A program made the translations under genes and the position numbers. A DNA stretch of 64,000 nt from Deltaproteobacteria bacterium (lineage in GTDB: Bacteria > Desulfobacterota > Deferrimicrobia > Deferrimicrobiales > Deferrimicrobiaceae), in assembly GCA_021815305.1 (NCBI GenBank), contig JAKAHC010000001.1:124001-188000 (forward strand). Reading direction: 5' to 3'. Positions 1 through 64,000 of this stretch are shown in pieces. Below the pieces are notes generated by a model. It had not been told where the DNA came from. It saw only the letters and a list, made by a program, of their open reading frames with translations, and ran no database searches. Position 1 is the stretch's first letter. Each line of letters begins with the position of its first letter.

Positions 1-2910
1 CCCCCCGGTCCAGCGCACCCCGTCCGGATCCATCCTGGCGGAGAGATCCTTCCCCGTCAGTTCCAGTCCCCCTTCCCCGAGGGAAAGGGACCCGATGCGA
101 ACGGTTCCGGTGGTCCTGCCAACCGCCGTCAACGCCCCCTGGATCTCCGCACGACCCTGGATGGAGAATCGCCGCTTTTCGTCTTTCGGAGCCCCGTCGA
201 CCGCCTCGCCGAGGGAAAACGGTCCTTCCACGCGGAAGGCGAAAGGCTCCCGCAGGGAGACCGACCATGCCAGTTTCGTTTCCGGAGACCGCGTGAGGAT
301 CTCTCCCGCAAGGGTATCTCCCTGCCGCCTCCCGGAGGCCTGGATCTCCTGGAATCGGATTTCCTCCACGGAGGCTCCCCTTCCCCGCACCGAGGCGCGA
401 AACGCGGGGAACATGTCCGGCTCGAACCGCTTCCCGTCCGCGATGTCGCCAAGCAGGAGGACTCCGTCCGCCTCTCCGCTCCACGAACCGCCTGAAGGAA
501 TCTCCGGTCGCCCCGCCGCGGCAAGGAGGAACGAAGTGGGCAATCCCGTGGCGGACAGGGAGACCTTCGTAGGCCATCCCGCGCCCCGCCGGATTTCCGC
601 CGAGAGGTCGAGGTGCGGGGCATCGGCCGTGACGGAAAACGTTCCGCCGGCGGATCCGAGGGAACCTTCCGCGCGCACCCCGGCAACCCGCACCGCGCCG
701 GCGGTGATCTCTTTCGCGCCTGCCGCGAACCGGGGGACCTCCCAGCCGCGGGACCCTTCCTTTGCAGCGAATTTCGCGTCCAGGGACCCCCGGATGCCCG
801 AAAGGTTTTCCCGCTTGAGGAGGGAAAGCGCCTGCGCGATCTCCAGGCGGTCCACTTCCCCGGCGACCTCGGCTCCCTCTCCCGGGGCGCCTCTCGCCGA
901 AACGCGGACGGTCCCGTCGCCGAATCTCCCGCTCCCGCGCACGTTCCAGCGCGCCCCTCCCCATTCGCCGCCGTATTCCCCTTCCGCCTCCACGAAAGCC
1001 AGGCGGACCCCGCGGATCCCCATCCCGGCGGCGTGGACCGTTCCGGACAGCCCGAGAGACTTCGTGTCCGCATGGATTCTGGCATCCGCCTCCGCCATGC
1101 CCTCGACTCCTTCCAGGTACCCACGGATTTTCGCAGGCTCCTCCCCCAGGGAGGAGGCGACCGCGGACACCAGGCGACCGCTTTCCGAGAGATCGATCTC
1201 GCGGGCGGTCACGGTGAGGTCCGCCCGCGCCCCGGACGGTTGCAGAAGGCCCGCGACCGTCCCGACGGCCCTGACCTTCAAAGAGGGCGCCGGCACGTCC
1301 GCCACGAAGTGGAGCGATCCTGCGAGATCACCGTCGATCTTCAGGAGGATGGGAAGCGGGGGCAGCGCCCGGGCGGCAACGGAATCCGCCGTGAGGGAAG
1401 CGGCCGTCCGGAGACGGGAAACCGGCCCCGAGATTTCCCACTCCGACCCGATCTTCTCCCAGGAGAGCGGATAGTTCCACCCGTAGTCCGCCGCACTTCC
1501 GGCGGGCAGATGGACCGAACCTCGAAACCGGACGTTCCGGTCCGGCAGGGATCCTTCGCCGGAAGCCCGGATCTCCGCCTTCCCCGCGAGGAGGCGGAAG
1601 GAATCGACATGGACCGTGCCTCTTCCCGAAAGATCCCCGGAAACCTCCGCGGTGACGGGGAACCGAAGCCGCAACCGGTCCCGGTCCGACGAGGGAAGCT
1701 GTTCCACACCGTTTTGAAACGAAAGGGAAAGGCTCCCTTGAAGGCGGGCCGGCGTCCCTTCCAGACACGCGCTCGCATCCCCCGTTCCCCCGAAACGGGC
1801 GGGAACCCCGAGGCTTTTCCACGGAACCGCCGCGAGAGACAAGCGTCGCAGGGAGGCCTTGCCCTCCACCCGGCCCGAATCGAATGCGTACGACCCCGAC
1901 GCCTCGAGCGTTCCGCCCCAGAGCGTCGTCCGGGCGCCGTCGACCCTCACGATCCGGCCACCGAAAGAAGTTTCCGCTTCACCGTCCACCGGGGGTCCCT
2001 CCGCGATCCCCGCTTTGCTCAGGACGATTTTCCCGGACCCCTCGGGATTGTTCCAGGGACCGGAGACGGACGAGGAGAACTCGACCTTCCCCGTCCGGAG
2101 GAAGCCTTTCGCAAACGAGGCCCCCGGCGCATTCGCGGCAAGCCAGCGTGCGATGTCGACTTCTCCCGACACCTTCCCGCCCACGATGCGGGTCCCGGTG
2201 TCGACCACGCCCGAAAACCGCACCGCAGCCGCATCGCCCCACGCGCGCAGCCGCCGGAACCGAAGGGTCTTCTTCCTGTAGAGAAGGTCCGCGTCCATCG
2301 ATGCAAAGGGCCACGCACCCGCGCCCCCCCCGGGAAGCACGATATCTCCTGTCGTGCGCGCGAGCGATGCCGTGATGCGCGTGCCGAGGAAACGGACCTC
2401 CCGGATGCGAAGTTCCCGCACCGAGGTCTCCATGCGCCGCACCGGGCCCAGGGGGCCGAGCCGGGCCACCCCGTCGACCAGAAGGATCTCGGGGAGCGGC
2501 TCGGAGCGTCCGCCGCCTCCTTCCGCCGCCGTCAGCTTCTCGTAGAGGAGTCGGTTGGCCTCCCCGGCCTCGATCCGGAAATCGCGGACCCGGATGCGGG
2601 AAACGGGGATGTTCCCGCCGAGAAGGCGGGTGAAGGAGAGGGAAACGTCTACGGACCCGGCCCGCACCAGCGGCAGGCCGTCGAGGCCATCGCGTACGAC
2701 CAGGTCATCGAGGGAAAGACGAAGGTGCAGGGGGTGAAATTTCAGGCTCCGGTATCGGACCTCGAGTCCGTACCGGGCGGCGGCCTCTACCATCTCCTTC
2801 TCGGCCCTGCGCATCCTCCCCGGAATTTCCAGCGACACGCGCCACCCGGCAAGCGGCAACAGGACGACGAGCATGCCGCCCACGGTCCACCACACCCATC
2901 GTCTCGACAT
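1..2910 (-). CDS. AsmA/TamB-like envelope protein, N-terminal part (cut by window edge)
   Basis: An open frame runs without a stop from an ATG at 2910 to the window edge, giving 970 codons with the C-terminus missing. Residues about 5-25 form one hydrophobic N-terminal segment (WVWWTVGGMLVVLLPLAGW), an uncleaved anchor or signal. The rest is a long, repetitive, beta-rich sequence with many short 'G-x-V-x-V' strands, typical of AsmA-like or TamB-like proteins that span the periplasm and are linked to lipid transport or outer-membrane assembly. The gene lies alone downstream of the tRNA and a possible terminator, and no strong Shine-Dalgarno precedes the ATG. The family call rests on overall character rather than a single motif, and a DUF3971-type protein is equally possible. 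Confidence 0.7.
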   Translation of the reverse strand, partial: MSRRWVWWTVGGMLVVLLPLAGWRVSLEIPGRMRRAEKEMVEAAARYGLEVRYRSLKFHPLHLRLSLDDLVVRDGLDGLPLVRAGSVDVSLSFTRLLGGNIPVSRIRVRDFRIEAGEANRLLYEKLTAAEGGGGRSEPLPEILLVDGVARLGPLGPVRRMETSVRELRIREVRFLGTRITASLARTTGDIVLPGGGAGAWPFASMDADLLYRKKTLRFRRLRAWGDAAAVRFSGVVDTGTRIVGGKVSGEVDIARWLAANAPGASFAKGFLRTGKVEFSSSVSGPWNNPEGSGKIVLSKAGIAEGPPVDGEAETSFGGRIVRVDGARTTLWGGTLEASGSYAFDSGRVEGKASLRRLSLAAVPWKSLGVPARFGGTGDASACLEGTPARLQGSLSLSFQNGVEQLPSSDRDRLRLRFPVTAEVSGDLSGRGTVHVDSFRLLAGKAEIRASGEGSLPDRNVRFRGSVHLPAGSAADYGWNYPLSWEKIGSEWEISGPVSRLRTAASLTADSVAARALPPLPILLKIDGDLAGSLHFVADVPAPSLKVRAVGTVAGLLQPSGARADLTVTAREIDLSESGRLVSAVASSLGEEPAKIRGYLEGVEGMAEADARIHADTKSLGLSGTVHAAGMGIRGVRLAFVEAEGEYGGEWGGARWNVRGSGRFGDGTVRVSARGAPGEGAEVAGEVDRLEIAQALSLLKRENLSGIRGSLDAKFAAKEGSRGWEVPRFAAGAKEITAGAVRVAGVRAEGSLGSAGGTFSVTADAPHLDLSAEIRRGAGWPTKVSLSATGLPTSFLLAAAGRPEIPSGGSWSGEADGVLLLGDIADGKRFEPDMFPAFRASVRGRGASVEEIRFQEIQASGRRQGDTLAGEILTRSPETKLAWSVSLREPFAFRVEGPFSLGEAVDGAPKDEKRRFSIQGRAEIQGALTAVGRTTGTVRIGSLSLGEGGLELTGKDLSARMDPDGVRWTGG

Positions 2911-2943
2911 GGTTCAATTATAGAGAAAATCCCGCAAATGCGA

Positions 2944-2974
2944 AGGGCCCCTCCCCCCGTGGGGGAGAGGCCCT
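2944..2974 (-). terminator. Possible terminator hairpin after tRNA-Gly
   Basis: An inverted repeat (GGGCC-CTCCCCC arm, three-base loop, GGGGGAG-GGCCC arm) lies between the 3' end of tRNA-Gly and the start of the AsmA-like gene. The run of T on the minus strand is broken (TTCGCATTTG), so termination efficiency is doubtful. It could also act as a processing or attenuation structure. Confidence 0.4.
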
Positions 2975-3013
2975 CCGTCCGCTGCGAAGCCGGCCAGGCG
3001 GCGTTTTTCCGGA

Positions 3014-3088
3014 TGGAGCGGGCGACCGGATTCGAACCGGCGACGTCAAGCTTGGGAAGCTTGCATTCTACCCCTGAATTACGCCCGC
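3014..3088 (-). tRNA. tRNA-Gly (anticodon CCC)
   Basis: Read on the minus strand, this is a 75-nt cloverleaf with the acceptor stem GCGGGCG/CGCCCGC, the D-arm sequence TTCAGGGGTAGAA, an anticodon stem-loop CAAGC-TTCCCAA-GCTTG with anticodon CCC, the T-loop GGTTCGAATCC, and an encoded CCA end. CCC decodes the glycine codon GGG. It stands alone between the TPR gene and the AsmA-like gene. Confidence 0.96.
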
Positions 3089-3099
3089 ACGCCCAAGTA

Positions 3100-3129
3100 T
3101 CTTTACCACATCCGAAAACCGGTTTGCAA
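3100..3129 (-). promoter_or_regulatory. Candidate sigma-70 promoter for tRNA-Gly
   Basis: On the minus strand a TTGCAA -35 element (3124-3129) and a TAAAGA -10 element (3100-3105) are separated by 18 bases. They put the transcription start just ahead of the mature tRNA 5' end at 3088. Both elements match the consensus only partly, but their placement fits a dedicated tRNA promoter. Confidence 0.4.
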
Positions 3130-3146
3130 CGGGGAACCGCATCCCG

Positions 3147-4472
3147 TCAGGACCTGTACGCCTCCGTCCGGGTCCCGACGTCGCGATATCCCGGCATCTC
3201 CTTGTAAAGCGCGAGGAAGATTTCCCGTGCCTCTTCTTCCCGCCCGGCGCGCGACAGGAGCACCCCCTTGTGGTACCGCACGTCGCGTCGCTCATCCTCG
3301 CTCAGCGTCCCGCTTTTCCCCGTTTCCTCCAGGACGCCGATCGCCGCGTCGTGGTCCCCCTGGTCGGAGAGGGTGTCCGCAAGCAGCGACGATGCCCCGA
3401 CCAGCAGTTCGGCTTTTTGCATCGCGAGGCGGAACTCCTTCGCCGCCTCCTCCAGGAGCCCCATCTCCTTGTAGGCGATCCCCAGGTTGTAGCGGGCATC
3501 CAGGTCCGTGTCGCCGATCTCTTCCTGGACCTTCGCCTGCAGTCGCCCCAGCGCGCTGCGTACGATGTTCTCCTCCTCCTGGTACCCCTCTTCGGACGGC
3601 CCCTCCGGTTCTTCCTCCCCGGGCGGAGGAACGTCCGCCTGCGGCACCTCCGCGGCAGGGACGGATGGCGCGGCCAGCTTCTCCGCCGCCTCGGTGAAGG
3701 AGAACGCTTTCGCCCCAGCGACGTCCCAACCGCCGCGGATGGCATCGAGGACATCCCGCATCTCCGCCGCCGCGTGCTCCTGGCCCTCGGCGCTCTCCGC
3801 ACCCTCGACCAGACGGTCCAGGATCGGCAGGCCTTCCTCCCTCATGCCGATGGAAATCCAGAGGAATCCGCACGATTCCATGATCGAGGAATCCCCTCCC
3901 GCCTGGGACATCAACCCCCGCACGCGTTCCGTGAACTCCGCGTACATCCCGGTGGTCGCCGTGGTCGGTGCGGCCCTCTCCAACTCGTTCACCGCCTCGA
4001 GGAACTTCTTCTGCCCCCGCAGGACGTCGCACAGGTACAACCGGGGAAGCGGATTTTTCGGGAGGAATTCGGCGACCTGCCGGAAAAAATCGAGGCGCTG
4101 TTCGTCCGTGTGGAACCGGCCCGGTTCCCCCGCCGCTTTCCGAAGCTCCACCTGGGCGTCCGCACCGAGACCTTCCTGCGCCAGCAGCCGGATGATCCAC
4201 TTCTGGAAGTCGTTGTTCCCGGGGTCGTGCTTCAGCATCTGGCGCAGGACGGCGATCGCCTTCCCGGCGAACCCGTCCTTCTCGTAAAGCACCGCACAGC
4301 GCGCGAGTTGATCCAGTCCCTCGACGACCTCTCCCTGCCGCATGAGGAAGATTCCCAGCTTCTGGCGCGCCTGGGGATCGTTGGGGGCGTTCTGGACCTT
4401 CTTCGAAAGGGAAGCGCGGTCCTCCTGCTCCTGCGAGGAGAACATCTTCTTCATCTTGTCGAGAAAGCTCAT
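3147..4472 (-). CDS. Tetratricopeptide-repeat protein
   Basis: 441 aa with no signal peptide, so probably cytoplasmic. The N-terminus is charged and helical (MSFLDKMKKMF). TPR-type helix pairs occupy about residues 35-105 (for example GIFLMRQGE and AIAVLRQMLKHDPGN) and about 330-435 (ARYNLGIAYKEMGLLEEA, VRYHKGVLLSRAGREEEA). An acidic, proline-rich linker lies near 270-305. TPRs normally mediate protein contacts; the partner cannot be told from sequence. It is the last gene of the aro/acc operon, about 40 bases after accC. It resembles the TPR proteins that accompany type IV pilus or motility loci, but that link is only inferred from position. Confidence 0.85.
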   Translation of the reverse strand: MSFLDKMKKMFSSQEQEDRASLSKKVQNAPNDPQARQKLGIFLMRQGEVVEGLDQLARCAVLYEKDGFAGKAIAVLRQMLKHDPGNNDFQKWIIRLLAQEGLGADAQVELRKAAGEPGRFHTDEQRLDFFRQVAEFLPKNPLPRLYLCDVLRGQKKFLEAVNELERAAPTTATTGMYAEFTERVRGLMSQAGGDSSIMESCGFLWISIGMREEGLPILDRLVEGAESAEGQEHAAAEMRDVLDAIRGGWDVAGAKAFSFTEAAEKLAAPSVPAAEVPQADVPPPGEEEPEGPSEEGYQEEENIVRSALGRLQAKVQEEIGDTDLDARYNLGIAYKEMGLLEEAAKEFRLAMQKAELLVGASSLLADTLSDQGDHDAAIGVLEETGKSGTLSEDERRDVRYHKGVLLSRAGREEEAREIFLALYKEMPGYRDVGTRTEAYRS

Positions 4473-4512
4473 CGCGTCCTGCCGTCCTCGTCTTCCGGAA
4501 ATGTGGGGTGGA

Positions 4513-5850
4513 TCATGGCCGTTGTTTCTCCAGGAAGTTCGTCGAGAGCCGCGCCTCGACGAAATCCGAGTTCACCATCATCTTCTTGTGGAACGGCACG
4601 GTAGTGCGTACCCCATCCACCCTGAACTCGTCGAGGGCGCGCCGCATCCGCATGATGGCGTCGTTCCGGTCCTCGCCGTGGACGATCAACTTCCCCAGCA
4701 GCGAGTCGTACGTGGAGGGGACGGTGTACCCCGGGTAGATCGCCGTGTCGACGCGGACGCCGAATCCCCCGGGGAAAACGCACGAATGGATGGATCCCGG
4801 GGACGGGAGGAACGTATCGGGGTCTTCCGCATTGATGCGGACCTCGATGGCATGGCCTCGCTGCGCGACGTCTTTCTGTTCGTACCGCAGCTTCTTCCCG
4901 TCCGCGATCCGGATCTGCTCCCGCACGATGTCGATCCCGGTGATCATCTCGGTGACCGGGTGCTCCACCTGGATCCGGGTGTTCATCTCGAGGAAGTAGA
5001 ACTCCCCATCGGGGATGTAGAGGAACTCCACGGTGCCCACGCTGTTATAGTTCACCGCCGCCGCCGCGTCGACCGCCGCTTTCCACATGCGGTGCCGGAC
5101 CCGGGCGGGCAGGGCGGGGGCCGGCGCTTCCTCGATCAGCTTCTGGTGACGCCGCTGGATGGAGCAATCGCGGTCTCCCAGGTGGATCACGTTGCCGTGG
5201 CGGTCCCCCATCACCTGGACCTCGACGTGCCGGGCGTTGTCGAAGTATTTTTCGACGTAGACCGAGGGAACGCCGAAGGACGAGAGCGCCTCCGACTGGG
5301 CGGTCAGGAAGGCGTTGATGAAGGAAGCGGGGCTATGGACGATCTTCATCCCGCGACCGCCGCCACCCGCAGCCGCCTTGACGATCACGGGGAAACCGAT
5401 CTCCTTGGCGACGCGCAGACCGTCGTCCTCTTCGGTGACGGCGCCGTCGCTCCCCGGGACTACCGGCACCTTGGACTTCTGCGCCAGGCGCCGCGCCTCG
5501 ATCTTGTCCCCCATCATCCGGATGGATTCCGCCGAGGGACCGATGAACTTGACCCCGTAGTTCATGCAGATCTCGGCGAAGGCCGCGTTCTCCGCGAGGA
5601 ACCCGTAGCCCGGATGGACGGAATCGGCGTCCGTGATCTCGACGGCCGACAGGATCGCGGGGACGTTCAGGTAGCTTTCCGCGCTGGGCGGAGGCCCGAT
5701 GCAGACGGATTGGTCCGCCAGCCGCACGTGCAGCGCCTGGCGGTCCGCCGTGGAGAAGACCGCCACCGTCTTGATCCCCATCTCCCGGCAGGACCGGATG
5801 ATCCGGACGGCGATCTCTCCGCGGTTGGCGATCAACACCTTATGGATCAT
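4513..5850 (-). CDS. accC: Acetyl-CoA carboxylase, biotin carboxylase subunit
   Basis: This subunit carries out the ATP-dependent carboxylation of biotin on AccB, the first half-reaction of malonyl-CoA synthesis for fatty acids. The 445-aa protein starts MIHKVLIANRGEIAVRI, has the ATP-grasp glycine loop GGGGRGMK near residue 160, and carries the later signature MNTRIQVEHPVTE; the length is normal for the family. I chose the ATG at 5850 because it gives the standard AccC N-terminus. A GTG three codons upstream (5859) lies immediately after the accB stop and is the alternative. It is coupled to accB, as in most bacteria. Confidence 0.97.
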   Translation of the reverse strand: MIHKVLIANRGEIAVRIIRSCREMGIKTVAVFSTADRQALHVRLADQSVCIGPPPSAESYLNVPAILSAVEITDADSVHPGYGFLAENAAFAEICMNYGVKFIGPSAESIRMMGDKIEARRLAQKSKVPVVPGSDGAVTEEDDGLRVAKEIGFPVIVKAAAGGGGRGMKIVHSPASFINAFLTAQSEALSSFGVPSVYVEKYFDNARHVEVQVMGDRHGNVIHLGDRDCSIQRRHQKLIEEAPAPALPARVRHRMWKAAVDAAAAVNYNSVGTVEFLYIPDGEFYFLEMNTRIQVEHPVTEMITGIDIVREQIRIADGKKLRYEQKDVAQRGHAIEVRINAEDPDTFLPSPGSIHSCVFPGGFGVRVDTAIYPGYTVPSTYDSLLGKLIVHGEDRNDAIMRMRRALDEFRVDGVRTTVPFHKKMMVNSDFVEARLSTNFLEKQRP

Positions 5851-5860
5851 GCCCTGCACC

Positions 5861-6322
5861 CTACTCCGGGAGGATGTGGAACAAGGGCTGGCCGTAAGCC
5901 ACCGGTTGGGCGTTCTCCACCAGGATCGCGGCGATCGTCCCGGTGGTGTCTGATTCGATCTGATTCATGATTTTCATCGCCTCGACGATGCACAGGACCT
6001 GCCCCTTGACCACGCGGGTTCCGACCTCGACAAACGGCGCGGCGTCGGGGGCGGGGGAGCGGTAGAACGTACCGACGATCGGAGAGACGATCTCCTTGTG
6101 GGAGGATTTCGTCGGGGGAACCGCGGCCTGCGCCTCCTCCGGCGCACGGACCGGCCCGGCAGGGGAAAGAGGGGCCGCGGCCTGCGCCGATGCGGCCGCC
6201 GGAACGCCTTGCGCGGGACCGCGGCGGACCTTGAGCACCATGTCCCCCCGGCCCAGCTCGAACTCGCAGACATCGGTCCCCTTCAGCAGTTCCAGAATCT
6301 CCCGTATTTCTTTCAGATTCAT
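5861..6322 (-). CDS. accB: Acetyl-CoA carboxylase, biotin carboxyl carrier protein
   Basis: 153 aa. The N-terminal [13 protein letters not shown] helix is followed by an Ala/Pro-rich flexible linker (about residues 40-75) and a C-terminal biotinyl domain. That domain carries the attachment motif EAMKIMN with the biotin-accepting lysine at 117. The protein shuttles carboxybiotin from AccC to the carboxyltransferase. The ATG at 6322 is preceded by a G-rich Shine-Dalgarno (AGGGG). It lies 10 bases after efp and directly before accC, forming efp-accB-accC as in many Proteobacteria. Confidence 0.97.
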
Positions 6323-6332
6323 GGGTATCCCC

Positions 6333-6890
6333 TCACGCCCGCTCGATGTACGTGCCGGTACGCGTATCCACCTTGATCCTGTCCCCCTCGTTCAGAAACA
6401 GGGGCACCTGCACGACGGCTCCGGATTCGAGTTTCGCGGCCTTGGTGGCGCCGCTCACCGTGTCTCCCCGGACACCGGGCTCGGTTTCCACGATTTTCAG
6501 GTCGATGAAGAACGGGATATCGATCCCGATGGGTTCGCCCTTGTAGAAGAGGATCTGGACGGGAAGGTTTTCGATCAGGTAGTTCCCGGCTTCGGCCACG
6601 TGGTCTTCGTCGAGGTAGATCTGCTCGTAGGTTTTCGTGTCCATGAAGTGGTACTGGGTTTCCATCTTGTACATGAACTGCATTTCGCGGTCTTCGAGGT
6701 CGGGTTTCTCGACCTTGTCTCCGCTGCGGAACGTATGCTCCAGGACGGCTCCGGTCTTCAGGTTCTTGAGCTTGGTCCGGACGAAAGCCACGCCCTTTCC
6801 GGGCTTTACGTGCTGGAAATAGGTGATGACGTACGGGCTCCCGTCGAAGTCGATCTTGAGCCCATTGCGGAAATCCGATGTCGTGTACAT
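6333..6890 (-). CDS. efp: Translation elongation factor P
   Basis: 185 aa, the normal length for EF-P. This factor binds between the ribosomal P and E sites and relieves stalling at polyproline. The N-terminal KOW-like domain contains the loop PGKG with lysine 32, which occupies the tip that is modified in many species. Two OB-like domains follow ([14 protein letters not shown] and the C-terminal [17 protein letters not shown]). The ATG at 6890 gives the standard start [10 protein letters not shown]; the frame stays open upstream but that part overlaps pepP and looks non-coding. No epmA or epmB is seen in this window. Confidence 0.97.
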
Positions 6891-6906
6891 CCGGTATTCG
6901 CTCCCT

Positions 6907-7980
6907 TCAAAGCAGCGGTGACAATGTCTTGGGGAGGAACGTGATCCGTTCGCACCCCGAGGCGGTGACCTTCGACGTGTCCTCGAGCCGGACCCCCCCC
7001 GCCCCGGGAAGGTACACTCCGGGTTCCACGGTAACCACCATCCCCTCCTCGAGACGGTCCTTCGACCTCGGGGAGAGCGCGGGGCGTTCGTGGATGTCGA
7101 GCCCGACGCCGTGACCCGTCGAGTGAACAAAATACTTCAAATATCCGGACCGGTCCAGCGATTCCCGCACCCGGGCGTCCACCTCCCGGCATGGGATCCC
7201 CGGCCGCAGCGCCTTGAGCCCCGCCTCCTGCGCCCGCCGCACGGCGTCGTACACTTTCCCGAAAGGGCGCGGGGGTTTCGAGGGGAAGATCGTCACCGTC
7301 TCATCGGAACAGTACCCGTTCTTCCTCGCGCCGAAATCCACGATGAGGGGACCTTTCTCCCCGATGGGGATTCCCGTGGGGGCGGCGTGGGGCATGGCGG
7401 AGCGGGCGCCGTCCGCGACGATCGGGCGGAAAGAGACCTCCTCCGCGCCCCGCAGCATCATCTCCCGGTCCAGGTCGGCGGCAACCGCGCGTTCCGCCTT
7501 TCCCGTGACCCCGGAGGCGAGCACGGCCAGAAGGGCCGCGGTGGCCGCCGCCGCCGCGCCTTCCATCTCGAGGAGTTCCTCCGGGTCCTTCCGCATCCGT
7601 ATCGGCTCGACAAGGTCCCCGGCAGGCAGGAAACGGTCCCGTCCCTTTCGGGAAAGGGTCCGGAAGGAATCCACGGCGAGATACCGCGATTCAAATCCTA
7701 CGCGGCGCGCCCGCAGGTTGCGCAGGCGGCGCGCGATCTCGTCCCACTTCCGGGCCGTGACGATCACCCTCGCGCCGCGGACTTCCCGGCGCGCCTGGAC
7801 GTCGTACCTTCCGTCGGTGAACAGGACGGCATCCGCCGGTGCGACGAGCAGCGCGGCTTCGCTCCCCGTGAAACCCGTGAGATACCGAATGTTGGTGAGG
7901 CGCACGCAGAGGTATGCGTCCATGCGGCGCTTCCGCAGGACCGCGAGCAACCGCTCGAACCGGTCCTTACCCCCTCCCAC
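6907..7980 (-). CDS. pepP: Xaa-Pro aminopeptidase / M24 metallopeptidase
   Basis: 357 aa. The N-terminal creatinase-like domain begins with the usual RFERLLAVLRKR helix and the YLTGFTGSEAAL segment. The C-terminal pita-bread domain carries the M24 metal-site regions: DFGARKNGYCSDET, HSTGHGVGLDIHE, VTVEPGVY and VRLEDT. The enzyme releases N-terminal residues next to proline. The GTG at 7980 has a purine-rich Shine-Dalgarno (GGGGGAAGAG) and restores the family N-terminus; the first ATG (7923) would remove it. It overlaps aroQ by 14 bases and precedes efp, a common gene pair. The exact subfamily (pepP or pepQ) is not certain. Confidence 0.9.
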   Translation of the reverse strand: MGGGKDRFERLLAVLRKRRMDAYLCVRLTNIRYLTGFTGSEAALLVAPADAVLFTDGRYDVQARREVRGARVIVTARKWDEIARRLRNLRARRVGFESRYLAVDSFRTLSRKGRDRFLPAGDLVEPIRMRKDPEELLEMEGAAAAATAALLAVLASGVTGKAERAVAADLDREMMLRGAEEVSFRPIVADGARSAMPHAAPTGIPIGEKGPLIVDFGARKNGYCSDETVTIFPSKPPRPFGKVYDAVRRAQEAGLKALRPGIPCREVDARVRESLDRSGYLKYFVHSTGHGVGLDIHERPALSPRSKDRLEEGMVVTVEPGVYLPGAGGVRLEDTSKVTASGCERITFLPKTLSPLL

Positions 7981-8440
7981 GGCTCTTCCCCCGCCGGAGA
8001 TGGCGCAGGAGGGCCTGCAGGGCGAGGAGGTACCCGGATCCGCCGAATCCGCAGATCCGCCCCATGACCACATCCTCGACGAAGGATACCTTCCGGAACC
8101 CTTCCCGCCGCGCGGGGTTGGAAAGGTGCACCTCGATCGTGGGAAGGTCCGCGTAGAGCAGGGCATCGCGGATCGCGACGCTCGTGTGGGTGAATCCCCC
8201 GGGGTTGATCACCACGCCGTCGGCTTTTTCACGTGCCTCCTGGAGGACATCCACGATCGCCCCCTCGTGGTTCGACTGGAAGAAGACGACCTCCACCCCT
8301 TCTTTCCTTGCCGCCTCTTCGACACTTTCGCGGATGTCGGCCAGGGTCTGTTTTCCGTAGACGTCGGGTTCCCGCTTCCCGAGGACGTTGAGATTGGGAC
8401 CGTTCACGAACAGGACCCGCAGGGGGGATCTTCTCTTCAC
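7967..8440 (-). CDS. aroQ: 3-dehydroquinate dehydratase, type II
   Basis: 157 aa, typical for the small dodecameric type II enzyme that makes 3-dehydroshikimate in the shikimate pathway. Visible signatures are the GPNLNVLGKREP start, the flexible-lid region with catalytic tyrosine about 28, NPGGFTHTS, EVHLSN and GFGGSGYLLAL. The GTG at 8440 overlaps the TGA of the roadblock gene and has GGGAG upstream, so translation is coupled. It lies in the same operon as aroC, aroK and aroB. Confidence 0.96.
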   Translation of the reverse strand: MKRRSPLRVLFVNGPNLNVLGKREPDVYGKQTLADIRESVEEAARKEGVEVVFFQSNHEGAIVDVLQEAREKADGVVINPGGFTHTSVAIRDALLYADLPTIEVHLSNPARREGFRKVSFVEDVVMGRICGFGGSGYLLALQALLRHLRRGKSRGRG

Positions 8441-8796
8441 AGCATCTCCCGGGTCCGGCGTGCTGCCTGCCGAAGGAGGAACCGGCACTTCCCCGGAACG
8501 GTGCCGGAGGCCGTGACGATCACCAGGTAATACTCGCCGGTGACCTTCCGCACGAAAACCATGGCGTTCCCCCCGCCGAGGTAGACCTCTTCCGCGGAGC
8601 CCAACCCGTTCTCCTCCGCGATGCGATCGGATTCCCGGAAAAACTGGACGATCTCGGCGCACAGGGCGGACAGGTCCCTCGTCTCGCCGGGAGAAAGCCA
8701 CTCCTCCACGGTAAGCCCGTCGGTGCCCACAATGGCCCCGCACGTAACGCCGGGATCCCTTCGGTGCATTTCCTCAATGATATCGCGAAAGGTCAT
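8437..8796 (-). CDS. Roadblock/LC7-like protein
   Basis: 119 aa. The fold pattern (FRDIIEEMHRRDPGVTCGAIVGTDGLTVEEWL, then AEEVYLGGGNAMVFVRKVTGEYYLVIVTA) matches the Roadblock/LC7 (MglB-like) family. Its members dimerise and often regulate Ras-like GTPases such as MglA. The ATG at 8796 has AAGGAG at ideal spacing. It overlaps the end of the AroB-TPR gene by 23 bases and is coupled to aroQ. No GTPase partner lies nearby, so the function is unknown; the aro operon position may be a historical accident or may reflect a link with the TPR tail of AroB. Confidence 0.8.
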   Translation of the reverse strand: MTFRDIIEEMHRRDPGVTCGAIVGTDGLTVEEWLSPGETRDLSALCAEIVQFFRESDRIAEENGLGSAEEVYLGGGNAMVFVRKVTGEYYLVIVTASGTVPGKCRFLLRQAARRTREML

Positions 8797-10561
8797 ACCC
8801 GTACTCCTTCGCCGTCGTTTGGAGAAACGCATTGAGCTCCGCTTCCACGGGATCCTCCTCCTTGCGGGATTCCCTCCATGCCTTCGCGCGCGTGTTCCCC
8901 GGTTCCTTGCGGAGGATCTCCTCCACGATCCGGCGCGCCTCTTCCCTCTCCCCCTGGGCCCAGTACACGTCGGCGAGCGTCACCGTCGCGACGGAGAGGG
9001 GCTCGGAAGAAGCCGGTTCCGTCCCGCACGGCGGCTCCTCCGGCGTCTCCATGGGCGGAACTCCTTTCTCCCCCGGTACCGGGGCGGCGGGATCCTCGGC
9101 CGCACGGATCTCGTACGCTTCCTCCTCCACGAACACCAGCTTTTCGAGGGGAAGGGACTGCTGGTCCGCCTCTCCGGCGATCGCTCCGGACAGCTGCGCC
9201 CCGATCCCGCCGGCGATCCGTTGCGCCCGAAGGTCGGAAGGGTCCCGCTCGAGGAGCGCATGGATCGTCTCCCAGGCGGCCGCGATGTTCCCGGACTTTC
9301 GGTACGCCTCCGCGAGGAGCGCGATCGCCTCGTTGTCCCTCGGGTTCCCCGAAACCCTCTTTTCGAGGGACCGGACGGTTTCCTTCAACCCTTCGGGCAG
9401 GGAGGGCCTGGAAGCAACCGGCGCTTCCGCTTCCTCCGGGGAGGCGTCCCGTCTCCTGTCGGCAGTCCTCTCCCGGATCTGCGCCCGGATGGCGGGGAGC
9501 TCCCGCCGGATCGTTGCGAGGGGAATGCGCCGGAGCTCGCACCGCCCCGGTGCGACCACGACGGGCAGGTCGACATCCGACAGGACCCTCTTCTTGTCCA
9601 TTCCGATGGCTGCGGCGATCGAACTGAGAGGCAGCCCGACGTCGTCCAGGGCATATCCCATGTCGAGCAGCAGGCACACGATCCGGTCCGCCAACTCCTC
9701 CCCGGTCATTCCGAGGCCGCGACCCAGCATCGCCTCCCAGGCCAGCCCCATCGCCACGGCCTCGCCATGGAGAAGCTTGCCGTACCCTCCCGCCTTCTCC
9801 ATCGCGTGCCCGATGGTGTGACCGAGGTTGAGGATCCGCCGCAGGGAAGACTCTCTCTCGTCCCGCTCCACGACGGACGCCTTGAACGCGACGGACCTGC
9901 GGATGAGCCAGCGCCACTCCTCCCCGGAGAGGGACCGCCATCGGGGCCCATGCCGGCAGAGCCGCTCCCAGAGTTCTCCGTCGCCGGCAAGGCCGCTCTT
10001 TACGACCTCGGCCATGCCCGCCCGCAGATTCCTTGCGTCGAGCGTCAGAAGAAAGGCGTCGTCGATGAACACCGCCCGGGGCTGGTGGAACGCCCCGACC
10101 AGGTTCTTCCCTTCCTGCAGGTTGAACCCCGTCTTCCCGCCCACGCTGCTGTCCACCTGGGACAGGAGCGTCGTGGGGACCTGGATGCAGCCGATGCCGC
10201 GGAGATAGGTGGCTGCCGCGAAGCCGGCGAGATCGCCCACCACTCCCCCGCCGAAGGCGACCACGAGGGAATCCCTCCCCGCATCGCCGCGGGCGAGAAA
10301 TGCATAGATTTCGCGGACGGTATCGAAGTTTTTGCGCTCTTCCCCGGGAGGAAGCGCGATGACGCCGTGCGGGATCCCGGCAAGCCATCGCTCGATGTCG
10401 TCTCCGTAGATGGAGGCGACGTTCCGGTCGGTCACCACGTGGACCGTCCCCCCGGGGAAAAAGCGACAGATCCATTCCTGGAAGAGCGGATAGATATCCC
10501 GTCCGAAAAAGATGTCGTAGGCCCGGTCGCCCAGCGCGACCGTCAACGTTTCGGGGGTCAA
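8774..10561 (-). CDS. aroB: 3-dehydroquinate synthase fused to a C-terminal TPR region
   Basis: 595 aa, against about 360 aa for ordinary AroB. Residues 1-360 are a complete AroB: GGGVVGDLAGFAAATYLRG (NAD and substrate loop, 104-122), PTTLLSQVDSSVGGKTG, the metal-site regions GMAEVVKSG (182-190), NLGHTIGHAME and LLHGEAVAMGL. A charged Pro/Ala linker (about 364-392) leads to TPR-like helices at 394-446 and 523-562, separated by a Pro/Glu-rich spacer. No stop or good internal start separates the parts. The TTG at 10561 overlaps the aroK stop (TTGA) with GGGAG upstream. The AroB domain converts DAHP to dehydroquinate; the tail could be a docking module. Confidence 0.92.
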   Translation of the reverse strand: MTPETLTVALGDRAYDIFFGRDIYPLFQEWICRFFPGGTVHVVTDRNVASIYGDDIERWLAGIPHGVIALPPGEERKNFDTVREIYAFLARGDAGRDSLVVAFGGGVVGDLAGFAAATYLRGIGCIQVPTTLLSQVDSSVGGKTGFNLQEGKNLVGAFHQPRAVFIDDAFLLTLDARNLRAGMAEVVKSGLAGDGELWERLCRHGPRWRSLSGEEWRWLIRRSVAFKASVVERDERESSLRRILNLGHTIGHAMEKAGGYGKLLHGEAVAMGLAWEAMLGRGLGMTGEELADRIVCLLLDMGYALDDVGLPLSSIAAAIGMDKKRVLSDVDLPVVVAPGRCELRRIPLATIRRELPAIRAQIRERTADRRRDASPEEAEAPVASRPSLPEGLKETVRSLEKRVSGNPRDNEAIALLAEAYRKSGNIAAAWETIHALLERDPSDLRAQRIAGGIGAQLSGAIAGEADQQSLPLEKLVFVEEEAYEIRAAEDPAAPVPGEKGVPPMETPEEPPCGTEPASSEPLSVATVTLADVYWAQGEREEARRIVEEILRKEPGNTRAKAWRESRKEEDPVEAELNAFLQTTAKEYGYDLSRYH

Positions 10562-11097
10562 CTCTCCCGCCCTCCCCTTCCCTCGAACAGCGCCAGGACG
10601 TTTCCGGCGACCTCGTCCACCGTCCGGCCGTCGGTATTCACCGTGAAGTCCGCCTGCCGATAGCCCGGGACCCGCCGCGTGAGAAGATCGCGGACGATCC
10701 TCTCGTGCGCGCCGCCCCGCAGCAGCGGGCGGTCGACGTCCCCGGAGAGCCGTTCGAGGACGGCCTCCGGGGAGGCTTCGAGATAGACCACCGGGGCGTA
10801 TCGTTTCAGGAGCGCCCGGTTCCCCTCGTCCAGGAACGCCCCGCCGCCGGTGGCGACGATGCGGCCGCGCTCGGAGAGGACTTCCCGCAGGGCCGCCTTT
10901 TCCCGCTCCCGGAACGCCGCCTCGCCCTCTTCCGCGAAAAGGTCGCGGATCTTCCTGCCCGCCGCGGCTTCGATCCGCTCGTCGACGTCCACGAACTGCG
11001 CCCCGATCTTCCGTGCGAGCGCCTTCCCGACCGAGCTTTTTCCGGACCCCATGAACCCGACGAGGACGACTCCCTGGAACCGCCCCGAGCCCGTCAT
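10558..11097 (-). CDS. aroK: Shikimate kinase
   Basis: 179 aa, normal length. It phosphorylates shikimate with ATP. The Walker A motif GFMGSGKSS starts at residue 14, the shikimate-binding acidic region is DVDERIE, and GGGAF and the lid region with RPLL follow. The ATG overlaps the aroC stop (ATGA) and its own stop overlaps the aroB TTG start, so aroC-aroK-aroB is translationally coupled. Confidence 0.96.
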   Translation of the reverse strand: MTGSGRFQGVVLVGFMGSGKSSVGKALARKIGAQFVDVDERIEAAAGRKIRDLFAEEGEAAFREREKAALREVLSERGRIVATGGGAFLDEGNRALLKRYAPVVYLEASPEAVLERLSGDVDRPLLRGGAHERIVRDLLTRRVPGYRQADFTVNTDGRTVDEVAGNVLALFEGRGGRES

Positions 11098-12287
11098 TCC
11101 CCGCAGATGCGCCGCAGATAGTGGGAATAATTATAGAGGATATCCCGCAGGGCATCTCCCCCGAAATTTTCGAGGAAGGCATCCGCCAGCACGATCGCCA
11201 CCATGGCCTCGGCCACGACGGAAGCGGCGGGGACCGCGCATACGTCGCTGCGTTCCCGATGGGCGGTCGCAGGCTCCCACCGGTCCACCGTCACGGTCCG
11301 CAGGGGGCGCGACTGCGTGGGGATCGGCTTCATCGCGGCGCGGACGACCACGGGCTCTCCATTGGTCATCCCGCCCTCCAGCCCCCCGGCCCGGTTGGTT
11401 TCCCTGCGGAACGGGAGGAGATGCGTGCCGAGAAGGGGGTTGCCCGGGTCGCCCCCGGGGAACACCTCGTCGTGGACCTCGTACCCGGGAAGGGAGGAAA
11501 GCGACATGCCTCCGCCCACTTCCACACCCTTGATCGCGGGGATGCTCATCAGCGCGTGGCCGAGCCGCCCGTCCAGCCGGCGATCCCAGGACACGAACGA
11601 CCCGAGCCCCGGAGGCACCCCTTTCGCGATGACCTCGACGATTCCGCCCGCGGTGGTGCCCGCCTCCCTGACCTCGTCGATCCAGCGGATGACGTTCCGC
11701 TCCGCGACGGGGTCCGCCATGCGCAGGGGACTGTTTTCGGCGCGGGCCGCTTCCGCGGGGTTCCCCTCCACGCCGGCCGCCACGCGGAAGCTTCCGATGG
11801 CCAGCACGTGACCGACGACGGTCACCCCGAGTTCCGAGAGGATCGCCTTCGCGACCGCCCCGGCCATGACCCGCGCGGCGGTTTCCCGCGCGCTTGCCCT
11901 CTCGAGAACGCTGCGGACGTCACGGTGCCCGTATTTGAGGATTCCCCCGAGGTCCGCATGTCCCGGGCGCGCGGTGTTCAGCGGTTCGATCCCCTCCCCC
12001 TCCCCGTCCCGGGCCATCTTCTCCCGCCAGTTGGGCCAGTCGCGGTTGCGCAGCAACATCGCCACGGGGCCGCCGAGCGCGTGCCCGAAGCGGACGCCGG
12101 AGAGGATCTCGACCTCGTCCTTCTCGATCAGCATCCGGTCGCCGCGACCATACCCCACCTGGCGCCGTGCGAGTTCCCGGTTGATGCCCTCCGCAAGGAG
12201 GGGGACCCCCGCCGGCACCCCCTCCACGACCGTCACCAGTGCGGGCCCGTGGGTCTCTCCCGCGGTCCGGAACGTGAAATTCGCTAT
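11094..12287 (-). CDS. aroC: Chorismate synthase, apparent AUA start
   Basis: About 397 aa. It converts EPSP to chorismate using reduced FMN. The conserved N-terminus NFTFRTAGETHGPAL with the catalytic-region His 13 is encoded upstream of the first GTG (12236), so the gene must begin earlier. The codon at the right distance from a strong AGGGAGG (8 bases) is ATA at 12285-12287, and no ATG, GTG or TTG lies between that Shine-Dalgarno and the motif. Later signatures include GRGDRM, the GHADLGGILKYGHRD region and a C-terminal VADAFLENFGGD. It starts immediately after a strong terminator that ends pilQ. An A/G assembly error (ATG misread as ATA) is the simple alternative. Confidence 0.93.
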   Translation of the reverse strand: MANFTFRTAGETHGPALVTVVEGVPAGVPLLAEGINRELARRQVGYGRGDRMLIEKDEVEILSGVRFGHALGGPVAMLLRNRDWPNWREKMARDGEGEGIEPLNTARPGHADLGGILKYGHRDVRSVLERASARETAARVMAGAVAKAILSELGVTVVGHVLAIGSFRVAAGVEGNPAEAARAENSPLRMADPVAERNVIRWIDEVREAGTTAGGIVEVIAKGVPPGLGSFVSWDRRLDGRLGHALMSIPAIKGVEVGGGMSLSSLPGYEVHDEVFPGGDPGNPLLGTHLLPFRRETNRAGGLEGGMTNGEPVVVRAAMKPIPTQSRPLRTVTVDRWEPATAHRERSDVCAVPAASVVAEAMVAIVLADAFLENFGGDALRDILYNYSHYLRRICGE

Positions 12288-12303
12288 GGCGTTGTCCTCC
12301 CTG

Positions 12304-12340
12304 AAAAAAAGAGCACCCGGACGGAACGGTCCGGGTGCTC
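12304..12340 (-). terminator. Strong intrinsic terminator between pilQ and aroC
   Basis: On the minus strand a perfect 12-bp stem (GAGCACCCGGAC / GTCCGGGTGCTC) with a six-base loop is followed by seven T residues. It sits 24 bases after the pilQ stop. Its T-run ends only about 16 bases before the aroC start, leaving no room for a separate promoter after it. Confidence 0.93.
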
Positions 12341-12363
12341 CCTGCCTTACCCCCGGCCCCGGA

Positions 12364-14700
12364 TCAGGACGCCTTCGCCTGGACCGGCTCCGGCTTCAGG
12401 ATCTTGGGCGTGATGAAGATCAGCAGCTCCCGGTTTCTCGAGGAGTTGAGGTCGCGTTTGAACAGATACCCCAGCAGCGGGACCTTCGACAGCCACGGTA
12501 CGCCGTTCCGGTTCTCCGTCCGGGTGATCTGGAGGATCCCTCCGATCACGGCGGTCTCCCCGTCCCGGATGAGAACCTCCGTCGTCGCCTTTTTCTTGTT
12601 GATCGCCGGCTGGCCGTTGGCGCCAACGTCCCCGGGAGAATCGTTCTTCGCCTCGAGCTTCATTGTAACCCGGCCATCGGGCGTGATGTGCGGAGTCACC
12701 TTCAGACTCAAGGTCGCATCGATGAACTGCGTGTTCGTCCCGGAGGCGGACACCGTCGAGTACGGGATCTGCGTCCCCTGTTCGATCGTCGCTTCCTTGT
12801 TGTCCACGGTCACAACCTTCGGAGAGGAGACGATCTTTCCCTTGCCGGAAGCCTCCAGGGCCGACAGCGACAGGTCGAGACGCATGTTGTCCCTCAGGAT
12901 CCCGAAAGCGATCCCGCCTCCGCTCCCCAGCCCGATCCCGGCGGGGAGATTGACCGCGTAGCTCGGGGCCGGGGCGGTGGAGGAAAACGGCCTCGTGTTG
13001 CCGGCATTGATGGCTCCGCCCGCGCTCAATGCCCCCGCCGAATCCTGGACCCCCCCCACGCCGAACTGGGTCGTGGTCCCCGAGCGGAACGTGCCGCCCC
13101 ACTGGACCCCCAGCTCCCGGGTGAACGTCGTGTCGACTTCGACGATGCGCGCCTCGATCAGGACCTGCGGCGTGGCCGTGTCGAGCCGCGCGACGAGGGC
13201 GCGGATCTCCGCGATGTTCTGCGGAAGATCGCGGATGATGAGCACGTTCGTTCTGTCGTCGCTGTCGAGCTTGCCGTACTTGGAGGCAAGCGGCTTGATC
13301 TTGGCCAGGATCTCGGATGCCTTGCCGTAGCTGACCGGGATGGTGTCGAACACCGAATCCTCGGTCGCCTTGAGCTCCGCGGCCCGGGTCGCCGCCTCCT
13401 GGCGTGCCTGTTCGATCTGTTTCTGGGCTTCGAAACGGTCCTGCTCCTCCTTGCGCAGCGCCGTGACCGGCGCGATCCGCAGCACGTTGCCCTCCTGCGT
13501 GGCCCCGAGCGCCTTGGAGCGGAGGATGATGTCCAGCGCCTGGTCCCAGGGGACATTGATGAGGCGCAGGGAAACCTTCCCCTTGACGTCATCCGTGGTG
13601 ATGATATTCAGGTGGCTCACCTCCGCGATGATGCGGAAAACGTTGGTGACGTCCGCATCCTTGAAATCGAGCGAGATCCGCTGCCCCTTGTATTTCCTGC
13701 CCACATCCGTGGTCCCGGACAGGAAACCCCATTGCACGGGCCCGGAGGGAGTCGCGGGTTCCGACACGCTTCCGACGCTTTCCGGGGATTCTCCCGTCGG
13801 CGAGCCCGGCGTTTCGACCCGGGGAACCACCCGTGCGACAAGCTCCTTCGCGGCCGCTCCTGCGCCTTTCGCAAAGGCGACAACGACTTCGCCGCCCTTC
13901 TTTTCGACCGTATACGTTGCCCCCGGTGCGAACGTGATCGCGACCGCCGTACCCTTCCTGTCATGCGCGGGCACGATCGTCTTCACGGGGATCTCGAACT
14001 TCCTGGCGTCGACCATGCGGAGGAGGCCCTTCTCCACCGCGGCTCCGGGGAACGTCAGCACCACGCTCCCGCCCTTCCTGGACACACTGTAGGGGGGGTT
14101 CCCCGACGTCGTGACGACGACGTTCGAAGCGTCCGGAAGATCCTCGAGGTCGATCCCCACGACGGCAGGCCCTTTCACGGGTTCCTTTTCGCCCTGCAGC
14201 CGTTCGGTGCTGGTGACCTTCTCCTCCTGGCCGCCGCCGACGGCCAGGACCAGTTTGCCGTCTTCCGCGCTGACCATGAACGGCATGGGCCGATCCCCCG
14301 GCGTCTCCACCACCATCCGGAGTTTCTTGTCCTGGGAGGAGAGTTTCACCGCCTTCACCTGGGGTGTGTCCACCGGGATCACGGATGCCACCGTCCCCTG
14401 CCCCACCCCCCAGATGTCGACCACGATCCGGAACGGGTCGCTCAGCTTGAAGGAATTATAGTTTTCGATGGCCCCGTCGACCACCGCCTGGATGGTCGTG
14501 CTGTAGGGGGACTTCGAAATCGTCAGGTCCTTTACCTTGGCGCCTGTAGCCCCCGCCTGCTGCGCCGCGCCCGGTCCGGCAGGTTCCGCCGCGATCGCCG
14601 GCGGTGCGAGCAGTGCGCAGGCAAGGGCCAACGCCAACATCCCCTGCATGACGCGGGGCCAGAGAACCCGGCCCGAGAGCCGTAACGGGGTCATCATCAT
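12364..14700 (-). CDS. pilQ: Type IV pilus outer-membrane secretin
   Basis: 778 aa with a signal peptide (residues about 1-38, ending APPAIAAEP). PilQ forms the outer-membrane channel for the pilus. Two beta-rich AMIN-type domains (about 50-140 and 180-290) bind peptidoglycan. The secretin N-domains begin near 350 (RISLDFKDADVTNVFRIIA), and the C-terminal secretin barrel runs from about 570 with VSSPKVVTVDNKEATIEQG and ETAVIGGILQ. A low-complexity Ser/Gly/Asn stretch lies near 535. The start is a run of three ATG codons directly after GGAGGAAA; the first overlaps the pilP stop. It is the last gene of pilMNOPQ and is followed by a terminator. Confidence 0.96.
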   Translation of the reverse strand: MMMTPLRLSGRVLWPRVMQGMLALALACALLAPPAIAAEPAGPGAAQQAGATGAKVKDLTISKSPYSTTIQAVVDGAIENYNSFKLSDPFRIVVDIWGVGQGTVASVIPVDTPQVKAVKLSSQDKKLRMVVETPGDRPMPFMVSAEDGKLVLAVGGGQEEKVTSTERLQGEKEPVKGPAVVGIDLEDLPDASNVVVTTSGNPPYSVSRKGGSVVLTFPGAAVEKGLLRMVDARKFEIPVKTIVPAHDRKGTAVAITFAPGATYTVEKKGGEVVVAFAKGAGAAAKELVARVVPRVETPGSPTGESPESVGSVSEPATPSGPVQWGFLSGTTDVGRKYKGQRISLDFKDADVTNVFRIIAEVSHLNIITTDDVKGKVSLRLINVPWDQALDIILRSKALGATQEGNVLRIAPVTALRKEEQDRFEAQKQIEQARQEAATRAAELKATEDSVFDTIPVSYGKASEILAKIKPLASKYGKLDSDDRTNVLIIRDLPQNIAEIRALVARLDTATPQVLIEARIVEVDTTFTRELGVQWGGTFRSGTTTQFGVGGVQDSAGALSAGGAINAGNTRPFSSTAPAPSYAVNLPAGIGLGSGGGIAFGILRDNMRLDLSLSALEASGKGKIVSSPKVVTVDNKEATIEQGTQIPYSTVSASGTNTQFIDATLSLKVTPHITPDGRVTMKLEAKNDSPGDVGANGQPAINKKKATTEVLIRDGETAVIGGILQITRTENRNGVPWLSKVPLLGYLFKRDLNSSRNRELLIFITPKILKPEPVQAKAS

Positions 14701-15245
14701 TTTCCTCCTGCCGTGGTGAGCTGCAACACGTTCTCTCTGTGAAGCTTTTCCCCCCGGACTCCGGTGAACTCCTCCCGGACGACGATCTCCTTCTCCGTGA
14801 TCCGGGTGACGACGCCTCCCGCGCGGCCGATGCGGGACCCCACGAACACCGAGTACCCCTTCCCCTCGGCGTCCTCGACAAGCGCCCGCACGCCTTTCTT
14901 CTCCCAGATCACGCCGACGAACTTCAGCTCGCCCAGATCGTACCGCTGAAGGGGGGGCAGGGTGGCAAGCTCCTCCTTCAGGCGCTGCCTGGGCTCGCCC
15001 TTCAGGAACGGCACGAAGGGATCCCGCTTCCCGGCCGGGTCGTACCCGGCCGATGCGGCGGGTTTCTTCTCCGCGATCTCCGCCGGTTTCTGGGGAACCG
15101 CGCCGGCGCCCGGTTTGGGGGCGATTTTCCTTACCACCGGCTGGGAAGCGGGTTCTTCCTTGGAACAGCCCGCCGTCCCCGCGATCAGAAACCCGGCGGC
15201 AAGGAACACGGCAAGCGCAAAACACTTGATGGGAGAGGATCTCAT
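14697..15245 (-). CDS. pilP: Type IV pilus assembly lipoprotein PilP
   Basis: 182 aa. The N-terminal signal ends in a lipobox (LIAGTAGC), so it is an inner-membrane lipoprotein. The following Pro/Lys-rich linker leads to the compact PilP domain (RDPFVPFLKGE, YDLGELKFVGVIW, ending VREEFTGVRGEKLHRENVL). PilP binds PilN/PilO and links them to PilQ. The ATG at 15245 overlaps the pilO stop and has a GGGAGGGG ribosome site; the C-terminus overlaps pilQ. Confidence 0.93.
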   Translation of the reverse strand: MRSSPIKCFALAVFLAAGFLIAGTAGCSKEEPASQPVVRKIAPKPGAGAVPQKPAEIAEKKPAASAGYDPAGKRDPFVPFLKGEPRQRLKEELATLPPLQRYDLGELKFVGVIWEKKGVRALVEDAEGKGYSVFVGSRIGRAGGVVTRITEKEIVVREEFTGVRGEKLHRENVLQLTTAGGK

Positions 15246-15859
15246 TTCGCCCCTCCCTTTCCGCCCGCCCCCGGGGGGGCAGCCGGCGGCTGCTCCACGA
15301 ATCTGTAGGTCGTCGCCGTGCAATTGATGGTGGACTGAACGAGATTTTCACCTGTCACCTTGGGGGAACTGAACGTGATGTTCGAGAGGTTCACGATGCG
15401 CGGGTAGTGGCTGACCTTGTCGGCGAACAGCACGAAGCTCTGGTATTCCCCCAGGACGGAAATCGACACGGGGATCTCCGCATAGAACTCCTTCCTCACC
15501 TCCCGGCCGGGGGCGAACTTCAGGAATTCCAGGCCGGACTCCTTTCCCAGGTCGGAGATGCTCTTCAGCAACGAAGGGATCTCCGCGGAGTTCGGAAGCT
15601 GTTGGAGCAGCAGGGAAAGCTGTCCTTCCAGGCGCGCCACTTCTTCCTGGAAGGAGCGCAGGTTCCCCGCGATCACTTCCTGCTCCTTGATCTTGCTGCG
15701 AAGGGACGCCAGCTGGTTCTCCATGGCGCCGATCCGCTGCGACGCCTCCCGGTAGTAGAGGTAATAGTACCCCACGACGACGAGAAGGCAGAACAGGACC
15801 GCGAGCATCGCCTTCTGCCTGGTCGGAACCTTGGAAAGATCGCCCAGTTTTAACGCCAT
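15242..15859 (-). CDS. pilO: Type IV pilus alignment protein PilO
   Basis: 205 aa with one N-terminal transmembrane helix (AMLAVLFCLLVVVGYYYLYY, about 17-36). A coiled-coil (about 40-95) and a periplasmic ferredoxin-like domain with SISVLGEYQSFVLFADKVSHYPRIVNL follow. It pairs with PilN to form the inner-membrane alignment ring between PilM and PilP/PilQ. The C-terminus ends in a Pro/Gly run. Confidence 0.95.
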   Translation of the reverse strand: MALKLGDLSKVPTRQKAMLAVLFCLLVVVGYYYLYYREASQRIGAMENQLASLRSKIKEQEVIAGNLRSFQEEVARLEGQLSLLLQQLPNSAEIPSLLKSISDLGKESGLEFLKFAPGREVRKEFYAEIPVSISVLGEYQSFVLFADKVSHYPRIVNLSNITFSSPKVTGENLVQSTINCTATTYRFVEQPPAAPPGAGGKGGAK

Positions 15860-15887
15860 TCCGAGTCCTCTCTCTCAGAGATGGAGA

Positions 15888-16421
15888 TCAGTCCACAGTC
15901 CGGAACGTCAGGTTGAAGCGCACCAGCTTCACGCGCATGACCGTGGCCTGATCCGCGGATCCGAGCGTGACTTCCTTGAAACGGCCGGTCTGTCCGAGCG
16001 CAGTCATGAAGTTGGCGATGGTGTAGTTGTTGAGGGCGACTCCCCCGAGCGCCACATTCTCCCCCTGGATGCTCAGCTGGTCGATCCAGCACTTCTCCGG
16101 AATGGAGGCCGACAGCGCCTCGAACATCTTCACCGGGGTCGTCCGTCCTTTCTGGAGGCTGGAGATGATATCGACCTTCTTCTGCAGCTCGGCTTTCCGG
16201 ATCTTGAACTTCTCCACCTCGCCGATCTCTTTTTTCAGCCGGACGATGTCGGCGTTGGCCTTCTGGATGTCCGTGTCGAGCGACGCGATCCTGCCGGTGA
16301 CCGTGGTGTGGAAGTAGAGCGTCCCCGCCAGAACGACCAGGGGAGCGAGGAGGAACGCCACGCCGGCGTTGACTTCACGACGCTTTTTCCGCTTTCCCCG
16401 GACGAGGTTGATCCGGATCAT
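15888..16421 (-). CDS. pilN: Type IV pilus alignment protein PilN
   Basis: 177 aa. The cytoplasmic start MIRINLVRGKRKKRRE corresponds to the conserved INLLP-like motif that binds PilM. A transmembrane helix (about 20-41) is followed by a coiled-coil and a periplasmic domain (PEKCWIDQLSIQGENVALGGVALN). Its ATG overlaps the pilM stop by 4 bases. Confidence 0.95.
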   Translation of the reverse strand: MIRINLVRGKRKKRREVNAGVAFLLAPLVVLAGTLYFHTTVTGRIASLDTDIQKANADIVRLKKEIGEVEKFKIRKAELQKKVDIISSLQKGRTTPVKMFEALSASIPEKCWIDQLSIQGENVALGGVALNNYTIANFMTALGQTGRFKEVTLGSADQATVMRVKLVRFNLTFRTVD

Positions 16422-17479
16422 CCGCGAGCCTCCAGGTTCCGCAGCGCAAGACCGATCGACACCGTTGCGGAGGTGTTGAATTGGGAAACCACGGCGGGAT
16501 CGACGGTTTTCTCATCCACCGTCAACCCCTGGAACGGGTCGAAAATCTCCACCCCGACCCCGATCTTTTCCGCGAGAATCTCTTTCAGGAACGAGGACTT
16601 CGCAGCCCCGCCCGTAAGATAGACCTTGGTCACCAGGCGATCGGGATAGGTGGCGGAGAAAAAGTTGTACGACCTCTGGGCTTCCGTGGCGAGGAGGTTG
16701 GAAACCACCTTCATGATCTCGGTCAGCTTGGTCCCCCGCTCGCCGGGGTCCTTCCGCCCGGTCTTGTACTCTTCCGCGGTCTCGTAACTGACCGCCAACT
16801 GCTTCTGGATCTCGGAGGTGTACATCCCCCCCCCCATCGGGACGTCGCGGGTGAACAGCGGAACCCCCGCGTGCAGGATGTTGATGTTCATGAAGGAGGC
16901 GCCCACGTTCACCACCATCGGGACCTGCTCGTCGGAGACGGGGTTGGTGAGTTCGAAGGCATTCCCCGCCGCCAGGGAATCGATGTCGACCACCCGGGGA
17001 ACCAGCCCGGCATCCTTGACCACGGAGATGTAGTCGTTGATCAGGTCCGTTTTGGCCGCCACCAGAAGGACATCCATCTTGGAGGGGTCGTCCTTCAGGG
17101 GACCGATCACCTGGAAGTCGATCTTGACGTCCTTGATGTCGAAGGGGATGTACTGCTCCACCTCCCACTGGATCGATTCCTCGAGCTCCTCCGCGGTGGT
17201 GGTGGCAAGCTGCACCTTCTTGATGATGACCGAATGGCCGGAAAGGGATACCGCGACGTCCTTCTCGTGGACCTTGAGCTCCCGCATGGCAGCCTTGATG
17301 CCGTCGACTACGGACGCGTGGTCCATGATCGCGCCGTCGACGATGGAGTCCGTCGGGAGGGGAAACACTCCGAACTTGCGGAGCCGGTTCTCGGCCCCCG
17401 CCGCCCGGATATGGGCCATCTTCACGGAGCTCGAGCCGATGTCCAATCCGATCACCTCTTTGCTGCCGAACAGACCCAT
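16418..17479 (-). CDS. pilM: Type IV pilus assembly ATPase-like PilM
   Basis: 353 aa actin-like protein (FtsA fold). The nucleotide-site motif GLDIGSSSVK lies at residues 11-20, with further phosphate loops near VVNVGASFMNI and LTGGAAKSS. PilM sits at the cytoplasmic face and binds the PilN N-terminus to connect the pilus machine. It is 22 bases downstream of the small XRE regulator gene and is coupled to pilN. Confidence 0.96.
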   Translation of the reverse strand: MGLFGSKEVIGLDIGSSSVKMAHIRAAGAENRLRKFGVFPLPTDSIVDGAIMDHASVVDGIKAAMRELKVHEKDVAVSLSGHSVIIKKVQLATTTAEELEESIQWEVEQYIPFDIKDVKIDFQVIGPLKDDPSKMDVLLVAAKTDLINDYISVVKDAGLVPRVVDIDSLAAGNAFELTNPVSDEQVPMVVNVGASFMNINILHAGVPLFTRDVPMGGGMYTSEIQKQLAVSYETAEEYKTGRKDPGERGTKLTEIMKVVSNLLATEAQRSYNFFSATYPDRLVTKVYLTGGAAKSSFLKEILAEKIGVGVEIFDPFQGLTVDEKTVDPAVVSQFNTSATVSIGLALRNLEARG

Positions 17480-17500
17480 CGACGCCCCCGTGTTCCCGCG

Positions 17501-17728
17501 CTAGATCTTGAACACCTTGTCCCGGTCGGACAACCGCAAGCCCAGCGACAGGATGATCTTCCGCTTGGTATCCATGCGACAAGTCATTCCTTTCTCCACC
17601 CGGTCGATCGTCAGCACGGACAGCTTCGCCCGTCGTGCCAGCTCCGCCTTGCTCATCAGGAGCCCTTCCCGTATCTTTCGGACGTTGTTCGCCTCAACTT
17701 TAGGCTTTTCCTTCTCCTGGCTCCCCAA
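17501..17728 (-). CDS. Small XRE-type helix-turn-helix regulator leading the pilMNOPQ operon
   Basis: 75 aa. Residues about 14-60 (NNVRKIREGLLMSKAELARRAKLSVLTIDRVEKG) match the XRE/Cro HTH pattern, with the recognition helix near SVLTIDRVEKG. Nothing else is present, so it is a bare DNA-binding domain. The start is probably TTG at 17728 with AAGG upstream; the exact start is uncertain. It is the first gene after the operon promoter, whose spacer contains an inverted repeat, so autoregulation is a reasonable guess. Confidence 0.8.
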   Translation of the reverse strand: MGSQEKEKPKVEANNVRKIREGLLMSKAELARRAKLSVLTIDRVEKGMTCRMDTKRKIILSLGLRLSDRDKVFKI

Positions 17729-17788
17729 GTCCTTCCACCTCTCCGGGCATCGTCACCTGCGGTATTGGGAATCGCCCGTTCAAGCGAA

Positions 17789-17816
17789 ATCATAACCATT
17801 GCATAATGGATGTCAA
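17789..17816 (-). promoter_or_regulatory. Sigma-70 promoter of the XRE-pilMNOPQ operon
   Basis: On the minus strand a perfect TTGACA -35 (17811-17816) and a TATGAT -10 (17789-17794) are separated by 16 bases in an AT-rich intergenic region. The first gene starts about 60 bases downstream. This is the best sigma-70 match noticed in the window. Confidence 0.8.
17796..17809. promoter_or_regulatory. Inverted repeat in the promoter spacer (candidate operator)
   Basis: CCATT-GCAT-AATGG lies entirely between the -35 and -10 elements of the XRE-pilM promoter. Arms are 5 bp and the 4-base centre is not symmetric. This is a classical repressor position. Confidence 0.45.
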
Positions 17817-17843
17817 GATATTTTCAACTTACATCTAATGAGA

Positions 17844-17853
17844 CATAATTATG
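17844..17853. promoter_or_regulatory. Second palindrome upstream of the XRE-pilM promoter
   Basis: A perfect 10-bp palindrome, CATAATTATG, lies about 28 bases upstream of the -35 element and just after the stop of the sigma-54 regulator gene. It shares the CATAAT core with the spacer repeat, so the two could be paired operators. Confidence 0.35.
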
Positions 17854-17861
17854 CTAAATTA

Positions 17862-19259
17862 TCACCCGCGGATCCCGTACTCCTTCGCCTTGTACAACAG
17901 CGCCGGGTGGCTGATGCCCAACAGTTCCGCCGCACGGGGGCGGCTCCCCGCCGTCCGTTCCAGCGCCATCCCGATCAGCTGCCGCTCCAGCTCCCGCACG
18001 GCGGCCTTCAGGTCCGGCCTTTCGGAGGATATCGGGATGCTCAGGATCTGCCTGGGCCCTTCACCCTTTCCTTCCTCTCCTCCCGTCCCTTGCCTCCATA
18101 TCGAGAGCAATTCCTCTTTCGAAATTTCCCTGCCGGAACCGAGCAACGCGCACCGCTCCATCAGGTTTTTCAGTTCCCGCACGTTCCCCCGCCACTCGTA
18201 TGTCGCCAACACGGCGTGGGTTTCCTCCGCGAGAGCCCGTTCCTCCTTCTGGTATTTCGCGCAGAACTTCCCGAGGAAATCCCGCGCAAGGAGAGGGATA
18301 TCCCCCGGGCGTTTCCGAAGAGGCGGAACGTGGATGCGGATGACATTCAGGCGATCGTACAGGTCTTCCCGGAACTTCCCGGATCCCGTCTCCTCCTCCA
18401 GCATGCGCGCGGTGGCGGCGACGATCCGCACGTTGACCTTCCGGGTTTCCTTGTCCCCGAGGCGGCGCACCTCTCCCTCCTGAAGGAACCGGAGAAGTTT
18501 CGCCTGCAGCTGCGGCGGGAGTTCCCCGACCTCGTCAAGGAGCAGCGTTCCGCCGTTCGCCTCCTCGATCAGCCCGGCCCGATCCGTCTTCGCCTCCGTG
18601 AACGCACCCTTCCGGTACCCGAACAGCTCGCTTTCCAGCAACGTCTCCGGAATGGCCCCGCAGTTCACGGCGATGAACGGCTTCCCCCGGCGGCGGCTCG
18701 AGAAGTGGAGCATCCTGGCGACCAGTTCCTTGCCCGTACCCCTCTCCCCGGTAACGAGCACCGTGGCGTCGTAATCCTTCACCTTCCCGACGGTCAGTAC
18801 GACCTCTTCCATTTCCTTGCTGGTATACAGCAGGTCTTCGGCCCGAAGGGTTTTCTCGATCTCCCTGCGAAGGTACTCGTTTTCGGTCATAAGCTTTTCC
18901 CGCTCGGAAGCCTTCCGCAGCGTGAGGAGAATCTCGTCGCTCATGAACGGCTTGGAGATGTAGTCGTACGCGCCCAGCTTCATCGCCTCGACCGCGGTCT
19001 CCACGGTCCCGAAAGCCGACATCATGATCACGGTCCCGGGAATTTTCTTCGCCGTGATCTCCCGGAGCAGATCAAGTCCCCCCATCACCGGCATCCGAAG
19101 GTCACAGAGGAGGAAATCGAACCGATCGACGGCCAGGATCTCAAGGGCATCCCGGCCGTCCGCCGCCTGCCGGACATGGTACCCCTCCGCGGCGAGAATC
19201 CTCGACAGGGCATCCCGCAGGGAGGCCTCGTCGTCCACCACCAGGATGCGGTCAGCCAT
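17862..19259 (-). CDS. NtrC-family response regulator (sigma-54 dependent)
   Basis: 465 aa. The receiver domain has the acidic pocket DDE (9-11), phosphorylation Asp 53 (LLCDLRMP) and KPF. The AAA+ domain has Walker A GERGTGKE (171-178), a sigma-54 contact loop that reads GAFTEA (218-223) instead of the usual GAFTGA, and Walker B GGTLLLDEVGE. A Fis-type HTH closes the protein (RAAELLGISHPALLYKAKEYGI). It overlaps the histidine kinase gene by 8 bases, so the two form a two-component pair. Target genes are not proven; the neighbouring pilin and pilMNOPQ genes are candidates. Confidence 0.93.
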   Translation of the reverse strand: MADRILVVDDEASLRDALSRILAAEGYHVRQAADGRDALEILAVDRFDFLLCDLRMPVMGGLDLLREITAKKIPGTVIMMSAFGTVETAVEAMKLGAYDYISKPFMSDEILLTLRKASEREKLMTENEYLRREIEKTLRAEDLLYTSKEMEEVVLTVGKVKDYDATVLVTGERGTGKELVARMLHFSSRRRGKPFIAVNCGAIPETLLESELFGYRKGAFTEAKTDRAGLIEEANGGTLLLDEVGELPPQLQAKLLRFLQEGEVRRLGDKETRKVNVRIVAATARMLEEETGSGKFREDLYDRLNVIRIHVPPLRKRPGDIPLLARDFLGKFCAKYQKEERALAEETHAVLATYEWRGNVRELKNLMERCALLGSGREISKEELLSIWRQGTGGEEGKGEGPRQILSIPISSERPDLKAAVRELERQLIGMALERTAGSRPRAAELLGISHPALLYKAKEYGIRG

Positions 19260-20832
19260 CGTCCCTCCCTCCCGTTTCGGCAAGCGGTTCCCGCCGCGCC
19301 ACCGGCAGGACGACCGTGAAGGTCGCGCCCTTCCCTTCTTCGCTTTCCACCCGGATCTCTCCGCCGACTCCCTCGACGAGGGTCCGGGAAACCGAAAGAC
19401 CAAGCCCCGTCCCCTTTCCAGGTTCCTTGGTCGTGTAAAACGGATCGAACACCAGAGGAAGATTCTCCGGCGAAATGCCGCCCCCCGTGTCGGACACGCA
19501 GAGCGCAACCCCCTGGCCCGCCCCCACTCCCGACGCCCTCAGCGGGGTGCTGTCCCATCCCGGCGGATCGCCCGCCCGCCGCCGCAGCGCACGCCGCCCC
19601 CCCGGGCTCCAGGCGTCCATTACCCACGTGCGGACCGTCAAGCGCCCCCGTCCCTGCATCGCATCCACGGCGTTGATGACGAGGTTGAGGAAAACCTGGC
19701 GAAAACGGTCCTCGAGAATCGCGGCCCGGGGGACATCGCCGCATTCCAGGTGGACCTCCACGCCGCGGAAGAGATTCCGGTAGGAGAGCATCTCCACCGA
19801 TTCCCGCGCCACCGCATTCATGTCCGTGGAGCCTTTTCGCGCGCCTCCCGGCGAGGCGACGGAGAGGAGCCCCCGTACGATGTTCTCCATTTTTCCCGTT
19901 TCCTCGACGAGCTTCGCGAGGCACTCCTCCACCTCGCCGGCGGGCGGGCGGTGCCGCAGCAGGTGCTCCGCATATCCCCGGATCGCCATGAGGGGGTTCC
20001 CCACCTCGTGCGCCACGCCTGCGGCCAGTCGCCCCACGGTCGCCAGTTTCTCCGAACGGAACGTCTCCTGCTCGGACCGGCGGAGGCGCTCCTGCGCCTC
20101 CAGGATCCCGTCCACCATCTTGTTGAAGGACGCGGCAAGTTGCCCCAACTCGTTCCCCTCCGCGACCTCGACCCTCAGGGCGTAATCCCCGGCGGCGATC
20201 TTCTCCGAAACCGCCGCCAGCCTTCGCACCGGCGAGATGACGGTCCGGTCCAGGAGGAAACCCCCGAAAAAAACAAGGATCGCAACATCGATCACGGCAA
20301 GGACGACGGTGACGTTCACCAAAGTCCCGACCTCGCTCGCCAGCCCCGGAGAGTGGAACCGGATCCGGATCCCGCGGGGAACGTCCGCGCCGTGCCGTCC
20401 GATCGCCGCACCGTAAGGAGAGAACGGGAGAGTGACGTCGACGGTCGGGTACACCGAAAGGAGAAAGAAGGCCCGGCGTCCCACGGGGACCACGGAAGGC
20501 ACCCCGTCGGGGGGACCCTCCGGCAGGAGAGCGATCTGCCGGATGTAGGGAGAAAGGGAACCGGCGAACCTCGATGGAGGAAACGCGGAGGGAACCTTGC
20601 CGTTCGCGGATTCCCTCTCCACCGCCCAGCGAACCACTTCCGCGACGGAAATCCCCGCCTCCACGTGGCGCCGTTCCAGGGTGACTTCCACGACTTTCAG
20701 GGCGAAGACCGCCAGGAGGGAAAGAGAGGCGGTTGCCACGAACGCCAGTTGCAGCACGACCCCGGCGCGGATCGACAGAGGCCGGCGAAAGCTCGCCCAT
20801 CGGCGAGGGAAGAGCTTTGACTCTGACGTCAC
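19252..20832 (-). CDS. Membrane sensor histidine kinase
   Basis: 526 aa. TM1 lies at about 23-48, a periplasmic sensor at about 50-167, TM2 at about 168-195, and HAMP at about 196-248. The H-box GVAHEVGNPLMAI carries phospho-accepting His 275. The ATPase domain has N-box FLNLVINAVDAM, G1 DTGGGI, F-box FDPFYTTK and G2 GTGLGLS. An Arg/Pro-rich insertion lies between the N-box and G1. The start is taken as GTG 20832, with no clear Shine-Dalgarno. It is the partner of the downstream sigma-54 regulator, a PilS/PilR-like or NtrB/NtrC-like pair, and is divergent from the HAMP-like protein with only 38 bases between. Confidence 0.92.
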   Translation of the reverse strand: MTSESKLFPRRWASFRRPLSIRAGVVLQLAFVATASLSLLAVFALKVVEVTLERRHVEAGISVAEVVRWAVERESANGKVPSAFPPSRFAGSLSPYIRQIALLPEGPPDGVPSVVPVGRRAFFLLSVYPTVDVTLPFSPYGAAIGRHGADVPRGIRIRFHSPGLASEVGTLVNVTVVLAVIDVAILVFFGGFLLDRTVISPVRRLAAVSEKIAAGDYALRVEVAEGNELGQLAASFNKMVDGILEAQERLRRSEQETFRSEKLATVGRLAAGVAHEVGNPLMAIRGYAEHLLRHRPPAGEVEECLAKLVEETGKMENIVRGLLSVASPGGARKGSTDMNAVARESVEMLSYRNLFRGVEVHLECGDVPRAAILEDRFRQVFLNLVINAVDAMQGRGRLTVRTWVMDAWSPGGRRALRRRAGDPPGWDSTPLRASGVGAGQGVALCVSDTGGGISPENLPLVFDPFYTTKEPGKGTGLGLSVSRTLVEGVGGEIRVESEEGKGATFTVVLPVARREPLAETGGRDDG

Positions 20833-20870
20833 GCGGATTAGAATAGCAAAAAAGGGAGGGGGAGGCGAAC

Positions 20871-21350
20871 GTGAGTCCCAGGGAGGATCGGCGCAGCACG
20901 AGGTTCGTCGACCGGACGTTTCAGCTCGGACTGGCATTTCGCCTGTTCCTGGTCCTCGCCGCCTTTTTCGGGATGGGCATCGCCCTGGTCTTCGCTCCTT
21001 CCGCCTACATCCTGATGACGAACAACGACCTGAAATCCCTCGGGGACGCCGCCGCCGAATTCCTCATCCTCCACAAGCGCATCTGGGTCGCGTGGATCTT
21101 CAGTTTCGCCGGCGTCTTCGTCTACACCCTGATCCTGAGCCACCGGATCGCCGGCCCGGTCCACCGCATCAACGAAGTGCTCCGGCAGTTGCTCCGGGAC
21201 GAGTACCCGTCGAACGTGCGATTCCGGAAATCCGACTTTTTCCAATCCACGACGGACCTCCTGGAACAGGTGGCGAAAAAGTACGGGAAGTCCCCCGCGG
21301 CGGCGGCGGGAACGCCCATGGAAGCCCCGCCGGGGACGAAGGGATCATGA
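20871..21350 (+). CDS. Two-helix membrane protein with HAMP-like segment
   Basis: 159 aa. Hydrophobic helices lie at about 22-48 (LFLVLAAFFGMGIALVFAPS) and 70-92 (IWVAWIFSFAGVFVYTLIL). They are followed by a HAMP-like stretch (HRIAGPVHRINEVLRQLL, about 93-115) and a charged tail ending Pro/Ala-rich. It has no kinase or methyl-accepting domain, so it resembles the membrane stem of a receptor. The GTG start has a very strong GGGAGGGGGAGG ribosome site. Its stop overlaps the ATG of the minor pilin, and it is divergent from the histidine kinase. It could modulate that kinase or the pilin; neither is shown. Confidence 0.75.
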   Translation: MSPREDRRSTRFVDRTFQLGLAFRLFLVLAAFFGMGIALVFAPSAYILMTNNDLKSLGDAAAEFLILHKRIWVAWIFSFAGVFVYTLILSHRIAGPVHRINEVLRQLLRDEYPSNVRFRKSDFFQSTTDLLEQVAKKYGKSPAAAAGTPMEAPPGTKGS

Positions 21351-21790
21351 TGCGCCGTCCAGGGGCGCGGCGCGCGCCCGCCGCCTCGCGAGTCGCCCGG
21401 AACTGCCGGCGGCGGGGCAGGCGGGGGTTCACGCTCATCGAGATCGCCATCGTGTTGACGATCATCGGCATCCTCGCCGCGATGGCCGTCGTCAGCTACC
21501 GCTGGATGGTGGACAAGGCACGGATGACGCAGGCCAAGACGGTGCTGCAGCACCTTGTCAAGACGGAAACGGTCTACTACAGCAACCACGACAGGTACAC
21601 GGACAACGTCACCCTGCTGGACTTCGACCCGGTGAAGTACAACTACTACCAGGTCTCCGTGGCGCTGGACAACGCCGCGCAGGACTTCACGGGGACCGCT
21701 ACAGGCATCGGGCCCATGGCGGGGGACCGCTGGTACGTGACCAGGGACAACAACCCGTACCAGGACAACACTTCGCCCTTCTTCAGATAG
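21347..21790 (+). CDS. Type IV pilin-like protein with long basic leader
   Basis: 147 aa. A 27-residue arginine-rich leader precedes the prepilin cleavage site G/FTLIEIAIVLTIIGILAAMAV, with the conserved Glu at mature position 5. The leader is long compared with the 5-13 residues usual for type IVa pilins. The short C-terminal head is aromatic-rich (TVYYSNHDRYTDN, KYNYYQVSV). The start is one of two adjacent ATG codons overlapping the previous stop. It probably encodes a minor pilin or pseudopilin processed by the convergent prepilin peptidase gene, whose 3' end overlaps this one by 8 bases. Confidence 0.88.
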   Translation: MMRRPGARRAPAASRVARNCRRRGRRGFTLIEIAIVLTIIGILAAMAVVSYRWMVDKARMTQAKTVLQHLVKTETVYYSNHDRYTDNVTLLDFDPVKYNYYQVSVALDNAAQDFTGTATGIGPMAGDRWYVTRDNNPYQDNTSPFFR

Positions 21791-22529
21791 GGATCGCCCC
21801 CCAGAACCATTCCCCCAGATACCTGGCCAGCAGGGCCGCGACGCACAGGTACGGGCCGAAAGGGATGGCGGTCTTCAACCCTTCCTTCCCTCCCCGCATC
21901 GCCACCAGTCCGCCCGCCACGCCGAGGAGCGCCCCGAAGAAGATCGTGGCCACCACGCCGCGCCACCCCAGGAATGCGCCGATCATCGCGATCAGCTTGA
22001 TGTCGCCGCCGCCCATTCCTTCGATGCCCCGGACCTTCTCGTACAGGAACGCCGTGCCGTAAAGGATCCCCCCTCCGAGGAAGGCGCCGCCAAGACTGCC
22101 CTTCCAGTCGCCCCCCGGCAGGAACGAGAGGAGAACCCCCGCGGCAAGCCCTCCCAGGGAAAGCTCATCCGGGATGATCCTGTGGTCGACGTCTATGAAT
22201 GCGACCGGCACCAGCAGGGAGAAGAAGAGGAGGTCGCGCAGCAGGGGGCCCCCGACCCCGTCATGGAGAAAGATCAGGAGATAGCCAATCCCCGTCAGCG
22301 CCTCGACCGCAGGGTATCTCCATGAGATCGGCATGCCGCATCCCGCGCACCTGCCGCGAAGGAGGAGGAAGCTCACCAGGGGCAGGTTTTCCCAAGGCCG
22401 GATGGCTCGGCCGCACACCGTACACCGGGATCCCGGAGAAACGATCGACTCTCCCCGGGGAAGGCGGTGGATCACCACGTTCAGAAAGCTCCCGGCGCAC
22501 GCTCCGAAAAGGAACGCCGCCGCCGTCAT
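21783..22529 (-). CDS. pilD: Prepilin peptidase / N-methyltransferase
   Basis: 248 aa multi-pass inner-membrane enzyme that removes prepilin leaders and methylates the new N-terminus. The cytoplasmic domain has the paired CxxC motifs (SRCTVCGRA, GRCAGCGMPISW). The two catalytic aspartates are visible in IDVDHRIIPDE and GMGGGDIKL. It starts MTAAAFLFGACAGSFLNVVIHRLPRGES, the family N-terminus; its ATG overlaps the GT4 stop. Confidence 0.95.
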   Translation of the reverse strand: MTAAAFLFGACAGSFLNVVIHRLPRGESIVSPGSRCTVCGRAIRPWENLPLVSFLLLRGRCAGCGMPISWRYPAVEALTGIGYLLIFLHDGVGGPLLRDLLFFSLLVPVAFIDVDHRIIPDELSLGGLAAGVLLSFLPGGDWKGSLGGAFLGGGILYGTAFLYEKVRGIEGMGGGDIKLIAMIGAFLGWRGVVATIFFGALLGVAGGLVAMRGGKEGLKTAIPFGPYLCVAALLARYLGEWFWGAIPI

Positions 22530-23722
22530 CGGCCCCAACCGGAGAACCCCTTCCCGGCCAACAGCTCCGCGTACAGACGCTCCTGCTTGCGCACCATCCC
22601 GTCCTGGTCGAATTCCCGCAGAAGCCACTCCCGGCGTCTACCGGTTTGCAACCGGAGGCGGCCCGTGAGGATGTCGGCCACACCGCGGGAAAGCGATTCC
22701 ACGTCCCCCGGCGGCGCCAGCACCCCGTCCGATCCGTGATCCACGATCTCCTTCGTGCCGTCGACCGCCGTGGCGACCACGGGGACGCCCGCGATCATCG
22801 CCTGGGGAACGACCTTCGGGAGGCCTTCCCAGCGGGAGGTGAGGAGGAATACGTCGAGGGCCGCAAGGAGGTCCGGCACCTCCGGCCTCCACCCCGGGAA
22901 GGAGAACCGCTCCGCGAGTCCCGCCGCCGCCGCGGCCCGTTCGGTTTCCCGCCGCAACTCCCCGTCCCCCACCATCACGAAGCGGACGCCGGCAACCTCG
23001 CGCGCCACGCGGCGTGCCGTCTCGACGAAATCGAGAGGAGCCTTCTGTCGCTTGAAAACGGCGACGGTCCCGACCACCCTTTCCCCTTCGGCGGCGCCGA
23101 CGATCCTTCTTCCCCTCTCCCGGGATCCGTGGAGGAACCTCTCCGTGTCGAACCCGCTCCGTATGAGGCGGCACCGTTCCCGCGAGAAGAGCCCCTCCCT
23201 TTCCCCCAGGCGGACGTTCTCTTCCGACACGGCGACGTACGCATCCGTCCAGCGGGAGGCCAGCCGCTCCGCGGCCACGTAGGAAGCGCGCAAGGGAAGG
23301 AATTGGCCGTCGTGGAAACCGAACCCGTGGATCGTGTGGACGACGACATCCGCCCCGGCCGCGCGCGCCGCCGCCCTCCCGAGGATCCCCGCCTTGGAGC
23401 TGTGGGTGTGCACGACCAGCGGTCTTCCTGCGGCCTTCCGCTTCTCCGCCCGGAGCATGGCCCGCAGGGCGAGAAACGCCTTCACATCGGGTACGGGGCG
23501 CACTTCCCGGACAAGATCGTCCACATGGGAAAGCCGCAGGGACGGGATCCCCGATGCGCGTTCGTCGAGCATGCCCCCGCGGCCCGCGATCAGGACGCGA
23601 TCGAACCTCCGGGGATCCAGCGACGCGACGGTGTGAAGCGTGTTCTCCTGCGCGCCACCCCACTCCAACAGGGTGATGATGTGGACCACCGTGGCGCGGG
23701 CGTCCACCCCCCCCCCGTTCAC
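22526..23722 (-). CDS. Glycosyltransferase family 4
   Basis: 398 aa GT-B enzyme. The N-terminal Rossmann domain starts VVHIITLLEWGGAQENTL; the C-terminal domain has VGTVAVFKRQKAPLDF, FVMVGDGELR and the donor-site region LTSRWEGLPKVVPQAMIAG, typical of GT4 enzymes using UDP- or GDP-sugars. The GTG at 23722 overlaps the previous stop and has GGGAG. It lies between a FAD protein and pilD in a run linked to lipid-carried glycan synthesis. Its sugar is unknown. Confidence 0.92.
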   Translation of the reverse strand: MNGGGVDARATVVHIITLLEWGGAQENTLHTVASLDPRRFDRVLIAGRGGMLDERASGIPSLRLSHVDDLVREVRPVPDVKAFLALRAMLRAEKRKAAGRPLVVHTHSSKAGILGRAAARAAGADVVVHTIHGFGFHDGQFLPLRASYVAAERLASRWTDAYVAVSEENVRLGEREGLFSRERCRLIRSGFDTERFLHGSRERGRRIVGAAEGERVVGTVAVFKRQKAPLDFVETARRVAREVAGVRFVMVGDGELRRETERAAAAAGLAERFSFPGWRPEVPDLLAALDVFLLTSRWEGLPKVVPQAMIAGVPVVATAVDGTKEIVDHGSDGVLAPPGDVESLSRGVADILTGRLRLQTGRRREWLLREFDQDGMVRKQERLYAELLAGKGFSGWGR

Positions 23723-25038
23723 GCACCATCTCCCTTCACCGAACGAAGGACCGCGCCCGCCGTGCGGATCCCGTCGGCCATGGAGGCTTCCATTCCGTTG
23801 TAGTCCCAGGAACCGTACCGCCCCGCCGTGAAGATCCCCCGCCGTGCGAGTCGCTCCCGCACTTCCCTGACCGCCCCCTCCCGCGCGTGGTCGAACACCA
23901 CGTAAGCCGGGTCGAGCATCACGGGCACCGCCGCATCGGGCTCCTGTCCCCTGCGGAGCACGCCCATCCGTTCCAGGTGCTTCACCGCGGCGCGGATCTC
24001 CCCGCGGACGTCCACCCTCGCTCCCGAGGGGAAACTTTTCTCGACGAAGAGGGAAGCGCCGCCTTTCGGAGACGCGGACGAAGACACGTTCGACAAAAAG
24101 CCCGCGCGGAAGAACGGATACGACCGCTCGGGGACGTAGACCCAGTGGCCAAGGGTCGCCGCGGGGTTGCGTACCCCGAGGTTTACGGAGAGGACCTTGA
24201 CCCAGCGCAGTTTCCCCGCCGCGAGGCGGACCGCGGAGGGGACCGGCGCACAGGCTCGCACGAGGCGGTCGAGCGGAGCGGTCGAAAGGACGGCGTCGTA
24301 TCGGATCCTTTCCCCTCCCGCGGACCAGGCGACCTTCTTTTTCGTGTCGATCCGGACGATCTCCGTGCCGAGCCGCAGCCGGTCCTTCAGGGGGGCTGCG
24401 AGGGTCCGCACGAGGGATCCCATCCCGCCGGATCGGGGGTAGAGAAACGACGGGTTGTACCCCATTCCCGTCCGGGTCTCCCCGCGGGCGCCGGCGAGGA
24501 TTTCCTGGAAAGCGGGGACGGGGACGGACCAGGAAGTCCACTCGTATCCCATGTCCCGGAGCGGCGTGCGCCACATCTTCCGGTTGTACGGGAAGAAGAA
24601 CTCCCTGCACATCCCCATGCCGAACCGGCGGACCAGCCACTCCCGGAAATTCCTCGGCGCGGGCGATCCGCCGACGGCATCCCGGATCCGCTCGGCGGCA
24701 AAATCGGAGAGACAGCGTGCGACGAGCCTCCTGGAGTGGCCGTGGAGGTTCGCCTGGAACGGGTACGGCGTGACCTTCCCGCGGAGGAACACGCGGGCGT
24801 CGCGGGATACCGTGTCCCAGGAGACTCCCCCCAGGCGAAGGATCCAGTCGCGCATGACGGGATCGGAGAGATGCAGGAAATGCCCGCTCATGTCGAAGAG
24901 GTAATCGCCCGACCGGATCGACCGGCACCACCCGCCCGGTTCGGCTTCCCGTTCGAGGATCAGGAATTCCGCACCGCGGGATGCCAGCGTCCGCCCGGCC
25001 GCAAGTCCCGTGATGCCCCCTCCGATCACGAGGATCAT
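23719..25038 (-). CDS. FAD-dependent oxidoreductase, UDP-galactopyranose-mutase/protoporphyrinogen-oxidase-like
   Basis: 439 aa. The Rossmann dinucleotide motif VIGGGITGLAAGRTL lies at 4-18, followed by EREAEPGGWCRSI and SGHFLHL. The C-terminal FAD segment is FTAGRYGSWDYNGMEASMADGIR. The sequence matches the broad amine-oxidase/UGM-like superfamily often found in surface polysaccharide loci. Location between a polyprenyl-phosphate sugar transferase and a GT4 favours a sugar-modifying role over heme synthesis, but this is inference. Confidence 0.85.
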   Translation of the reverse strand: MILVIGGGITGLAAGRTLASRGAEFLILEREAEPGGWCRSIRSGDYLFDMSGHFLHLSDPVMRDWILRLGGVSWDTVSRDARVFLRGKVTPYPFQANLHGHSRRLVARCLSDFAAERIRDAVGGSPAPRNFREWLVRRFGMGMCREFFFPYNRKMWRTPLRDMGYEWTSWSVPVPAFQEILAGARGETRTGMGYNPSFLYPRSGGMGSLVRTLAAPLKDRLRLGTEIVRIDTKKKVAWSAGGERIRYDAVLSTAPLDRLVRACAPVPSAVRLAAGKLRWVKVLSVNLGVRNPAATLGHWVYVPERSYPFFRAGFLSNVSSSASPKGGASLFVEKSFPSGARVDVRGEIRAAVKHLERMGVLRRGQEPDAAVPVMLDPAYVVFDHAREGAVREVRERLARRGIFTAGRYGSWDYNGMEASMADGIRTAGAVLRSVKGDGA

Positions 25039-25048
25039 GCCGTCCCCC

Positions 25049-26056
25049 CTACAGTCCCATGTCGATCTTCTTGAGCCATGCCCCGATCATGAGAAACAGG
25101 AAGACGATCGACCCATACGCGAAGAACGAGGGGATCGGGGCAAGGTCCATTCCCGCCAGTCCCAGCAACGCCGCCAGGATCGCAGCGACGCAACTTGCGA
25201 TGACCGTCTGGCCCCGGGAAAGTTTCCAGCGGCGCAGCCGCAGACTGAAGTGGTCCCGGCTGCCGGCGAAGATGGAGGCGCCGCGGCGGAACCGCAGGTA
25301 GGAAACGAAGGCGATCTCGAACAGGGGGACGGCGAAGATGGCGAGGGCGGTGATCCACCCGTAGGGATTTTTCACGGTGTAGTCCCCCTCGACGGCAAGC
25401 CCGCCCAGGAGGAAGCCGAGGAGAAGGGAACCGGTGTCGCCCAGGTAGATCTGCGCGGGGGGGCGATTGTACCGAAGGAACCCGAGGAGCGCTCCCACCA
25501 GAGAGAGGCAGAGGATCTCCCCCATCTCGTTCCCCTGCAGGAAGAAGACGAAGGCGAGGAACGCGGACGATACCACCGCCACGCCCGAGGCCAGGCCGTC
25601 CATCACGTCGATCAGGTTGAACCCGTTGGTCATCACGATCATCCAGAGGAAGGTGAGACCGATGCAGACCAAGGGGGGAAACGCCTCGATGCGCACGCGG
25701 ATGCCCGCCTTCAGCATCAGGAACACCGCGATCAACTGGACCAGCAGCTTGATGCGGGGGGAGAGACGGCCGATGTCGTCGATCAGCCCGAGGAGGACGA
25801 CGACCGAAGAGGCCAGGAGCAGCCCGGAAACCTTGTCGCTGAAGTGGAGGAACAGCGCGACGGGGAACAGCACGGAACTGAAGACCACGACCCCCCCCAG
25901 GTAGGCGACGGGTTCCCCGTGGGTCTTCAACTTTCCATCCGGCGCATCGACGATTCCGAATTCTTTCGCCGCGTCCCGGAAAATCGGCGTCAGGTATAGC
26001 GAAAGGAGAAGGGAAAGCAGGAAGGATGCGGCTGCGTAGATGCCCCCGCCGCCCAT
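25049..26056 (-). CDS. Polyprenyl-phosphate sugar-1-phosphate transferase (WecA/MraY family)
   Basis: 335 aa with about ten membrane helices. Family motifs are present: LGLIDDIGRLSP (catalytic Asp pair), TNGFNLIDVMDGLA, PPAQIYLGDTGSLLLG and the C-terminal HFSLRLRRWKLS loop. Such enzymes start lipid-linked glycan synthesis by moving HexNAc-1-P (usually GlcNAc) from UDP to undecaprenyl phosphate. A single murein-type MraY is expected elsewhere in the mur cluster, so this copy is probably for surface glycan or pilin glycan. Its ATG overlaps the ABC permease stop by one base. Confidence 0.92.
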   Translation of the reverse strand: MGGGGIYAAASFLLSLLLSLYLTPIFRDAAKEFGIVDAPDGKLKTHGEPVAYLGGVVVFSSVLFPVALFLHFSDKVSGLLLASSVVVLLGLIDDIGRLSPRIKLLVQLIAVFLMLKAGIRVRIEAFPPLVCIGLTFLWMIVMTNGFNLIDVMDGLASGVAVVSSAFLAFVFFLQGNEMGEILCLSLVGALLGFLRYNRPPAQIYLGDTGSLLLGFLLGGLAVEGDYTVKNPYGWITALAIFAVPLFEIAFVSYLRFRRGASIFAGSRDHFSLRLRRWKLSRGQTVIASCVAAILAALLGLAGMDLAPIPSFFAYGSIVFLFLMIGAWLKKIDMGL

Positions 26057-26826
26057 CACTTGAAATCCTTCCTCGCGAAGAGGAGGCACGCCAGCAGGAG
26101 CACCGCTCCCCCGTAAAAGACGAGATAGCTCCCGGCGTTCAGGAGGACCCCGGCGGACCGGAGCTTTCCGTAGACCACCTCGTTCTTCCAGTTGAAGTTT
26201 TCGAGGTTGGGGAGCGCATAAAAGACCCCCTCGGAGAGCCATCGGACCGCGGGGACATCGGAACGCCCTCCGAAAAAGAGGAGGTCCTTCGACACGTGCC
26301 CGACGAGAAACATCGCGATGGTGAAGATCGCGCTCAGCACCGGGGTGGTGAACGTGGAAAACAGGGAGGCCAGGCAGATGAGGAGGACGAGTTCCATGTA
26401 AATCCCGGCGGAAGCGATGAAGATCCCGGCCTCGGGGCGTCCCCCGTACGCCCTGTGGACCAGGAAGAGCACGACGGCCATGACCAGCACGATCAGCGCA
26501 AGGGTGCCGGAGAGCCCCGCCGCCTTGCCGACGACGAACTCCCAGCGCCGGACGGGCTTGGAGAGGATGAGGTAGACGGTCCTGCGCTCCATTTCCTGGT
26601 TCACGAGGGTGATGCCGATGAACACCGCCACGATGACGCCGAAGAAATGGATGCACGCGAGACCCACATCGACGATGATCCGCGTCAGTTCCCCGACCGA
26701 GAGATCGGCAAGAAAGTAGGAAAGCCCGATCACGAGGAGGGCGAACGCGAGGATCGCGTACATGATCTTGTTGCGGATCGTCTCCCGGAACGTGTTCGCA
26801 GCGATGGACAGGATCCTGTCGGGCAT
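26056..26826 (-). CDS. ABC-2 type transporter permease
   Basis: 256 aa with about six membrane helices and the ABC-2 start ANTFRETIRNKIMYAI. The loop NQEMERRTVYLILSKPVRRWEFVVGK is the usual coupling region. It pairs with the ATPase gene directly upstream. The substrate is unknown; the NosY/CcmA-type architecture is not diagnostic for polysaccharide export. Confidence 0.92.
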   Translation of the reverse strand: MPDRILSIAANTFRETIRNKIMYAILAFALLVIGLSYFLADLSVGELTRIIVDVGLACIHFFGVIVAVFIGITLVNQEMERRTVYLILSKPVRRWEFVVGKAAGLSGTLALIVLVMAVVLFLVHRAYGGRPEAGIFIASAGIYMELVLLICLASLFSTFTTPVLSAIFTIAMFLVGHVSKDLLFFGGRSDVPAVRWLSEGVFYALPNLENFNWKNEVVYGKLRSAGVLLNAGSYLVFYGGAVLLLACLLFARKDFK

Positions 26827-26838
26827 GGTCGGCTCCCT

Positions 26839-27819
26839 TCAGGAACCCACGGGAGGAACGGCTCGTTCCCTCCCGTCGCCCCTTGCGACGCGTTCCATGT
26901 AGATGTCCTCGAGCCGTTTCTTGACGGGATAGCAGGAGCGCACCAGCGCGCCCGCCTCGCGGAACCTGGGGATCAGGCGGTTGGCCTCCTCCGTGTCGTG
27001 CGCCTTCACCACGTACGCGTCCCCCAGGACGGAACCCGCATCCGGCGGAAGGGAGACCGCGGCGAGCCGGGCGGGAGAAGGAACGGGGGAGAACACGAGT
27101 TCCACGTACTGGACGCCTCCGCCGCCGACAAGTTCCTCCAGGGACCCTTCCGCGACCTTTTTCCCCCTGTCGATCATGACGACCCGGTCGCACAACGCCT
27201 CGACGTCCGAGACGATGTGGGAACTGAAGAGAACGGTCTTCCCGGCCGTTTTCAGGTCCCGGATCAGGTTCCGTACCTCCATTCGTCCCATGGGGTCGAG
27301 ACCCGACATCGGCTCGTCGAGGATGACGAGCTCCGGGTCGTGCAGCAGCGCCTGGGCCAACCCCAGGCGCTGCATCATTCCCTTCGAGTATTTCCGGATC
27401 GTCTTCCCGCCAGCCCCGGCAAGCCCCAGCCGCCCGAGCATCTCGCCGACGCTCCGGTTCATCTCCCCGCGCCCCATTCCGTACAGGTGTCCGCACAACC
27501 GGAGAAATTCCCCTCCGGTAAGATATTCGTAGAAATACGGCTGCTCGGGCATGAACCCGATCCGGCGGCGGATTTCCGGACTCTGTCCCGCCTCCTCGCC
27601 GAAGACTCTCACCTTGCCGGAATCCGGAATGGCGAGATGGTTGAGGATCTTGATCGTCGTGGTCTTCCCCGCCCCGTTGGGCCCGAGAAAACCGACGATC
27701 TCGTTTTTCCCGACCGAAAAGGAGAGTTCCGAGAGGATCCCGACGCGCCTTCTCCAGAAACCCGCCGGGTACGATTTCGAAACCCTCTCCAGTTCGACGA
27801 GGCGATCAGTGCCGGGCAT
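26839..27819 (-). CDS. ABC transporter ATPase
   Basis: 326 aa. Walker [11 protein letters not shown]-loop [10 protein letters not shown], signature [10 protein letters not shown] (a variant of LSGGQ usual in this subfamily), Walker B LVILDEP with catalytic Glu, and H-loop SSHIVSD are all intact. A C-terminal domain of about 100 residues follows. It works with the downstream ABC-2 permease and overlaps the preceding TPR-like gene. Confidence 0.94.
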
Positions 27820-28708
27820 CGTACCGGAATACCTTCAGGCGATGTGCGACCCGGTCGCTTCGGACCGAGCCGTCGGGTTCCAGGAAATACCCGCCGCCGT
27901 TCGGCTCGGTCGGCAGTCCCTGGAGGATTCCCGCCGCGACGAGGTCCGACAGGGCCCGGGGCGCCGAGGCGGTCTTCTTCCGGTACCGTTCCACGGCCCG
28001 CTCCAACAACTGGATGTCCCGCTCGGTCTCCACATCCCGGATCCTTGCTTCCAGCGCTCTCAAGCGGGAGGGGTCCGTCTCCTCCCTCATCATCGCCGAC
28101 AGAAACTGGAGCGCCGTTTCAGGACGCCTGCCTTCCGCGAGCATCCGGGAGGCAAGTAACGGCACGTAGGAAGGACTCCCCGGAACCCGGGCGGCCTCTT
28201 CCAGTGCCATGCCGCCGGCCAAAGGATCTCCTTGCGCGAAGTAACGGAGATACCCTTCGTAGAAGGGGATACGCCATGCGGACGGGAGTTCCATCCTTCC
28301 CTTTTCGAGAACCCGGAGCGCGTCCGGGACATGGGCAGGGGACTCCCCCAGGATCAATCCTCCCAGGAAATACGGAACGTCGAACTTGGGGTCGAAGTTG
28401 TTCACCGTCTCGATGAGAGCGGCAAGCCGGTCGTAATCGGCGGGTGCCATCCGGCGCACGCCCGCAACCTGCACCGCCTCGAGCCATGCCGCGTCGGCAA
28501 GAATATTCCGGAACCCGAACGCGAAAGAAGGCCGGCGGCTGATCGTGAGGAGAAGACCGTCCCCGCCCCGGCGCCCGGATATCGAAGACCGCTCTCTCGC
28601 AATCCTGGACGAAAATACCACGGAGGCGCAGAAAAAGAGAAGCAGCGACATCCAGGCGAGGAATGCCGACGCCGTCTTCCGGTGAATATCAGCCTCATCC
28701 TCCTTCAT
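27806..28708 (-). CDS. Membrane-anchored TPR-like protein
   Basis: 300 aa. One N-terminal helix (TASAFLAWMSLLLFFCASVVF, about 12-32) anchors a periplasmic helical region with repeat-like pairs (DAAWLEAVQVAG, NNFDPKFDVPYFLGGLIL, WRIPFYEGYLRYFAQGD). The C-terminus (LSDLVAAGILQGLPTEPNGGGYFLEPDGSVRSD) resembles the short pseudopilin-like tail often seen with TPR partners. The ATG overlaps the O-antigen-ligase-like gene, and its own stop overlaps the ABC ATPase. Function unknown; probably part of the same glycan or transport unit. Confidence 0.75.
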   Translation of the reverse strand: MKEDEADIHRKTASAFLAWMSLLLFFCASVVFSSRIARERSSISGRRGGDGLLLTISRRPSFAFGFRNILADAAWLEAVQVAGVRRMAPADYDRLAALIETVNNFDPKFDVPYFLGGLILGESPAHVPDALRVLEKGRMELPSAWRIPFYEGYLRYFAQGDPLAGGMALEEAARVPGSPSYVPLLASRMLAEGRRPETALQFLSAMMREETDPSRLRALEARIRDVETERDIQLLERAVERYRKKTASAPRALSDLVAAGILQGLPTEPNGGGYFLEPDGSVRSDRVAHRLKVFRYDARH

Positions 28709-30627
28709 TCCCCGGGCGACTCCACCATCCACTTCTCGTAGGCCTCCAGCGGCAGGGCCTGCGCCCTCTTCCTGCACGCATCCTCCTTTTCTTCCCAGGC
28801 AGATGCCTTCCCCGGATCCGCGGGCCTCGCAAGCTCGGCCAATTCAGCATAGCCTCGGCAGAAGTTCGGTTCAATAGAGACGGCCCGGACCAGGTCCGAA
28901 ATCGCGCCTGCCTGCTGCCCGGAAAGGAACAGGAGCCTTGCCCGCCTCCAAAGCATTTCGGCGCTGAATGGGTTGAGTCTGAGAGCGCGACCCGCCACGT
29001 CGATGGAGGCCGCAAGATCTCCGGCCTTTCCCGAGACACCGTACAACTCACCCATCAGGGAGGAAAGCCGGGAAGTCTTCTGGAAATCCATCGGGCAGAG
29101 CGAGAGCGCGTTCGCCTCCCACCGGATGGACTCGGTCAGGAGATATTCCGCGCGATGCACATCCGTGTCGCCGGCCTTCTTTCCCATCGCATAAACCCTC
29201 TGGCCAAGCGCGGCCATGGCATCGGGGTAGACATCGCAATACGGGTCCGCCGTCATTGCAGCCCGAAACATTCTCTCCGCCTTCGGAACATCCCCCGCCT
29301 TGAGGGATCCTTCTCCCATGCCCTCCATGATTTTCCCTGTCATCGACGCCGTCGACCCGGCAAAGAGGAGGACGGCGGAGGCCAACGCGAGCCGCTTGAG
29401 CCACGGAGGAATGGAGAGACGAAAGCGCGAGGCGTCGTCGGGCAGCAGGGCGAGGAGCGCGCCGAGGAGGATGGCGTCCAGGACGACCAGCCCGATCTCG
29501 TGAAAATTGAAATCGACCGTTGCGTGCAAACCCGACACAACCAGACCGCATACGGTTCCTGCGGCCGCATGCTTCTTCCCCGCGTCGACGCCGTGGTAGC
29601 CGCGATACGCGCGGAACAACGGAAGGAACAGAACCGGCAGAAAAAGCGCCAGGCCGGCGACTCCCATCCCCGTCAGGACTTCGAGGAATTCGCTGTGCGC
29701 CGTCGTCGCGAACTTCCCGTACTTCATGAACGCTCCCTCGATCGGAAACTGGTTCGCAAACCAGTAATACTTGAATCCTCCCAGGCCGACGCCGAAGGGA
29801 TGCGAGGCGAAGATTCTCGCGGCGGATTTCCACATGACGAGACGGGCGTAGTTGTAGGGATCCGCGCTGCCGAAACGTGTCGCCGCCCGGAACCCGAGAA
29901 CCGCCAGGACAGGCAGTCCTCCAACGAGAAGGAACGCCCCTCCCCTTCTCCAGCCGAACCGCAAAAGGAAAAGAAGCGCCACCGCGGGGACGATCCCGAC
30001 CAGGATCGCCCTGGAGGCGGAAAAAGCAAGTGCGGTGCCCAGGAAGAGGAATGCCCCCGCGGCGTTCGCCAGTCGCGCCTCTTTCCGTTCGTCCTTGAAG
30101 AGCAGCCGGGAAAGACACAGGATCGAGGCGACCGCCATGAACTCCGCCAGGAAATTCGTGTTGTCGAACGTCCCCCGCGGACGCAGGTTGCCGTCGAAGA
30201 ATCTTTGATACAGGGCCACCAGGAACTGCAGCGCGGCGATCGCGGCTATGGAAAGGAAGGCCCCGTTCCATGCGCTTTCGGGATCCCCGCGGAACACCCG
30301 GAACGCCCACATCAGAAGAATCGCCGCCAGGGCGATGTTCAAGGCGTGTTGCATCGATACCCAGAAATAGACCGAGGAAAACGCGTGCCCCAGGGAGAGA
30401 AGGACGAATCCCGACACCGTCAGCCCGTAAAGGCCTGCTTCCGTCCCCCGGTCACGGCTCCGCCAGAGGAACAGGGCAGCCCCGGCGAACCCCGCCAGTC
30501 TCAGGATTCCCAGCCGTGCGGAAAAAAGTTTCCCCGTGTCGACGACACCGACGAGGAGCACGGAGAAAAAATAGAAAAAAAAGGCGGCATTGCTGCCGCC
30601 TTTCCCCGATCCGTTATCCGTTGTCAC
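28705..30627 (-). CDS. O-antigen ligase / PglL-type membrane protein with C-terminal TPRs
   Basis: About 640 aa. Around 12 membrane helices make up residues 1-430, with the Wzy_C-like periplasmic region PRGTFDNTNFLAEF, SASRAILVGI and TTAHSEFLEVLTGMGVAGLALFLP; a TPR-like tail follows (about 440-620). The superfamily includes O-antigen ligases, polymerases and pilin O-oligosaccharyltransferases (PglL/PilO). The gene begins only 3 bases after pilA, which supports a pilin-glycan role. The start is probably GTG 30627, but the pilA terminator lies inside the first codons; a GTG about 20 codons on is an alternative. Confidence 0.85.
   Translation of the reverse strand: MTTDNGSGKGGSNAAFFFYFFSVLLVGVVDTGKLFSARLGILRLAGFAGAALFLWRSRDRGTEAGLYGLTVSGFVLLSLGHAFSSVYFWVSMQHALNIALAAILLMWAFRVFRGDPESAWNGAFLSIAAIAALQFLVALYQRFFDGNLRPRGTFDNTNFLAEFMAVASILCLSRLLFKDERKEARLANAAGAFLFLGTALAFSASRAILVGIVPAVALLFLLRFGWRRGGAFLLVGGLPVLAVLGFRAATRFGSADPYNYARLVMWKSAARIFASHPFGVGLGGFKYYWFANQFPIEGAFMKYGKFATTAHSEFLEVLTGMGVAGLALFLPVLFLPLFRAYRGYHGVDAGKKHAAAGTVCGLVVSGLHATVDFNFHEIGLVVLDAILLGALLALLPDDASRFRLSIPPWLKRLALASAVLLFAGSTASMTGKIMEGMGEGSLKAGDVPKAERMFRAAMTADPYCDVYPDAMAALGQRVYAMGKKAGDTDVHRAEYLLTESIRWEANALSLCPMDFQKTSRLSSLMGELYGVSGKAGDLAASIDVAGRALRLNPFSAEMLWRRARLLFLSGQQAGAISDLVRAVSIEPNFCRGYAELAELARPADPGKASAWEEKEDACRKRAQALPLEAYEKWMVESPGE
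30573..30603 (-). terminator. Intrinsic terminator of pilA, inside the next gene
   Basis: On the minus strand AAAGGCGGCA, a four-base loop, TGCCGCCTTT and a long T-run make a clear terminator. It starts about 25 bases after the pilA stop. The T-run also encodes the Phe-rich first membrane helix of the ligase-like protein if that gene starts at 30627. It likely separates strong pilA transcript from weak read-through into the glycan genes. Confidence 0.85.
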
Positions 30628-30629
30628 AT

Positions 30630-31121
30630 CTAGATGGTCACGTCGTCGGAGACGTTCTGGAGGTTCTTCTGGTCGTCGATCACCCAAATGTCATAGCTTG
30701 CGTCGGAATCGATGTTCCCGATGGCGCCGGAAGTGAAGCCCGTCCCGCTCATTGCCGGTGTCGGCGTGCCGGTCCAGCTGATCGCCGCAGCCGTCGGCGG
30801 ATTCTTCACATCGGTCGTACCGGCCGTACCGTCGGTCCCGTTGCTCCCACTGTAATAGGTGTAAAGCTGCGTGGTGCCCACCGGTGCCCAGGCAATATGG
30901 GAAAACGTGCCGAAGGTATTCTTCTCACCGAAGTACGACGTCTGCGCCGTGAAGATCCCGCCGAGGTTGGTCTTGGCCTCGGACTGCTTCGACTTCGCCT
31001 GGAACCGCAGGAAGTTCGGGATGGCGATGGCCGCCAGGATGCCGATGATCGCGACGACGATCATCAGTTCGATCAGGGTGAACCCCTTCTTGCCCTTCTT
31101 GCCTCTCAGCTTGCTCAGCAT
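30630..31121 (-). CDS. pilA: Type IV pilin (major pilin candidate)
   Basis: 163 aa. The 13-residue basic leader is cleaved at GKKG/FTLIELMIVVAIIGILAAIAIP with Glu at mature position 5. The N-terminal helix continues to about residue 60. A Ser/Thr/Pro/Gly-rich head segment (about 90-131) could be glycosylated; the end is YDIWVIDDQKNLQNV. There is no obvious Cys pair. It is transcribed from its own sigma-54 promoter with pilR upstream, and followed by a terminator, as expected for the most abundant pilin. Confidence 0.94.
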   Translation of the reverse strand: MLSKLRGKKGKKGFTLIELMIVVAIIGILAAIAIPNFLRFQAKSKQSEAKTNLGGIFTAQTSYFGEKNTFGTFSHIAWAPVGTTQLYTYYSGSNGTDGTAGTTDVKNPPTAAAISWTGTPTPAMSGTGFTSGAIGNIDSDASYDIWVIDDQKNLQNVSDDVTI

Positions 31122-31171
31122 TCTCGTCCCCTCCTTTCGGGTCTGGAAAACAAATGTGTTGCCCTTCCTAT

Positions 31172-31187
31172 CGCAAGGGGCGGGCCA
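31172..31187 (-). promoter_or_regulatory. Sigma-54 promoter of pilA
   Basis: On the minus strand TGGCCCG (31181-31187), four bases, and TTGC (31173-31176) match the sigma-54 -24/-12 consensus with the required GG-10-GC spacing. It lies about 50 bases upstream of the pilA ATG and just after the gene for an NtrC-family regulator. This is direct support for PilR-controlled pilA expression. Confidence 0.88.
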
Positions 31188-31214
31188 AAACTTTAAGGAC
31201 TTTTCGCGAAGGGA

Positions 31215-32603
31215 TCACTCGATCCCGTGCTTCTGGAGGCGATAGCGTAAGGATCGGAAGGAAATGTTCAACAATTTCGCTGCGTCCGTGCGGTTTCCTC
31301 CGGTTTTCTCGAGGGCCTTCACCAGGTAGCTCTTTTCCAGCCGGTCCATCTCGGTGTCGAGAAATGCCCCTTCATCCAGGAATATTTCCTGATGAGAGGA
31401 ATCGGCGCCGGGTCCTTTGGTGACATTTTTTGTCACGTTCGGAGGGAGCGAACCGATCGAGATGACATTTTTTGTCTCCATGATCGTACCCCGCTCCAGG
31501 AGATTCTCCAGTTCCCGGACGTTCCCCGGGAAGTCGTATGCGAGAAGGGCCCGCATCGCCTCTCCGTCGATCCGCTCGACCGGCTTGCCGTGCTTCCCGG
31601 CGAATTTCCGGACGAAGTGGGCGGCAAGCGCGGGGATGTCCTCTCTCCGGTCCCGCAGCGGGGGCACGAAGATCTGGATGACATTGAGCCGGAAATAGAG
31701 ATCGTCGCGGAATCTTCCCCCCGCCATTTCCTGGTGCAGGTCCCGCTTGGACGCGCACACGATGCGGAAATCGATGTTGATGTCCTCGTTCCCGCCCACC
31801 CTCCGCAGCGACCGATCCTGAAGGACACGCAGAAGCTTGCTCTGCATCGGAGGGGGAAGTTCCCCCACCTCGTCCAGGAAGAGAGTGCCTCGGTGGGCGT
31901 CTTCGAACAGCCCCTTCTTGGTCTGCACCGCCCCGGTGAATGCGCCGCGAACGTGCCCGAACAGCTCGCTCTCGATGAGCGCCTCGGGGATCGCCGCGCA
32001 GTTGATCGGGACGAAGGGGAACTCCTTCCGGTTGCTTCGGGCGTGGAGGGCCGCCGCCACGAGCTCCTTCCCCGTCCCGCTCTCGCCGAGGATCATTACG
32101 TTGGCGTCGGTGGGCGCCACCCGGTCGATCAGTTCGAAGACCGAAAGCATCGATTCGCTGCGGCCGACGATCCCTTCGAACGCCGAGGTGCCGCGGACCG
32201 ACTCCCGGAGGGCTTTCCGGCGCCCCGCGTCGTCTTCCTTCCGCGCGAGGGAGGCCCGGACGATCTTGCGGAGCTCGGTGTTGTCGAACGGCTTGGTGAG
32301 GTAGTCGTACGCACCGTACTTCATCGCCTCCTTGGCCGTCTCCACCGTGGCGTATGCCGTGAGGACGATGACCTGGGTCCACGGGTTCTTCTGGACGGCC
32401 GCCCGGAGGACCTTGAGCCCGTCGTCCGGCTGCGCCATCCGCAGGTCGGTCAGAACAAGATCGTATGCGTGGACCTCGATCGCTTTCTCCGCCTCGGCAA
32501 GGGAGGACGCCGTGTCGACCACGAACCCCTCCTTGCGGAAGAAGAGATCCAGAAGCTGCCGGAGGCTCTGCTCGTCGTCGACTACGAGGACGTATTCCTT
32601 CAA
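31215..32603 (-). CDS. pilR: Sigma-54 response regulator PilR
   Basis: 462 aa. The receiver domain carries Asp 53 (VLTDLRM). The AAA+ domain has Walker A GESGTGKE (173-180), an intact sigma-54 contact loop GAFTGA (220-225) and Walker B GTLFLDEVGE. The Fis-type HTH (AKLLNISFRSLRYRLQKHGI) is at the C-terminus. The TTG at 32603 overlaps the topA stop and is preceded by GGGAGGAG. No pilS lies next to it, so its kinase must be elsewhere or be the kinase at 19252-20832. It ends 28 bases upstream of the pilA sigma-54 promoter. Confidence 0.92.
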   Translation of the reverse strand: MKEYVLVVDDEQSLRQLLDLFFRKEGFVVDTASSLAEAEKAIEVHAYDLVLTDLRMAQPDDGLKVLRAAVQKNPWTQVIVLTAYATVETAKEAMKYGAYDYLTKPFDNTELRKIVRASLARKEDDAGRRKALRESVRGTSAFEGIVGRSESMLSVFELIDRVAPTDANVMILGESGTGKELVAAALHARSNRKEFPFVPINCAAIPEALIESELFGHVRGAFTGAVQTKKGLFEDAHRGTLFLDEVGELPPPMQSKLLRVLQDRSLRRVGGNEDINIDFRIVCASKRDLHQEMAGGRFRDDLYFRLNVIQIFVPPLRDRREDIPALAAHFVRKFAGKHGKPVERIDGEAMRALLAYDFPGNVRELENLLERGTIMETKNVISIGSLPPNVTKNVTKGPGADSSHQEIFLDEGAFLDTEMDRLEKSYLVKALEKTGGNRTDAAKLLNISFRSLRYRLQKHGIE

Positions 32604-35053
32604 CCCGTCTCCTCCCGGGCCGACGGGGCGATTCCCTCGATCCTGCCCTTGCACCCTTTCCGAAGACACGACAGGTGCGTTCCCCCGTCCCGCCGCGTCC
32701 GCTCCACCATGGCGGGATACCCGCAGGCGGGACACGCAGCGGCGACGGGCATTCCCCAGGAGGCGAAACGGCAGTCCGGGTACCTGGAGCAGCTGTAGAA
32801 GACCTTGCCGAAACGGGAGGAACGCTCCACGACGTCCCCCTGCCCGCATTCGGGGCAGGAAACCCCCACGGGGTACGGCTTGCTGTTCCGGCATTCCGGG
32901 TAGCCGGAGCAGGCGATGTACCGCGCCCCCTTCCAGTTCCGGACGATCATCGGTTTGCCGCACTTCTCGCACGTCACCCCCGCCTCCAGGGGGGGGAGCA
33001 TCTCCACTTTCCCCTCGGGCGTTTCCCGGAAGTCGGCGGTGTTCCGGCAGGCCGGGTAGTTCCGGCACGCGAGAAACTTCCCGGCCCGCCCGAAGCGGAT
33101 CACCATTTCCCCGCCGCAGGCGGAACAAGGGATTCCCGTGGCGATGAGCTCCTCCTTCACCGTGGGCATCGCGATCTTCGCCCGCTCGAGCTCCTCCGAG
33201 AAGGGGTGGTAGAAGTCGTCCATCGCCTGGGCCAGCTCCCGCTCGCCGTCCTCGATCTGGTCGAGCTCCTCCTCCATCTTCGCCGTGAATGCCACGTCCA
33301 TCACCTTGGGGAAGCTCTCCTCCAGCAGCCCGGTGACGATCTTGCCGAGATCCGTGGGGAGGAACTTCCCCTCCGCCGTCTTCACGTAGCCGCGGTCCCG
33401 GATCGTCTTGACGATCGAGGCGTACGTGGAGGGCCTCCCGATCCCCTGCTCCTCCAGCTCCTTGATGAGAGAGCTCTCGGAAAACCGCGGAGGGGGCTGC
33501 GTGAAGTGCTGGCTGCCGGCAAGATCCAGGAGAGAGAGCGCCTCCCCTTCGGAGAGCGGCGGAAGGAGGTTCTCCTCGGGCTTTTCTCCACCCCCTCCGC
33601 CGGACTCCCCTCCCGGCATCCCGTTTTCTCCTTCCGGCGCGTCCCCGTTCCCGGTCTCTTCGCGGTGGTCCGCATCCGCGTCCCGGTACACCGCGAGGTA
33701 GCCTGGGAACTTCGGGACCGAACCCCCGGCGCGGAAGAGGTACCCGCCGGCGGGCGCTCCGGGCGGATCGCAGAGGATGTCCACCGTGGTCTGCTCGAAC
33801 TCCGCCGCCGCCATCTGGGAGGCGACGAACCGTTTCCAGATGAGTTCGTAGAGGCGCAACTGGTCCCGGTTGAGGATTCCTTTCAGGGTGGAAGGAGGAT
33901 AATCGAGGAACGTCGGACGGATCGCCTCATGGGCGTCCTGGGCGGACTTCCGGTTCCGGAACCCGTTGGGGGACCCGGGGAGGTAGTCGTCGCCGTACTG
34001 CCGCCGGATGTGGTCCCGCACCGCCGCGATCGCCTCGTCGGCCACACGGACCGAGTCGGTCCGCATGTAGGTGATGAGCCCCACGAGGCCCGCCCCCGGG
34101 ATCTCCACCCCCTCGTAGAGGGACTGGGCGACCATCATCGTCCGGTACGCCTGCATCCGCAGCCCCTTGGACGCCTCCTGTTGCATCTTGGAGGTCGTGA
34201 AGGGCGCGGGGGCCAGCCGCCTGCGGAGCTTCTTCCGGACATCGCGGACCACGAAGGGGCCGTCCTGCACCGCGGCGCGCAGCTCTTCGGCCTCCGCTCC
34301 GTTTCCCGGGCGCACTTTTCTCCCGCCCGCTTCCGCAAGCTTCGCCGAGAAGGGGGGGGGGGACTCCCCCGCCAGACGCGCCGTCAGGGACCAGTACTCC
34401 TCGGGCACGAACGCGCAGATCTCCTTCTCCCGCGCGCAGACCATCTTCACGGCCACGGACTGCACCCGGCCGGCGGACAGCCCGCGGCGGACCTTCGACC
34501 AGAGGAGCGGGGAGAGCGTGTAACCGACGAGCCGGTCCAGAATGCGGCGAGCCTGCTGGGCGTCGAATTTGTTGTGGTCTAGGGGCATGGGGGACGCCAT
34601 TCCCTGCGTGATTCCTTTTTTCGTGATCTCGTGGAACAGCACCCGCCGGATCTCGGGGATTCCGTCCCCAGCCGGTTTCCGGGGTTTCGCCGGTTTCCGG
34701 GGTTTCGCGGATTTCCCGGCGGCTTCCGCCTTTTTCTTCCGTTTCCCGCCGTCCTCCCGGATGGCTTCGGCGATGTGCCAGGCGATCGCCTCCCCTTCCC
34801 GGTCGGGATCGGGCGCCAGATACACCGTTTCCGCCGACCGTGCGGATTCGAGAATCTCTCCCAGGACCTTCTTGCGGTCCTTGATGACCACATAGGACGG
34901 GGTGAATCCGCCCTCGACGTCCACGCCGAGTCGGCTCTTGGGAAGGTCCTTCACATGGCCCATGGACGAAAGGACCTGGAACCCCTTTCCGAGAATCTTC
35001 TGTATCGTTTTTGCCTTTGCAGGCGATTCGACGACGACCAACGACCTGCTCAT
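32600..35053 (-). CDS. topA: DNA topoisomerase I
   Basis: 817 aa type IA enzyme that relaxes negative supercoils. The Toprim domain is at the N-terminus (VVESPAKAKTI, DPDREGEAIAWH) and the catalytic tyrosine is 329 in GLITYMRTDS. Four C-terminal zinc-ribbon modules carry CxxC...C patterns. A Lys/Pro repeat insertion (about 102-130) sits between Toprim and the next domain, and a Gly/Glu-rich insertion lies near 455-500. Its stop overlaps the pilR start, so chromosome topology and pilus regulation genes share a transcript. Confidence 0.97.
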   Translation of the reverse strand: MSRSLVVVESPAKAKTIQKILGKGFQVLSSMGHVKDLPKSRLGVDVEGGFTPSYVVIKDRKKVLGEILESARSAETVYLAPDPDREGEAIAWHIAEAIREDGGKRKKKAEAAGKSAKPRKPAKPRKPAGDGIPEIRRVLFHEITKKGITQGMASPMPLDHNKFDAQQARRILDRLVGYTLSPLLWSKVRRGLSAGRVQSVAVKMVCAREKEICAFVPEEYWSLTARLAGESPPPFSAKLAEAGGRKVRPGNGAEAEELRAAVQDGPFVVRDVRKKLRRRLAPAPFTTSKMQQEASKGLRMQAYRTMMVAQSLYEGVEIPGAGLVGLITYMRTDSVRVADEAIAAVRDHIRRQYGDDYLPGSPNGFRNRKSAQDAHEAIRPTFLDYPPSTLKGILNRDQLRLYELIWKRFVASQMAAAEFEQTTVDILCDPPGAPAGGYLFRAGGSVPKFPGYLAVYRDADADHREETGNGDAPEGENGMPGGESGGGGGEKPEENLLPPLSEGEALSLLDLAGSQHFTQPPPRFSESSLIKELEEQGIGRPSTYASIVKTIRDRGYVKTAEGKFLPTDLGKIVTGLLEESFPKVMDVAFTAKMEEELDQIEDGERELAQAMDDFYHPFSEELERAKIAMPTVKEELIATGIPCSACGGEMVIRFGRAGKFLACRNYPACRNTADFRETPEGKVEMLPPLEAGVTCEKCGKPMIVRNWKGARYIACSGYPECRNSKPYPVGVSCPECGQGDVVERSSRFGKVFYSCSRYPDCRFASWGMPVAAACPACGYPAMVERTRRDGGTHLSCLRKGCKGRIEGIAPSAREETG

Positions 35054-35077
35054 TGTCCCTCCGGCGAAAGTACGGGG

Positions 35078-36148
35078 TCACCCCCGTCGTTCGGACTTCC
35101 TCTTATAATAGTCCCCCGCCCGTTTTACAACCAGATTCGCCAGTTCCATCTCCATCAGGCAGGAGAGAACTTCCCCAAGCGGCCGGGAAAGCATGGCGGC
35201 GATTTCGGTCGCATGCCGTTCCCTTGCAAGAAGGTCCAGGATTTCCCCGGCGAGGTCATTGGGCTTCCGCAGGACGCCCAGAGCGCTCCGGACGTCGTCC
35301 GCGGAGCAAACGGGGATCGCCCCTTCCCGGAGAAGCCGGTTGCTCCCCTCGGTATGGGCGAACCACGGGCTGCCCGGCACCGCCATCACCTCCCGACCCT
35401 GATCCAGGGCGAATCTCGCCGTGATCAGCGCGCCGCTCCGCGCAGGCGCTTCCGCCACGATCACTCCACGGGACATACCGCTGAGGATCCGGTTGCGCGC
35501 CGGAAACCGGTGCTGCAACGGGAGCGACCCCGGAGGATACTCGGAGTACACCGCTCCGGATGCGGCGATCTCCTCTCTCAGGCCTTCGTTTTCGAGGGGA
35601 TACGCGACATCGGGACCGCACCCCAGGACGGCGATCGTCTTCCCGCCCCCCCGCAGCGCTCCCCGGTGCGCGGCGGCGTCGATCCCGCGCGCCATGCCGC
35701 TGACCACCAGGATCCCCCCCTCGGCCAGTTCCCCCGAAAGGCGCCTGGCGAATTCCCTGCCCGGACCGGTGGGAGCCCTGCTTCCGACCAGGGCCACCAC
35801 CGCCACCCCGTCCCCCCACGCCTCCCCCAGCCTGTAGAGCACCAGGGGAGCACCGGGGATCTCCCGGAGGGGGGGCGGATAGTCCGGGGCACCGTATGGA
35901 ACGATGGTGATCCCCCTCCTGGCGGCGTTCCCCCGGACGGCCTCGGCCCGTTTCCCCATTTCCGCCGAGGAGAGCGCGGCTTCGGCTCTCGCCAGGATGG
36001 ACCTTTCCCTTGGCGCCGGATTCTCCTGCGGGGGGCATCCTTTCCAAAGAGCCCGAAGCCGTTGGAGATGATCTACGGTGAACCCCTCGATCAGGGAGAG
36101 GCGGAGGAATGCGTCAATGAGGGAAGGCGAGCTTCCTGATTCGTCCAT
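35078..36148 (-). CDS. dprA: DNA processing protein DprA
   Basis: 356 aa. The central Rossmann-like domain has VGSRAPTGPGREFARRL and VVSGMARGIDAAAHRGAL, followed by GCGPDVAYPLEN and PARNRILSGMSRGVIVAEA. The C-terminal winged helix is present (about 300-350). DprA loads RecA on incoming single-stranded DNA during transformation, which fits a genome rich in type IV pilus genes. I chose the ATG at 36148, which gives family length; an ATG about 12 codons upstream is possible. Neither has a strong Shine-Dalgarno. Confidence 0.94.
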   Translation of the reverse strand: MDESGSSPSLIDAFLRLSLIEGFTVDHLQRLRALWKGCPPQENPAPRERSILARAEAALSSAEMGKRAEAVRGNAARRGITIVPYGAPDYPPPLREIPGAPLVLYRLGEAWGDGVAVVALVGSRAPTGPGREFARRLSGELAEGGILVVSGMARGIDAAAHRGALRGGGKTIAVLGCGPDVAYPLENEGLREEIAASGAVYSEYPPGSLPLQHRFPARNRILSGMSRGVIVAEAPARSGALITARFALDQGREVMAVPGSPWFAHTEGSNRLLREGAIPVCSADDVRSALGVLRKPNDLAGEILDLLARERHATEIAAMLSRPLGEVLSCLMEMELANLVVKRAGDYYKRKSERRG

Positions 36149-36222
36149 GGGGGAACCCCCGGCCGGTTTTCCCCCCCCACCCATCAATATCCGTGCCGCC
36201 GCAACCACCGGCGGCGGGTCGG

Positions 36223-37332
36223 TCAGCGAACGACGCCCCCCCGCTTCGCCAGGGCGCCCGCGCCGAACGATTCCGTGCTGTCGGCAACGTATGCCGACGC
36301 GAAATCCGGGGTCACCCGGACGACCACCAGCCGGGCCACGTCCGTCTGGACTCCGGCCCCCCGGGAAGCCACCCCTGTCGCGAGCCCGGTCGGGACATAC
36401 ACCTGGAAGACGTTCCCCATCGCCACCCCGGCCGCGGAACCCCGATCCAGGTAGACGAAATCGCCGGTGGCAAGCTCCCCGTTTTCCATCCGGCCCGCGA
36501 TCACCGTGGCCGATACCCCCTCGGCGCCGGGAACGATCTTCACCGGCGTGTAGCCCGGGATCTTCTCCGAGATCAGGTCGGACCGCGTGAGATCCTCGAA
36601 TGACCGGCGCACCGTTGCGGTCGCCTGGCCGTCCTTCTTCTTCCCTGCCTGGAGGATGCCGATCAGGTACTTCACGTATCCGGAATACGAACGCTCTCCG
36701 GATACGTCGATCGGTCCCCGGACCCGGTACACTCCCAGCAGTTGCCCCGCGGGGATCTCCTTGTCCAGCCGGAGATACACCGTGTCGCCCTGCGAGAACC
36801 CCACCTTGGGATCTTCCCCTCCCCGGATCCTGCCGATGCCCCGGGGCGCCTCCCTCGTGAACCCCCCGGCGCGGACGAAATCTTCCGGCTTGATGTCCAG
36901 ATACCTCTCCGCAGGGTGTCCCGGAACCGCGACCACCGGTTTCGCCGTTCCGGTTGCCGCCTTGGCGGCTTCCGCGGCGGCGGATGGCGGTTCCGTGGAG
37001 GGTTTCCCGGCGACAACCGGCGGAAGTTCCACTTTCAGGTCGATATCCCTCGGCGCCGGGGGCACGACCACGACCTGGATCCCGGGGTAGATGTAGTGCG
37101 GGTTGGTAATGAAGCGGTTCTGCTCCCAGATCTGCGCCCACTTCCAGGGAGACCCGAGGTATTTCGCGGCAAGATCCCAGAGGGTGTCCCCCTCTACGAC
37201 CGTGTGAACGATCCCCTCCGAGGGTTTCGCGGGCTCGGCCGCAGTTTCCTGCTGCGCAAAGATCCCTGCCGGCAGGAGGAGGAACATGCCAAGAACCGCG
37301 ACCGCCCCGATATGCTTCGAAGGCCGTGTCAT
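36223..37332 (-). CDS. LysM-domain periplasmic protein
   Basis: 369 aa with a signal peptide (ends PAGIFAQQ). One LysM module (VVEGDTLWDLAAKYLGSPWKWAQIWEQN, about 45-72, then NPHYIYPGIQVVV) binds peptidoglycan. A Pro/Ala linker and a large beta-rich C-terminal region of unknown fold follow. It resembles LysM proteins found next to dprA in related bacteria. It probably starts its own transcription unit. Confidence 0.9.
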   Translation of the reverse strand: MTRPSKHIGAVAVLGMFLLLPAGIFAQQETAAEPAKPSEGIVHTVVEGDTLWDLAAKYLGSPWKWAQIWEQNRFITNPHYIYPGIQVVVVPPAPRDIDLKVELPPVVAGKPSTEPPSAAAEAAKAATGTAKPVVAVPGHPAERYLDIKPEDFVRAGGFTREAPRGIGRIRGGEDPKVGFSQGDTVYLRLDKEIPAGQLLGVYRVRGPIDVSGERSYSGYVKYLIGILQAGKKKDGQATATVRRSFEDLTRSDLISEKIPGYTPVKIVPGAEGVSATVIAGRMENGELATGDFVYLDRGSAAGVAMGNVFQVYVPTGLATGVASRGAGVQTDVARLVVVRVTPDFASAYVADSTESFGAGALAKRGGVVR

Positions 37333-37367
37333 CGCCGTACCTCTTTTCCCCGCCCCAAGGGCGTGAA

Positions 37368-37373
37368 ATTATA
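37368..37373 (-). promoter_or_regulatory. Candidate -10 element upstream of the LysM gene
   Basis: A perfect TATAAT lies on the minus strand about 35 bases upstream of the LysM ATG in an AT-rich gap after tlyA. No good -35 is visible, so it is only a candidate. Confidence 0.4.
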
Positions 37374-37398
37374 TATCATTTGTATGTAACTTCCGCTA

Positions 37399-38214
37399 TT
37401 ACGCAAGAGAATCGCATTCCTCATCCGCCGAAGTCAAGGGAGCTCTCCCGGGTTTCCTCCAGGAAAGATGGAGGAATACTTCCCGGTTCCCCTTGGGGCC
37501 CGGAAGCCGGCTTTCCGCCTCCGCCACGACGTCGTACCCCAACTTCGCGGCGAACGTCGCCACCTCCCGAACCGCCTTCGCACGGATTCCGTCGTCCCTC
37601 ACCACCCCCCCTTTTCCCACCTTCCCCTTTCCCGCCTCGAATTGGGGCTTCACGAGGGGGAGCACGTCCGCTCCCGGCGCAAGGAACAGTGAGAGCACGG
37701 GCAGGATGTGCCGCAAGGATATGAACGAAACGTCGACGACGGCCAAGGACACCCCCTCGGGTAATAGATCGGCAGGGGCATGCCGAAAGTTTACTCCCTC
37801 GATGGACAGCACCCGCGGATCGTGCCGCAACCGGTCGTCGAGCAATCGCTCTCCCACATCGACGGCATATACCCTGCGGACGCCCCGCCGCAGAAGGCAG
37901 TCCGTGAACCCCCCGGTGGAGGCGCCCACATCCAGCGCGACCCTGTCCCGGACGTCGAGGCGAAAATCCGCGAGCGCACCTTCGAGTTTCTCTCCGCCGC
38001 GCGAGGCGAACGGACGCGGAGCGGGGAGGAGGGAGACCTCCTGGTCCGTCCGGACCGGCGCCCCGCACTTGGAACAGACTTTTCCGGAGAGAAGGACCCT
38101 TCCCGCGAGAATCAGCCCCTGCGCCTTCGCGCGCGTCTCCGCAAGGCCGCGTTCCACCATCCCGGTGTCGAGCCGCAGGCGCGTCCGGGGACGGGTCGGT
38201 GGAGGATCAGACAA
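37399..38214 (-). CDS. tlyA: TlyA-family 2'-O-ribose rRNA methyltransferase
   Basis: 271 aa. An S4 RNA-binding domain (VERGLAETRAKAQGLILAGRVLLSGK) precedes a FtsJ-like SAM domain (LDVGASTGGFTDCLLRRG, VVDVSFISLRHILP, PLVKPQFEAGK). Family members methylate rRNA cytidines. The start is probably TTG 38214, overlapping the dxs stop; it gives RLDTGMVERGL, the family N-terminus. It is the last gene of the xseB-ispA-dxs-tlyA run, an order common in bacteria. Confidence 0.92.
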   Translation of the reverse strand: MSDPPPTRPRTRLRLDTGMVERGLAETRAKAQGLILAGRVLLSGKVCSKCGAPVRTDQEVSLLPAPRPFASRGGEKLEGALADFRLDVRDRVALDVGASTGGFTDCLLRRGVRRVYAVDVGERLLDDRLRHDPRVLSIEGVNFRHAPADLLPEGVSLAVVDVSFISLRHILPVLSLFLAPGADVLPLVKPQFEAGKGKVGKGGVVRDDGIRAKAVREVATFAAKLGYDVVAEAESRLPGPKGNREVFLHLSWRKPGRAPLTSADEECDSLA

Positions 38215-40144
38215 TTTTCTCGAGTCGGGAACGGATTCCGTAGAGGATCGACGGCAGGAACGCCTTCCCCGCGGCGCACATCCGCAACGCCTCGGAGACC
38301 GCGTCGTCCGCGGAGATCCCGTATGCCGCTCTCAGCTCCCCGGGCGTCCCGTGGTCCACGAAACAGTCGCGGATACCGATCCTCCGGAACGCATGGGGGA
38401 CCTCGTCGTGCTCTTCCAGCAGTTCGAGCACCGCGCTGCCGAACCCCCCCGCCAGCACGTTCTCCTCCAGCGTCATCACCCGCCCGATCTTGCGGACCAG
38501 CGGCAGGATCAGGTCGGCGTCGAGCGGCTTCACGAACCGGGCGTCGACCACCGCCGCGGACACGCCCCGCTTCTGCAACTCTTCCGCAGCGTAGAGGCAG
38601 GGGCCGACGGTGGCCCCGATGCCGAGCAGCAGGATGTCTTTCCCCTCCGACAGCAGTTCCCCCTTTCCCCAGGGAATCGTTTCCGGGTCCGGGGGGACGG
38701 GAACGCCCATCCCCGTGCCCCTCGGGTACCGGACGGCCACGGGGCGGCCGGCGGAGACGGCCGTGTGCAGCATCCGCGCGAGTTCCGCCTCGTCGCGTGG
38801 CGCCATGAGCGACATGTTGGGGATATGACGCAGGTACGACAGGTCGAACAGACCCTGGTGCGTCGCCCCGTCCGCACCCACGATCCCGCCGCGGTCCACG
38901 GCGAACACCACCGGGAGATTCTGCAGGCACACGTCGTGGATGATCTGGTCGTAGGCGCGCTGCAGGAAGGTCGAATAGACCGCGAGGACGGGGATCTTCC
39001 CTTCCCTGGCCAGGCCCGCCGCGAAGGTCACCGCGTGGGGCTCGGCGATTCCCACGTCGAAGAACCGGTCGGGAAAGGCGCTTCGGAACTTCGTGAGCCC
39101 CGTGCCGCCGCACATGGCCGCGGTGATGGCGACGATGTTCGGATTCTTTCTCCCCAGGCCGACGATCGTCTCGCCGAACACGTCCGTGTAGGTCGAACCG
39201 TGGGGTTTCTCCGTATCCTTTCCGGTTTCCGGGTCGAAAGCGCCCACGCCGTGGAAGGACTCCGGGTTGGCCTCCGCCGGCGCATAGCCCTTCCCCTTGG
39301 AGGTGACCACGTGGATGAGGACGGGACCGTCGAGATTGGCAAGGTTCTGGAAGGTCCCGATGAGGGCTTCCAGGTCGTGGCCGGGGATGGGACCGATGTA
39401 GGTGAAACCCAGTTCCTCGAAGAGGAGCCCGGGGACGATGAACCCTTTGGTCAGTTCCTCGGACTTCTTTGCGATGCGCGCCATGAAGTCCCCATGGGGC
39501 ATCGATTTGAGGAGCGTTTCGATCCTCTTGCGGAATGAGGTGTAGAGCTTCCCGGTCATGAGACGGTTCAGGTACCCCGACAGGGCCCCGACGTTCTGGG
39601 AGATCGACCATTCGTTGTCGTTAAGGACCACGACGAGGTCCCGTTTCTGGTGCCCCGCCTGGTTCAACCCCTCGAGAGAGAGGCCGGAGGACAGGGAACC
39701 GTCCCCGATGACCGCCACAACGCGGTTCTTTCCCTTCGCGAGGTCCCGGGCGACGGCCATCCCGAGGGCGGCGGAGATCGACGTCCCGGAGTGCCCCGTT
39801 CCGAAAGCGTCGCAGGGACTTTCGGAGATGCGGGGGAAGCCGGAAATCCCGTCGAAGGTCCGCAGGGAAGGGAAAGCGTCCCGGCGTCCCGTCAGAATCT
39901 TGTGGGCGTACGCCTGGTGGCCCACGTCCCAGATGATCCGGTCCTTCGGACAGTCGAAAACGTAGTGGAGGGCGATCGTCAACTCGACGACCCCGAGGCT
40001 CGAGGCGAGATGTCCCCCCGTGCGCGCCACGCTCCGGACGATCATCTCCCGCAGTTCCGCGGCGATTCCGGGCAGCCTTTCCCTGGGGACCCTCTTCAGG
40101 TCCTCCGGGGACTGGATCGAGGCGAGATTCGACGAGTCCGGCAT
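38207..40144 (-). CDS. dxs: 1-deoxy-D-xylulose-5-phosphate synthase
   Basis: 645 aa, standard length. It makes DXP from pyruvate and glyceraldehyde-3-phosphate as the first step of the MEP isoprenoid route. The thiamine diphosphate region GDGSLSSGLSLEGLN lies near residue 145, the catalytic Glu near 367 (VGIAEPHAV), and GADGATHQG follows. It sits between ispA and tlyA. Confidence 0.97.
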   Translation of the reverse strand: MPDSSNLASIQSPEDLKRVPRERLPGIAAELREMIVRSVARTGGHLASSLGVVELTIALHYVFDCPKDRIIWDVGHQAYAHKILTGRRDAFPSLRTFDGISGFPRISESPCDAFGTGHSGTSISAALGMAVARDLAKGKNRVVAVIGDGSLSSGLSLEGLNQAGHQKRDLVVVLNDNEWSISQNVGALSGYLNRLMTGKLYTSFRKRIETLLKSMPHGDFMARIAKKSEELTKGFIVPGLLFEELGFTYIGPIPGHDLEALIGTFQNLANLDGPVLIHVVTSKGKGYAPAEANPESFHGVGAFDPETGKDTEKPHGSTYTDVFGETIVGLGRKNPNIVAITAAMCGGTGLTKFRSAFPDRFFDVGIAEPHAVTFAAGLAREGKIPVLAVYSTFLQRAYDQIIHDVCLQNLPVVFAVDRGGIVGADGATHQGLFDLSYLRHIPNMSLMAPRDEAELARMLHTAVSAGRPVAVRYPRGTGMGVPVPPDPETIPWGKGELLSEGKDILLLGIGATVGPCLYAAEELQKRGVSAAVVDARFVKPLDADLILPLVRKIGRVMTLEENVLAGGFGSAVLELLEEHDEVPHAFRRIGIRDCFVDHGTPGELRAAYGISADDAVSEALRMCAAGKAFLPSILYGIRSRLEKIV

Positions 40145-40145
40145 C

Positions 40146-41042
40146 TTACGACCTCCTGGCCTGGATCCTGCGCACCAGCTCGCGGAGCGGCTCCGCGCGC
40201 CCGCTGAAGGAGGCGACCGCCGCGAGAGCCTCCCGACCGAGCTCCTCGGCGCGTGCGACGGCGGCCGGCAGGCCGTACGCCACGGGGTAGGTCCACTTCC
40301 CCCGCGCGCGGTCCTTGGAGATCCCCTTCCCCATCTCCTCGAAGCTCCCGGTCTCGTCGAGGATATCGTCCGTCACCTGGAACAGGAGCCCCAGCTGCGT
40401 GCCGAACGCGCCGAGCGACGCCACCTGGTCCGTCGTTCCCCCTCCGAGGATCCCTCCCATCCGCGCGCACGAGGCAAGCAGCGCGGCGGTCTTCCGGAGG
40501 GAGATCTCCGTGACATCGGCGGCGGCGGATCGTCCCGGAGCGGCCAAGAGGTCCATCTGCTGGCCCCCGACCATCCCCTCGGCCCCCGCCCCGCACGCCA
40601 GTTCGGCGATCGCGCGCACCGCCCTTGCGGGATTCGCCGACGAAAGCGGGGCTTCCGCCATCAGCCGGAACGCCTCGGTAAGCAGGGCATCCCCCGCAAG
40701 AATCGCCGTCCCCTCCCCGTACACCTTGTGCGAGGTGGGTTTCCCGCGCCGGAAGTCGTCGTCGTCCATCGCCGGAAGGTCGTCGTGGATCAGGGAGTAG
40801 GTGTGTACGTATTCCACCGCGCATGCGAAGGGGAGCAGTTCCTCCTCGTTTCCCCCGACGGCGTTCCCCGCGCAAAGAAGCAGCACGGGGCGTACGCGCT
40901 TCCCCCCCGCCATCAGGGAGTATCCCATCGCTTCTCCCAGAGGGGGAGGGACAAGGGAAGCCCCGGAGGACGCGAGCCTCCCCAGGAATGCATCCACGCG
41001 TTCGCGATGACGGGAGAGTTCTCTCCCGGCCGATCCCGACAC
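40146..41042 (-). CDS. ispA: Short-chain polyprenyl diphosphate synthase
   Basis: 298 aa. It carries the two Asp-rich motifs of trans-isoprenyl synthases (IHDDLPAMDDDDFRRG near residue 90 and FQVTDDILDETG near 225), plus GGKRVRP. It makes FPP or GGPP from IPP and DMAPP supplied through dxs. The start is GTG 41042, three bases after the xseB stop. Confidence 0.95.
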   Translation of the reverse strand: MSGSAGRELSRHRERVDAFLGRLASSGASLVPPPLGEAMGYSLMAGGKRVRPVLLLCAGNAVGGNEEELLPFACAVEYVHTYSLIHDDLPAMDDDDFRRGKPTSHKVYGEGTAILAGDALLTEAFRLMAEAPLSSANPARAVRAIAELACGAGAEGMVGGQQMDLLAAPGRSAAADVTEISLRKTAALLASCARMGGILGGGTTDQVASLGAFGTQLGLLFQVTDDILDETGSFEEMGKGISKDRARGKWTYPVAYGLPAAVARAEELGREALAAVASFSGRAEPLRELVRRIQARRS

Positions 41043-41043
41043 G

Positions 41044-41304
41044 TCACTCCTCTTTCCCGAGGAGGTCGCCCTCCTCCTCGGTGTCCAGGGAAACGCCTCC
41101 GGGTTTCCTCAGGAGGACTTCGATCTTCCTGTCGGCCTCGTCCAGCCGTTTGCGGCAGGTTTCGGAGTGCCTCATCCCTTCCTCGAAGAGCCGGATCGAT
41201 TCTTCGAGGGGGGCGTCGCCCGACTCCAGCCGCGCCACCACGTCCTCCAGCCCCTTCAGCGCCTCTTCGAAGGATGGCTCTTTCTCTTTCCCTTTTCCCG
41301 CCAT
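41044..41304 (-). CDS. xseB: Exodeoxyribonuclease VII small subunit
   Basis: 86 aa. The coiled-coil signature PSFEEALKGLEDVVARLESG and LEESIRLFEEGM is diagnostic. It associates with XseA (42268-43638), from which it is separated by the M23 peptidase gene. The ATG at 41304 follows a gap with a TATAAT-like element, so it may start a new unit. Confidence 0.96.
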   Translation of the reverse strand: MAGKGKEKEPSFEEALKGLEDVVARLESGDAPLEESIRLFEEGMRHSETCRKRLDEADRKIEVLLRKPGGVSLDTEEEGDLLGKEE

Positions 41305-41331
41305 CGCACACCGCCCGGGGAGAATTCTTCC

Positions 41332-41337
41332 ATTATA
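41332..41337 (-). promoter_or_regulatory. Candidate -10 element upstream of xseB
   Basis: TATAAT on the minus strand lies 28 bases upstream of the xseB ATG, within the 46-base gap after the M23 peptidase gene. A matching -35 is not evident. Confidence 0.3.
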
Positions 41338-41350
41338 ACCGTTTCTTCCC

Positions 41351-42271
41351 TCAACGGCCGGAAAGGCCGAGGAGCAGCGAAGGATCGACCCTCCCGCCGG
41401 GGACGCGAACCCCGAAATGGAGGTGAGGTCCCGTCGCGCGCCCTGTCGCTCCCACCGCTCCGATCCTCTCGCCCCGCCCCACTTTCTGCCCGTCGGATAC
41501 GGAGAACTCCTTCAGATGGTAGTACACGCTGAAGACCCCGCCGCCATGGTCAATCACCACCGACCTCCCGCCGAAGAACTGCTCCCCGGCGAATGCGACG
41601 ATCCCGCCGGCGATCGCGCGCACCGGCGTTCCTTCCGGAAGGTGAAGATCCACGGCGGCATGGGGCAACCGCGGCTCCCCGTTGATCCGTCTCCGCGACC
41701 CGAAGTTCGTGGGCCGGTACTCCTCCACCGGGGGGAGGAACGGGATCCTCCACCGGATGGGCTCGGTCACACGTTCGAAGCGCGACTTGAGGACGTCCGC
41801 TTCCTCCCGGATCCGCCGGAGGGTGGGGGGGTCGAATTCCGCCATCCTTTTCGGAAGCGTCAGTTCCTGCACGGGGAACTTCCTTGGCGCCACGACAAGC
41901 TCCACCTCGGCGCGGAGAAGCGCGCCGCCGGGAACCCGGCCTTCCGCGACAAGCGCCGCGGAACCCGGCGGATCGAGAAGATCCACCCCGACCACCCCCT
42001 CGTACCGCCCCGGCCCCGTCTCGAGCACCGGGTAGGTCCCGCCCATCCACTCCAGAACCAGGTTGTCGACCGCCCCCGACGTGGAAACCCGCACGCGGAA
42101 AGGTTCTCCCTGGGCAGGGGTGCGGTTTTCGACCGAAAGGGACAGCGTGAACGATCCGCCCGTTGAAAGAGAGACATCCCGGGAACTTCCCGCCGCCGGC
42201 GCCGCTCCCGCAACGCCGGCGCCGAGCACCGCGAAGCAGAGAATCCCCGCGAGGGGTATTCCCCCCCTCAT
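41351..42271 (-). CDS. M23 (LytM) family metallopeptidase, periplasmic
   Basis: 306 aa with a signal peptide (ends VAGAAPA). An Ig-like beta domain (about 35-130) and a linker lead to the LytM domain, where the zinc motifs are intact (PHAAVDL, HLHFGVR, and YYH before them). It probably cuts peptidoglycan cross-bridges. It is coupled to xseA (stop/start overlap) and is the last gene of the envelope operon. Confidence 0.94.
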   Translation of the reverse strand: MRGGIPLAGILCFAVLGAGVAGAAPAAGSSRDVSLSTGGSFTLSLSVENRTPAQGEPFRVRVSTSGAVDNLVLEWMGGTYPVLETGPGRYEGVVGVDLLDPPGSAALVAEGRVPGGALLRAEVELVVAPRKFPVQELTLPKRMAEFDPPTLRRIREEADVLKSRFERVTEPIRWRIPFLPPVEEYRPTNFGSRRRINGEPRLPHAAVDLHLPEGTPVRAIAGGIVAFAGEQFFGGRSVVIDHGGGVFSVYYHLKEFSVSDGQKVGRGERIGAVGATGRATGPHLHFGVRVPGGRVDPSLLLGLSGR

Positions 42272-43638
42272 GCCTTACGCTCCTCGACCACCGCGCCGAA
42301 TGCCCCGTCCGATACGTGGACGTCCAGCGCCTGTCCGGGGCGTGTTTCCCCGACGCACCGGACCGCTCTCCCGGTGGCACGGTCGATCGCGATCGCGTAC
42401 CCCCGGGTGAGCACCGCCCTGGGATCCATGGCGGACAGTTTCCCCGCCAGGACATCGAGGGAAGCCCCCGCTTTCGCCCTCCCGGAGGCAGCGGATCCCG
42501 CGGCGCGGGAGAGAAGCACCGCAAGTTCCCCGCGCTTCGTGGAAACCCACGCGGAGGGAGAGTGGAGGAGGACCGAGGCGCCGAGGCGCTCCGCACGCTC
42601 TCTCCTCTCCCGGACCGACGACTTCACAAGGTCCAGCAGGGCGGCCGCCTGTTCGGTTACGGCGTACCGCCTCCCCAGGAGCAGGGGCCTCGGGTCTGCA
42701 AGCTTTCCCGCCGCGATCCGCCACGCCTGGCGTGCCGCTTCCCGTTCATGGACCTCCGCCCGCCGGAGGCGCAGCGCCAGTCCGCTGACGCGGTCCGTCA
42801 GTTCCACCCGGTCGGGGACCGCCATCTGCGCGGCGGCTGTGGGCGTTGGAGCGCGGTGATCGGCGACGAGATCCGCAAGGGTGAAGTCCGTTTCGTGTCC
42901 GACCGCGCTGATCGTCGGGACGGGAGAACGCGCGATGGCGCGTACGACTTCCTCCTCGTTGAACGCCCAGAGATCCTCGATCGACCCCCCTCCTCTGCCT
43001 ACGAGAATGACATCCGCGGCTCCGTGGGCGTACAGGACGTCGAGGGCCGCCGCAATGTCCGCCGCCGCTCCCTCTCCCTGCACCAGGGACGGCGCGAGGG
43101 AGATTCCGATGCCGGGCAGGCGGGCCCGCGCCACATGCACCATGTCGCGCAACGCGGCCCCGTGGCGCGAGGTGACGATGCCGATCCGCAGGGGGAAGGG
43201 AGGAAGCGGTCGCTTTCTCGCCGGGTCGAACAACCCCTCCGCGGCGAGCCGCTGCTTCCTCCGCTCGAGTTCGACGAGGAGGTTTCCCACGCCCCGCACC
43301 TCGACGGACTGCGCGTAGATCTGGTACTCTCCCTTCTTCTCGTATACGCCGAGGGAACCGGCCACGACGACCGTCTGTCCGTCGCGGATCTCCCCGTAGA
43401 TATGCCTCTCCCGGCCCCGGAAGAGGACCACCCGGATCTGTGCCCCCTCGTCCTTCAGGGAAAAATACCGGTGTCCGGAGGCGCCGTACAGCTTGTAGTT
43501 CGAGACTTCCCCCTCGACGCGAACGGAACGGAAGGAAGACTCGAGAAGTAGTTTGATCCTGGCGGTGAACTCGGTGACGGAGAGGATGTCCCCGTGAAAT
43601 GGCGGGAGAGTTCCCGGGCCGGATTCCAAGAGGATCAC
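42268..43638 (-). CDS. xseA: Exodeoxyribonuclease VII large subunit
   Basis: 456 aa. The N-terminal OB domain (SVTEFTARIKLLLESSFRSVRVEGEVSN, then GHRYFSLKDEGAQIRVVLF) precedes the catalytic core GIVTSRHGAALRDM, VGRGGGSIEDLWAFNEE and ISAVGHETDFTLADLVADHRAPTPTAAA. The C-terminal coiled-coil and RGYAIA segment are present. The GTG at 43638 overlaps the deacetylase stop. Confidence 0.96.
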   Translation of the reverse strand: MILLESGPGTLPPFHGDILSVTEFTARIKLLLESSFRSVRVEGEVSNYKLYGASGHRYFSLKDEGAQIRVVLFRGRERHIYGEIRDGQTVVVAGSLGVYEKKGEYQIYAQSVEVRGVGNLLVELERRKQRLAAEGLFDPARKRPLPPFPLRIGIVTSRHGAALRDMVHVARARLPGIGISLAPSLVQGEGAAADIAAALDVLYAHGAADVILVGRGGGSIEDLWAFNEEEVVRAIARSPVPTISAVGHETDFTLADLVADHRAPTPTAAAQMAVPDRVELTDRVSGLALRLRRAEVHEREAARQAWRIAAGKLADPRPLLLGRRYAVTEQAAALLDLVKSSVRERRERAERLGASVLLHSPSAWVSTKRGELAVLLSRAAGSAASGRAKAGASLDVLAGKLSAMDPRAVLTRGYAIAIDRATGRAVRCVGETRPGQALDVHVSDGAFGAVVEERKA

Positions 43639-44549
43639 CCTTTCTGCGGGTCGGCGAGCAGTTCCTGCACGGTCACGGTGCGGATCCCCTCCTTGCGGAG
43701 GTCGGGGAGCATTTCGATCACCGCCTTGTACGTCTCGGGGCGGGAATGGCAAATGAGCACCGCTTCTCCCCTCTCCTTCGCCAGGGCGAGCGCCCGGGCC
43801 CACTGGCGGCGGATCTCGGCGGGGCGCGTGTCGTCGTCGAGGAAGACGTCGCGCCCTAGCGACGGGACTCCCGCCCTGCGGGCCGCCTCCAGCCCGACGG
43901 AGCCCTGCGCCGTCAGGCTGTCCAGGAAGAAGAACCCCCTTTTCTTCAGGACTTCCGCGAAGGACGCCATCGCGGCCGGATCGGCCGTAAACGCCGACCC
44001 CATGTAGTTGCTCGCGCCGGCCGCCATGGGGATGTCCCCCGCCATGCGTTCGAACGCCGCCTCCATTTCCGATTCCGTCATCCCCCTGCGGAGGCGGAAA
44101 GGTCCGGTGCCGTCGGAGGTCGCCGTCGGGTTTTCCGGCTCCATGGGGACATTGACGAGCACGCAGAACCCCCTCTCCTGCGCGGAGGAGGCGATGTTTC
44201 TCGAGGAGGGACCGAAGGGAAGCACGGACACGGTGAGCTTTTCCGGGAACCGCAGCCACTCCGCGTCCCGCACGGGGTCGTACCCCAGATCGGCCACGAC
44301 GATGGCAAGACGGGGCGCCGTCGGCCCTTCGACGTTTCCCCCCGCCGGATGGTCCGTCGCACCGGGGAGACCCGCGGGTGCAGGCGGAGAAAACACGGAG
44401 GAACCCGGGGGAGGCTTCTCCTCGCTGCCCGGCCACAACAGCACGAGCCCCACCAGAAGGAGTCCTCCGAGGAACGCCCCCACCGTCAGCGCCCCCCAAC
44501 TCCATTGCCTCCGCCGGGATCGCGCACCCCCGGCCGTCGGACGCTTCAT
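43635..44549 (-). CDS. YibQ-type divergent polysaccharide deacetylase
   Basis: 304 aa. A membrane anchor (LTVGAFLGGLLLVGLVLLW, about 20-40) and Pro-rich linker precede the DUF610 domain: RLAIVVADLGYD, VSVLPFGPSSRNIA, MEPENPTATSDG, FFLDSLTAQGS and GRDVFLDDDTRPAEIRRQ. The family is related to polysaccharide deacetylases and regularly accompanies envC and ctpA; the exact substrate is not known. The ATG at 44549 lies 20 bases after ctpA. Confidence 0.92.
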   Translation of the reverse strand: MKRPTAGGARSRRRQWSWGALTVGAFLGGLLLVGLVLLWPGSEEKPPPGSSVFSPPAPAGLPGATDHPAGGNVEGPTAPRLAIVVADLGYDPVRDAEWLRFPEKLTVSVLPFGPSSRNIASSAQERGFCVLVNVPMEPENPTATSDGTGPFRLRRGMTESEMEAAFERMAGDIPMAAGASNYMGSAFTADPAAMASFAEVLKKRGFFFLDSLTAQGSVGLEAARRAGVPSLGRDVFLDDDTRPAEIRRQWARALALAKERGEAVLICHSRPETYKAVIEMLPDLRKEGIRTVTVQELLADPQKG

Positions 44550-44569
44550 GGGCGTGGAACGCCGGCTTT

Positions 44570-45967
44570 TCAGGAAGCCTTCTTCTTCTCTATGAAGCGC
44601 GATTTGAAGATCTCCCACCCCCGGAGAAGTTCCACCGCCCGGTCGAGTTGGGGATCCTTTCCGCTCTCCTTCAGGATCTCCGGCTTCCCGGAAGGCTCGT
44701 TCCCGGGTTTTTTCGGTTCCCCCGCCTTCCTGTCCTTTCCGGCGGGCGCAACGGTGTTATCGGCCTCCCCGTCGCCTCTCAGGTGCCGCTCCATGTCCTT
44801 TTCGCGGAGAACGGCCGGATGGCCTTCGGGGGTCTCGCGCCCGTCGCTCACGACGATGTCGGGCTCGATCCCTTTCGCCTGGATCGATCGCCCGTTGGGG
44901 GTGTAGTATCTCGCGGTCGTCAAGCGCAGCGCGGAGCCGTCTTCCAGGGGAAGGATCGTCTGCACGGACGCCTTTCCGAAGGTGCGCTGACCGATGATGA
45001 TCGCCCGGCCGTGGTCCTGCAGGGCGCCCGCGACGATCTCGGATGCGGAGGCGGACCCGGCGTTCACCAGCACCACGATGGGAAACCCGCTGTAGGTTCC
45101 CTCCTTGTGGGCGAAATATTTCGTCTTCTGCGCCTCCACGCGGCCATCGGTGTAGACGATGAGGCCCGAGTCGATGAATTCGTCCGCCACCTTGACCGCC
45201 TGGTCCAGGAGGCCGCCCGGGTTGTTCCTCAAGTCGAGGATGAGGCCCCGGAGCCCGCCCTTCTCCTTGACGAACCCCTGCAGGGCGCGCGCCATCTCCT
45301 GGTGGGAGTCCTGCTGGAACTGCGTGAGCCGGATGTACCCGATCCCGTCATCCATCGACCTGGATTTCACGCTTTTGATCTTGATGATGTCGCGGGTGAT
45401 CGTGTACGACTTGGGTTCCGGCAAGGATTTCCTGGAAATCGTGATCGTCACCTTGCTGCCGGGCTCACCCCGAAGCCGCTTCACAGCGTCCATCACGTTC
45501 ATGTTCTTGGTGGATTCGTTCTCGATCCGGATGATCTTGTCGCCCGCCTGCAACCCGGCCCGCGCCGCCGGGGTGTCCTCGATGGGGGAGATGACCGTGA
45601 GGTACCCGTCCTTCATCCCGATCTCGATTCCCAGGCCCCCGAAAGTCCCCTTGGTCTCCACCTCGACCTGCTTGAGCATTTCCGGGGTGAGGTAACTGCT
45701 GTGGGGGTCGAGCGTCTGCACCATTCCGTTGATCGCCCCCTGGATCAGGTTGTCGACGTTCACCGGCTCGACGTAACTGCTCTGGATGAGCGAGAGGACG
45801 TCCCCGAAGAGTTTCAGTTGGCTGTAGGTGACGTTGGCCTGGGCCGAATCCCGGTACGTGCCGAAGTCCCCGACGACGAACCCCAGGGCGAAGACCGCTA
45901 CGATGGCAAGCGTGCCGATCCACTTCTTCCCCCGGGATCTCCGAGGTTCGGTTCCACTGTGCTCCAT
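44570..45967 (-). CDS. ctpA: C-terminal processing peptidase, S41 family
   Basis: 465 aa. The N-terminal anchor (WIGTLAIVAVFALGFVVGDFG) leads to a PDZ domain (GGLGIEIGMKDGYLTVISP, about 108-185) and the S41 core with nucleophile Ser in GSASASEIVAGAL and catalytic Lys in FGKASVQ. A Lys/Glu/Pro tail follows. The partner EnvC gene lies directly upstream, so it likely trims cell-wall or division proteins. Confidence 0.96.
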   Translation of the reverse strand: MEHSGTEPRRSRGKKWIGTLAIVAVFALGFVVGDFGTYRDSAQANVTYSQLKLFGDVLSLIQSSYVEPVNVDNLIQGAINGMVQTLDPHSSYLTPEMLKQVEVETKGTFGGLGIEIGMKDGYLTVISPIEDTPAARAGLQAGDKIIRIENESTKNMNVMDAVKRLRGEPGSKVTITISRKSLPEPKSYTITRDIIKIKSVKSRSMDDGIGYIRLTQFQQDSHQEMARALQGFVKEKGGLRGLILDLRNNPGGLLDQAVKVADEFIDSGLIVYTDGRVEAQKTKYFAHKEGTYSGFPIVVLVNAGSASASEIVAGALQDHGRAIIIGQRTFGKASVQTILPLEDGSALRLTTARYYTPNGRSIQAKGIEPDIVVSDGRETPEGHPAVLREKDMERHLRGDGEADNTVAPAGKDRKAGEPKKPGNEPSGKPEILKESGKDPQLDRAVELLRGWEIFKSRFIEKKKAS

Positions 45968-45980
45968 GCCGCTTGGCTCC

Positions 45981-47195
45981 TTACCGATTGAGAGGAATCA
46001 CGGACGTCGGGTCGATGGCGGTGCCCCCGGCCCGCAACTCCAAGTATAACACCGATTTCCCGGACGGCGATTCCGGCAATCGTCCAACCACGTCCCCCCT
46101 GCCCACGGTTTCCCCCTGCTTCACGAGGAACGACGAGAGTTTCCCGTACACGGAAAAAAGCCCGCTGCCGTGCTGGAGGATCAGGACGTTCCCGAATCCG
46201 GAGACGCTCCCCTCGAAGGCGACCTCTCCCCTGCCCACCGCCTTCACCGTTGCGCCCGAGGGCGCATCGATCTCCACGCCCCGGTTTTCGATCGTCACAT
46301 CGAATGTCGCGTCGTGCTGCTTCCCGAAGGGTGTGATCACCTTTCCGGCCAGCGGGGGGGAGAGCCCGCCGCGAAGGGATGCGAACCGTTGTCGGACCTC
46401 CGGACGCCCGCGGGCCGCCGTCCCGTGCCCGGCCCCCTCCTCCGCCTTCCGCTCCCTCTCCCTCACCAGGCGCTCCACGCGGGAGACCAGCCGCTCCATG
46501 CGCGCGATCCTGGCGCGCAGCGCTTTCAGCTCCTTCGACTTCTTCTCCTTCTCCCGCCCGATGGCGGAGAGCGCCTTCCGTTCCTCCTCCCGCCGGGAAA
46601 GGAGGGTCTGACCCACCCGTTTTTCCCGGGTCATCTTCCGCTCGGAAGAGCGGACCTGCCGTTCGATCCCGGAGAGTTCTCCCTCCTTCCGCTCCCGCTC
46701 GCGGGCAAGGCGGGAGACGTCGTCGAGGTCGGCCCCGAGGTACACCCGCATGAAATACCGGTGCCTCTCCCCCCCGGTTTCGATCGGGATACCGGTCTCC
46801 TCGAGGCGGTGCGCCGCAAACGCGGCGACCGACGCCTTGCGGAGAACGTCCTGCGCACGCCCGTGGGCATGCGCGAGGGCCTCGACCTCCTTTTCCGTCC
46901 GACCCAGCTTCCCGTTCAGGGCGTCGAGCTTCCGGTCGATGCCCGCAATGAGGTTCCGCTGTTTTTTGAGCTTCGTCTGCAGCTCGCCGACGCGTTTTTT
47001 CGTCATCTTCTCCTTCCTCAGCGCCTCGGTAAGATCCGCGGCCGCCTTCTCTTCGCGTCGCTTCATCTCGAGAAGCCGTACCTTCTCCCGCCTGAGCTCC
47101 GGCGCGTCGTCCCTTCCGGACGAAGGCAGGGGCCATGAGGCCGCGAGAAGGGCCATCGCGATCAGGAAGACGGCCGGGAATCCCTTTCTCCGCAT
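45981..47195 (-). CDS. envC: EnvC-like murein hydrolase activator
   Basis: 404 aa. A signal peptide (about 1-26) is followed by a long coiled-coil (about 30-250) and a C-terminal LytM domain. The zinc ligands of active LytM enzymes are absent: the usual HxxxD start reads NRGVEID and the HxH segment reads LYLEL, as in EnvC, which activates amidases instead of cutting. The ATG shares one base with the ftsX stop, and AAGGAAG precedes it. Confidence 0.93.
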   Translation of the reverse strand: MRRKGFPAVFLIAMALLAASWPLPSSGRDDAPELRREKVRLLEMKRREEKAAADLTEALRKEKMTKKRVGELQTKLKKQRNLIAGIDRKLDALNGKLGRTEKEVEALAHAHGRAQDVLRKASVAAFAAHRLEETGIPIETGGERHRYFMRVYLGADLDDVSRLARERERKEGELSGIERQVRSSERKMTREKRVGQTLLSRREEERKALSAIGREKEKKSKELKALRARIARMERLVSRVERLVRERERKAEEGAGHGTAARGRPEVRQRFASLRGGLSPPLAGKVITPFGKQHDATFDVTIENRGVEIDAPSGATVKAVGRGEVAFEGSVSGFGNVLILQHGSGLFSVYGKLSSFLVKQGETVGRGDVVGRLPESPSGKSVLYLELRAGGTAIDPTSVIPLNR

Positions 47196-48085
47196 CACTT
47201 CCTTCCGGAGCGGGCCGCCCTCCAGCCGAGGAGGGACGTAGACGCGGCCAACAGGGCCGCGCAGAGGGGGAAGACGGATGCGGTGACCGCGGTCGCAGGA
47301 AGCAGGAGGTCTTCCGGAGGTCCGATGAAGGACCCGAGGACATGGAACCGCTGCAGCAGGAAGAACAGCGCGGCGCCCGCTCCCGCGATCCCCGCGGCGG
47401 AGAGGAACAGCCCCGCGAACCAGGCACCGGCGGCGCGGGACGCCGCCATCCGGGCGGGAGAAACCCCCCGCTCCGCGAGGAATGCGAAATCCTTTTCCAT
47501 GGCGATCGCGCGCGCGCGTTCCTGGTGCCAGCAAACCAGGAGGAACGCGGCGAAGAAAGCCCCGAACACGCACCAGGACAGCGCGTCCGCGAAGGCCGCC
47601 GACCGGAGGATCCCCGGGAAAGAGTCCTCCCCGGACAACACCTTGTCGACGGAAGGCACGTTCCGAAGCGCGGAGACGACCAGGTTCACGTCCCCCGCGG
47701 TCAGGTGGTCGTATCGGAACCGGACCTCGATGTACCCGGGAAGCGGGTTCCCCCCCGTGGTACGGATCGATTCGAGGCCGGGATATGCCTCGAGAAATTC
47801 CTTCCACGCCGCCTCCGGATCCCTGAAGACCGCGGAGGAAACGGGCGGCATCGCGGCGACTTTCCGCGCGAGGCCTTCGGCCTCCCCTTGGGAGACGGAC
47901 GCCCTGAGCAGCGCCGTCACGGAATAACGGGACGCGAGGAACCGCCGCGCACCACCCGACAGGAGCAGGAGGAGGAAGGCGAACCCAAGGAGCGTGTAGA
48001 AGACGAAGCGCGTGAGGCTCGAAACCGCCATGGAGCGGCCCTTCATGCGCCAATCGATCCAGTACAGGGAAACCTTCCCGTTCAT
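47195..48085 (-). CDS. ftsX: FtsX-like permease of the FtsEX complex
   Basis: 296 aa with the FtsX topology: TM1 (about 28-46), a large periplasmic loop of about 120 residues (PPVSSAVFRDPEAAWKEFLEAYPGLESI, LPGYIEVRF, VDKVLSGEDSF), then three more helices (about 170-290). In the family this loop recruits EnvC, whose gene is next. Its ATG overlaps the FtsE-like stop. It looks complete although its ATPase partner is degenerate. Confidence 0.92.
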   Translation of the reverse strand: MNGKVSLYWIDWRMKGRSMAVSSLTRFVFYTLLGFAFLLLLLSGGARRFLASRYSVTALLRASVSQGEAEGLARKVAAMPPVSSAVFRDPEAAWKEFLEAYPGLESIRTTGGNPLPGYIEVRFRYDHLTAGDVNLVVSALRNVPSVDKVLSGEDSFPGILRSAAFADALSWCVFGAFFAAFLLVCWHQERARAIAMEKDFAFLAERGVSPARMAASRAAGAWFAGLFLSAAGIAGAGAALFFLLQRFHVLGSFIGPPEDLLLPATAVTASVFPLCAALLAASTSLLGWRAARSGRK

Positions 48086-48825
48086 GCGGATCCTCCGTCG
48101 ACTCCCCGATCTTCCGCCCTTGGAGACACGGCGGGCGCGGCCCCGGATCCCTGCCGGGGAACCGGGAGCCGGAAGACGCGGAAAGGTCCCGAGGGAATCG
48201 CCTCCTCGGCGGCCGCGGCCCACCGCTCCGGAATCAGCCGCTCCGCAAGCACGATGGTGTTCCCTTCCCGGGCCAGCGCCCGGAACAGCCCCGCCAGTTT
48301 TTCCCGGTGCGGGGCTCCGGCCGCGGCGACCACGCCGTCGGCGAACAGGACTTTCGGCCCCCGGAGAAGCTCGGCGGCGAGGTAGGCCCGCGACCTCTCG
48401 GAAACGGACAGGGACGGCAGACTCCACTTTGCGCCGCCCGGAAGCCCCACCATCTCGAGAAGGGAGACCTCGCGGTCCTTGCGTTCCCTCCCGGAAATCC
48501 CGCCGCACGCCAGCGCGGAGCGGCGAAAGAGATCCCCAACGACAAGGCGATCCTCCTCTTCCTGCCGTTCCGGCACGTACCCGCAGGATGCGCGGAAAGC
48601 GCGGGCGGCCGCGCCACTCCCTCTGTACAGGGATTCCCCCGAGACGAGGACATCTCCCGCGTCCGGCTTCCGTTCCCCCCGCAGGATCCCGAGAAGCAGC
48701 GACTTCCCGGAAGACGGGGGCCCCACGACGACCGACACCGCGCCGCTTTCGAAGGAGAAGTCGAGGCCGTCCCAAAGGGTCTCCCCGCGGCAGACCACCC
48801 CGAGCCGGAACGCCTCGATCCTCAC
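48082..48825 (-). CDS. ftsE: FtsE-like ABC protein with degenerate ATPase motifs
   Basis: 247 aa in the ftsE position of an ftsEX-envC operon. Walker A is acceptable (GPPSSGKS, 35-42). The remaining catalytic features are altered: the Q-loop area reads CGYVPERQEEED; the signature LSGGQ is LSVSE (139-143); Walker B is KVLFADG, with Gly 164 in place of the catalytic Glu; and the H-loop reads TIVLAERL, without His. It may bind ATP but should not hydrolyse it normally. There is no frameshift, and overlaps with both neighbours are intact, so it does not look like a decaying pseudogene. Start GTG 48825. Confidence 0.88.
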   Translation of the reverse strand: MRIEAFRLGVVCRGETLWDGLDFSFESGAVSVVVGPPSSGKSLLLGILRGERKPDAGDVLVSGESLYRGSGAAARAFRASCGYVPERQEEEDRLVVGDLFRRSALACGGISGRERKDREVSLLEMVGLPGGAKWSLPSLSVSERSRAYLAAELLRGPKVLFADGVVAAAGAPHREKLAGLFRALAREGNTIVLAERLIPERWAAAAEEAIPSGPFRVFRLPVPRQGSGAAPAVSPRAEDRGVDGGSA

Positions 48826-49115
48826 TCTCCGGACGTCCCTTCGTCGGGCGTGATTTCCCCCGCCATGAGCCGCCGGATCTCCTCGAGATGCTGCGCCTTC
48901 ATCCGCTCCTTCAGGACGGCATGCCAGTCCTTCTTGGAGAAGAGGTCCCCGTACGAACTGCGAACGCTGTCCAGGATCACCCCGCCCAGGAAGGCGTGGG
49001 TGATGATCTGCGGATTCTCCTTGCCCCCGTCCTCCGTCTGGATGTGGTAGACCTTCCCGCGGAAACGGATGTTGTGGTTGAACCCGGAGAGCATCTTCAT
49101 CTGCGATGAACCCAT
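48822..49115 (-). CDS. Small conserved-looking protein between murI and ftsE
   Basis: 97 aa, soluble and charged, with an N-terminal beta-like region (GFNHNIRFRGKVYHIQTEDGGKENPQIITHAFLGG) and a helical tail (DWHAVLKERMKAQHLEEIRRLMAGEI). I recall similar short proteins from deltaproteobacteria but no function. The ATG at 49115 has GGAAGGG upstream. Its stop overlaps the ftsE GTG, so it is translated with the division operon. Confidence 0.8.
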   Translation of the reverse strand: MGSSQMKMLSGFNHNIRFRGKVYHIQTEDGGKENPQIITHAFLGGVILDSVRSSYGDLFSKKDWHAVLKERMKAQHLEEIRRLMAGEITPDEGTSGE

Positions 49116-49159
49116 CGGTCCCTTCCTCGATTCCCCGGCGCGCGATCGTGTCCGGCTTC

Positions 49160-49954
49160 CTACAGTGCGATCCGTTCGGCGCAGGTCAGCGTCGCGCCGA
49201 AAAACCTCTGTCCCACGCGCGCAAACCGGTCCGGATCGTCGGTGACGAGAAACTCCACATCCCCCACCCCTCCCGCGCGGCGCACCCCCGTCTCGGAAAG
49301 AAGGACATCGACGACCCTGGCCGCCTCTTCCCCCGAGTCGATCAGGACCGTCCCGTCCCCGATGCAGTCGCGGATCGGGTCCTTGAGCACCGGGTAGTGG
49401 GTACACCCGAGGATCAGGGCGTCCGGGGGGTCCTCCCGGAACGGAGCGAGGTACTCGCCGATCACCTCCCGGGTGACCGGTTTGTCGATCCACCCCTCCT
49501 CCGCGAGGGATACCAGGAGCGGGCAGGCGATCGACCGGACCCGCGCGGAAGGGACCGCCGAACGCAACGCTTCCTCGTACGCCCCGGAACGCACCGTCCC
49601 CTGCGTCCCGACGACCCCGATGGTTTCCTTTCTCCGGAGAGCCGCGGCGCGACGGACGCAAGGATCGACCATCCCCACCACGGGAATCTTGTAGATCTTC
49701 CGCAGCACCGGGAGCGCAAGGGAGGATGCGGTGTTGCAGGCGACCACGAGGAGTTTGATGTCGCTCCTCCGGATCAGGTGGTTGGCGATCTCGATGGAAT
49801 ACCGGGTGACGGTGTCCGCGGATTTCCCGCCGTAGGGATGGCGCGCCGTGTCCCCGACATAGACGAACCGTTCCGAAGGGAGCGTCGCCACCAGCTCCCG
49901 CAACACGGTGAGCCCGCCCACCCCCGAATCGAACACTCCTACCGGATTTTCCAA
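49160..49954 (-). CDS. murI: Glutamate racemase
   Basis: 264 aa. It supplies D-glutamate for peptidoglycan. The two catalytic cysteines are visible (VVACNTASS, LGCTHYP) with FDSGVGGLTV at the N-terminus and DTARHPYG. The start is TTG 49954 with a weak AGGA site; no ATG lies in frame nearby. It heads the envelope operon. Confidence 0.96.
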   Translation of the reverse strand: MENPVGVFDSGVGGLTVLRELVATLPSERFVYVGDTARHPYGGKSADTVTRYSIEIANHLIRRSDIKLLVVACNTASSLALPVLRKIYKIPVVGMVDPCVRRAAALRRKETIGVVGTQGTVRSGAYEEALRSAVPSARVRSIACPLLVSLAEEGWIDKPVTREVIGEYLAPFREDPPDALILGCTHYPVLKDPIRDCIGDGTVLIDSGEEAARVVDVLLSETGVRRAGGVGDVEFLVTDDPDRFARVGQRFFGATLTCAERIAL

Positions 49955-49970
49955 TGGTCATCCTAATACT

Positions 49971-49999
49971 TTGATTTTTCTAAAGTAAAACGCTATCGT
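49971..49999 (+). promoter_or_regulatory. Candidate sigma-70 promoter for the 50038 gene
   Basis: TTGATT (49971-49976), 17 bases and TATCGT (49994-49999) lie in the AT-rich divergent gap between murI and the small membrane protein gene. The spacing is ideal and the hexamers are fair. Confidence 0.5.
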
Positions 50000-50037
50000 A
50001 TAGAAGTCAACCAAGCGCCCCGCGGAAAGGAGGAATC

Positions 50038-50322
50038 GTGCGCGAGATCCTTGATTTCCTCACCAATTCCCGCATATCGGAACTTGCCGCCGACCCGCGG
50101 GTCCTGTTCGCCACCGGGGTGGTGTTCGTTCTGGCCATCCTTTTCCGCTGGAAGTACGTCCTCCTGTTCCTCTTCGGCATCGGCGCGACCCTGGCCGTCA
50201 TCCATTACACCAACGTTGCCGGCGGGGACGCCTCGATCGACAGGAACCTCGTCACGTTCTCGGTCGGGACCATGGTCGTCGCCGTGGTCCTCATCTACTT
50301 CATCTTCATCCGTGGGGACTGA
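50038..50322 (+). CDS. Small membrane protein
   Basis: 94 aa with three hydrophobic segments (about 23-37, 39-54 and 69-90) and a short acidic loop (GGDASIDRN). The GTG start has a strong AAAGGAGG site. The gene overlaps the 2-hydroxyacyl-CoA-dehydratase-like gene by 11 bases. Not recognised; perhaps a membrane partner for that protein. Confidence 0.75.
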   Translation: MREILDFLTNSRISELAADPRVLFATGVVFVLAILFRWKYVLLFLFGIGATLAVIHYTNVAGGDASIDRNLVTFSVGTMVVAVVLIYFIFIRGD

Positions 50323-51307
50323 CACCGCGCGGGCGGTCGGCTTCACCACCACCATCCCCGTCGAGGTTCTCTTCGCCGCGGGGCGCGTCCCCGTGGACCT
50401 GAACAATGTGTTCATCGGCGCGGATCGCCCGGGGGAGCATGTCCGCCGGGCCGAGGGTGAGGGGTTCCCGCGGAACAGCTGCGCATGGATCAAGGGAATC
50501 TACGGCGTCGTCCGCAGCCTCGGATTCGGGGAGATCATCGCCGTCACCCAGGGGGATTGCAGCTTCACCCAGGCGCTGATGGAAGTGCTGCGGTACAGGG
50601 GAATCACCGTGGTCCCCTTCGCCTTCCCCTTCGACCGCGACCCGGACTTCCTTTCCTCCGAACTCGCGAAAATGGCATCCCGTTTCGGCACGGACCTCGA
50701 TGCGGCGGAAGCGTGGAAACGCCGCCTCGACACAGTGCGTCTCCTCGCGCGCGAGATCGACCGCCTCACCTGGGAGACGGGGAAGGTGTCCGGGGAGGAG
50801 AACCACCGATGGCTGGTTTCCTGCTCCGACTTCGACGGGGACCCCGACGGGTATGCCCGCCGGGCGGAGGCCTTCCTCGAAGAGGCGTCCCGCCGCCCCC
50901 CCAGGAAAGACCTCGTGCCGATCGCCTTCGTCGGGGTTCCTCCCATCGTGTCGGGCCTGCACGCGTGTTTCGAGGAGGCGGGAGCGGGGATCGTCTTCAA
51001 CGAGGTCCAGCGGCAGTTTTCCATGCCCGGAGCCACGGGGTCCCTCGTCGAGCAGTACCTTTCGTACACCTACCCGTATTCCTTCTTCGAGCGGCTGGCG
51101 GACATCAGGACGGAGACGGGGCGGCGCGGAGCGCGGGGAGTGGTCCACTACGTTCAGTCGTTCTGCTTCCGTCAGATCGAGGACATCCTGCTGCGGGAGG
51201 AGGTCGGGGTGCCCGTGCTCACGCTGGAGGGAGACGCGCCGGGAGCGGTGGACGAGAGGACGAGGATCCGCATCCAGGCCTTCGTGGAAATGCTGCGGGG
51301 AAGCTGA
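50312..51307 (+). CDS. 2-hydroxyacyl-CoA dehydratase D-component-like iron-sulfur protein
   Basis: 331 aa in the HgdB/FldC/BcrC-like superfamily. The cluster-binding cysteines expected for this fold are visible in PRNSCAWIKG, TQGDCSFTQ and QSFCFRQ. Family members use an ATP-driven activator (HgdC type) to inject low-potential electrons, or act as double-cubane cluster proteins. No activator gene or second subunit is present here. The start is taken as GTG 50312, without a clear ribosome site. It is convergent with nfnB, 17 bases apart. Confidence 0.82.
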   Translation: MGTDTARAVGFTTTIPVEVLFAAGRVPVDLNNVFIGADRPGEHVRRAEGEGFPRNSCAWIKGIYGVVRSLGFGEIIAVTQGDCSFTQALMEVLRYRGITVVPFAFPFDRDPDFLSSELAKMASRFGTDLDAAEAWKRRLDTVRLLAREIDRLTWETGKVSGEENHRWLVSCSDFDGDPDGYARRAEAFLEEASRRPPRKDLVPIAFVGVPPIVSGLHACFEEAGAGIVFNEVQRQFSMPGATGSLVEQYLSYTYPYSFFERLADIRTETGRRGARGVVHYVQSFCFRQIEDILLREEVGVPVLTLEGDAPGAVDERTRIRIQAFVEMLRGS

Positions 51308-51324
51308 GGGCGCCTCGGCCCGGC

Positions 51325-52755
51325 TTACCAGACCCCCGTCTTGAGGAACTCGTTGATGGCGGCGGCGGCCTTTCGCCCCGCGCCCATCGCCAGGATGACG
51401 GTCGCCGCGCCGATGACGATGTCCCCGCCGGCGAAGACCCCCTTCTTGCTCGTCTTCCCCGTCTCCTGGTCCGCCAGGATGTTCCCCCACTTGTTCGTGT
51501 CCATTCCCGGGGTGGTGGACGGGACCAGCGGGTTCGCCCCGTTCCCGATGGAAACGATCACCGTGTCCACGGGGAGGCGGAACTCCGACCCCTTCATCGG
51601 CACCGGCCGCCGCCGCCCCGAAGCGTCGGGCTCGCCCAGCTCCATCTTCTGGCACTCCACCTCCGTCACCCACGCGTCGTCGTTGCCGTGGAAGGCGATC
51701 GGGTTCGTGAGGAGGTGGAACTCGATCCCCTCCTCTTCGGCGTGGTGGATCTCCTCGATGCGGGCGGGCATCTCCTTGCGCGACCGCCGGTAGACGAGAT
51801 AGACCTTCTCGGCCCCCATCCGCATCGCCGTCCGGGCCGCGTCCATGGCCACGTTCCCGCCACCCACCACCGCGACGCGCTTCGACTTGACCAGCGGTGT
51901 GTCCGCCTCGGGGAAGGCGTACGCCTTCATCAAATTGGCCCGGGTGAGGTACTCGTTGGCCGAGTAGACCCCGATGAGGTTCTCCCCCGGAATGTTCATG
52001 AAGTAGGGAAGCCCGGCGCCCGTCCCCACGAAAACGGCGTCGAAACCTTCCTCGGTCAGAAGTTCGTCGATGGTGATCGACTTGCCGATGACCGCGTTGC
52101 ACTCGAGCTTCGCTCCAAGGTTCCGGATGTAGTCCACTTCCGCCTGCACGATCTCCTTGGGAAGGCGGAATTCGGGGATGCCGTACATGAGCACCCCCCC
52201 CGCTTTGTGGAGCGCCTCGAAGATCGTCACGTCGTGACCGATCTGGACAAGATCCCCCGCCACGGTGAGGCCCGCAGGCCCCGCGCCGACCACCGCCACG
52301 CGCTTGCCCGTCGGGGCCGAAACGGGGGGGATCTCCACGTTCCCGGTGACCCGCTCGAAATCGGCGACGAACCGCTCGAGGCGGCCGATCGCGACGGGTT
52401 CTCCCTTTTTTCCCAGGACGCACGGCATTTCGCACTGCTCCTCCTGGGGGCAGACCCGCCCGCACACCGCGGGAAGGGCGTTGGTCTCCTTGATCTTCTT
52501 CGCCGCCTCGATGAATTTGCCCCTGGCGACCAGGTCGATGAACTCCGGGATCTGGACGCTGACGGGACACCCCTTTACGCATTGCGGGTTCTTGCACTGG
52601 ATGCACCGGCTGGCCTCCTGGATGGCCAGGTCGGGCGTGAGGCCGTACGGCACTTCCCGGAAATTCCTGACGCGGACCGCGGGCGGCTGCTCCGGCATCG
52701 GCTGCCGGGGGATGCTGAACGGCTTCGGGCGGGGTTTGTGCGTGACGTCGGCCAT
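51325..52755 (-). CDS. nfnB: NfnB/SudA-like NADPH:ferredoxin oxidoreductase subunit
   Basis: 476 aa, glutamate-synthase-small-subunit-like. Cys clusters at the N-terminus (ASRCIQCKNPQCVKGCPV, AVCGRVCPQEEQCEMPC) bind two Fe-S clusters. FAD and NADPH Rossmann motifs follow (AVVGAGPAGLTVAGDL near 155, AVVGGGNVAMDAARTAMR near 290), with a C-terminal GVFAGGDIV. With NfnA it couples NADPH, NADH and ferredoxin (electron bifurcation) or acts as sulfide dehydrogenase. The ATG overlaps the nfnA stop. Confidence 0.92.
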   Translation of the reverse strand: MADVTHKPRPKPFSIPRQPMPEQPPAVRVRNFREVPYGLTPDLAIQEASRCIQCKNPQCVKGCPVSVQIPEFIDLVARGKFIEAAKKIKETNALPAVCGRVCPQEEQCEMPCVLGKKGEPVAIGRLERFVADFERVTGNVEIPPVSAPTGKRVAVVGAGPAGLTVAGDLVQIGHDVTIFEALHKAGGVLMYGIPEFRLPKEIVQAEVDYIRNLGAKLECNAVIGKSITIDELLTEEGFDAVFVGTGAGLPYFMNIPGENLIGVYSANEYLTRANLMKAYAFPEADTPLVKSKRVAVVGGGNVAMDAARTAMRMGAEKVYLVYRRSRKEMPARIEEIHHAEEEGIEFHLLTNPIAFHGNDDAWVTEVECQKMELGEPDASGRRRPVPMKGSEFRLPVDTVIVSIGNGANPLVPSTTPGMDTNKWGNILADQETGKTSKKGVFAGGDIVIGAATVILAMGAGRKAAAAINEFLKTGVW

Positions 52756-53630
52756 CAGTTTCCGCCCCGCGCGGAAGTCGCGATGTCGCTTCCCATGCAG
52801 TTGCCGCCCTTGTGTTCGAACTTCTCCATCGCCGTTTTCTCTTCCCGGAGGTACGCCCGGTTTCGCATCACGAGTTCCTTGAAGTCCACCTGGTGGCCGT
52901 CGAATTCCGGGCCGTCCACGCAGACGAACTTCGTCGTCCCTCCCACGGACACCCGGCAGGCGCCGCACATCCCGGTGGCGTCCACCATGATGGGGTTCAG
53001 GCTCACGACCGTCCTGATCCGGTGCGGGCGGGTCACCTCGGCGACCGCGCGCATCATCGGCACGGGGCCGATGGCGATGCACAGGGCGATCTTCTCGCCC
53101 CGGTCGATCATCTCCTGCAGGGCGGTGGTGACGAACCCCTTCTTCGCGTACGAACCGTCGTCGGTGGTGACGACGATCTCGTCGGAAATCGCCCGCATCT
53201 CGTCCTCGAGGATCAGCAGGTCCTTCGTTCTCGCCCCCACGATCGAGAGCAGCTGGTTACCCGCCAGCTTGATGGATGTGGCGATGGGGAGCAGGGGCGC
53301 CGTCCCGATGCCGCCGCCGACGCCTACGACGGTGCCGAACTTCTCGATGTGCGTCGGGAGCCCAAGGGGACCCACGACGTCCAGGTACCCGTCCCCCGGC
53401 CCGAGCATGGAGAACTCCGAGGTGGATTTCCCGACCGCCTGGAAGATGATCGTAACCGACCCTTCCGCGGGGTCGGATGCGACGATCGTAAGCGGGATCC
53501 GCTCGCCCGTGTCCGTATGCCGCAGCACGAGAAACTGGCCCGCTTTCCGCTTGCGGGCGATCCTGGGCGCATGGATCCGCTGCAGGTAGACGTTCTGGGC
53601 GATCTCTCTGGACTCGAGGATGGGGAACAA
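52755..53630 (-). CDS. nfnA: NfnA/SudB-like FAD and [2Fe-2S] subunit
   Basis: 291 aa. The FAD domain (GERIPLTIVASDP, about 45-55), the NAD region GVGGGIGTAPLLPIA and the C-terminal iron-sulfur segment MCGACRVSVGG with FVCVDGPEFDG are all present. The start is TTG 53630, with GGAGGAG at good spacing. It forms the heterodimer with NfnB. Confidence 0.9.
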   Translation of the reverse strand: MFPILESREIAQNVYLQRIHAPRIARKRKAGQFLVLRHTDTGERIPLTIVASDPAEGSVTIIFQAVGKSTSEFSMLGPGDGYLDVVGPLGLPTHIEKFGTVVGVGGGIGTAPLLPIATSIKLAGNQLLSIVGARTKDLLILEDEMRAISDEIVVTTDDGSYAKKGFVTTALQEMIDRGEKIALCIAIGPVPMMRAVAEVTRPHRIRTVVSLNPIMVDATGMCGACRVSVGGTTKFVCVDGPEFDGHQVDFKELVMRNRAYLREEKTAMEKFEHKGGNCMGSDIATSARGGN

Positions 53631-53725
53631 GGAGTCTCCTCCACGTCCGCCGCGATGTTGGGGGCGGACCAAGGGAATACCACAGGGTGTCAGGCAGGTC
53701 GATGGCCGACGCGGAAACGGGGGTG

Positions 53726-53754
53726 AGTTTACCCCTTCCACCGGAGGGAATCAA
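53726..53754 (-). promoter_or_regulatory. Candidate promoter of nfnAB
   Basis: On the minus strand TTGATT (53749-53754), 17 bases and TAAACT (53726-53731) lie at and just past the engB stop, about 95 bases upstream of the nfnA TTG. The 120-base gap otherwise shows no gene. Confidence 0.4.
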
Positions 53755-54335
53755 GGGGAAAAAGCGAAACGGATGTCGCCCCAGAGCCTGGCGATCCCCG
53801 CCTTCGTCTTCACGGAAGTGGGGAGGAGCGGGCCGCCCGCGTTCCGCCACGGTTCTCCCTCGAACCGGGCGGTCGCGGCAGCCATTTCCCTGGCGGAGAG
53901 CTTGTCCCCCTTCGTTCCCACCCACCGGTACGGCACCGACCGCATGGAGAGGTATTCCGCAAGCTGCCGCTCCTCCCCCTCCGGACCGCGCCGCAGGTCT
54001 ACGAGGAGGTACACGCGCCGAAGCAAGCGGCAGCGGTCGAAGTACCCCTCCACGAGAACCTTCCACGCCTCCCTCTCGTCGCGGGATACCTTCGCGAACC
54101 CATACCCCGGGAGGTCGGCGAAAGCGTACCGCCCCTCGACCTCGAAGAGGACGATGCCGCGGGTCCGGCCGGGAGTGTTGCTGACGCGCGCCAGGCGGGA
54201 CTGGCCGGCCAGGGCGTTGAGCAGGGACGACTTCCCCACGTTGGAGCGGCCCGCGAAGGCCACCTGGGGGAGGCGCACGCCGGGCCAAGCGTCCCCGACG
54301 GAATCGAAAAGCAGGAACCGGGCGGGAGGGGGCAT
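53751..54335 (-). CDS. engB: Ribosome biogenesis GTPase EngB (YsxC/YihA)
   Basis: 194 aa. G1 AGRSNVGKSS (28-37), a switch region with TPGRTRG, G3 DLPGYGFA and G4 GTKGDKL are intact. The GTPase supports large ribosomal subunit assembly. It follows the TlpA-like gene by about 20 bases and ends where the nfnAB promoter begins. Confidence 0.96.
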   Translation of the reverse strand: MPPPARFLLFDSVGDAWPGVRLPQVAFAGRSNVGKSSLLNALAGQSRLARVSNTPGRTRGIVLFEVEGRYAFADLPGYGFAKVSRDEREAWKVLVEGYFDRCRLLRRVYLLVDLRRGPEGEERQLAEYLSMRSVPYRWVGTKGDKLSAREMAAATARFEGEPWRNAGGPLLPTSVKTKAGIARLWGDIRFAFSP

Positions 54336-54354
54336 CTTCTCCTTTCGGTTCCTT

Positions 54355-54972
54355 TCACTTCGCCGGAACAGGCTGCAAGGCTTTCTCGATCTCCTCTTCG
54401 CCGACCCGGCCCACCCCGCGGAAGGCGATCCTGCCCCCCTGCTCCACGACGAAGACCGTCGGGGTGGCGACGACCCCGTAGGGATCGGACACCCTGAACA
54501 TCCCCTTCCCGTCCAGTTCGTCGATCAGGATCCGGAAGGTGTATCCATCCTGGCGCACGAACCCGGTGATGGTGCTCTTCAACGGTTCCCCGTCCAGCGA
54601 GATCGCCGCGACCCGCAAGCCGGCATTCCGGTGGCGCTCGTACACCTTCTGTACGACCGGCATCTCCAGTCTGCACGGCTCGCAGAAGATCGACCAGAAA
54701 ACCAGCAGGAACGGCCCCTTGGCGTTCTCTTCCGCGAAGTGGAACGCCCCTCCGTCGAGGTCCCGGACGGTGAAATCGGGGGCCGCCGCGCCCGGCATGA
54801 GGGCTCCGGCAGGCTCTCCACCGTCCGCTCCCGGCCCAGGCGGGACCGCGGAACCCTCCTCCGCCGCGACCCCGCGGGGAACCGCGAGAAGAAACGCCAT
54901 CGCGACAAGGACAAGGGTGCGCAGTCCCGGCCGAAAACCCAAAGCGGCTCCCACCTCCCGGAAGGACGGCAC
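54355..54972 (-). CDS. TlpA/ResA-like thioredoxin, exported
   Basis: About 205 aa. A signal or anchor (LRTLVLVAMAFLLAVPRGVAAEE) and a Pro/Gly linker precede the thioredoxin domain with redox pair CEPC in WSIFCEPCRLEMP and cis-Pro ATPTVFVV. It likely reduces disulfides or heme-ligand cysteines in the periplasm. Start uncertain: GTG 54972 is used; GTG or TTG codons shortly downstream are possible. It lies just after the SurA-N-type lipoprotein gene. Confidence 0.88.
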   Translation of the reverse strand: MPSFREVGAALGFRPGLRTLVLVAMAFLLAVPRGVAAEEGSAVPPGPGADGGEPAGALMPGAAAPDFTVRDLDGGAFHFAEENAKGPFLLVFWSIFCEPCRLEMPVVQKVYERHRNAGLRVAAISLDGEPLKSTITGFVRQDGYTFRILIDELDGKGMFRVSDPYGVVATPTVFVVEQGGRIAFRGVGRVGEEEIEKALQPVPAK

Positions 54973-54977
54973 AGGCG

Positions 54978-56072
54978 TTACGCCTTGGAGAGGGCGACCT
55001 CGTCCACCGTGATCTTCGCCTTCTTTTTCAGCTCCGCAACGTAGGTATCGAGAGCCTTCTTCCCCTTCTCGCCCTGCAGGTACCCCCGCAGCTGTTCCTT
55101 GACCTGGGCCAGAGGGATCTTCTTCCCGTTGCGGATCAATTGCTGCGCGTGTTCCGCATAGGCGGCTTCGATCTCCTTGTCCGTCACGGGGAGATCTTTC
55201 GACACGATCTTTTCCGCATCGAGGTTCCGGAGGACGAACCATTCCATTTCCTTCCGGGTCGCCTTGTAGATGTCGGTCCCTTCGATCCCCTGCTTCCTTG
55301 CGTACGCGTTCAGCGCGCGGAGGGTCAATTCGCGGTTGAGCACGTTGGCGATCACCACGGGGTTTTTCGAAAGGTCCGGTTGCCCATGGGGGCCACCGGG
55401 CATCGGCAACCCCTGGAGCACCTTCTTGACATCCCCGTAAGAGATCTTCTCCTCCCCCGCGGAAGCAAGGACGGCGTTATCCGGCACTTTCTCTCCCTTG
55501 CCGATCCGGTTCACCGCCGGCTGGTCGATCGTCGCACCGGTGTCCTTCTTCGCCGTCGCGATCAATTCCTCCTGGATCTTGCGCGTGGGCCCCTCGAAAA
55601 CCGTCTTCACCGCCTGCATCGCGGCGGCGGCGTCCGGAATTCCCTTGTTCGCCTCCTTGACCTTGGCGATCTCGGCCTGGATCTCCTTGTCCGTGACTTT
55701 GAGCTTGGCCGCGATCTCCTTCCGCAGGAGCGCCTTGATCATGACCATCTGCGCGTTCTGCCGGAGGATGTCACTGTACTCCTGCGTGTTGTCGAGGCCG
55801 CGGGTCCGCGCATCCTGCGTCAGCAGCCTCCAGGAGACCAACTGGTCCAGGGCTTCCTTCTTCCTCTCCATCGGGATGTCCGTCACCGCGAAAACCCCGC
55901 CCGGCACGCCCAGAATCTCCCGGAGTTCCGTCGTCTTGATCTCGTCGCCGTTCACCGTCGCGACGACGCCCTGCTTCGCGTCCTTGCTGCTCGAGCACCC
56001 CGCGGCCAGCACGCCGGCGGCCGTCCCCGCCGCCAGCAGGACCGCGACGGAAATCCTCTTCATTCGATTCAC
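54978..56072 (-). CDS. SurA-N-type periplasmic chaperone lipoprotein
   Basis: 364 aa. The signal ends in a lipobox (VLAAGC). A SurA_N-like domain (VVATVNGDEIKTTELREIL, long helices to about 160) is followed by a second domain of similar style (AGEEKISYGDVKKVLQGL, then helices and DKEIEAAYAEHAQQL). No clear parvulin (rotamase) domain is seen, so it may be a chaperone only. GTG 56072 has AGGAG at 8 bases; ATG 56063 is the alternative. Confidence 0.85.
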   Translation of the reverse strand: MNRMKRISVAVLLAAGTAAGVLAAGCSSSKDAKQGVVATVNGDEIKTTELREILGVPGGVFAVTDIPMERKKEALDQLVSWRLLTQDARTRGLDNTQEYSDILRQNAQMVMIKALLRKEIAAKLKVTDKEIQAEIAKVKEANKGIPDAAAAMQAVKTVFEGPTRKIQEELIATAKKDTGATIDQPAVNRIGKGEKVPDNAVLASAGEEKISYGDVKKVLQGLPMPGGPHGQPDLSKNPVVIANVLNRELTLRALNAYARKQGIEGTDIYKATRKEMEWFVLRNLDAEKIVSKDLPVTDKEIEAAYAEHAQQLIRNGKKIPLAQVKEQLRGYLQGEKGKKALDTYVAELKKKAKITVDEVALSKA

Positions 56073-56093
56073 GGTTCCTTCTCCTCTCGATGG

Positions 56094-56134
56094 TCAGAAA
56101 AACAGCAAACCCCCGGGATATCGCGCACCGGGGG
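56094..56134 (-). terminator. Intrinsic terminator after the PqqD-like gene
   Basis: On the minus strand CCCCCGG, an 11-base loop, CCGGGGG and then TTTGCTGTTTTT lie between the PqqD-like gene and the SurA-N lipoprotein. It separates the DUF362-PqqD pair from the downstream operon. Confidence 0.7.
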
Positions 56135-56187
56135 CGGCTGCACTCCGGTGGGTATGAGGAAGATTACAACACAACTTGCGAAGGGGT

Positions 56188-56541
56188 TCAACGCGCCAGA
56201 CTCACCCACCCCCTCTCCTCGAGCCCTTCGAGAAACTCGAGGACCGCCTCTTCCGACTCCCCGGGTTCCCAACCGAACAACTCCGCGACCTCTCCCGAGA
56301 TCCGGCCGACGGAGTTCACGCCGTTCACCCGGGTCCAGATCTCCGCCCCCAGGAGGTTCAGTTGATGGATCCCGTCGCCGTACATCAGGGTCAGCACGCC
56401 GATGTCCTCGAACTCCTCTTCCCCGCGTGCCTTGTCCCACGCCATCGCGTGGAGGCCCTTTTCCAGGCGCCATGCCACCTCGGGGTTCCGTTTCGGCCGG
56501 ATCCCACCGCCTCCCGGCTTGCCGCGACCGCCCGCGTCCAT
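56188..56541 (-). CDS. PqqD-family peptide chaperone (orphan)
   Basis: 117 aa. The PqqD fold is visible from RNPEVAWRLEKG through HQLNLLGAEIWTRVNG, VGRISGEVAELFG and EAVLEFLEGLEERGWV. Family members bind RiPP leader peptides for radical SAM enzymes. No radical SAM gene or obvious precursor peptide lies nearby. It begins 6 bases after the DUF362 stop with no clear ribosome site, so it is probably translated by coupling. Confidence 0.85.
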   Translation of the reverse strand: MDAGGRGKPGGGGIRPKRNPEVAWRLEKGLHAMAWDKARGEEEFEDIGVLTLMYGDGIHQLNLLGAEIWTRVNGVNSVGRISGEVAELFGWEPGESEEAVLEFLEGLEERGWVSLAR

Positions 56542-56547
56542 GCCGGG

Positions 56548-57483
56548 TCAGGCCTCCAGCAGGCGGATCTGCGCCGCGGAGGAGATCCCCGCCCCCGACT
56601 CCATCGCCTTCCGGATGTGGGCGACATCGCGCGGGGCCAGGCAAAAGATCCTTTCGGCCGCGGCGACATCGGCCGCGACGACGTCTCCGGAAGCGAAGGC
56701 TTTCCCGAAGAACTTGACGTCCGCGAGGTCCCCGCCGGTGGGGCCGTTTCGCACGAGGACGCGCCCGGCATCGATGACGGTCAAGACCGAAGGGACCCTG
56801 CGGTGGACGTCCGCAAGGCATTCCGGGAGCCGGAAGTGGATCTGCCCCCGGTTCCCCCCCATGATCCCCATCATGTTCTTCAACCCCAACGTGACCCCGG
56901 ACAGGCCGTGGTGTTTCGCGACGGGAACGTTGATCACCTTGTCGGCCTCCAGCGCGTCGCGGTAGAGTTCCCACTCCTTGAGGACCAGCGCGTGGGGGAT
57001 CGCGGTGCGGACGAACTTCCGATCCTCCACATGGTACACGCGCAGGGCGTCTCCCGATCCGTGCATCCTCGCGAACCGCTCCACCGCGTCCTGGATGCCG
57101 CTGTTCACGTAGCAGCGCCTCGGCTCGTTGCACGTCCTGTCGAAGACACGCACCGCTTTCGCGCCCGCCGAAAGGCACATCCCGACGACCGCCACGACCG
57201 CGTCCGGATGCGTGTCGGCCGCCTGCCCGGGCGACCGGTCCCAACCGATGTTGGGCTTCACCACGACCACGTCTCCGCGGGAGACGAACTTCCCCATCCC
57301 GCCGAGTGCGGCGACGGCGCGACGGACGTTTTCTCCCGGAGATCCCCCGGACGCCATGGCCACGGGGACGGAAGGACCCGCTGCGGCGTGAAGAACGGAA
57401 ACGGCCCCCGACGATGCGGCGGCCCCCGCAACGGCGCCCGCGATCCTCAGGAAATCCCTTCGACTCCACCGGCACCCCTCCAT
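56548..57483 (-). CDS. Tat-exported DUF362 protein
   Basis: 311 aa. It carries a twin-arginine signal (WSRRDFLRIAGAVAGAAASS) and the DUF362 core (VVVKPNIGWDRSPGQAADTHP, NVPVAKHHGLSGVTLGLKNMMG, PSVLTVIDAGRVLVRNGPTGG). There is no ferredoxin tail, unlike some members. DUF362 proteins are of unknown function, often near redox enzymes. Start ATG 57483 with AAGGGGG. It pairs with the PqqD-like gene. Confidence 0.88.
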   Translation of the reverse strand: MEGCRWSRRDFLRIAGAVAGAAASSGAVSVLHAAAGPSVPVAMASGGSPGENVRRAVAALGGMGKFVSRGDVVVVKPNIGWDRSPGQAADTHPDAVVAVVGMCLSAGAKAVRVFDRTCNEPRRCYVNSGIQDAVERFARMHGSGDALRVYHVEDRKFVRTAIPHALVLKEWELYRDALEADKVINVPVAKHHGLSGVTLGLKNMMGIMGGNRGQIHFRLPECLADVHRRVPSVLTVIDAGRVLVRNGPTGGDLADVKFFGKAFASGDVVAADVAAAERIFCLAPRDVAHIRKAMESGAGISSAAQIRLLEA

Positions 57484-57662
57484 GCGACCCCCTTCGCGGA
57501 TCGATCCGGCACCGACGGCCGTAGAATCGGGAATAACTCCCGGCAATTACGTTCCAAAACCATGATACGGCGGGAGACGCGGTATTTCCACCCGTACCCG
57601 CACCCGCCCGGGATCCACCATGCCGCTTTCCTCCCCGGCGGCCTTCCTATAAACTGCCGCGT
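57484..57662. other. Divergent intergenic region
   Basis: About 180 bases separate the Tat-DUF362 gene (minus) from the polysaccharide locus (plus). A TATAAA (57648-57653) lies only about 10 bases ahead of the GT2 ATG, with no ribosome site between. Apart from this and some AT-rich patches I see no gene or clear promoter pair. Confidence 0.5.
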
Positions 57663-58376
57663 ATGCCCCTCTCGCCCGGAGCGGACCGCATCCTGGTCGT
57701 CATCCCCGCGTATCGCGAGGAGCCGGTGATCGGCTCGGTGGTCGCGTCGGTGAAGGAGCATTTCCCGTACGACGTCCTGGTCGTGAACGACGGCTCCCCG
57801 GACGGCACTTCGGCCGCCGCCCGGAAAGCGGGCGCGGCGGTCCTGGACCTGCCGTGCAACCTGGGGATCGGCGGCGCGGTGCAGACCGCTTTCCTCTACG
57901 CCCGGGAGCGCGGGTACGAAGCGGTCGTGCGCCTCGACGGCGACGGGCAGCACGAACCCCGGGACATCCCCTCTCTCCTGGAACCGATCCTGCGGGGGGA
58001 TGCCGACGCGGCGATCGGATCCCGGTTCCTCCAGGGGACGGGGTACCGAGGCTCGATGCCCCGGATCTTCGGGATCCGGTATTTCCGGGGGCTGATCCGC
58101 CTGGTCACCGGATACCGCGTCACCGACCCCACGTCGGGTTTTTTCGCCATCGACCGGCGGCTCGTCGATTTCTATTCGGTCCACTACCCTTCCGACTACC
58201 CCGAGGTGGACACGTTCATCCTCATGCACCGCCTGAAGGCCCGCGCCGTGGAGGTCCCGGTGCGGATGTACGAGAGGGAAGAGGGGAAATCCTCCATCAC
58301 CCCCTTCCGGGCGATGTATTATATGGTGAAGGTGACGCTCTCCTTCCTCATCAACTGCATCCGGAGATTCGAGTGA
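57663..58376 (+). CDS. Glycosyltransferase family 2, DPM1/GtrB-like
   Basis: 237 aa. GT-A start ILVVIPAYREEPVIGSVV, then VVNDGSPDGT and the metal DxD in RLDGDGQHEP. The C-terminal part is short (SSITPFRAMYYMVKV). Such enzymes make polyprenyl-linked sugars or extend glycans. It has no Shine-Dalgarno and may be leaderless. Its stop overlaps the DUF2304 GTG. Confidence 0.92.
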   Translation: MPLSPGADRILVVIPAYREEPVIGSVVASVKEHFPYDVLVVNDGSPDGTSAAARKAGAAVLDLPCNLGIGGAVQTAFLYARERGYEAVVRLDGDGQHEPRDIPSLLEPILRGDADAAIGSRFLQGTGYRGSMPRIFGIRYFRGLIRLVTGYRVTDPTSGFFAIDRRLVDFYSVHYPSDYPEVDTFILMHRLKARAVEVPVRMYEREEGKSSITPFRAMYYMVKVTLSFLINCIRRFE

Positions 58377-58738
58377 ACCGCGTTACCGTGCTGTCCATCT
58401 GCGTTTCCGGGGCGTTCCTGCTCTACATCCTGGAGATGGTGCGCCGGCGGAAGTTGCGGGAGGAATATTCGATCCTGTGGCTGTTCGGAAGCGCGGTGAT
58501 CCTCATTCTGTCCCTCAAGCAGAGCTGGCTCGACCGCATCGCCCATGCCGTCGGGATCGCCTATCCGCCCTCTTTCCTTTTCCTCGTGGGCATCCTGTTC
58601 ATCCTTCTGATCCTCATCCACTTCTCGATCACCATCTCGAAACTCCACCGGATGAACAAGAAGATGGCGCAGGAGATCGCGATGATGAAGGAAAATTCGA
58701 GGCGCAAATCTCCCGGAGGCCCTCCCGGCTTGGCGTGA
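58373..58738 (+). CDS. DUF2304 membrane protein
   Basis: 121 aa with three hydrophobic helices (about 4-22, 34-48 and 62-82) and a charged C-terminal helix (KLHRMNKKMAQEIAMMKE). The RRRKLREEYSILWLF motif is typical of DUF2304, which regularly sits next to GT2 genes of this type. The GTG start overlaps the GT2 stop. Confidence 0.9.
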   Translation: MNRVTVLSICVSGAFLLYILEMVRRRKLREEYSILWLFGSAVILILSLKQSWLDRIAHAVGIAYPPSFLFLVGILFILLILIHFSITISKLHRMNKKMAQEIAMMKENSRRKSPGGPPGLA

Positions 58739-58757
58739 TGTTTTCCATCGACAGAAT

Positions 58758-60275
58758 ATGAATCGCGTCAAGACCAATTTTTTCGCCAACCTGGCAGGTT
58801 CCGGCTGGACCGCCATGGTGGGGCTTGCCTGTACCCCCCTGTACATCCGCTTCCTGGGAATGGAAGCCTATGGCCTGATCGGCTTTTACTTCATGCTTCA
58901 GGGCGTCATGCAGATCCTCGACCTTGGCCTGAGTCCCACCATGAACCGCGAGATGGCGCGGTACAGCGTTCTCCCGGACAAGGCCGCGGAGGCGCGGGAC
59001 TTCGTACGGACGCTGGAGGTGGGCTACTGGGCCATCGGGATCTTCGTCGGATGTGCGGTCTGGCTCGGTGCCCCGTACATCGCAGACCATTGGATCCGGG
59101 GCGGCGGCATCCCTCCCGCGGAAGTTCGCCGCGCGGTGGCCGTCATGGGGGCGCTGACGGCCCTCCAATGGCCGCTCACTTTCTACCAGGGAGGACTGCT
59201 GGGGCTCCAGCGCCAGGTACTCCTCAACGGGATCACGATTGCGACAGCCACGCTTTCCGGCGGCGGCGCCCTCCTGGTCCTGTGGCTCGTCTCCCCGACG
59301 GTTTCGGCCTTTTTCACGTGGCAGATCGCCGCCAGTCTGCTGCAGGTGGGAGTCACCACCATCGCCCTGTGGCGCTGCCTCCCCGGTTCCGGCCATGCCG
59401 CTCGCTTCGATCCCGCCATTACCAGGAACATCTGGCGATTCGCAGCCGGAATGAGCGGCATAACGATCACCGCGCTGGTCCTGATGCAAACCGACAAAGT
59501 GATCCTCAGTAAAATGCTCACGCTGAAAACCTTCGGGTACTACATCCTCGCGGGAATGGTCGGAAACGGCCTCTCGGGGCTGCTCATCGCACCGATGTTC
59601 AACACCGTCTTCCCCCGCTTCTCCTCGCTGGTCGCCTCGGGGGACCGGAAGAGCCTGCTCGAGATGTACCACGGTTCGACCCAGGTCATGTCGGTGATGA
59701 TCCTGCCCGCAACCGTCGTCGTCGCCCTGTTTTCCCACGAGATCATGTTCCTCTGGACGGGCAGCCCGGAGATCGCGCACAACACGGCCCCCATCGTCAG
59801 CATCCTGGTAGGCGGAACCGCGTTGAACGGGCTCATGAACCTCCCTTATGCGCTGCAGCTCTCCCACGGGTGGACGCGGATCGGCCTTGCCATCAACGCC
59901 TTTTTCATCCTTTCTCTCGTTCCCGCGATTATCCTGATGACCATGCACTTCGGAGCGGCCGGAGCAGCGTCCGTGTGGCTGGGATTGAACGGCATCTACA
60001 TGATCGTCGGCGTGCCGCTGACCCACCGGCGGCTGCTGAAGGGAGAAGCATTCCGGTGGTTCACCAAAGACGTCGGCATCCCGCTGGCGGGATGCGTGCT
60101 CGTCGCGGGGAGCGCCCGTTGGGGATTCGGTCACTTCAACGCTCATTCCCGGTTCGCCTCCGCGTCGCTGCTGCTCCTGGTGCTCGCGCTTGCCTTTGCC
60201 GCCGCCGCCATGTGCGCTCCGGCGACCAGGGAGTTCCTGCTCCACTCCTTCCCCAAGGGAAAAGCGCAGGCATGA
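58758..60275 (+). CDS. Oligosaccharide flippase (Wzx/MATE-like)
   Basis: 505 aa with about 14 membrane helices and the polysaccharide-synthase start NFFANLAGSGWTAMVGLACTPLYIRFLG. It should move lipid-linked glycan across the inner membrane. The MOP-superfamily pattern with GYYILAGMVGNG is clear. It shares the operon with the GT2 and DUF2304 genes and overlaps the FkbM gene. Confidence 0.93.
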   Translation: MNRVKTNFFANLAGSGWTAMVGLACTPLYIRFLGMEAYGLIGFYFMLQGVMQILDLGLSPTMNREMARYSVLPDKAAEARDFVRTLEVGYWAIGIFVGCAVWLGAPYIADHWIRGGGIPPAEVRRAVAVMGALTALQWPLTFYQGGLLGLQRQVLLNGITIATATLSGGGALLVLWLVSPTVSAFFTWQIAASLLQVGVTTIALWRCLPGSGHAARFDPAITRNIWRFAAGMSGITITALVLMQTDKVILSKMLTLKTFGYYILAGMVGNGLSGLLIAPMFNTVFPRFSSLVASGDRKSLLEMYHGSTQVMSVMILPATVVVALFSHEIMFLWTGSPEIAHNTAPIVSILVGGTALNGLMNLPYALQLSHGWTRIGLAINAFFILSLVPAIILMTMHFGAAGAASVWLGLNGIYMIVGVPLTHRRLLKGEAFRWFTKDVGIPLAGCVLVAGSARWGFGHFNAHSRFASASLLLLVLALAFAAAAMCAPATREFLLHSFPKGKAQA

Positions 60276-61060
60276 GCCATAAAGATCCGTCGTATTCTCA
60301 ATTCCGAGAGGACAAGATTCTCGAGCGGATCTTTCCCGGCAAGAGGGGAACATGCGTGGAAGTCGGCGCCAACGACGGAATCACGGGAAGTACCACGTAT
60401 TATTTCGAAAAAAAGGGCTGGAGTTGCGTGTTGGTAGAACCCGTTCCCGGCCTCTGCGGAAAGATCAGGCGGTTCCGCTCATCGCCTGTTTTCGAATGTG
60501 CCGCCAGTTCCGAAACCGGGGAGGGGGTGCTCCACGTCCCCGAATCCGCGGAGTCGCTTTCCACCCTTTCCCCGACAGCCCTTCTCCCTGGGGCTGCGGG
60601 TGGCGGTACATCCCGTGTTCGCGAAATCACGATCCGCAAACGCAGGCTGGACGATATTTTGCTCGAAGCGGGGATATCCGGTATGGATTTTGTGACCATC
60701 GACGTCGAAGGCCACGAAATGGAAGTGATGAAAGGATTTACCCTAGAGAAGTTCCGGCCCGGAATCATCATCGTCGAAGACAATTCCGACCGTAACGACA
60801 AAACGGTAGAAAAGTACCTGGAAGGAAAAGGCTACAAGAAATTCTTCAGGACCGGCGTCAACGACTGGTACGCTGCCGGGAGCGATGCGGTTGTCAGCCC
60901 GGGTTCCGTCGCGCAACTGGAAGGATACAGAAAATCATTGGAGTTCGAAGACAAAATCAAAACGAAATTTTCCTGCCTGGATGCCGTCGTCCCCGATCTT
61001 GTAAAGCCCGCGCTGAGGCTGGTGCTCCATGGAATCTCGAAATGGGCGCAACGGAAATAA
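60272..61060 (+). CDS. FkbM-family methyltransferase
   Basis: 262 aa. The SAM site CVEVGANDGITGS (27-39) and VLVEPVP are clear, with the FkbM signature FVTIDVEGHEMEVMKGF and IIIVEDNS. It likely methylates a sugar in the glycan. The ATG overlaps the flippase stop by 4 bases. Confidence 0.92.
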   Translation: MSHKDPSYSQFREDKILERIFPGKRGTCVEVGANDGITGSTTYYFEKKGWSCVLVEPVPGLCGKIRRFRSSPVFECAASSETGEGVLHVPESAESLSTLSPTALLPGAAGGGTSRVREITIRKRRLDDILLEAGISGMDFVTIDVEGHEMEVMKGFTLEKFRPGIIIVEDNSDRNDKTVEKYLEGKGYKKFFRTGVNDWYAAGSDAVVSPGSVAQLEGYRKSLEFEDKIKTKFSCLDAVVPDLVKPALRLVLHGISKWAQRK

Positions 61061-61063
61061 GGG

Positions 61064-62146
61064 ATGGACCCCTCGGCGAACAATCCCCCGCGTAATCCCG
61101 GCCCCCGAAAAAAGTTATCCCTTTGCATGACGACCCGAAACAGGGCGAAGTTGGTCGGTCAGACCCTGGATTCCATACTCCCGCAGGTAACGGAAGAAGT
61201 GGAGATCGTCGTCGTCGACGGCGCCTCGACAGACGGGACGGAAGAGGTCGTTCGCTCGTACCAGAAAAGATTCCCTTCGCTGGCGTATCACCGCAAGGAC
61301 AGAAATTCCGGAGTGGACAGGGATTACAATGCGTCCGTCGAAGCGGCGCGGGGAGAGTATTGCTGGTTCATGTCGGACGACGACCTTGTCAAACCGGGGG
61401 CGTTGCGAAGAGTCCTGGACGCCGTGGAAAAGGGCTATAGCGCGATCGTCGTGAACGCCGAAGACTGGAACGACGATTTCACGTTGCGCCTGGCGAAGAA
61501 TCGACTCTCCTTCACAACCGATCGTGTCTATCGTCCCGGGGAGTCCGAACGGTTCTTCATCGATACGGTGTACTACCTTTCCTTCATTCCGGGACTCGTC
61601 ATCCGCAGGGACCTCTGGCTTTCGCGAGAACGAGAACGGTACTTCGGCTCGTGGTTCGCCCACGTAGGCGTTGTCTTCCAGCGCCCGCTTCCCGACGGTG
61701 CCCTGGCGATCGCCGATCCCTTGATCGCCATTCGGAACGGCAACATATCGTGGGGCAGCAGGATTTTCGAAATCTGGTTGATTCGGTGGCCGGAGTTGAT
61801 CTGGTCCCTCCCCGGTTTTTCCGATTCGACAAAACGCAGGATCTGCCCGAAGAACCCTTCCAAAAACCTCAAGTCATTGTTTGCTTTCCGCGCGCTGGGA
61901 AATTATACAATCAACGATTACCGCAAATTCATCATGAACGGAACAAGCCATGGAATGTCAAGGTATATCTCTTTTCTGATTTCGATAACTCCAATAATGT
62001 TGGCTAATACGCTAAGTTTGTTATACAGCCTGATCGTGTTTCCAAAGTCCAGCATACCGTTCTACAACATCACTCGCAGCGAATATTGTATCTTTTTTCG
62101 GTTATTCCAGCGTATACGAAGAGAGAGAATGGCACGAAACGGTTAG
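61064..62146 (+). CDS. Glycosyltransferase family 2, AT-rich 3' third
   Basis: 360 aa. GT-A start LSLCMTTRNRAKLVGQTLDSI, VVVDGASTDGT, and the DxD-like MSDDDLVKPGAL region are clear. The C-terminal part (from about residue 265) is hydrophobic and its DNA from about 61870 is markedly AT-rich compared with the rest of the window. It is the last plus-strand gene before a convergent GT4. Function: a sugar transfer step in the surface glycan. Confidence 0.92.
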   Translation: MDPSANNPPRNPGPRKKLSLCMTTRNRAKLVGQTLDSILPQVTEEVEIVVVDGASTDGTEEVVRSYQKRFPSLAYHRKDRNSGVDRDYNASVEAARGEYCWFMSDDDLVKPGALRRVLDAVEKGYSAIVVNAEDWNDDFTLRLAKNRLSFTTDRVYRPGESERFFIDTVYYLSFIPGLVIRRDLWLSRERERYFGSWFAHVGVVFQRPLPDGALAIADPLIAIRNGNISWGSRIFEIWLIRWPELIWSLPGFSDSTKRRICPKNPSKNLKSLFAFRALGNYTINDYRKFIMNGTSHGMSRYISFLISITPIMLANTLSLLYSLIVFPKSSIPFYNITRSEYCIFFRLFQRIRRERMARNG

Positions 62147-62151
62147 ACAAT

Positions 62152-63276
62152 TTACAGGGGAACAGTCGAGGCGGGTCCGGAAGCGATGCAACGCCGAAAC
62201 AGATCCAGGTACTGGCGCGTCACGGTGTCGCAGGAGTAGCGGTTCACCCATTCCTTCCCCGCTTTCCGCCTTTCGACGTCCTTCGGTTCCCGTAGCGCAA
62301 GCCGCATCGCGCACGCAAAGTCGGCAGGATCCCTGGGGTCGGCGTACCGGACCGCTCCTCCGCAAACCTCCCGGGCCACCGGGATGTCCGAGCAGACGAC
62401 CGGCACTTCGTGCCACAACGCCTCCAGCGGGGGTATCCCGAAACCTTCGATCAGGGAGGGGAAGACGAACACGCGTGCATGCTCGTACAGGTTGTGGACC
62501 TCCGAGTCCGAGGGCGACGGGATTTCGACCAACCTGCCTTGCAGTTCGGGCGACCTTCCGGCAACATCCATATCGTCCGTGCTCCGCATCCGGGAACCCG
62601 CCACGACAAGGCGGCAGTCCGGGATCTCTGGCGCCAGGATCCGAAACGCTTCGAGGAGGCATCGCAGGTTCTTGTGCGGATTCCGGTTCCCGACGTAGAG
62701 GAGATACTCTCCGGGGACGATCGGAGGTCCTGCGCCGGCCTCGGCAGCGCCGTCCCGGCGCAGGAAGTTCAGCGGAGGGTGAATCACTTCGAGCGAACCG
62801 GTGCCGGTGCCGAACTCCTTCACTACGTGATCTCTCGTCCCCTGCGAGATGCACACCGTCCTCGCGGACCTCGCCAGCGCGTGCCGCACCGCCAATCGAA
62901 ACCTCGCCCGCATATGCCACGGGAGGTCGAAAAACGGCGTCAGAGGGATCAGGTCGCAAACCGTCGAGACGACCCTGCCGTCCAGAAAATAGGGAACGTT
63001 GAACGAGGGGAAATGGAAGAGGTGCGGCTTGGGATCCAGATCCCGCAGGGCCAGGCCCTTCCGTAGCATTTCGCGGTAGTCGTACGGGAAGCGTACGAAG
63101 CGCGGAAGCACCTTGCGGTCGGAGAATCTGTCGAGGAACTCCCCCTTCCTTTCCGGGGAAACGATCGTATGGATACACTCCACCGCATCCGACCGGACAA
63201 GTCCCTGCAGGAGGTTCTCGTAGATCCTTCCGATGCCGGTATGCCGAAACCACATGCCGTCAACGTAGAGAACCAC
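62152..63276 (-). CDS. Glycosyltransferase family 4
   Basis: 374 aa GT-B. The N-terminal part is VLYVDGMWFRHTGIGRIYENLL and the C-terminal donor domain has YLLYVGNRNPHKNLRCLLEAF, LVVAGSRM and FVFPSLIEGFGIPPLEALWHEVPVVCSD. It is most like mannosyl- or rhamnosyl-transferases. The start is GTG 63276. It lies opposite to its neighbours, with only 5 bases from the GT2 stop. Confidence 0.93.
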   Translation of the reverse strand: MVLYVDGMWFRHTGIGRIYENLLQGLVRSDAVECIHTIVSPERKGEFLDRFSDRKVLPRFVRFPYDYREMLRKGLALRDLDPKPHLFHFPSFNVPYFLDGRVVSTVCDLIPLTPFFDLPWHMRARFRLAVRHALARSARTVCISQGTRDHVVKEFGTGTGSLEVIHPPLNFLRRDGAAEAGAGPPIVPGEYLLYVGNRNPHKNLRCLLEAFRILAPEIPDCRLVVAGSRMRSTDDMDVAGRSPELQGRLVEIPSPSDSEVHNLYEHARVFVFPSLIEGFGIPPLEALWHEVPVVCSDIPVAREVCGGAVRYADPRDPADFACAMRLALREPKDVERRKAGKEWVNRYSCDTVTRQYLDLFRRCIASGPASTVPL

Positions 63277-63571
63277 GACGAGATGCGCCTCCCGACACGC
63301 GATTGACTGCGATCCGCGCAGGAATCATAATGGCAGAAAATTATTCGGGAAAACAACACTCTTGCGGGTTCTCTCCATTATTGCCCCGGGATCCGTCCGC
63401 AACCTGGAACGGCGGGGATGCGGGAAACCGAGGTTCTTCCGAACACCCCGGGGATGGCCGACGGACATCGATCCGGAAACATCCAGTTCCCGCGGCCCCG
63501 GCATGCCGGCCCGCGAAGGGAGTCCCGAGATGAACCACCGCGGTTTCGGTCGGAAGTAGGGTGAACGGACG
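63277..63571. other. Divergent gap of about 295 bases
   Basis: Between the GT4 (minus) and the GDP-mannose dehydratase (plus) the first 90 bases include an AT-rich patch (63321-63365). A TATGAT-like -10 for the GT4 is visible there at 63324-63329 on the minus strand, with a weak -35. The remaining part is GC-rich. I see no convincing gene. Confidence 0.4.
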
Positions 63572-64000
63572 ATGCCCACTGCGCTCATCACCGGAATCGG
63601 CGGCCAGGACGGCTCCTACCTTGCCGAGATGCTATTGGCGAACGGGTACCGCGTGGTCGGGACGGTGCCGGACGACGACCCCGCCAACATCGACCGGATC
63701 CGGCACCTCCTGGGCAGGGTCGAAATCGTGCGGGACGATCTGCTCGACCAGGACCGGCTCGAACGGTTGTTCGCCGAGCACCGGCCCGACGAAGTCTACA
63801 ATTTCGCGGCCAACTCGGTGCTCGCGGCTTCCTTCCGGCAGCCCATCGCGGCCACCCTGGTGCTCGCCATGGGGGTCACCCGGATCCTCGAGTCGATCCG
63901 CAAGATCGCTCCCCGGACCCGGTTCTTCCAGGCGTCGAGCAGCGAGATCTTCGGCAAACCGGCGGAGGTTCCCCAGACGGAGACGACCCCTTTTCATCCG
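63572..64000 (+). CDS. gmd: GDP-mannose 4,6-dehydratase, N-terminal part
   Basis: The first 143 codons are present; the gene runs off the window. The SDR cofactor motif is ALITGIGGQDGSYLAEML (4-21), and the GMD signature SSSEIFGKPAEVPQTETTP is at the end. It makes GDP-4-keto-6-deoxymannose, a precursor of fucose, rhamnose or perosamine in surface glycans. The ATG at 63572 follows AGGGTGA. Confidence 0.9.
   Translation, partial: MPTALITGIGGQDGSYLAEMLLANGYRVVGTVPDDDPANIDRIRHLLGRVEIVRDDLLDQDRLERLFAEHRPDEVYNFAANSVLAASFRQPIAATLVLAMGVTRILESIRKIAPRTRFFQASSSEIFGKPAEVPQTETTPFHP

Follow-up and report, generated by a model that had tools for sequence, protein, structure and literature searches.

Can an FtsEX-EnvC system work with an FtsE from which the residues for ATP hydrolysis are missing? 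The question is raised by an operon in the window, the whole 64,000-nucleotide stretch of DNA that was analysed (contig JAKAHC010000001.1 of a Deltaproteobacteria bacterium), where the gene at the position of ftsE encodes an ABC-type protein with altered catalytic motifs. The purpose of ATP hydrolysis by FtsEX is itself debated, and has been placed in activation, in reset, or in the release of a block on septal wall synthesis. The window organism belongs to the Deferrimicrobia, a class of uncultured bacteria represented here by 26 genomes from two families, and the locus was compared across this class and with other families of the phylum.

The operon and the identity of its ABC protein

The operon is compact and reads from right to left as murI, a RomY N-terminal-domain gene, ftsE, ftsX, envC and an S41 protease gene.

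49160..49954, minus strand: murI (glutamate racemase), the upstream neighbour (PF01177, 2.4e-25), in synteny
48822..49100, minus strand: RomY N-terminal-domain protein (NF053858, 102.8 bits, cut-off 50)
48082..48825, minus strand: degenerate FtsE-type ABC ATPase-fold protein, 247 aa, GTG start (PF00005, 1.6e-15)
47195..48085, minus strand: FtsX, 296 aa (PF18075, 3e-9; PF02687 not recognised)
45981..47195, minus strand: EnvC-type amidase activator, with a coiled coil and a LytM domain from which the zinc ligands are missing (PF01551, 6.2e-21)
44570..45967, minus strand: S41 carboxy-terminal processing protease (Ctp), downstream of envC (PF03572, 6.2e-61), synteny conserved

Three of the junctions are translational overlaps: GTGA between the RomY-domain gene and ftsE, ATGA between ftsE and ftsX, and TGATG between ftsX and envC. 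The gene at 48082-48825 adjoins ftsX and envC, and the order ftsE-ftsX-envC-ctp is common to the class and the outgroups. The product scores 58.3 bits against the ABC ATPase domain (PF00005, cut-off 25) and 51.1 bits against the FtsE equivalog TIGR02673, below the curated cut-off of 264.85. Its AlphaFold model has the ABC nucleotide-binding domain (NBD) fold with a mean pLDDT of 90.5, and Foldseek matched it to many NBDs in the PDB with a probability of 1.00, including the FtsE structures 8ymc (with 8ymc_A among the top matches), 8hd0 and 9iue. A search of a viral fold library returned mostly generic ABC proteins and nothing specific. Phylogenetically, the class proteins form one clade (100/100 support) apart from FtsE and from other NBDs, on a very long branch subject to long-branch effects. 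Orthology to FtsE thus rests on synteny and position rather than on the tree, as the branch is too long to place, and by this comparison of gene order the gene is taken to be the positional descendant of ftsE.

A relative of the neighbouring RomY-domain gene also precedes ftsE in two other families (G055 and G038), which suggests that a polarity-type regulator may be linked to FtsEX.

Motif state of FtsE and its partner proteins

Motifs were read from an alignment of 24 class FtsE proteins with 20 canonical FtsE proteins from other families of the phylum. The features of the window protein, with their conservation in the class, are as follows.

48700..48723, minus strand: Walker A, GPPSSGKS, kept; Lys41 24/24, Ser/Thr42 24/24
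48562..48576, minus strand: Q-loop region (Y-V-P-E-R), Gln replaced by Glu86; 23 Glu and 1 Asp of 24
48388..48411, minus strand: signature region, LSVSERSR; Ser140 and Glu143 kept, second Gly replaced by Ser/Thr in 24/24
48328..48351, minus strand: Walker B, LFADG; Asp163 kept 24/24, catalytic Glu absent 24/24 (Gly164 here)
48235..48249, minus strand: switch region (L-A-E-R against canonical A-T-H), Thr-His replaced by Glu195-Arg196, invariant 24/24

Of the residues expected of an FtsE, the window protein therefore has the Walker A Lys and the Walker B Asp, and lacks the LSGGE signature, the Walker B Glu, the Q-loop Gln and the switch His. Across the class the Q-loop Gln, the switch His and the second signature Gly are each found in 0/24 proteins, and the first signature Gly in just one; the signature Leu-Ser and Glu are retained in all 24, giving the pattern L-S-x-S/T-E. 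The D-loop Asp is likewise absent (0/24) and is Gly throughout (Gly170 in the window protein). The site of the catalytic Glu is variable, with Met in 10 proteins, Gly in 6, Ser in 3, Thr in 2, Ala in 2 and Arg in 1. The A-loop Tyr is gone from class FtsE, and adenine binding may therefore be weak. Of 23 invariant columns, 10 fall within the 37 columns of the nucleotide site (hypergeometric p = 0.0009), a concentration which indicates that the site is altered yet not drifting freely.

The partner of this protein has changed as well. The extracellular, EnvC-binding domain of FtsX is recognised (PF18075, 37.8 bits, cut-off 23.5), and the permease C-terminal domain PF02687 gave no match in the window FtsX and five class relatives (0/6); all four outgroup FtsX proteins carry it, one of them below the cut-off. 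One further feature lies in the cytoplasmic part.

47432..47503, minus strand: FtsX cytoplasmic loop at the coupling-helix site, AMEKDFAFLAERGVSPARMAASRA; canonical RREEIEIMRLVGA motif lost

In the alignment this cytoplasmic motif, of the type RREEIEIMRLVGAT, is near-invariant in 19 other families and replaced throughout the class, and the substitute loop is conserved in the family of the window organism (type DFxFLxxRGV). In Streptococcus pneumoniae the coupling helix was found by mutagenesis to contact FtsE (PMC7468199). Matched by eye, on position and residues, the near-invariant motif appears to correspond to that helix, and on this reading the ABC coupling element of class FtsX is eroded together with FtsE. 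An AlphaFold model of FtsX from two sequences reached a pLDDT of 53 and was not taken as evidence.

The periplasmic components are more conventional. EnvC has a coiled coil and a degenerate LytM domain, lies downstream of ftsX, and carries N-R-G-V-E and V-L-Y-L-E in place of the zinc-ligand motifs HxxxD and HxH; it scores 63.6 bits against NF008644, below the cut-off of 270. The window genome contains one FtsX extracellular domain (FtsX_ECD), one AMIN-Amidase_3 amidase and one FtsA over the respective cut-offs. No second degenerate-LytM activator of the NlpD type was seen among its M23 proteins, as the other three keep their catalytic motifs (HxxxD and HxH-type ligands).

The first-pass annotation had described an FtsE with altered signature, Walker B Glu, Q-loop and H-loop and a retained Walker A, in an intact reading frame with intact translational overlaps, beside an FtsX and an EnvC of normal appearance. 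The coordinates that it gave for the gene hold. The motif description extends to 24 orthologs in 24 genomes, and the open frame and the GTGA and ATGA junctions bear out the second point. EnvC indeed appears normal, its degenerate LytM domain being what is expected of an EnvC. The description of FtsX as normal does not stand, since both the coupling-helix motif and PF02687 are missing.

Distribution, selection and origin of the loss

Orthologs were recovered from 24 of the 26 class genomes (22/24 in the family of the window organism, 2/2 in the sister family); the remaining two, whose completeness is 75% and 78%, gave neither an ortholog nor a recognisable FtsX. When a profile built from the class proteins was run against 395 genomes of the phylum, every match at E<=1e-30 came from the class. 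A pattern scan of genome contigs returned, among the matches listed, one true relative (L087, Deltaproteobacteria bacterium SKS1.bin8), the others being generic ABC proteins. FtsE proteins encoded next to FtsX in 20 other families of the phylum keep the catalytic Glu in 20/20 cases and the Q-loop Gln in 18/20, and for the most part the other motif residues as well. Because these families retain the Glu beside FtsX, the loss of the catalytic residues is placed by the alignment on the stem of the class.

No canonical FtsE scored over the cut-off in the window genome, and matches to TIGR02673 over the cut-off occur in 17/33 genomes of other families and 0/26 class genomes. Most of the genomes compared are drafts (G012 is a single contig), and the window genome is estimated to be 97% complete. 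A canonical FtsE hidden in the missing ~3% is unlikely, as none is present in any of the 26 class genomes, the single-contig genome included. The best NBDs of the window genome have canonical motifs and resemble MacB, LolD and importer subunits, and a sub-cut-off FtsE match in a relative (G021) proved to be a lone NBD of the MacB/LolD type. The changes are thus fixed in the clade (catalytic Glu 0/24), and two of the refuting conditions named in the first-pass annotation came out negative: a second canonical FtsE was not found in the genome, and intact motifs at this locus were seen in no relative within the class.

Purifying selection on class FtsE is evident. Values of dN/dS (Nei-Gojobori, within-family pairs) range from 0.18 to 0.45, similar to FtsX and EnvC and above MurI; some values for Ctp and for family f2 were saturated or misaligned and were left out. 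Canonical FtsE proteins share ~49% identity between the 20 families, compared with ~27% between the two families of the class, which implies that class FtsE evolves much faster than usual. Identity between class FtsE and the canonical FtsE of the phylum is ~23%.

As a separate observation on the phylum, 13 genomes gave no FtsX_ECD match (G028, G030, G031, G034, G037, G039, G045, G046, G048, G049, G052, G054 and G056), which may mean that several other families have no FtsEX or a very divergent one.

Function of a degenerate FtsEX

The first-pass annotation started from a model in which ATP hydrolysis by FtsE drives amidase activation. That model is dated, because work in E. coli has ATP binding as the step that drives EnvC activation and hydrolysis as the reset (PMC12505981). 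In the same system amidase activation is blocked by the FtsE variants E163Q and K41A (PMC12505981). The D162N variant, which is dead for hydrolysis, acts through FtsA to block the synthesis of septal peptidoglycan (PMC7343993). Where this block is avoided, an E. coli FtsEX that does not hydrolyse ATP still promotes the separation of cells, provided that NlpD is present (PMC7343993). No report of a natural FtsE without catalytic residues surfaced in the open-licence part of the literature. With the hydrolysis residues and the FtsX coupling motif gone and the periplasmic half kept, the class offers a natural test case. If the complex works in the absence of turnover, then recruitment, or the binding of nucleotide by itself, is enough to time the cutting of the septal wall; should it hydrolyse ATP, the ABC catalytic consensus has an alternative not known so far.

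The explanation we favour, with moderate confidence and from sequence comparison, is that FtsEX in the class acts as a non-cycling scaffold which binds nucleotide and keeps EnvC at the divisome. On this view the hydrolytic machinery of FtsE and the ABC coupling element of FtsX disappeared on the class stem. The periplasmic half was kept, and consists of the FtsX extracellular domain, an EnvC whose LytM domain is degenerate, and one AMIN-Amidase_3 amidase. Class FtsE probably binds nucleotide and Mg, as the Walker A Lys and Ser/Thr, the Walker B Asp and the signature Ser are invariant, and it probably has no hydrolysis cycle; a power stroke is not expected because the catalytic residues and the FtsX coupling motif are both lost. 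The protein would then be a clamp, either static or in slow exchange, which brings FtsX together as a dimer and keeps EnvC where the cell divides. With such a clamp, amidase activation would be timed by recruitment or by another factor and not by ATP turnover, and the switch for septal wall cutting in the class probably differs from the textbook one. The earlier suggestion of a non-hydrolysing, ATP-binding or scaffold FtsE accordingly survives as the most likely reading, the changes being fixed and without a replacement, and is amended in that FtsX is not normal. Against a scaffold stand the failure of amidase activation in E. coli E163Q and K41A and the D162N block, as FtsA, through which that block acts, is present in the window genome.

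The residues that replaced the canonical ones complicate this picture. Glu86, Glu195 and Arg196 are invariant or nearly so, which could mean that the site is re-wired rather than dead. A re-wired ATPase would hydrolyse ATP with Glu86, Glu195-Arg196 and Ser142 taking over from the canonical Glu, Gln and His, and the (near-)invariance of these replacements across 24 sequences from two families at ~27% identity speaks for it, as does the Glu-Arg fixed at the switch, which is unexpected in a dead, drifting site. Such an enzyme is nonetheless unlikely, given that the position of the catalytic Glu drifts, that the D-loop Asp and the signature glycines are lost, and that FtsX no longer has the coupling-helix motif through which a stroke would be used. 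A broader form of the idea, to which we give a small but real chance, is an FtsEX that does its work in division throughout the class without canonical hydrolysis, its active site rebuilt around the (near-)invariant Q-loop Glu and the switch Glu-Arg together with the new FtsX loop, and serving either a new catalysis or a nucleotide-sensing clamp that never cycles. At the opposite end, the protein might bind no nucleotide at all and serve as a pseudo-ABC structural adaptor between FtsX and the Z-ring. The fast evolution of the protein would fit an adaptor of this kind, as would the missing A-loop Tyr, Q-loop Gln, switch His and D-loop Asp. It is made improbable by the invariance of the Gly-Lys-Ser/Thr of Walker A, the Asp of Walker B and the Ser of the signature, together with the enrichment of invariant columns at the nucleotide site.

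Hydrolysis could also be supplied from outside the operon if FtsX had a canonical NBD of the LolD/MacB type as its partner, either acting alone or joined to the degenerate FtsE in a heterodimer. Many canonical ABC NBDs are present in the window genome, and heterodimers with a degenerate site exist in other ABC systems (PMC12038006). Such a mixed complex is very doubtful, as there is no second FtsX_ECD locus in the window genome, the eight best canonical NBDs examined are encoded elsewhere, and the FtsX coupling-helix motif, the docking point of canonical NBDs, is lost. The simultaneous loss of several catalytic residues might finally suggest ongoing pseudogenisation or a fault of assembly. The frame is open with its translational overlaps in place, dN/dS is well below 1 and the new residues are invariant; the recurrence of open frames under purifying selection in 24 genomes rules out a pseudogene or sequencing error, and the probability left to this explanation is negligible.

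Returning to the nucleotide-binding, non-cycling scaffold, comparison with known systems shows where the class departs from them. Canonical FtsEX-EnvC (PDB 8hd0, 8i6r, 8ymc) shares the ftsE-ftsX-envC order, the NBD fold (TM-score ~0.7), the Walker A motif and Walker B Asp, the adjacent FtsX_ECD and an EnvC with degenerate LytM. Class FtsE differs from its canonical counterpart in having no catalytic Glu, Q-loop Gln, switch His, D-loop Asp, LSGGE glycines or A-loop Tyr, and class FtsX in having no coupling-helix motif or PF02687. The E. coli variants D162N and E163Q are comparable as hydrolysis-deficient forms of FtsEX, a state which in the class is predicted; they were made in the laboratory, in systems that are canonical in other respects, and show defects of division or separation, whereas the loss in the class is natural, fixed and accompanied by a changed FtsX. 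The ABC transporters BmrCD, PatAB, MsRv1273c/72c and TAP, which have a degenerate nucleotide-binding site, have likewise lost catalytic residues, presumably with ATP binding retained. These are heterodimers with one intact site, unlike the class, where the one NBD gene would yield a homodimer in which both sites are degenerate.

Partial erosion of FtsE was also observed in two other families, f9 (L080, G032) and f20 (L082, G043), in which the Q-loop Gln is replaced by Pro or Glu and the signature reads LSAGE or LCAGE, with the switch His replaced by Gln in G032. In contrast to the class, these proteins keep the catalytic Glu, and most of the FtsX coupling motif is kept beside them.
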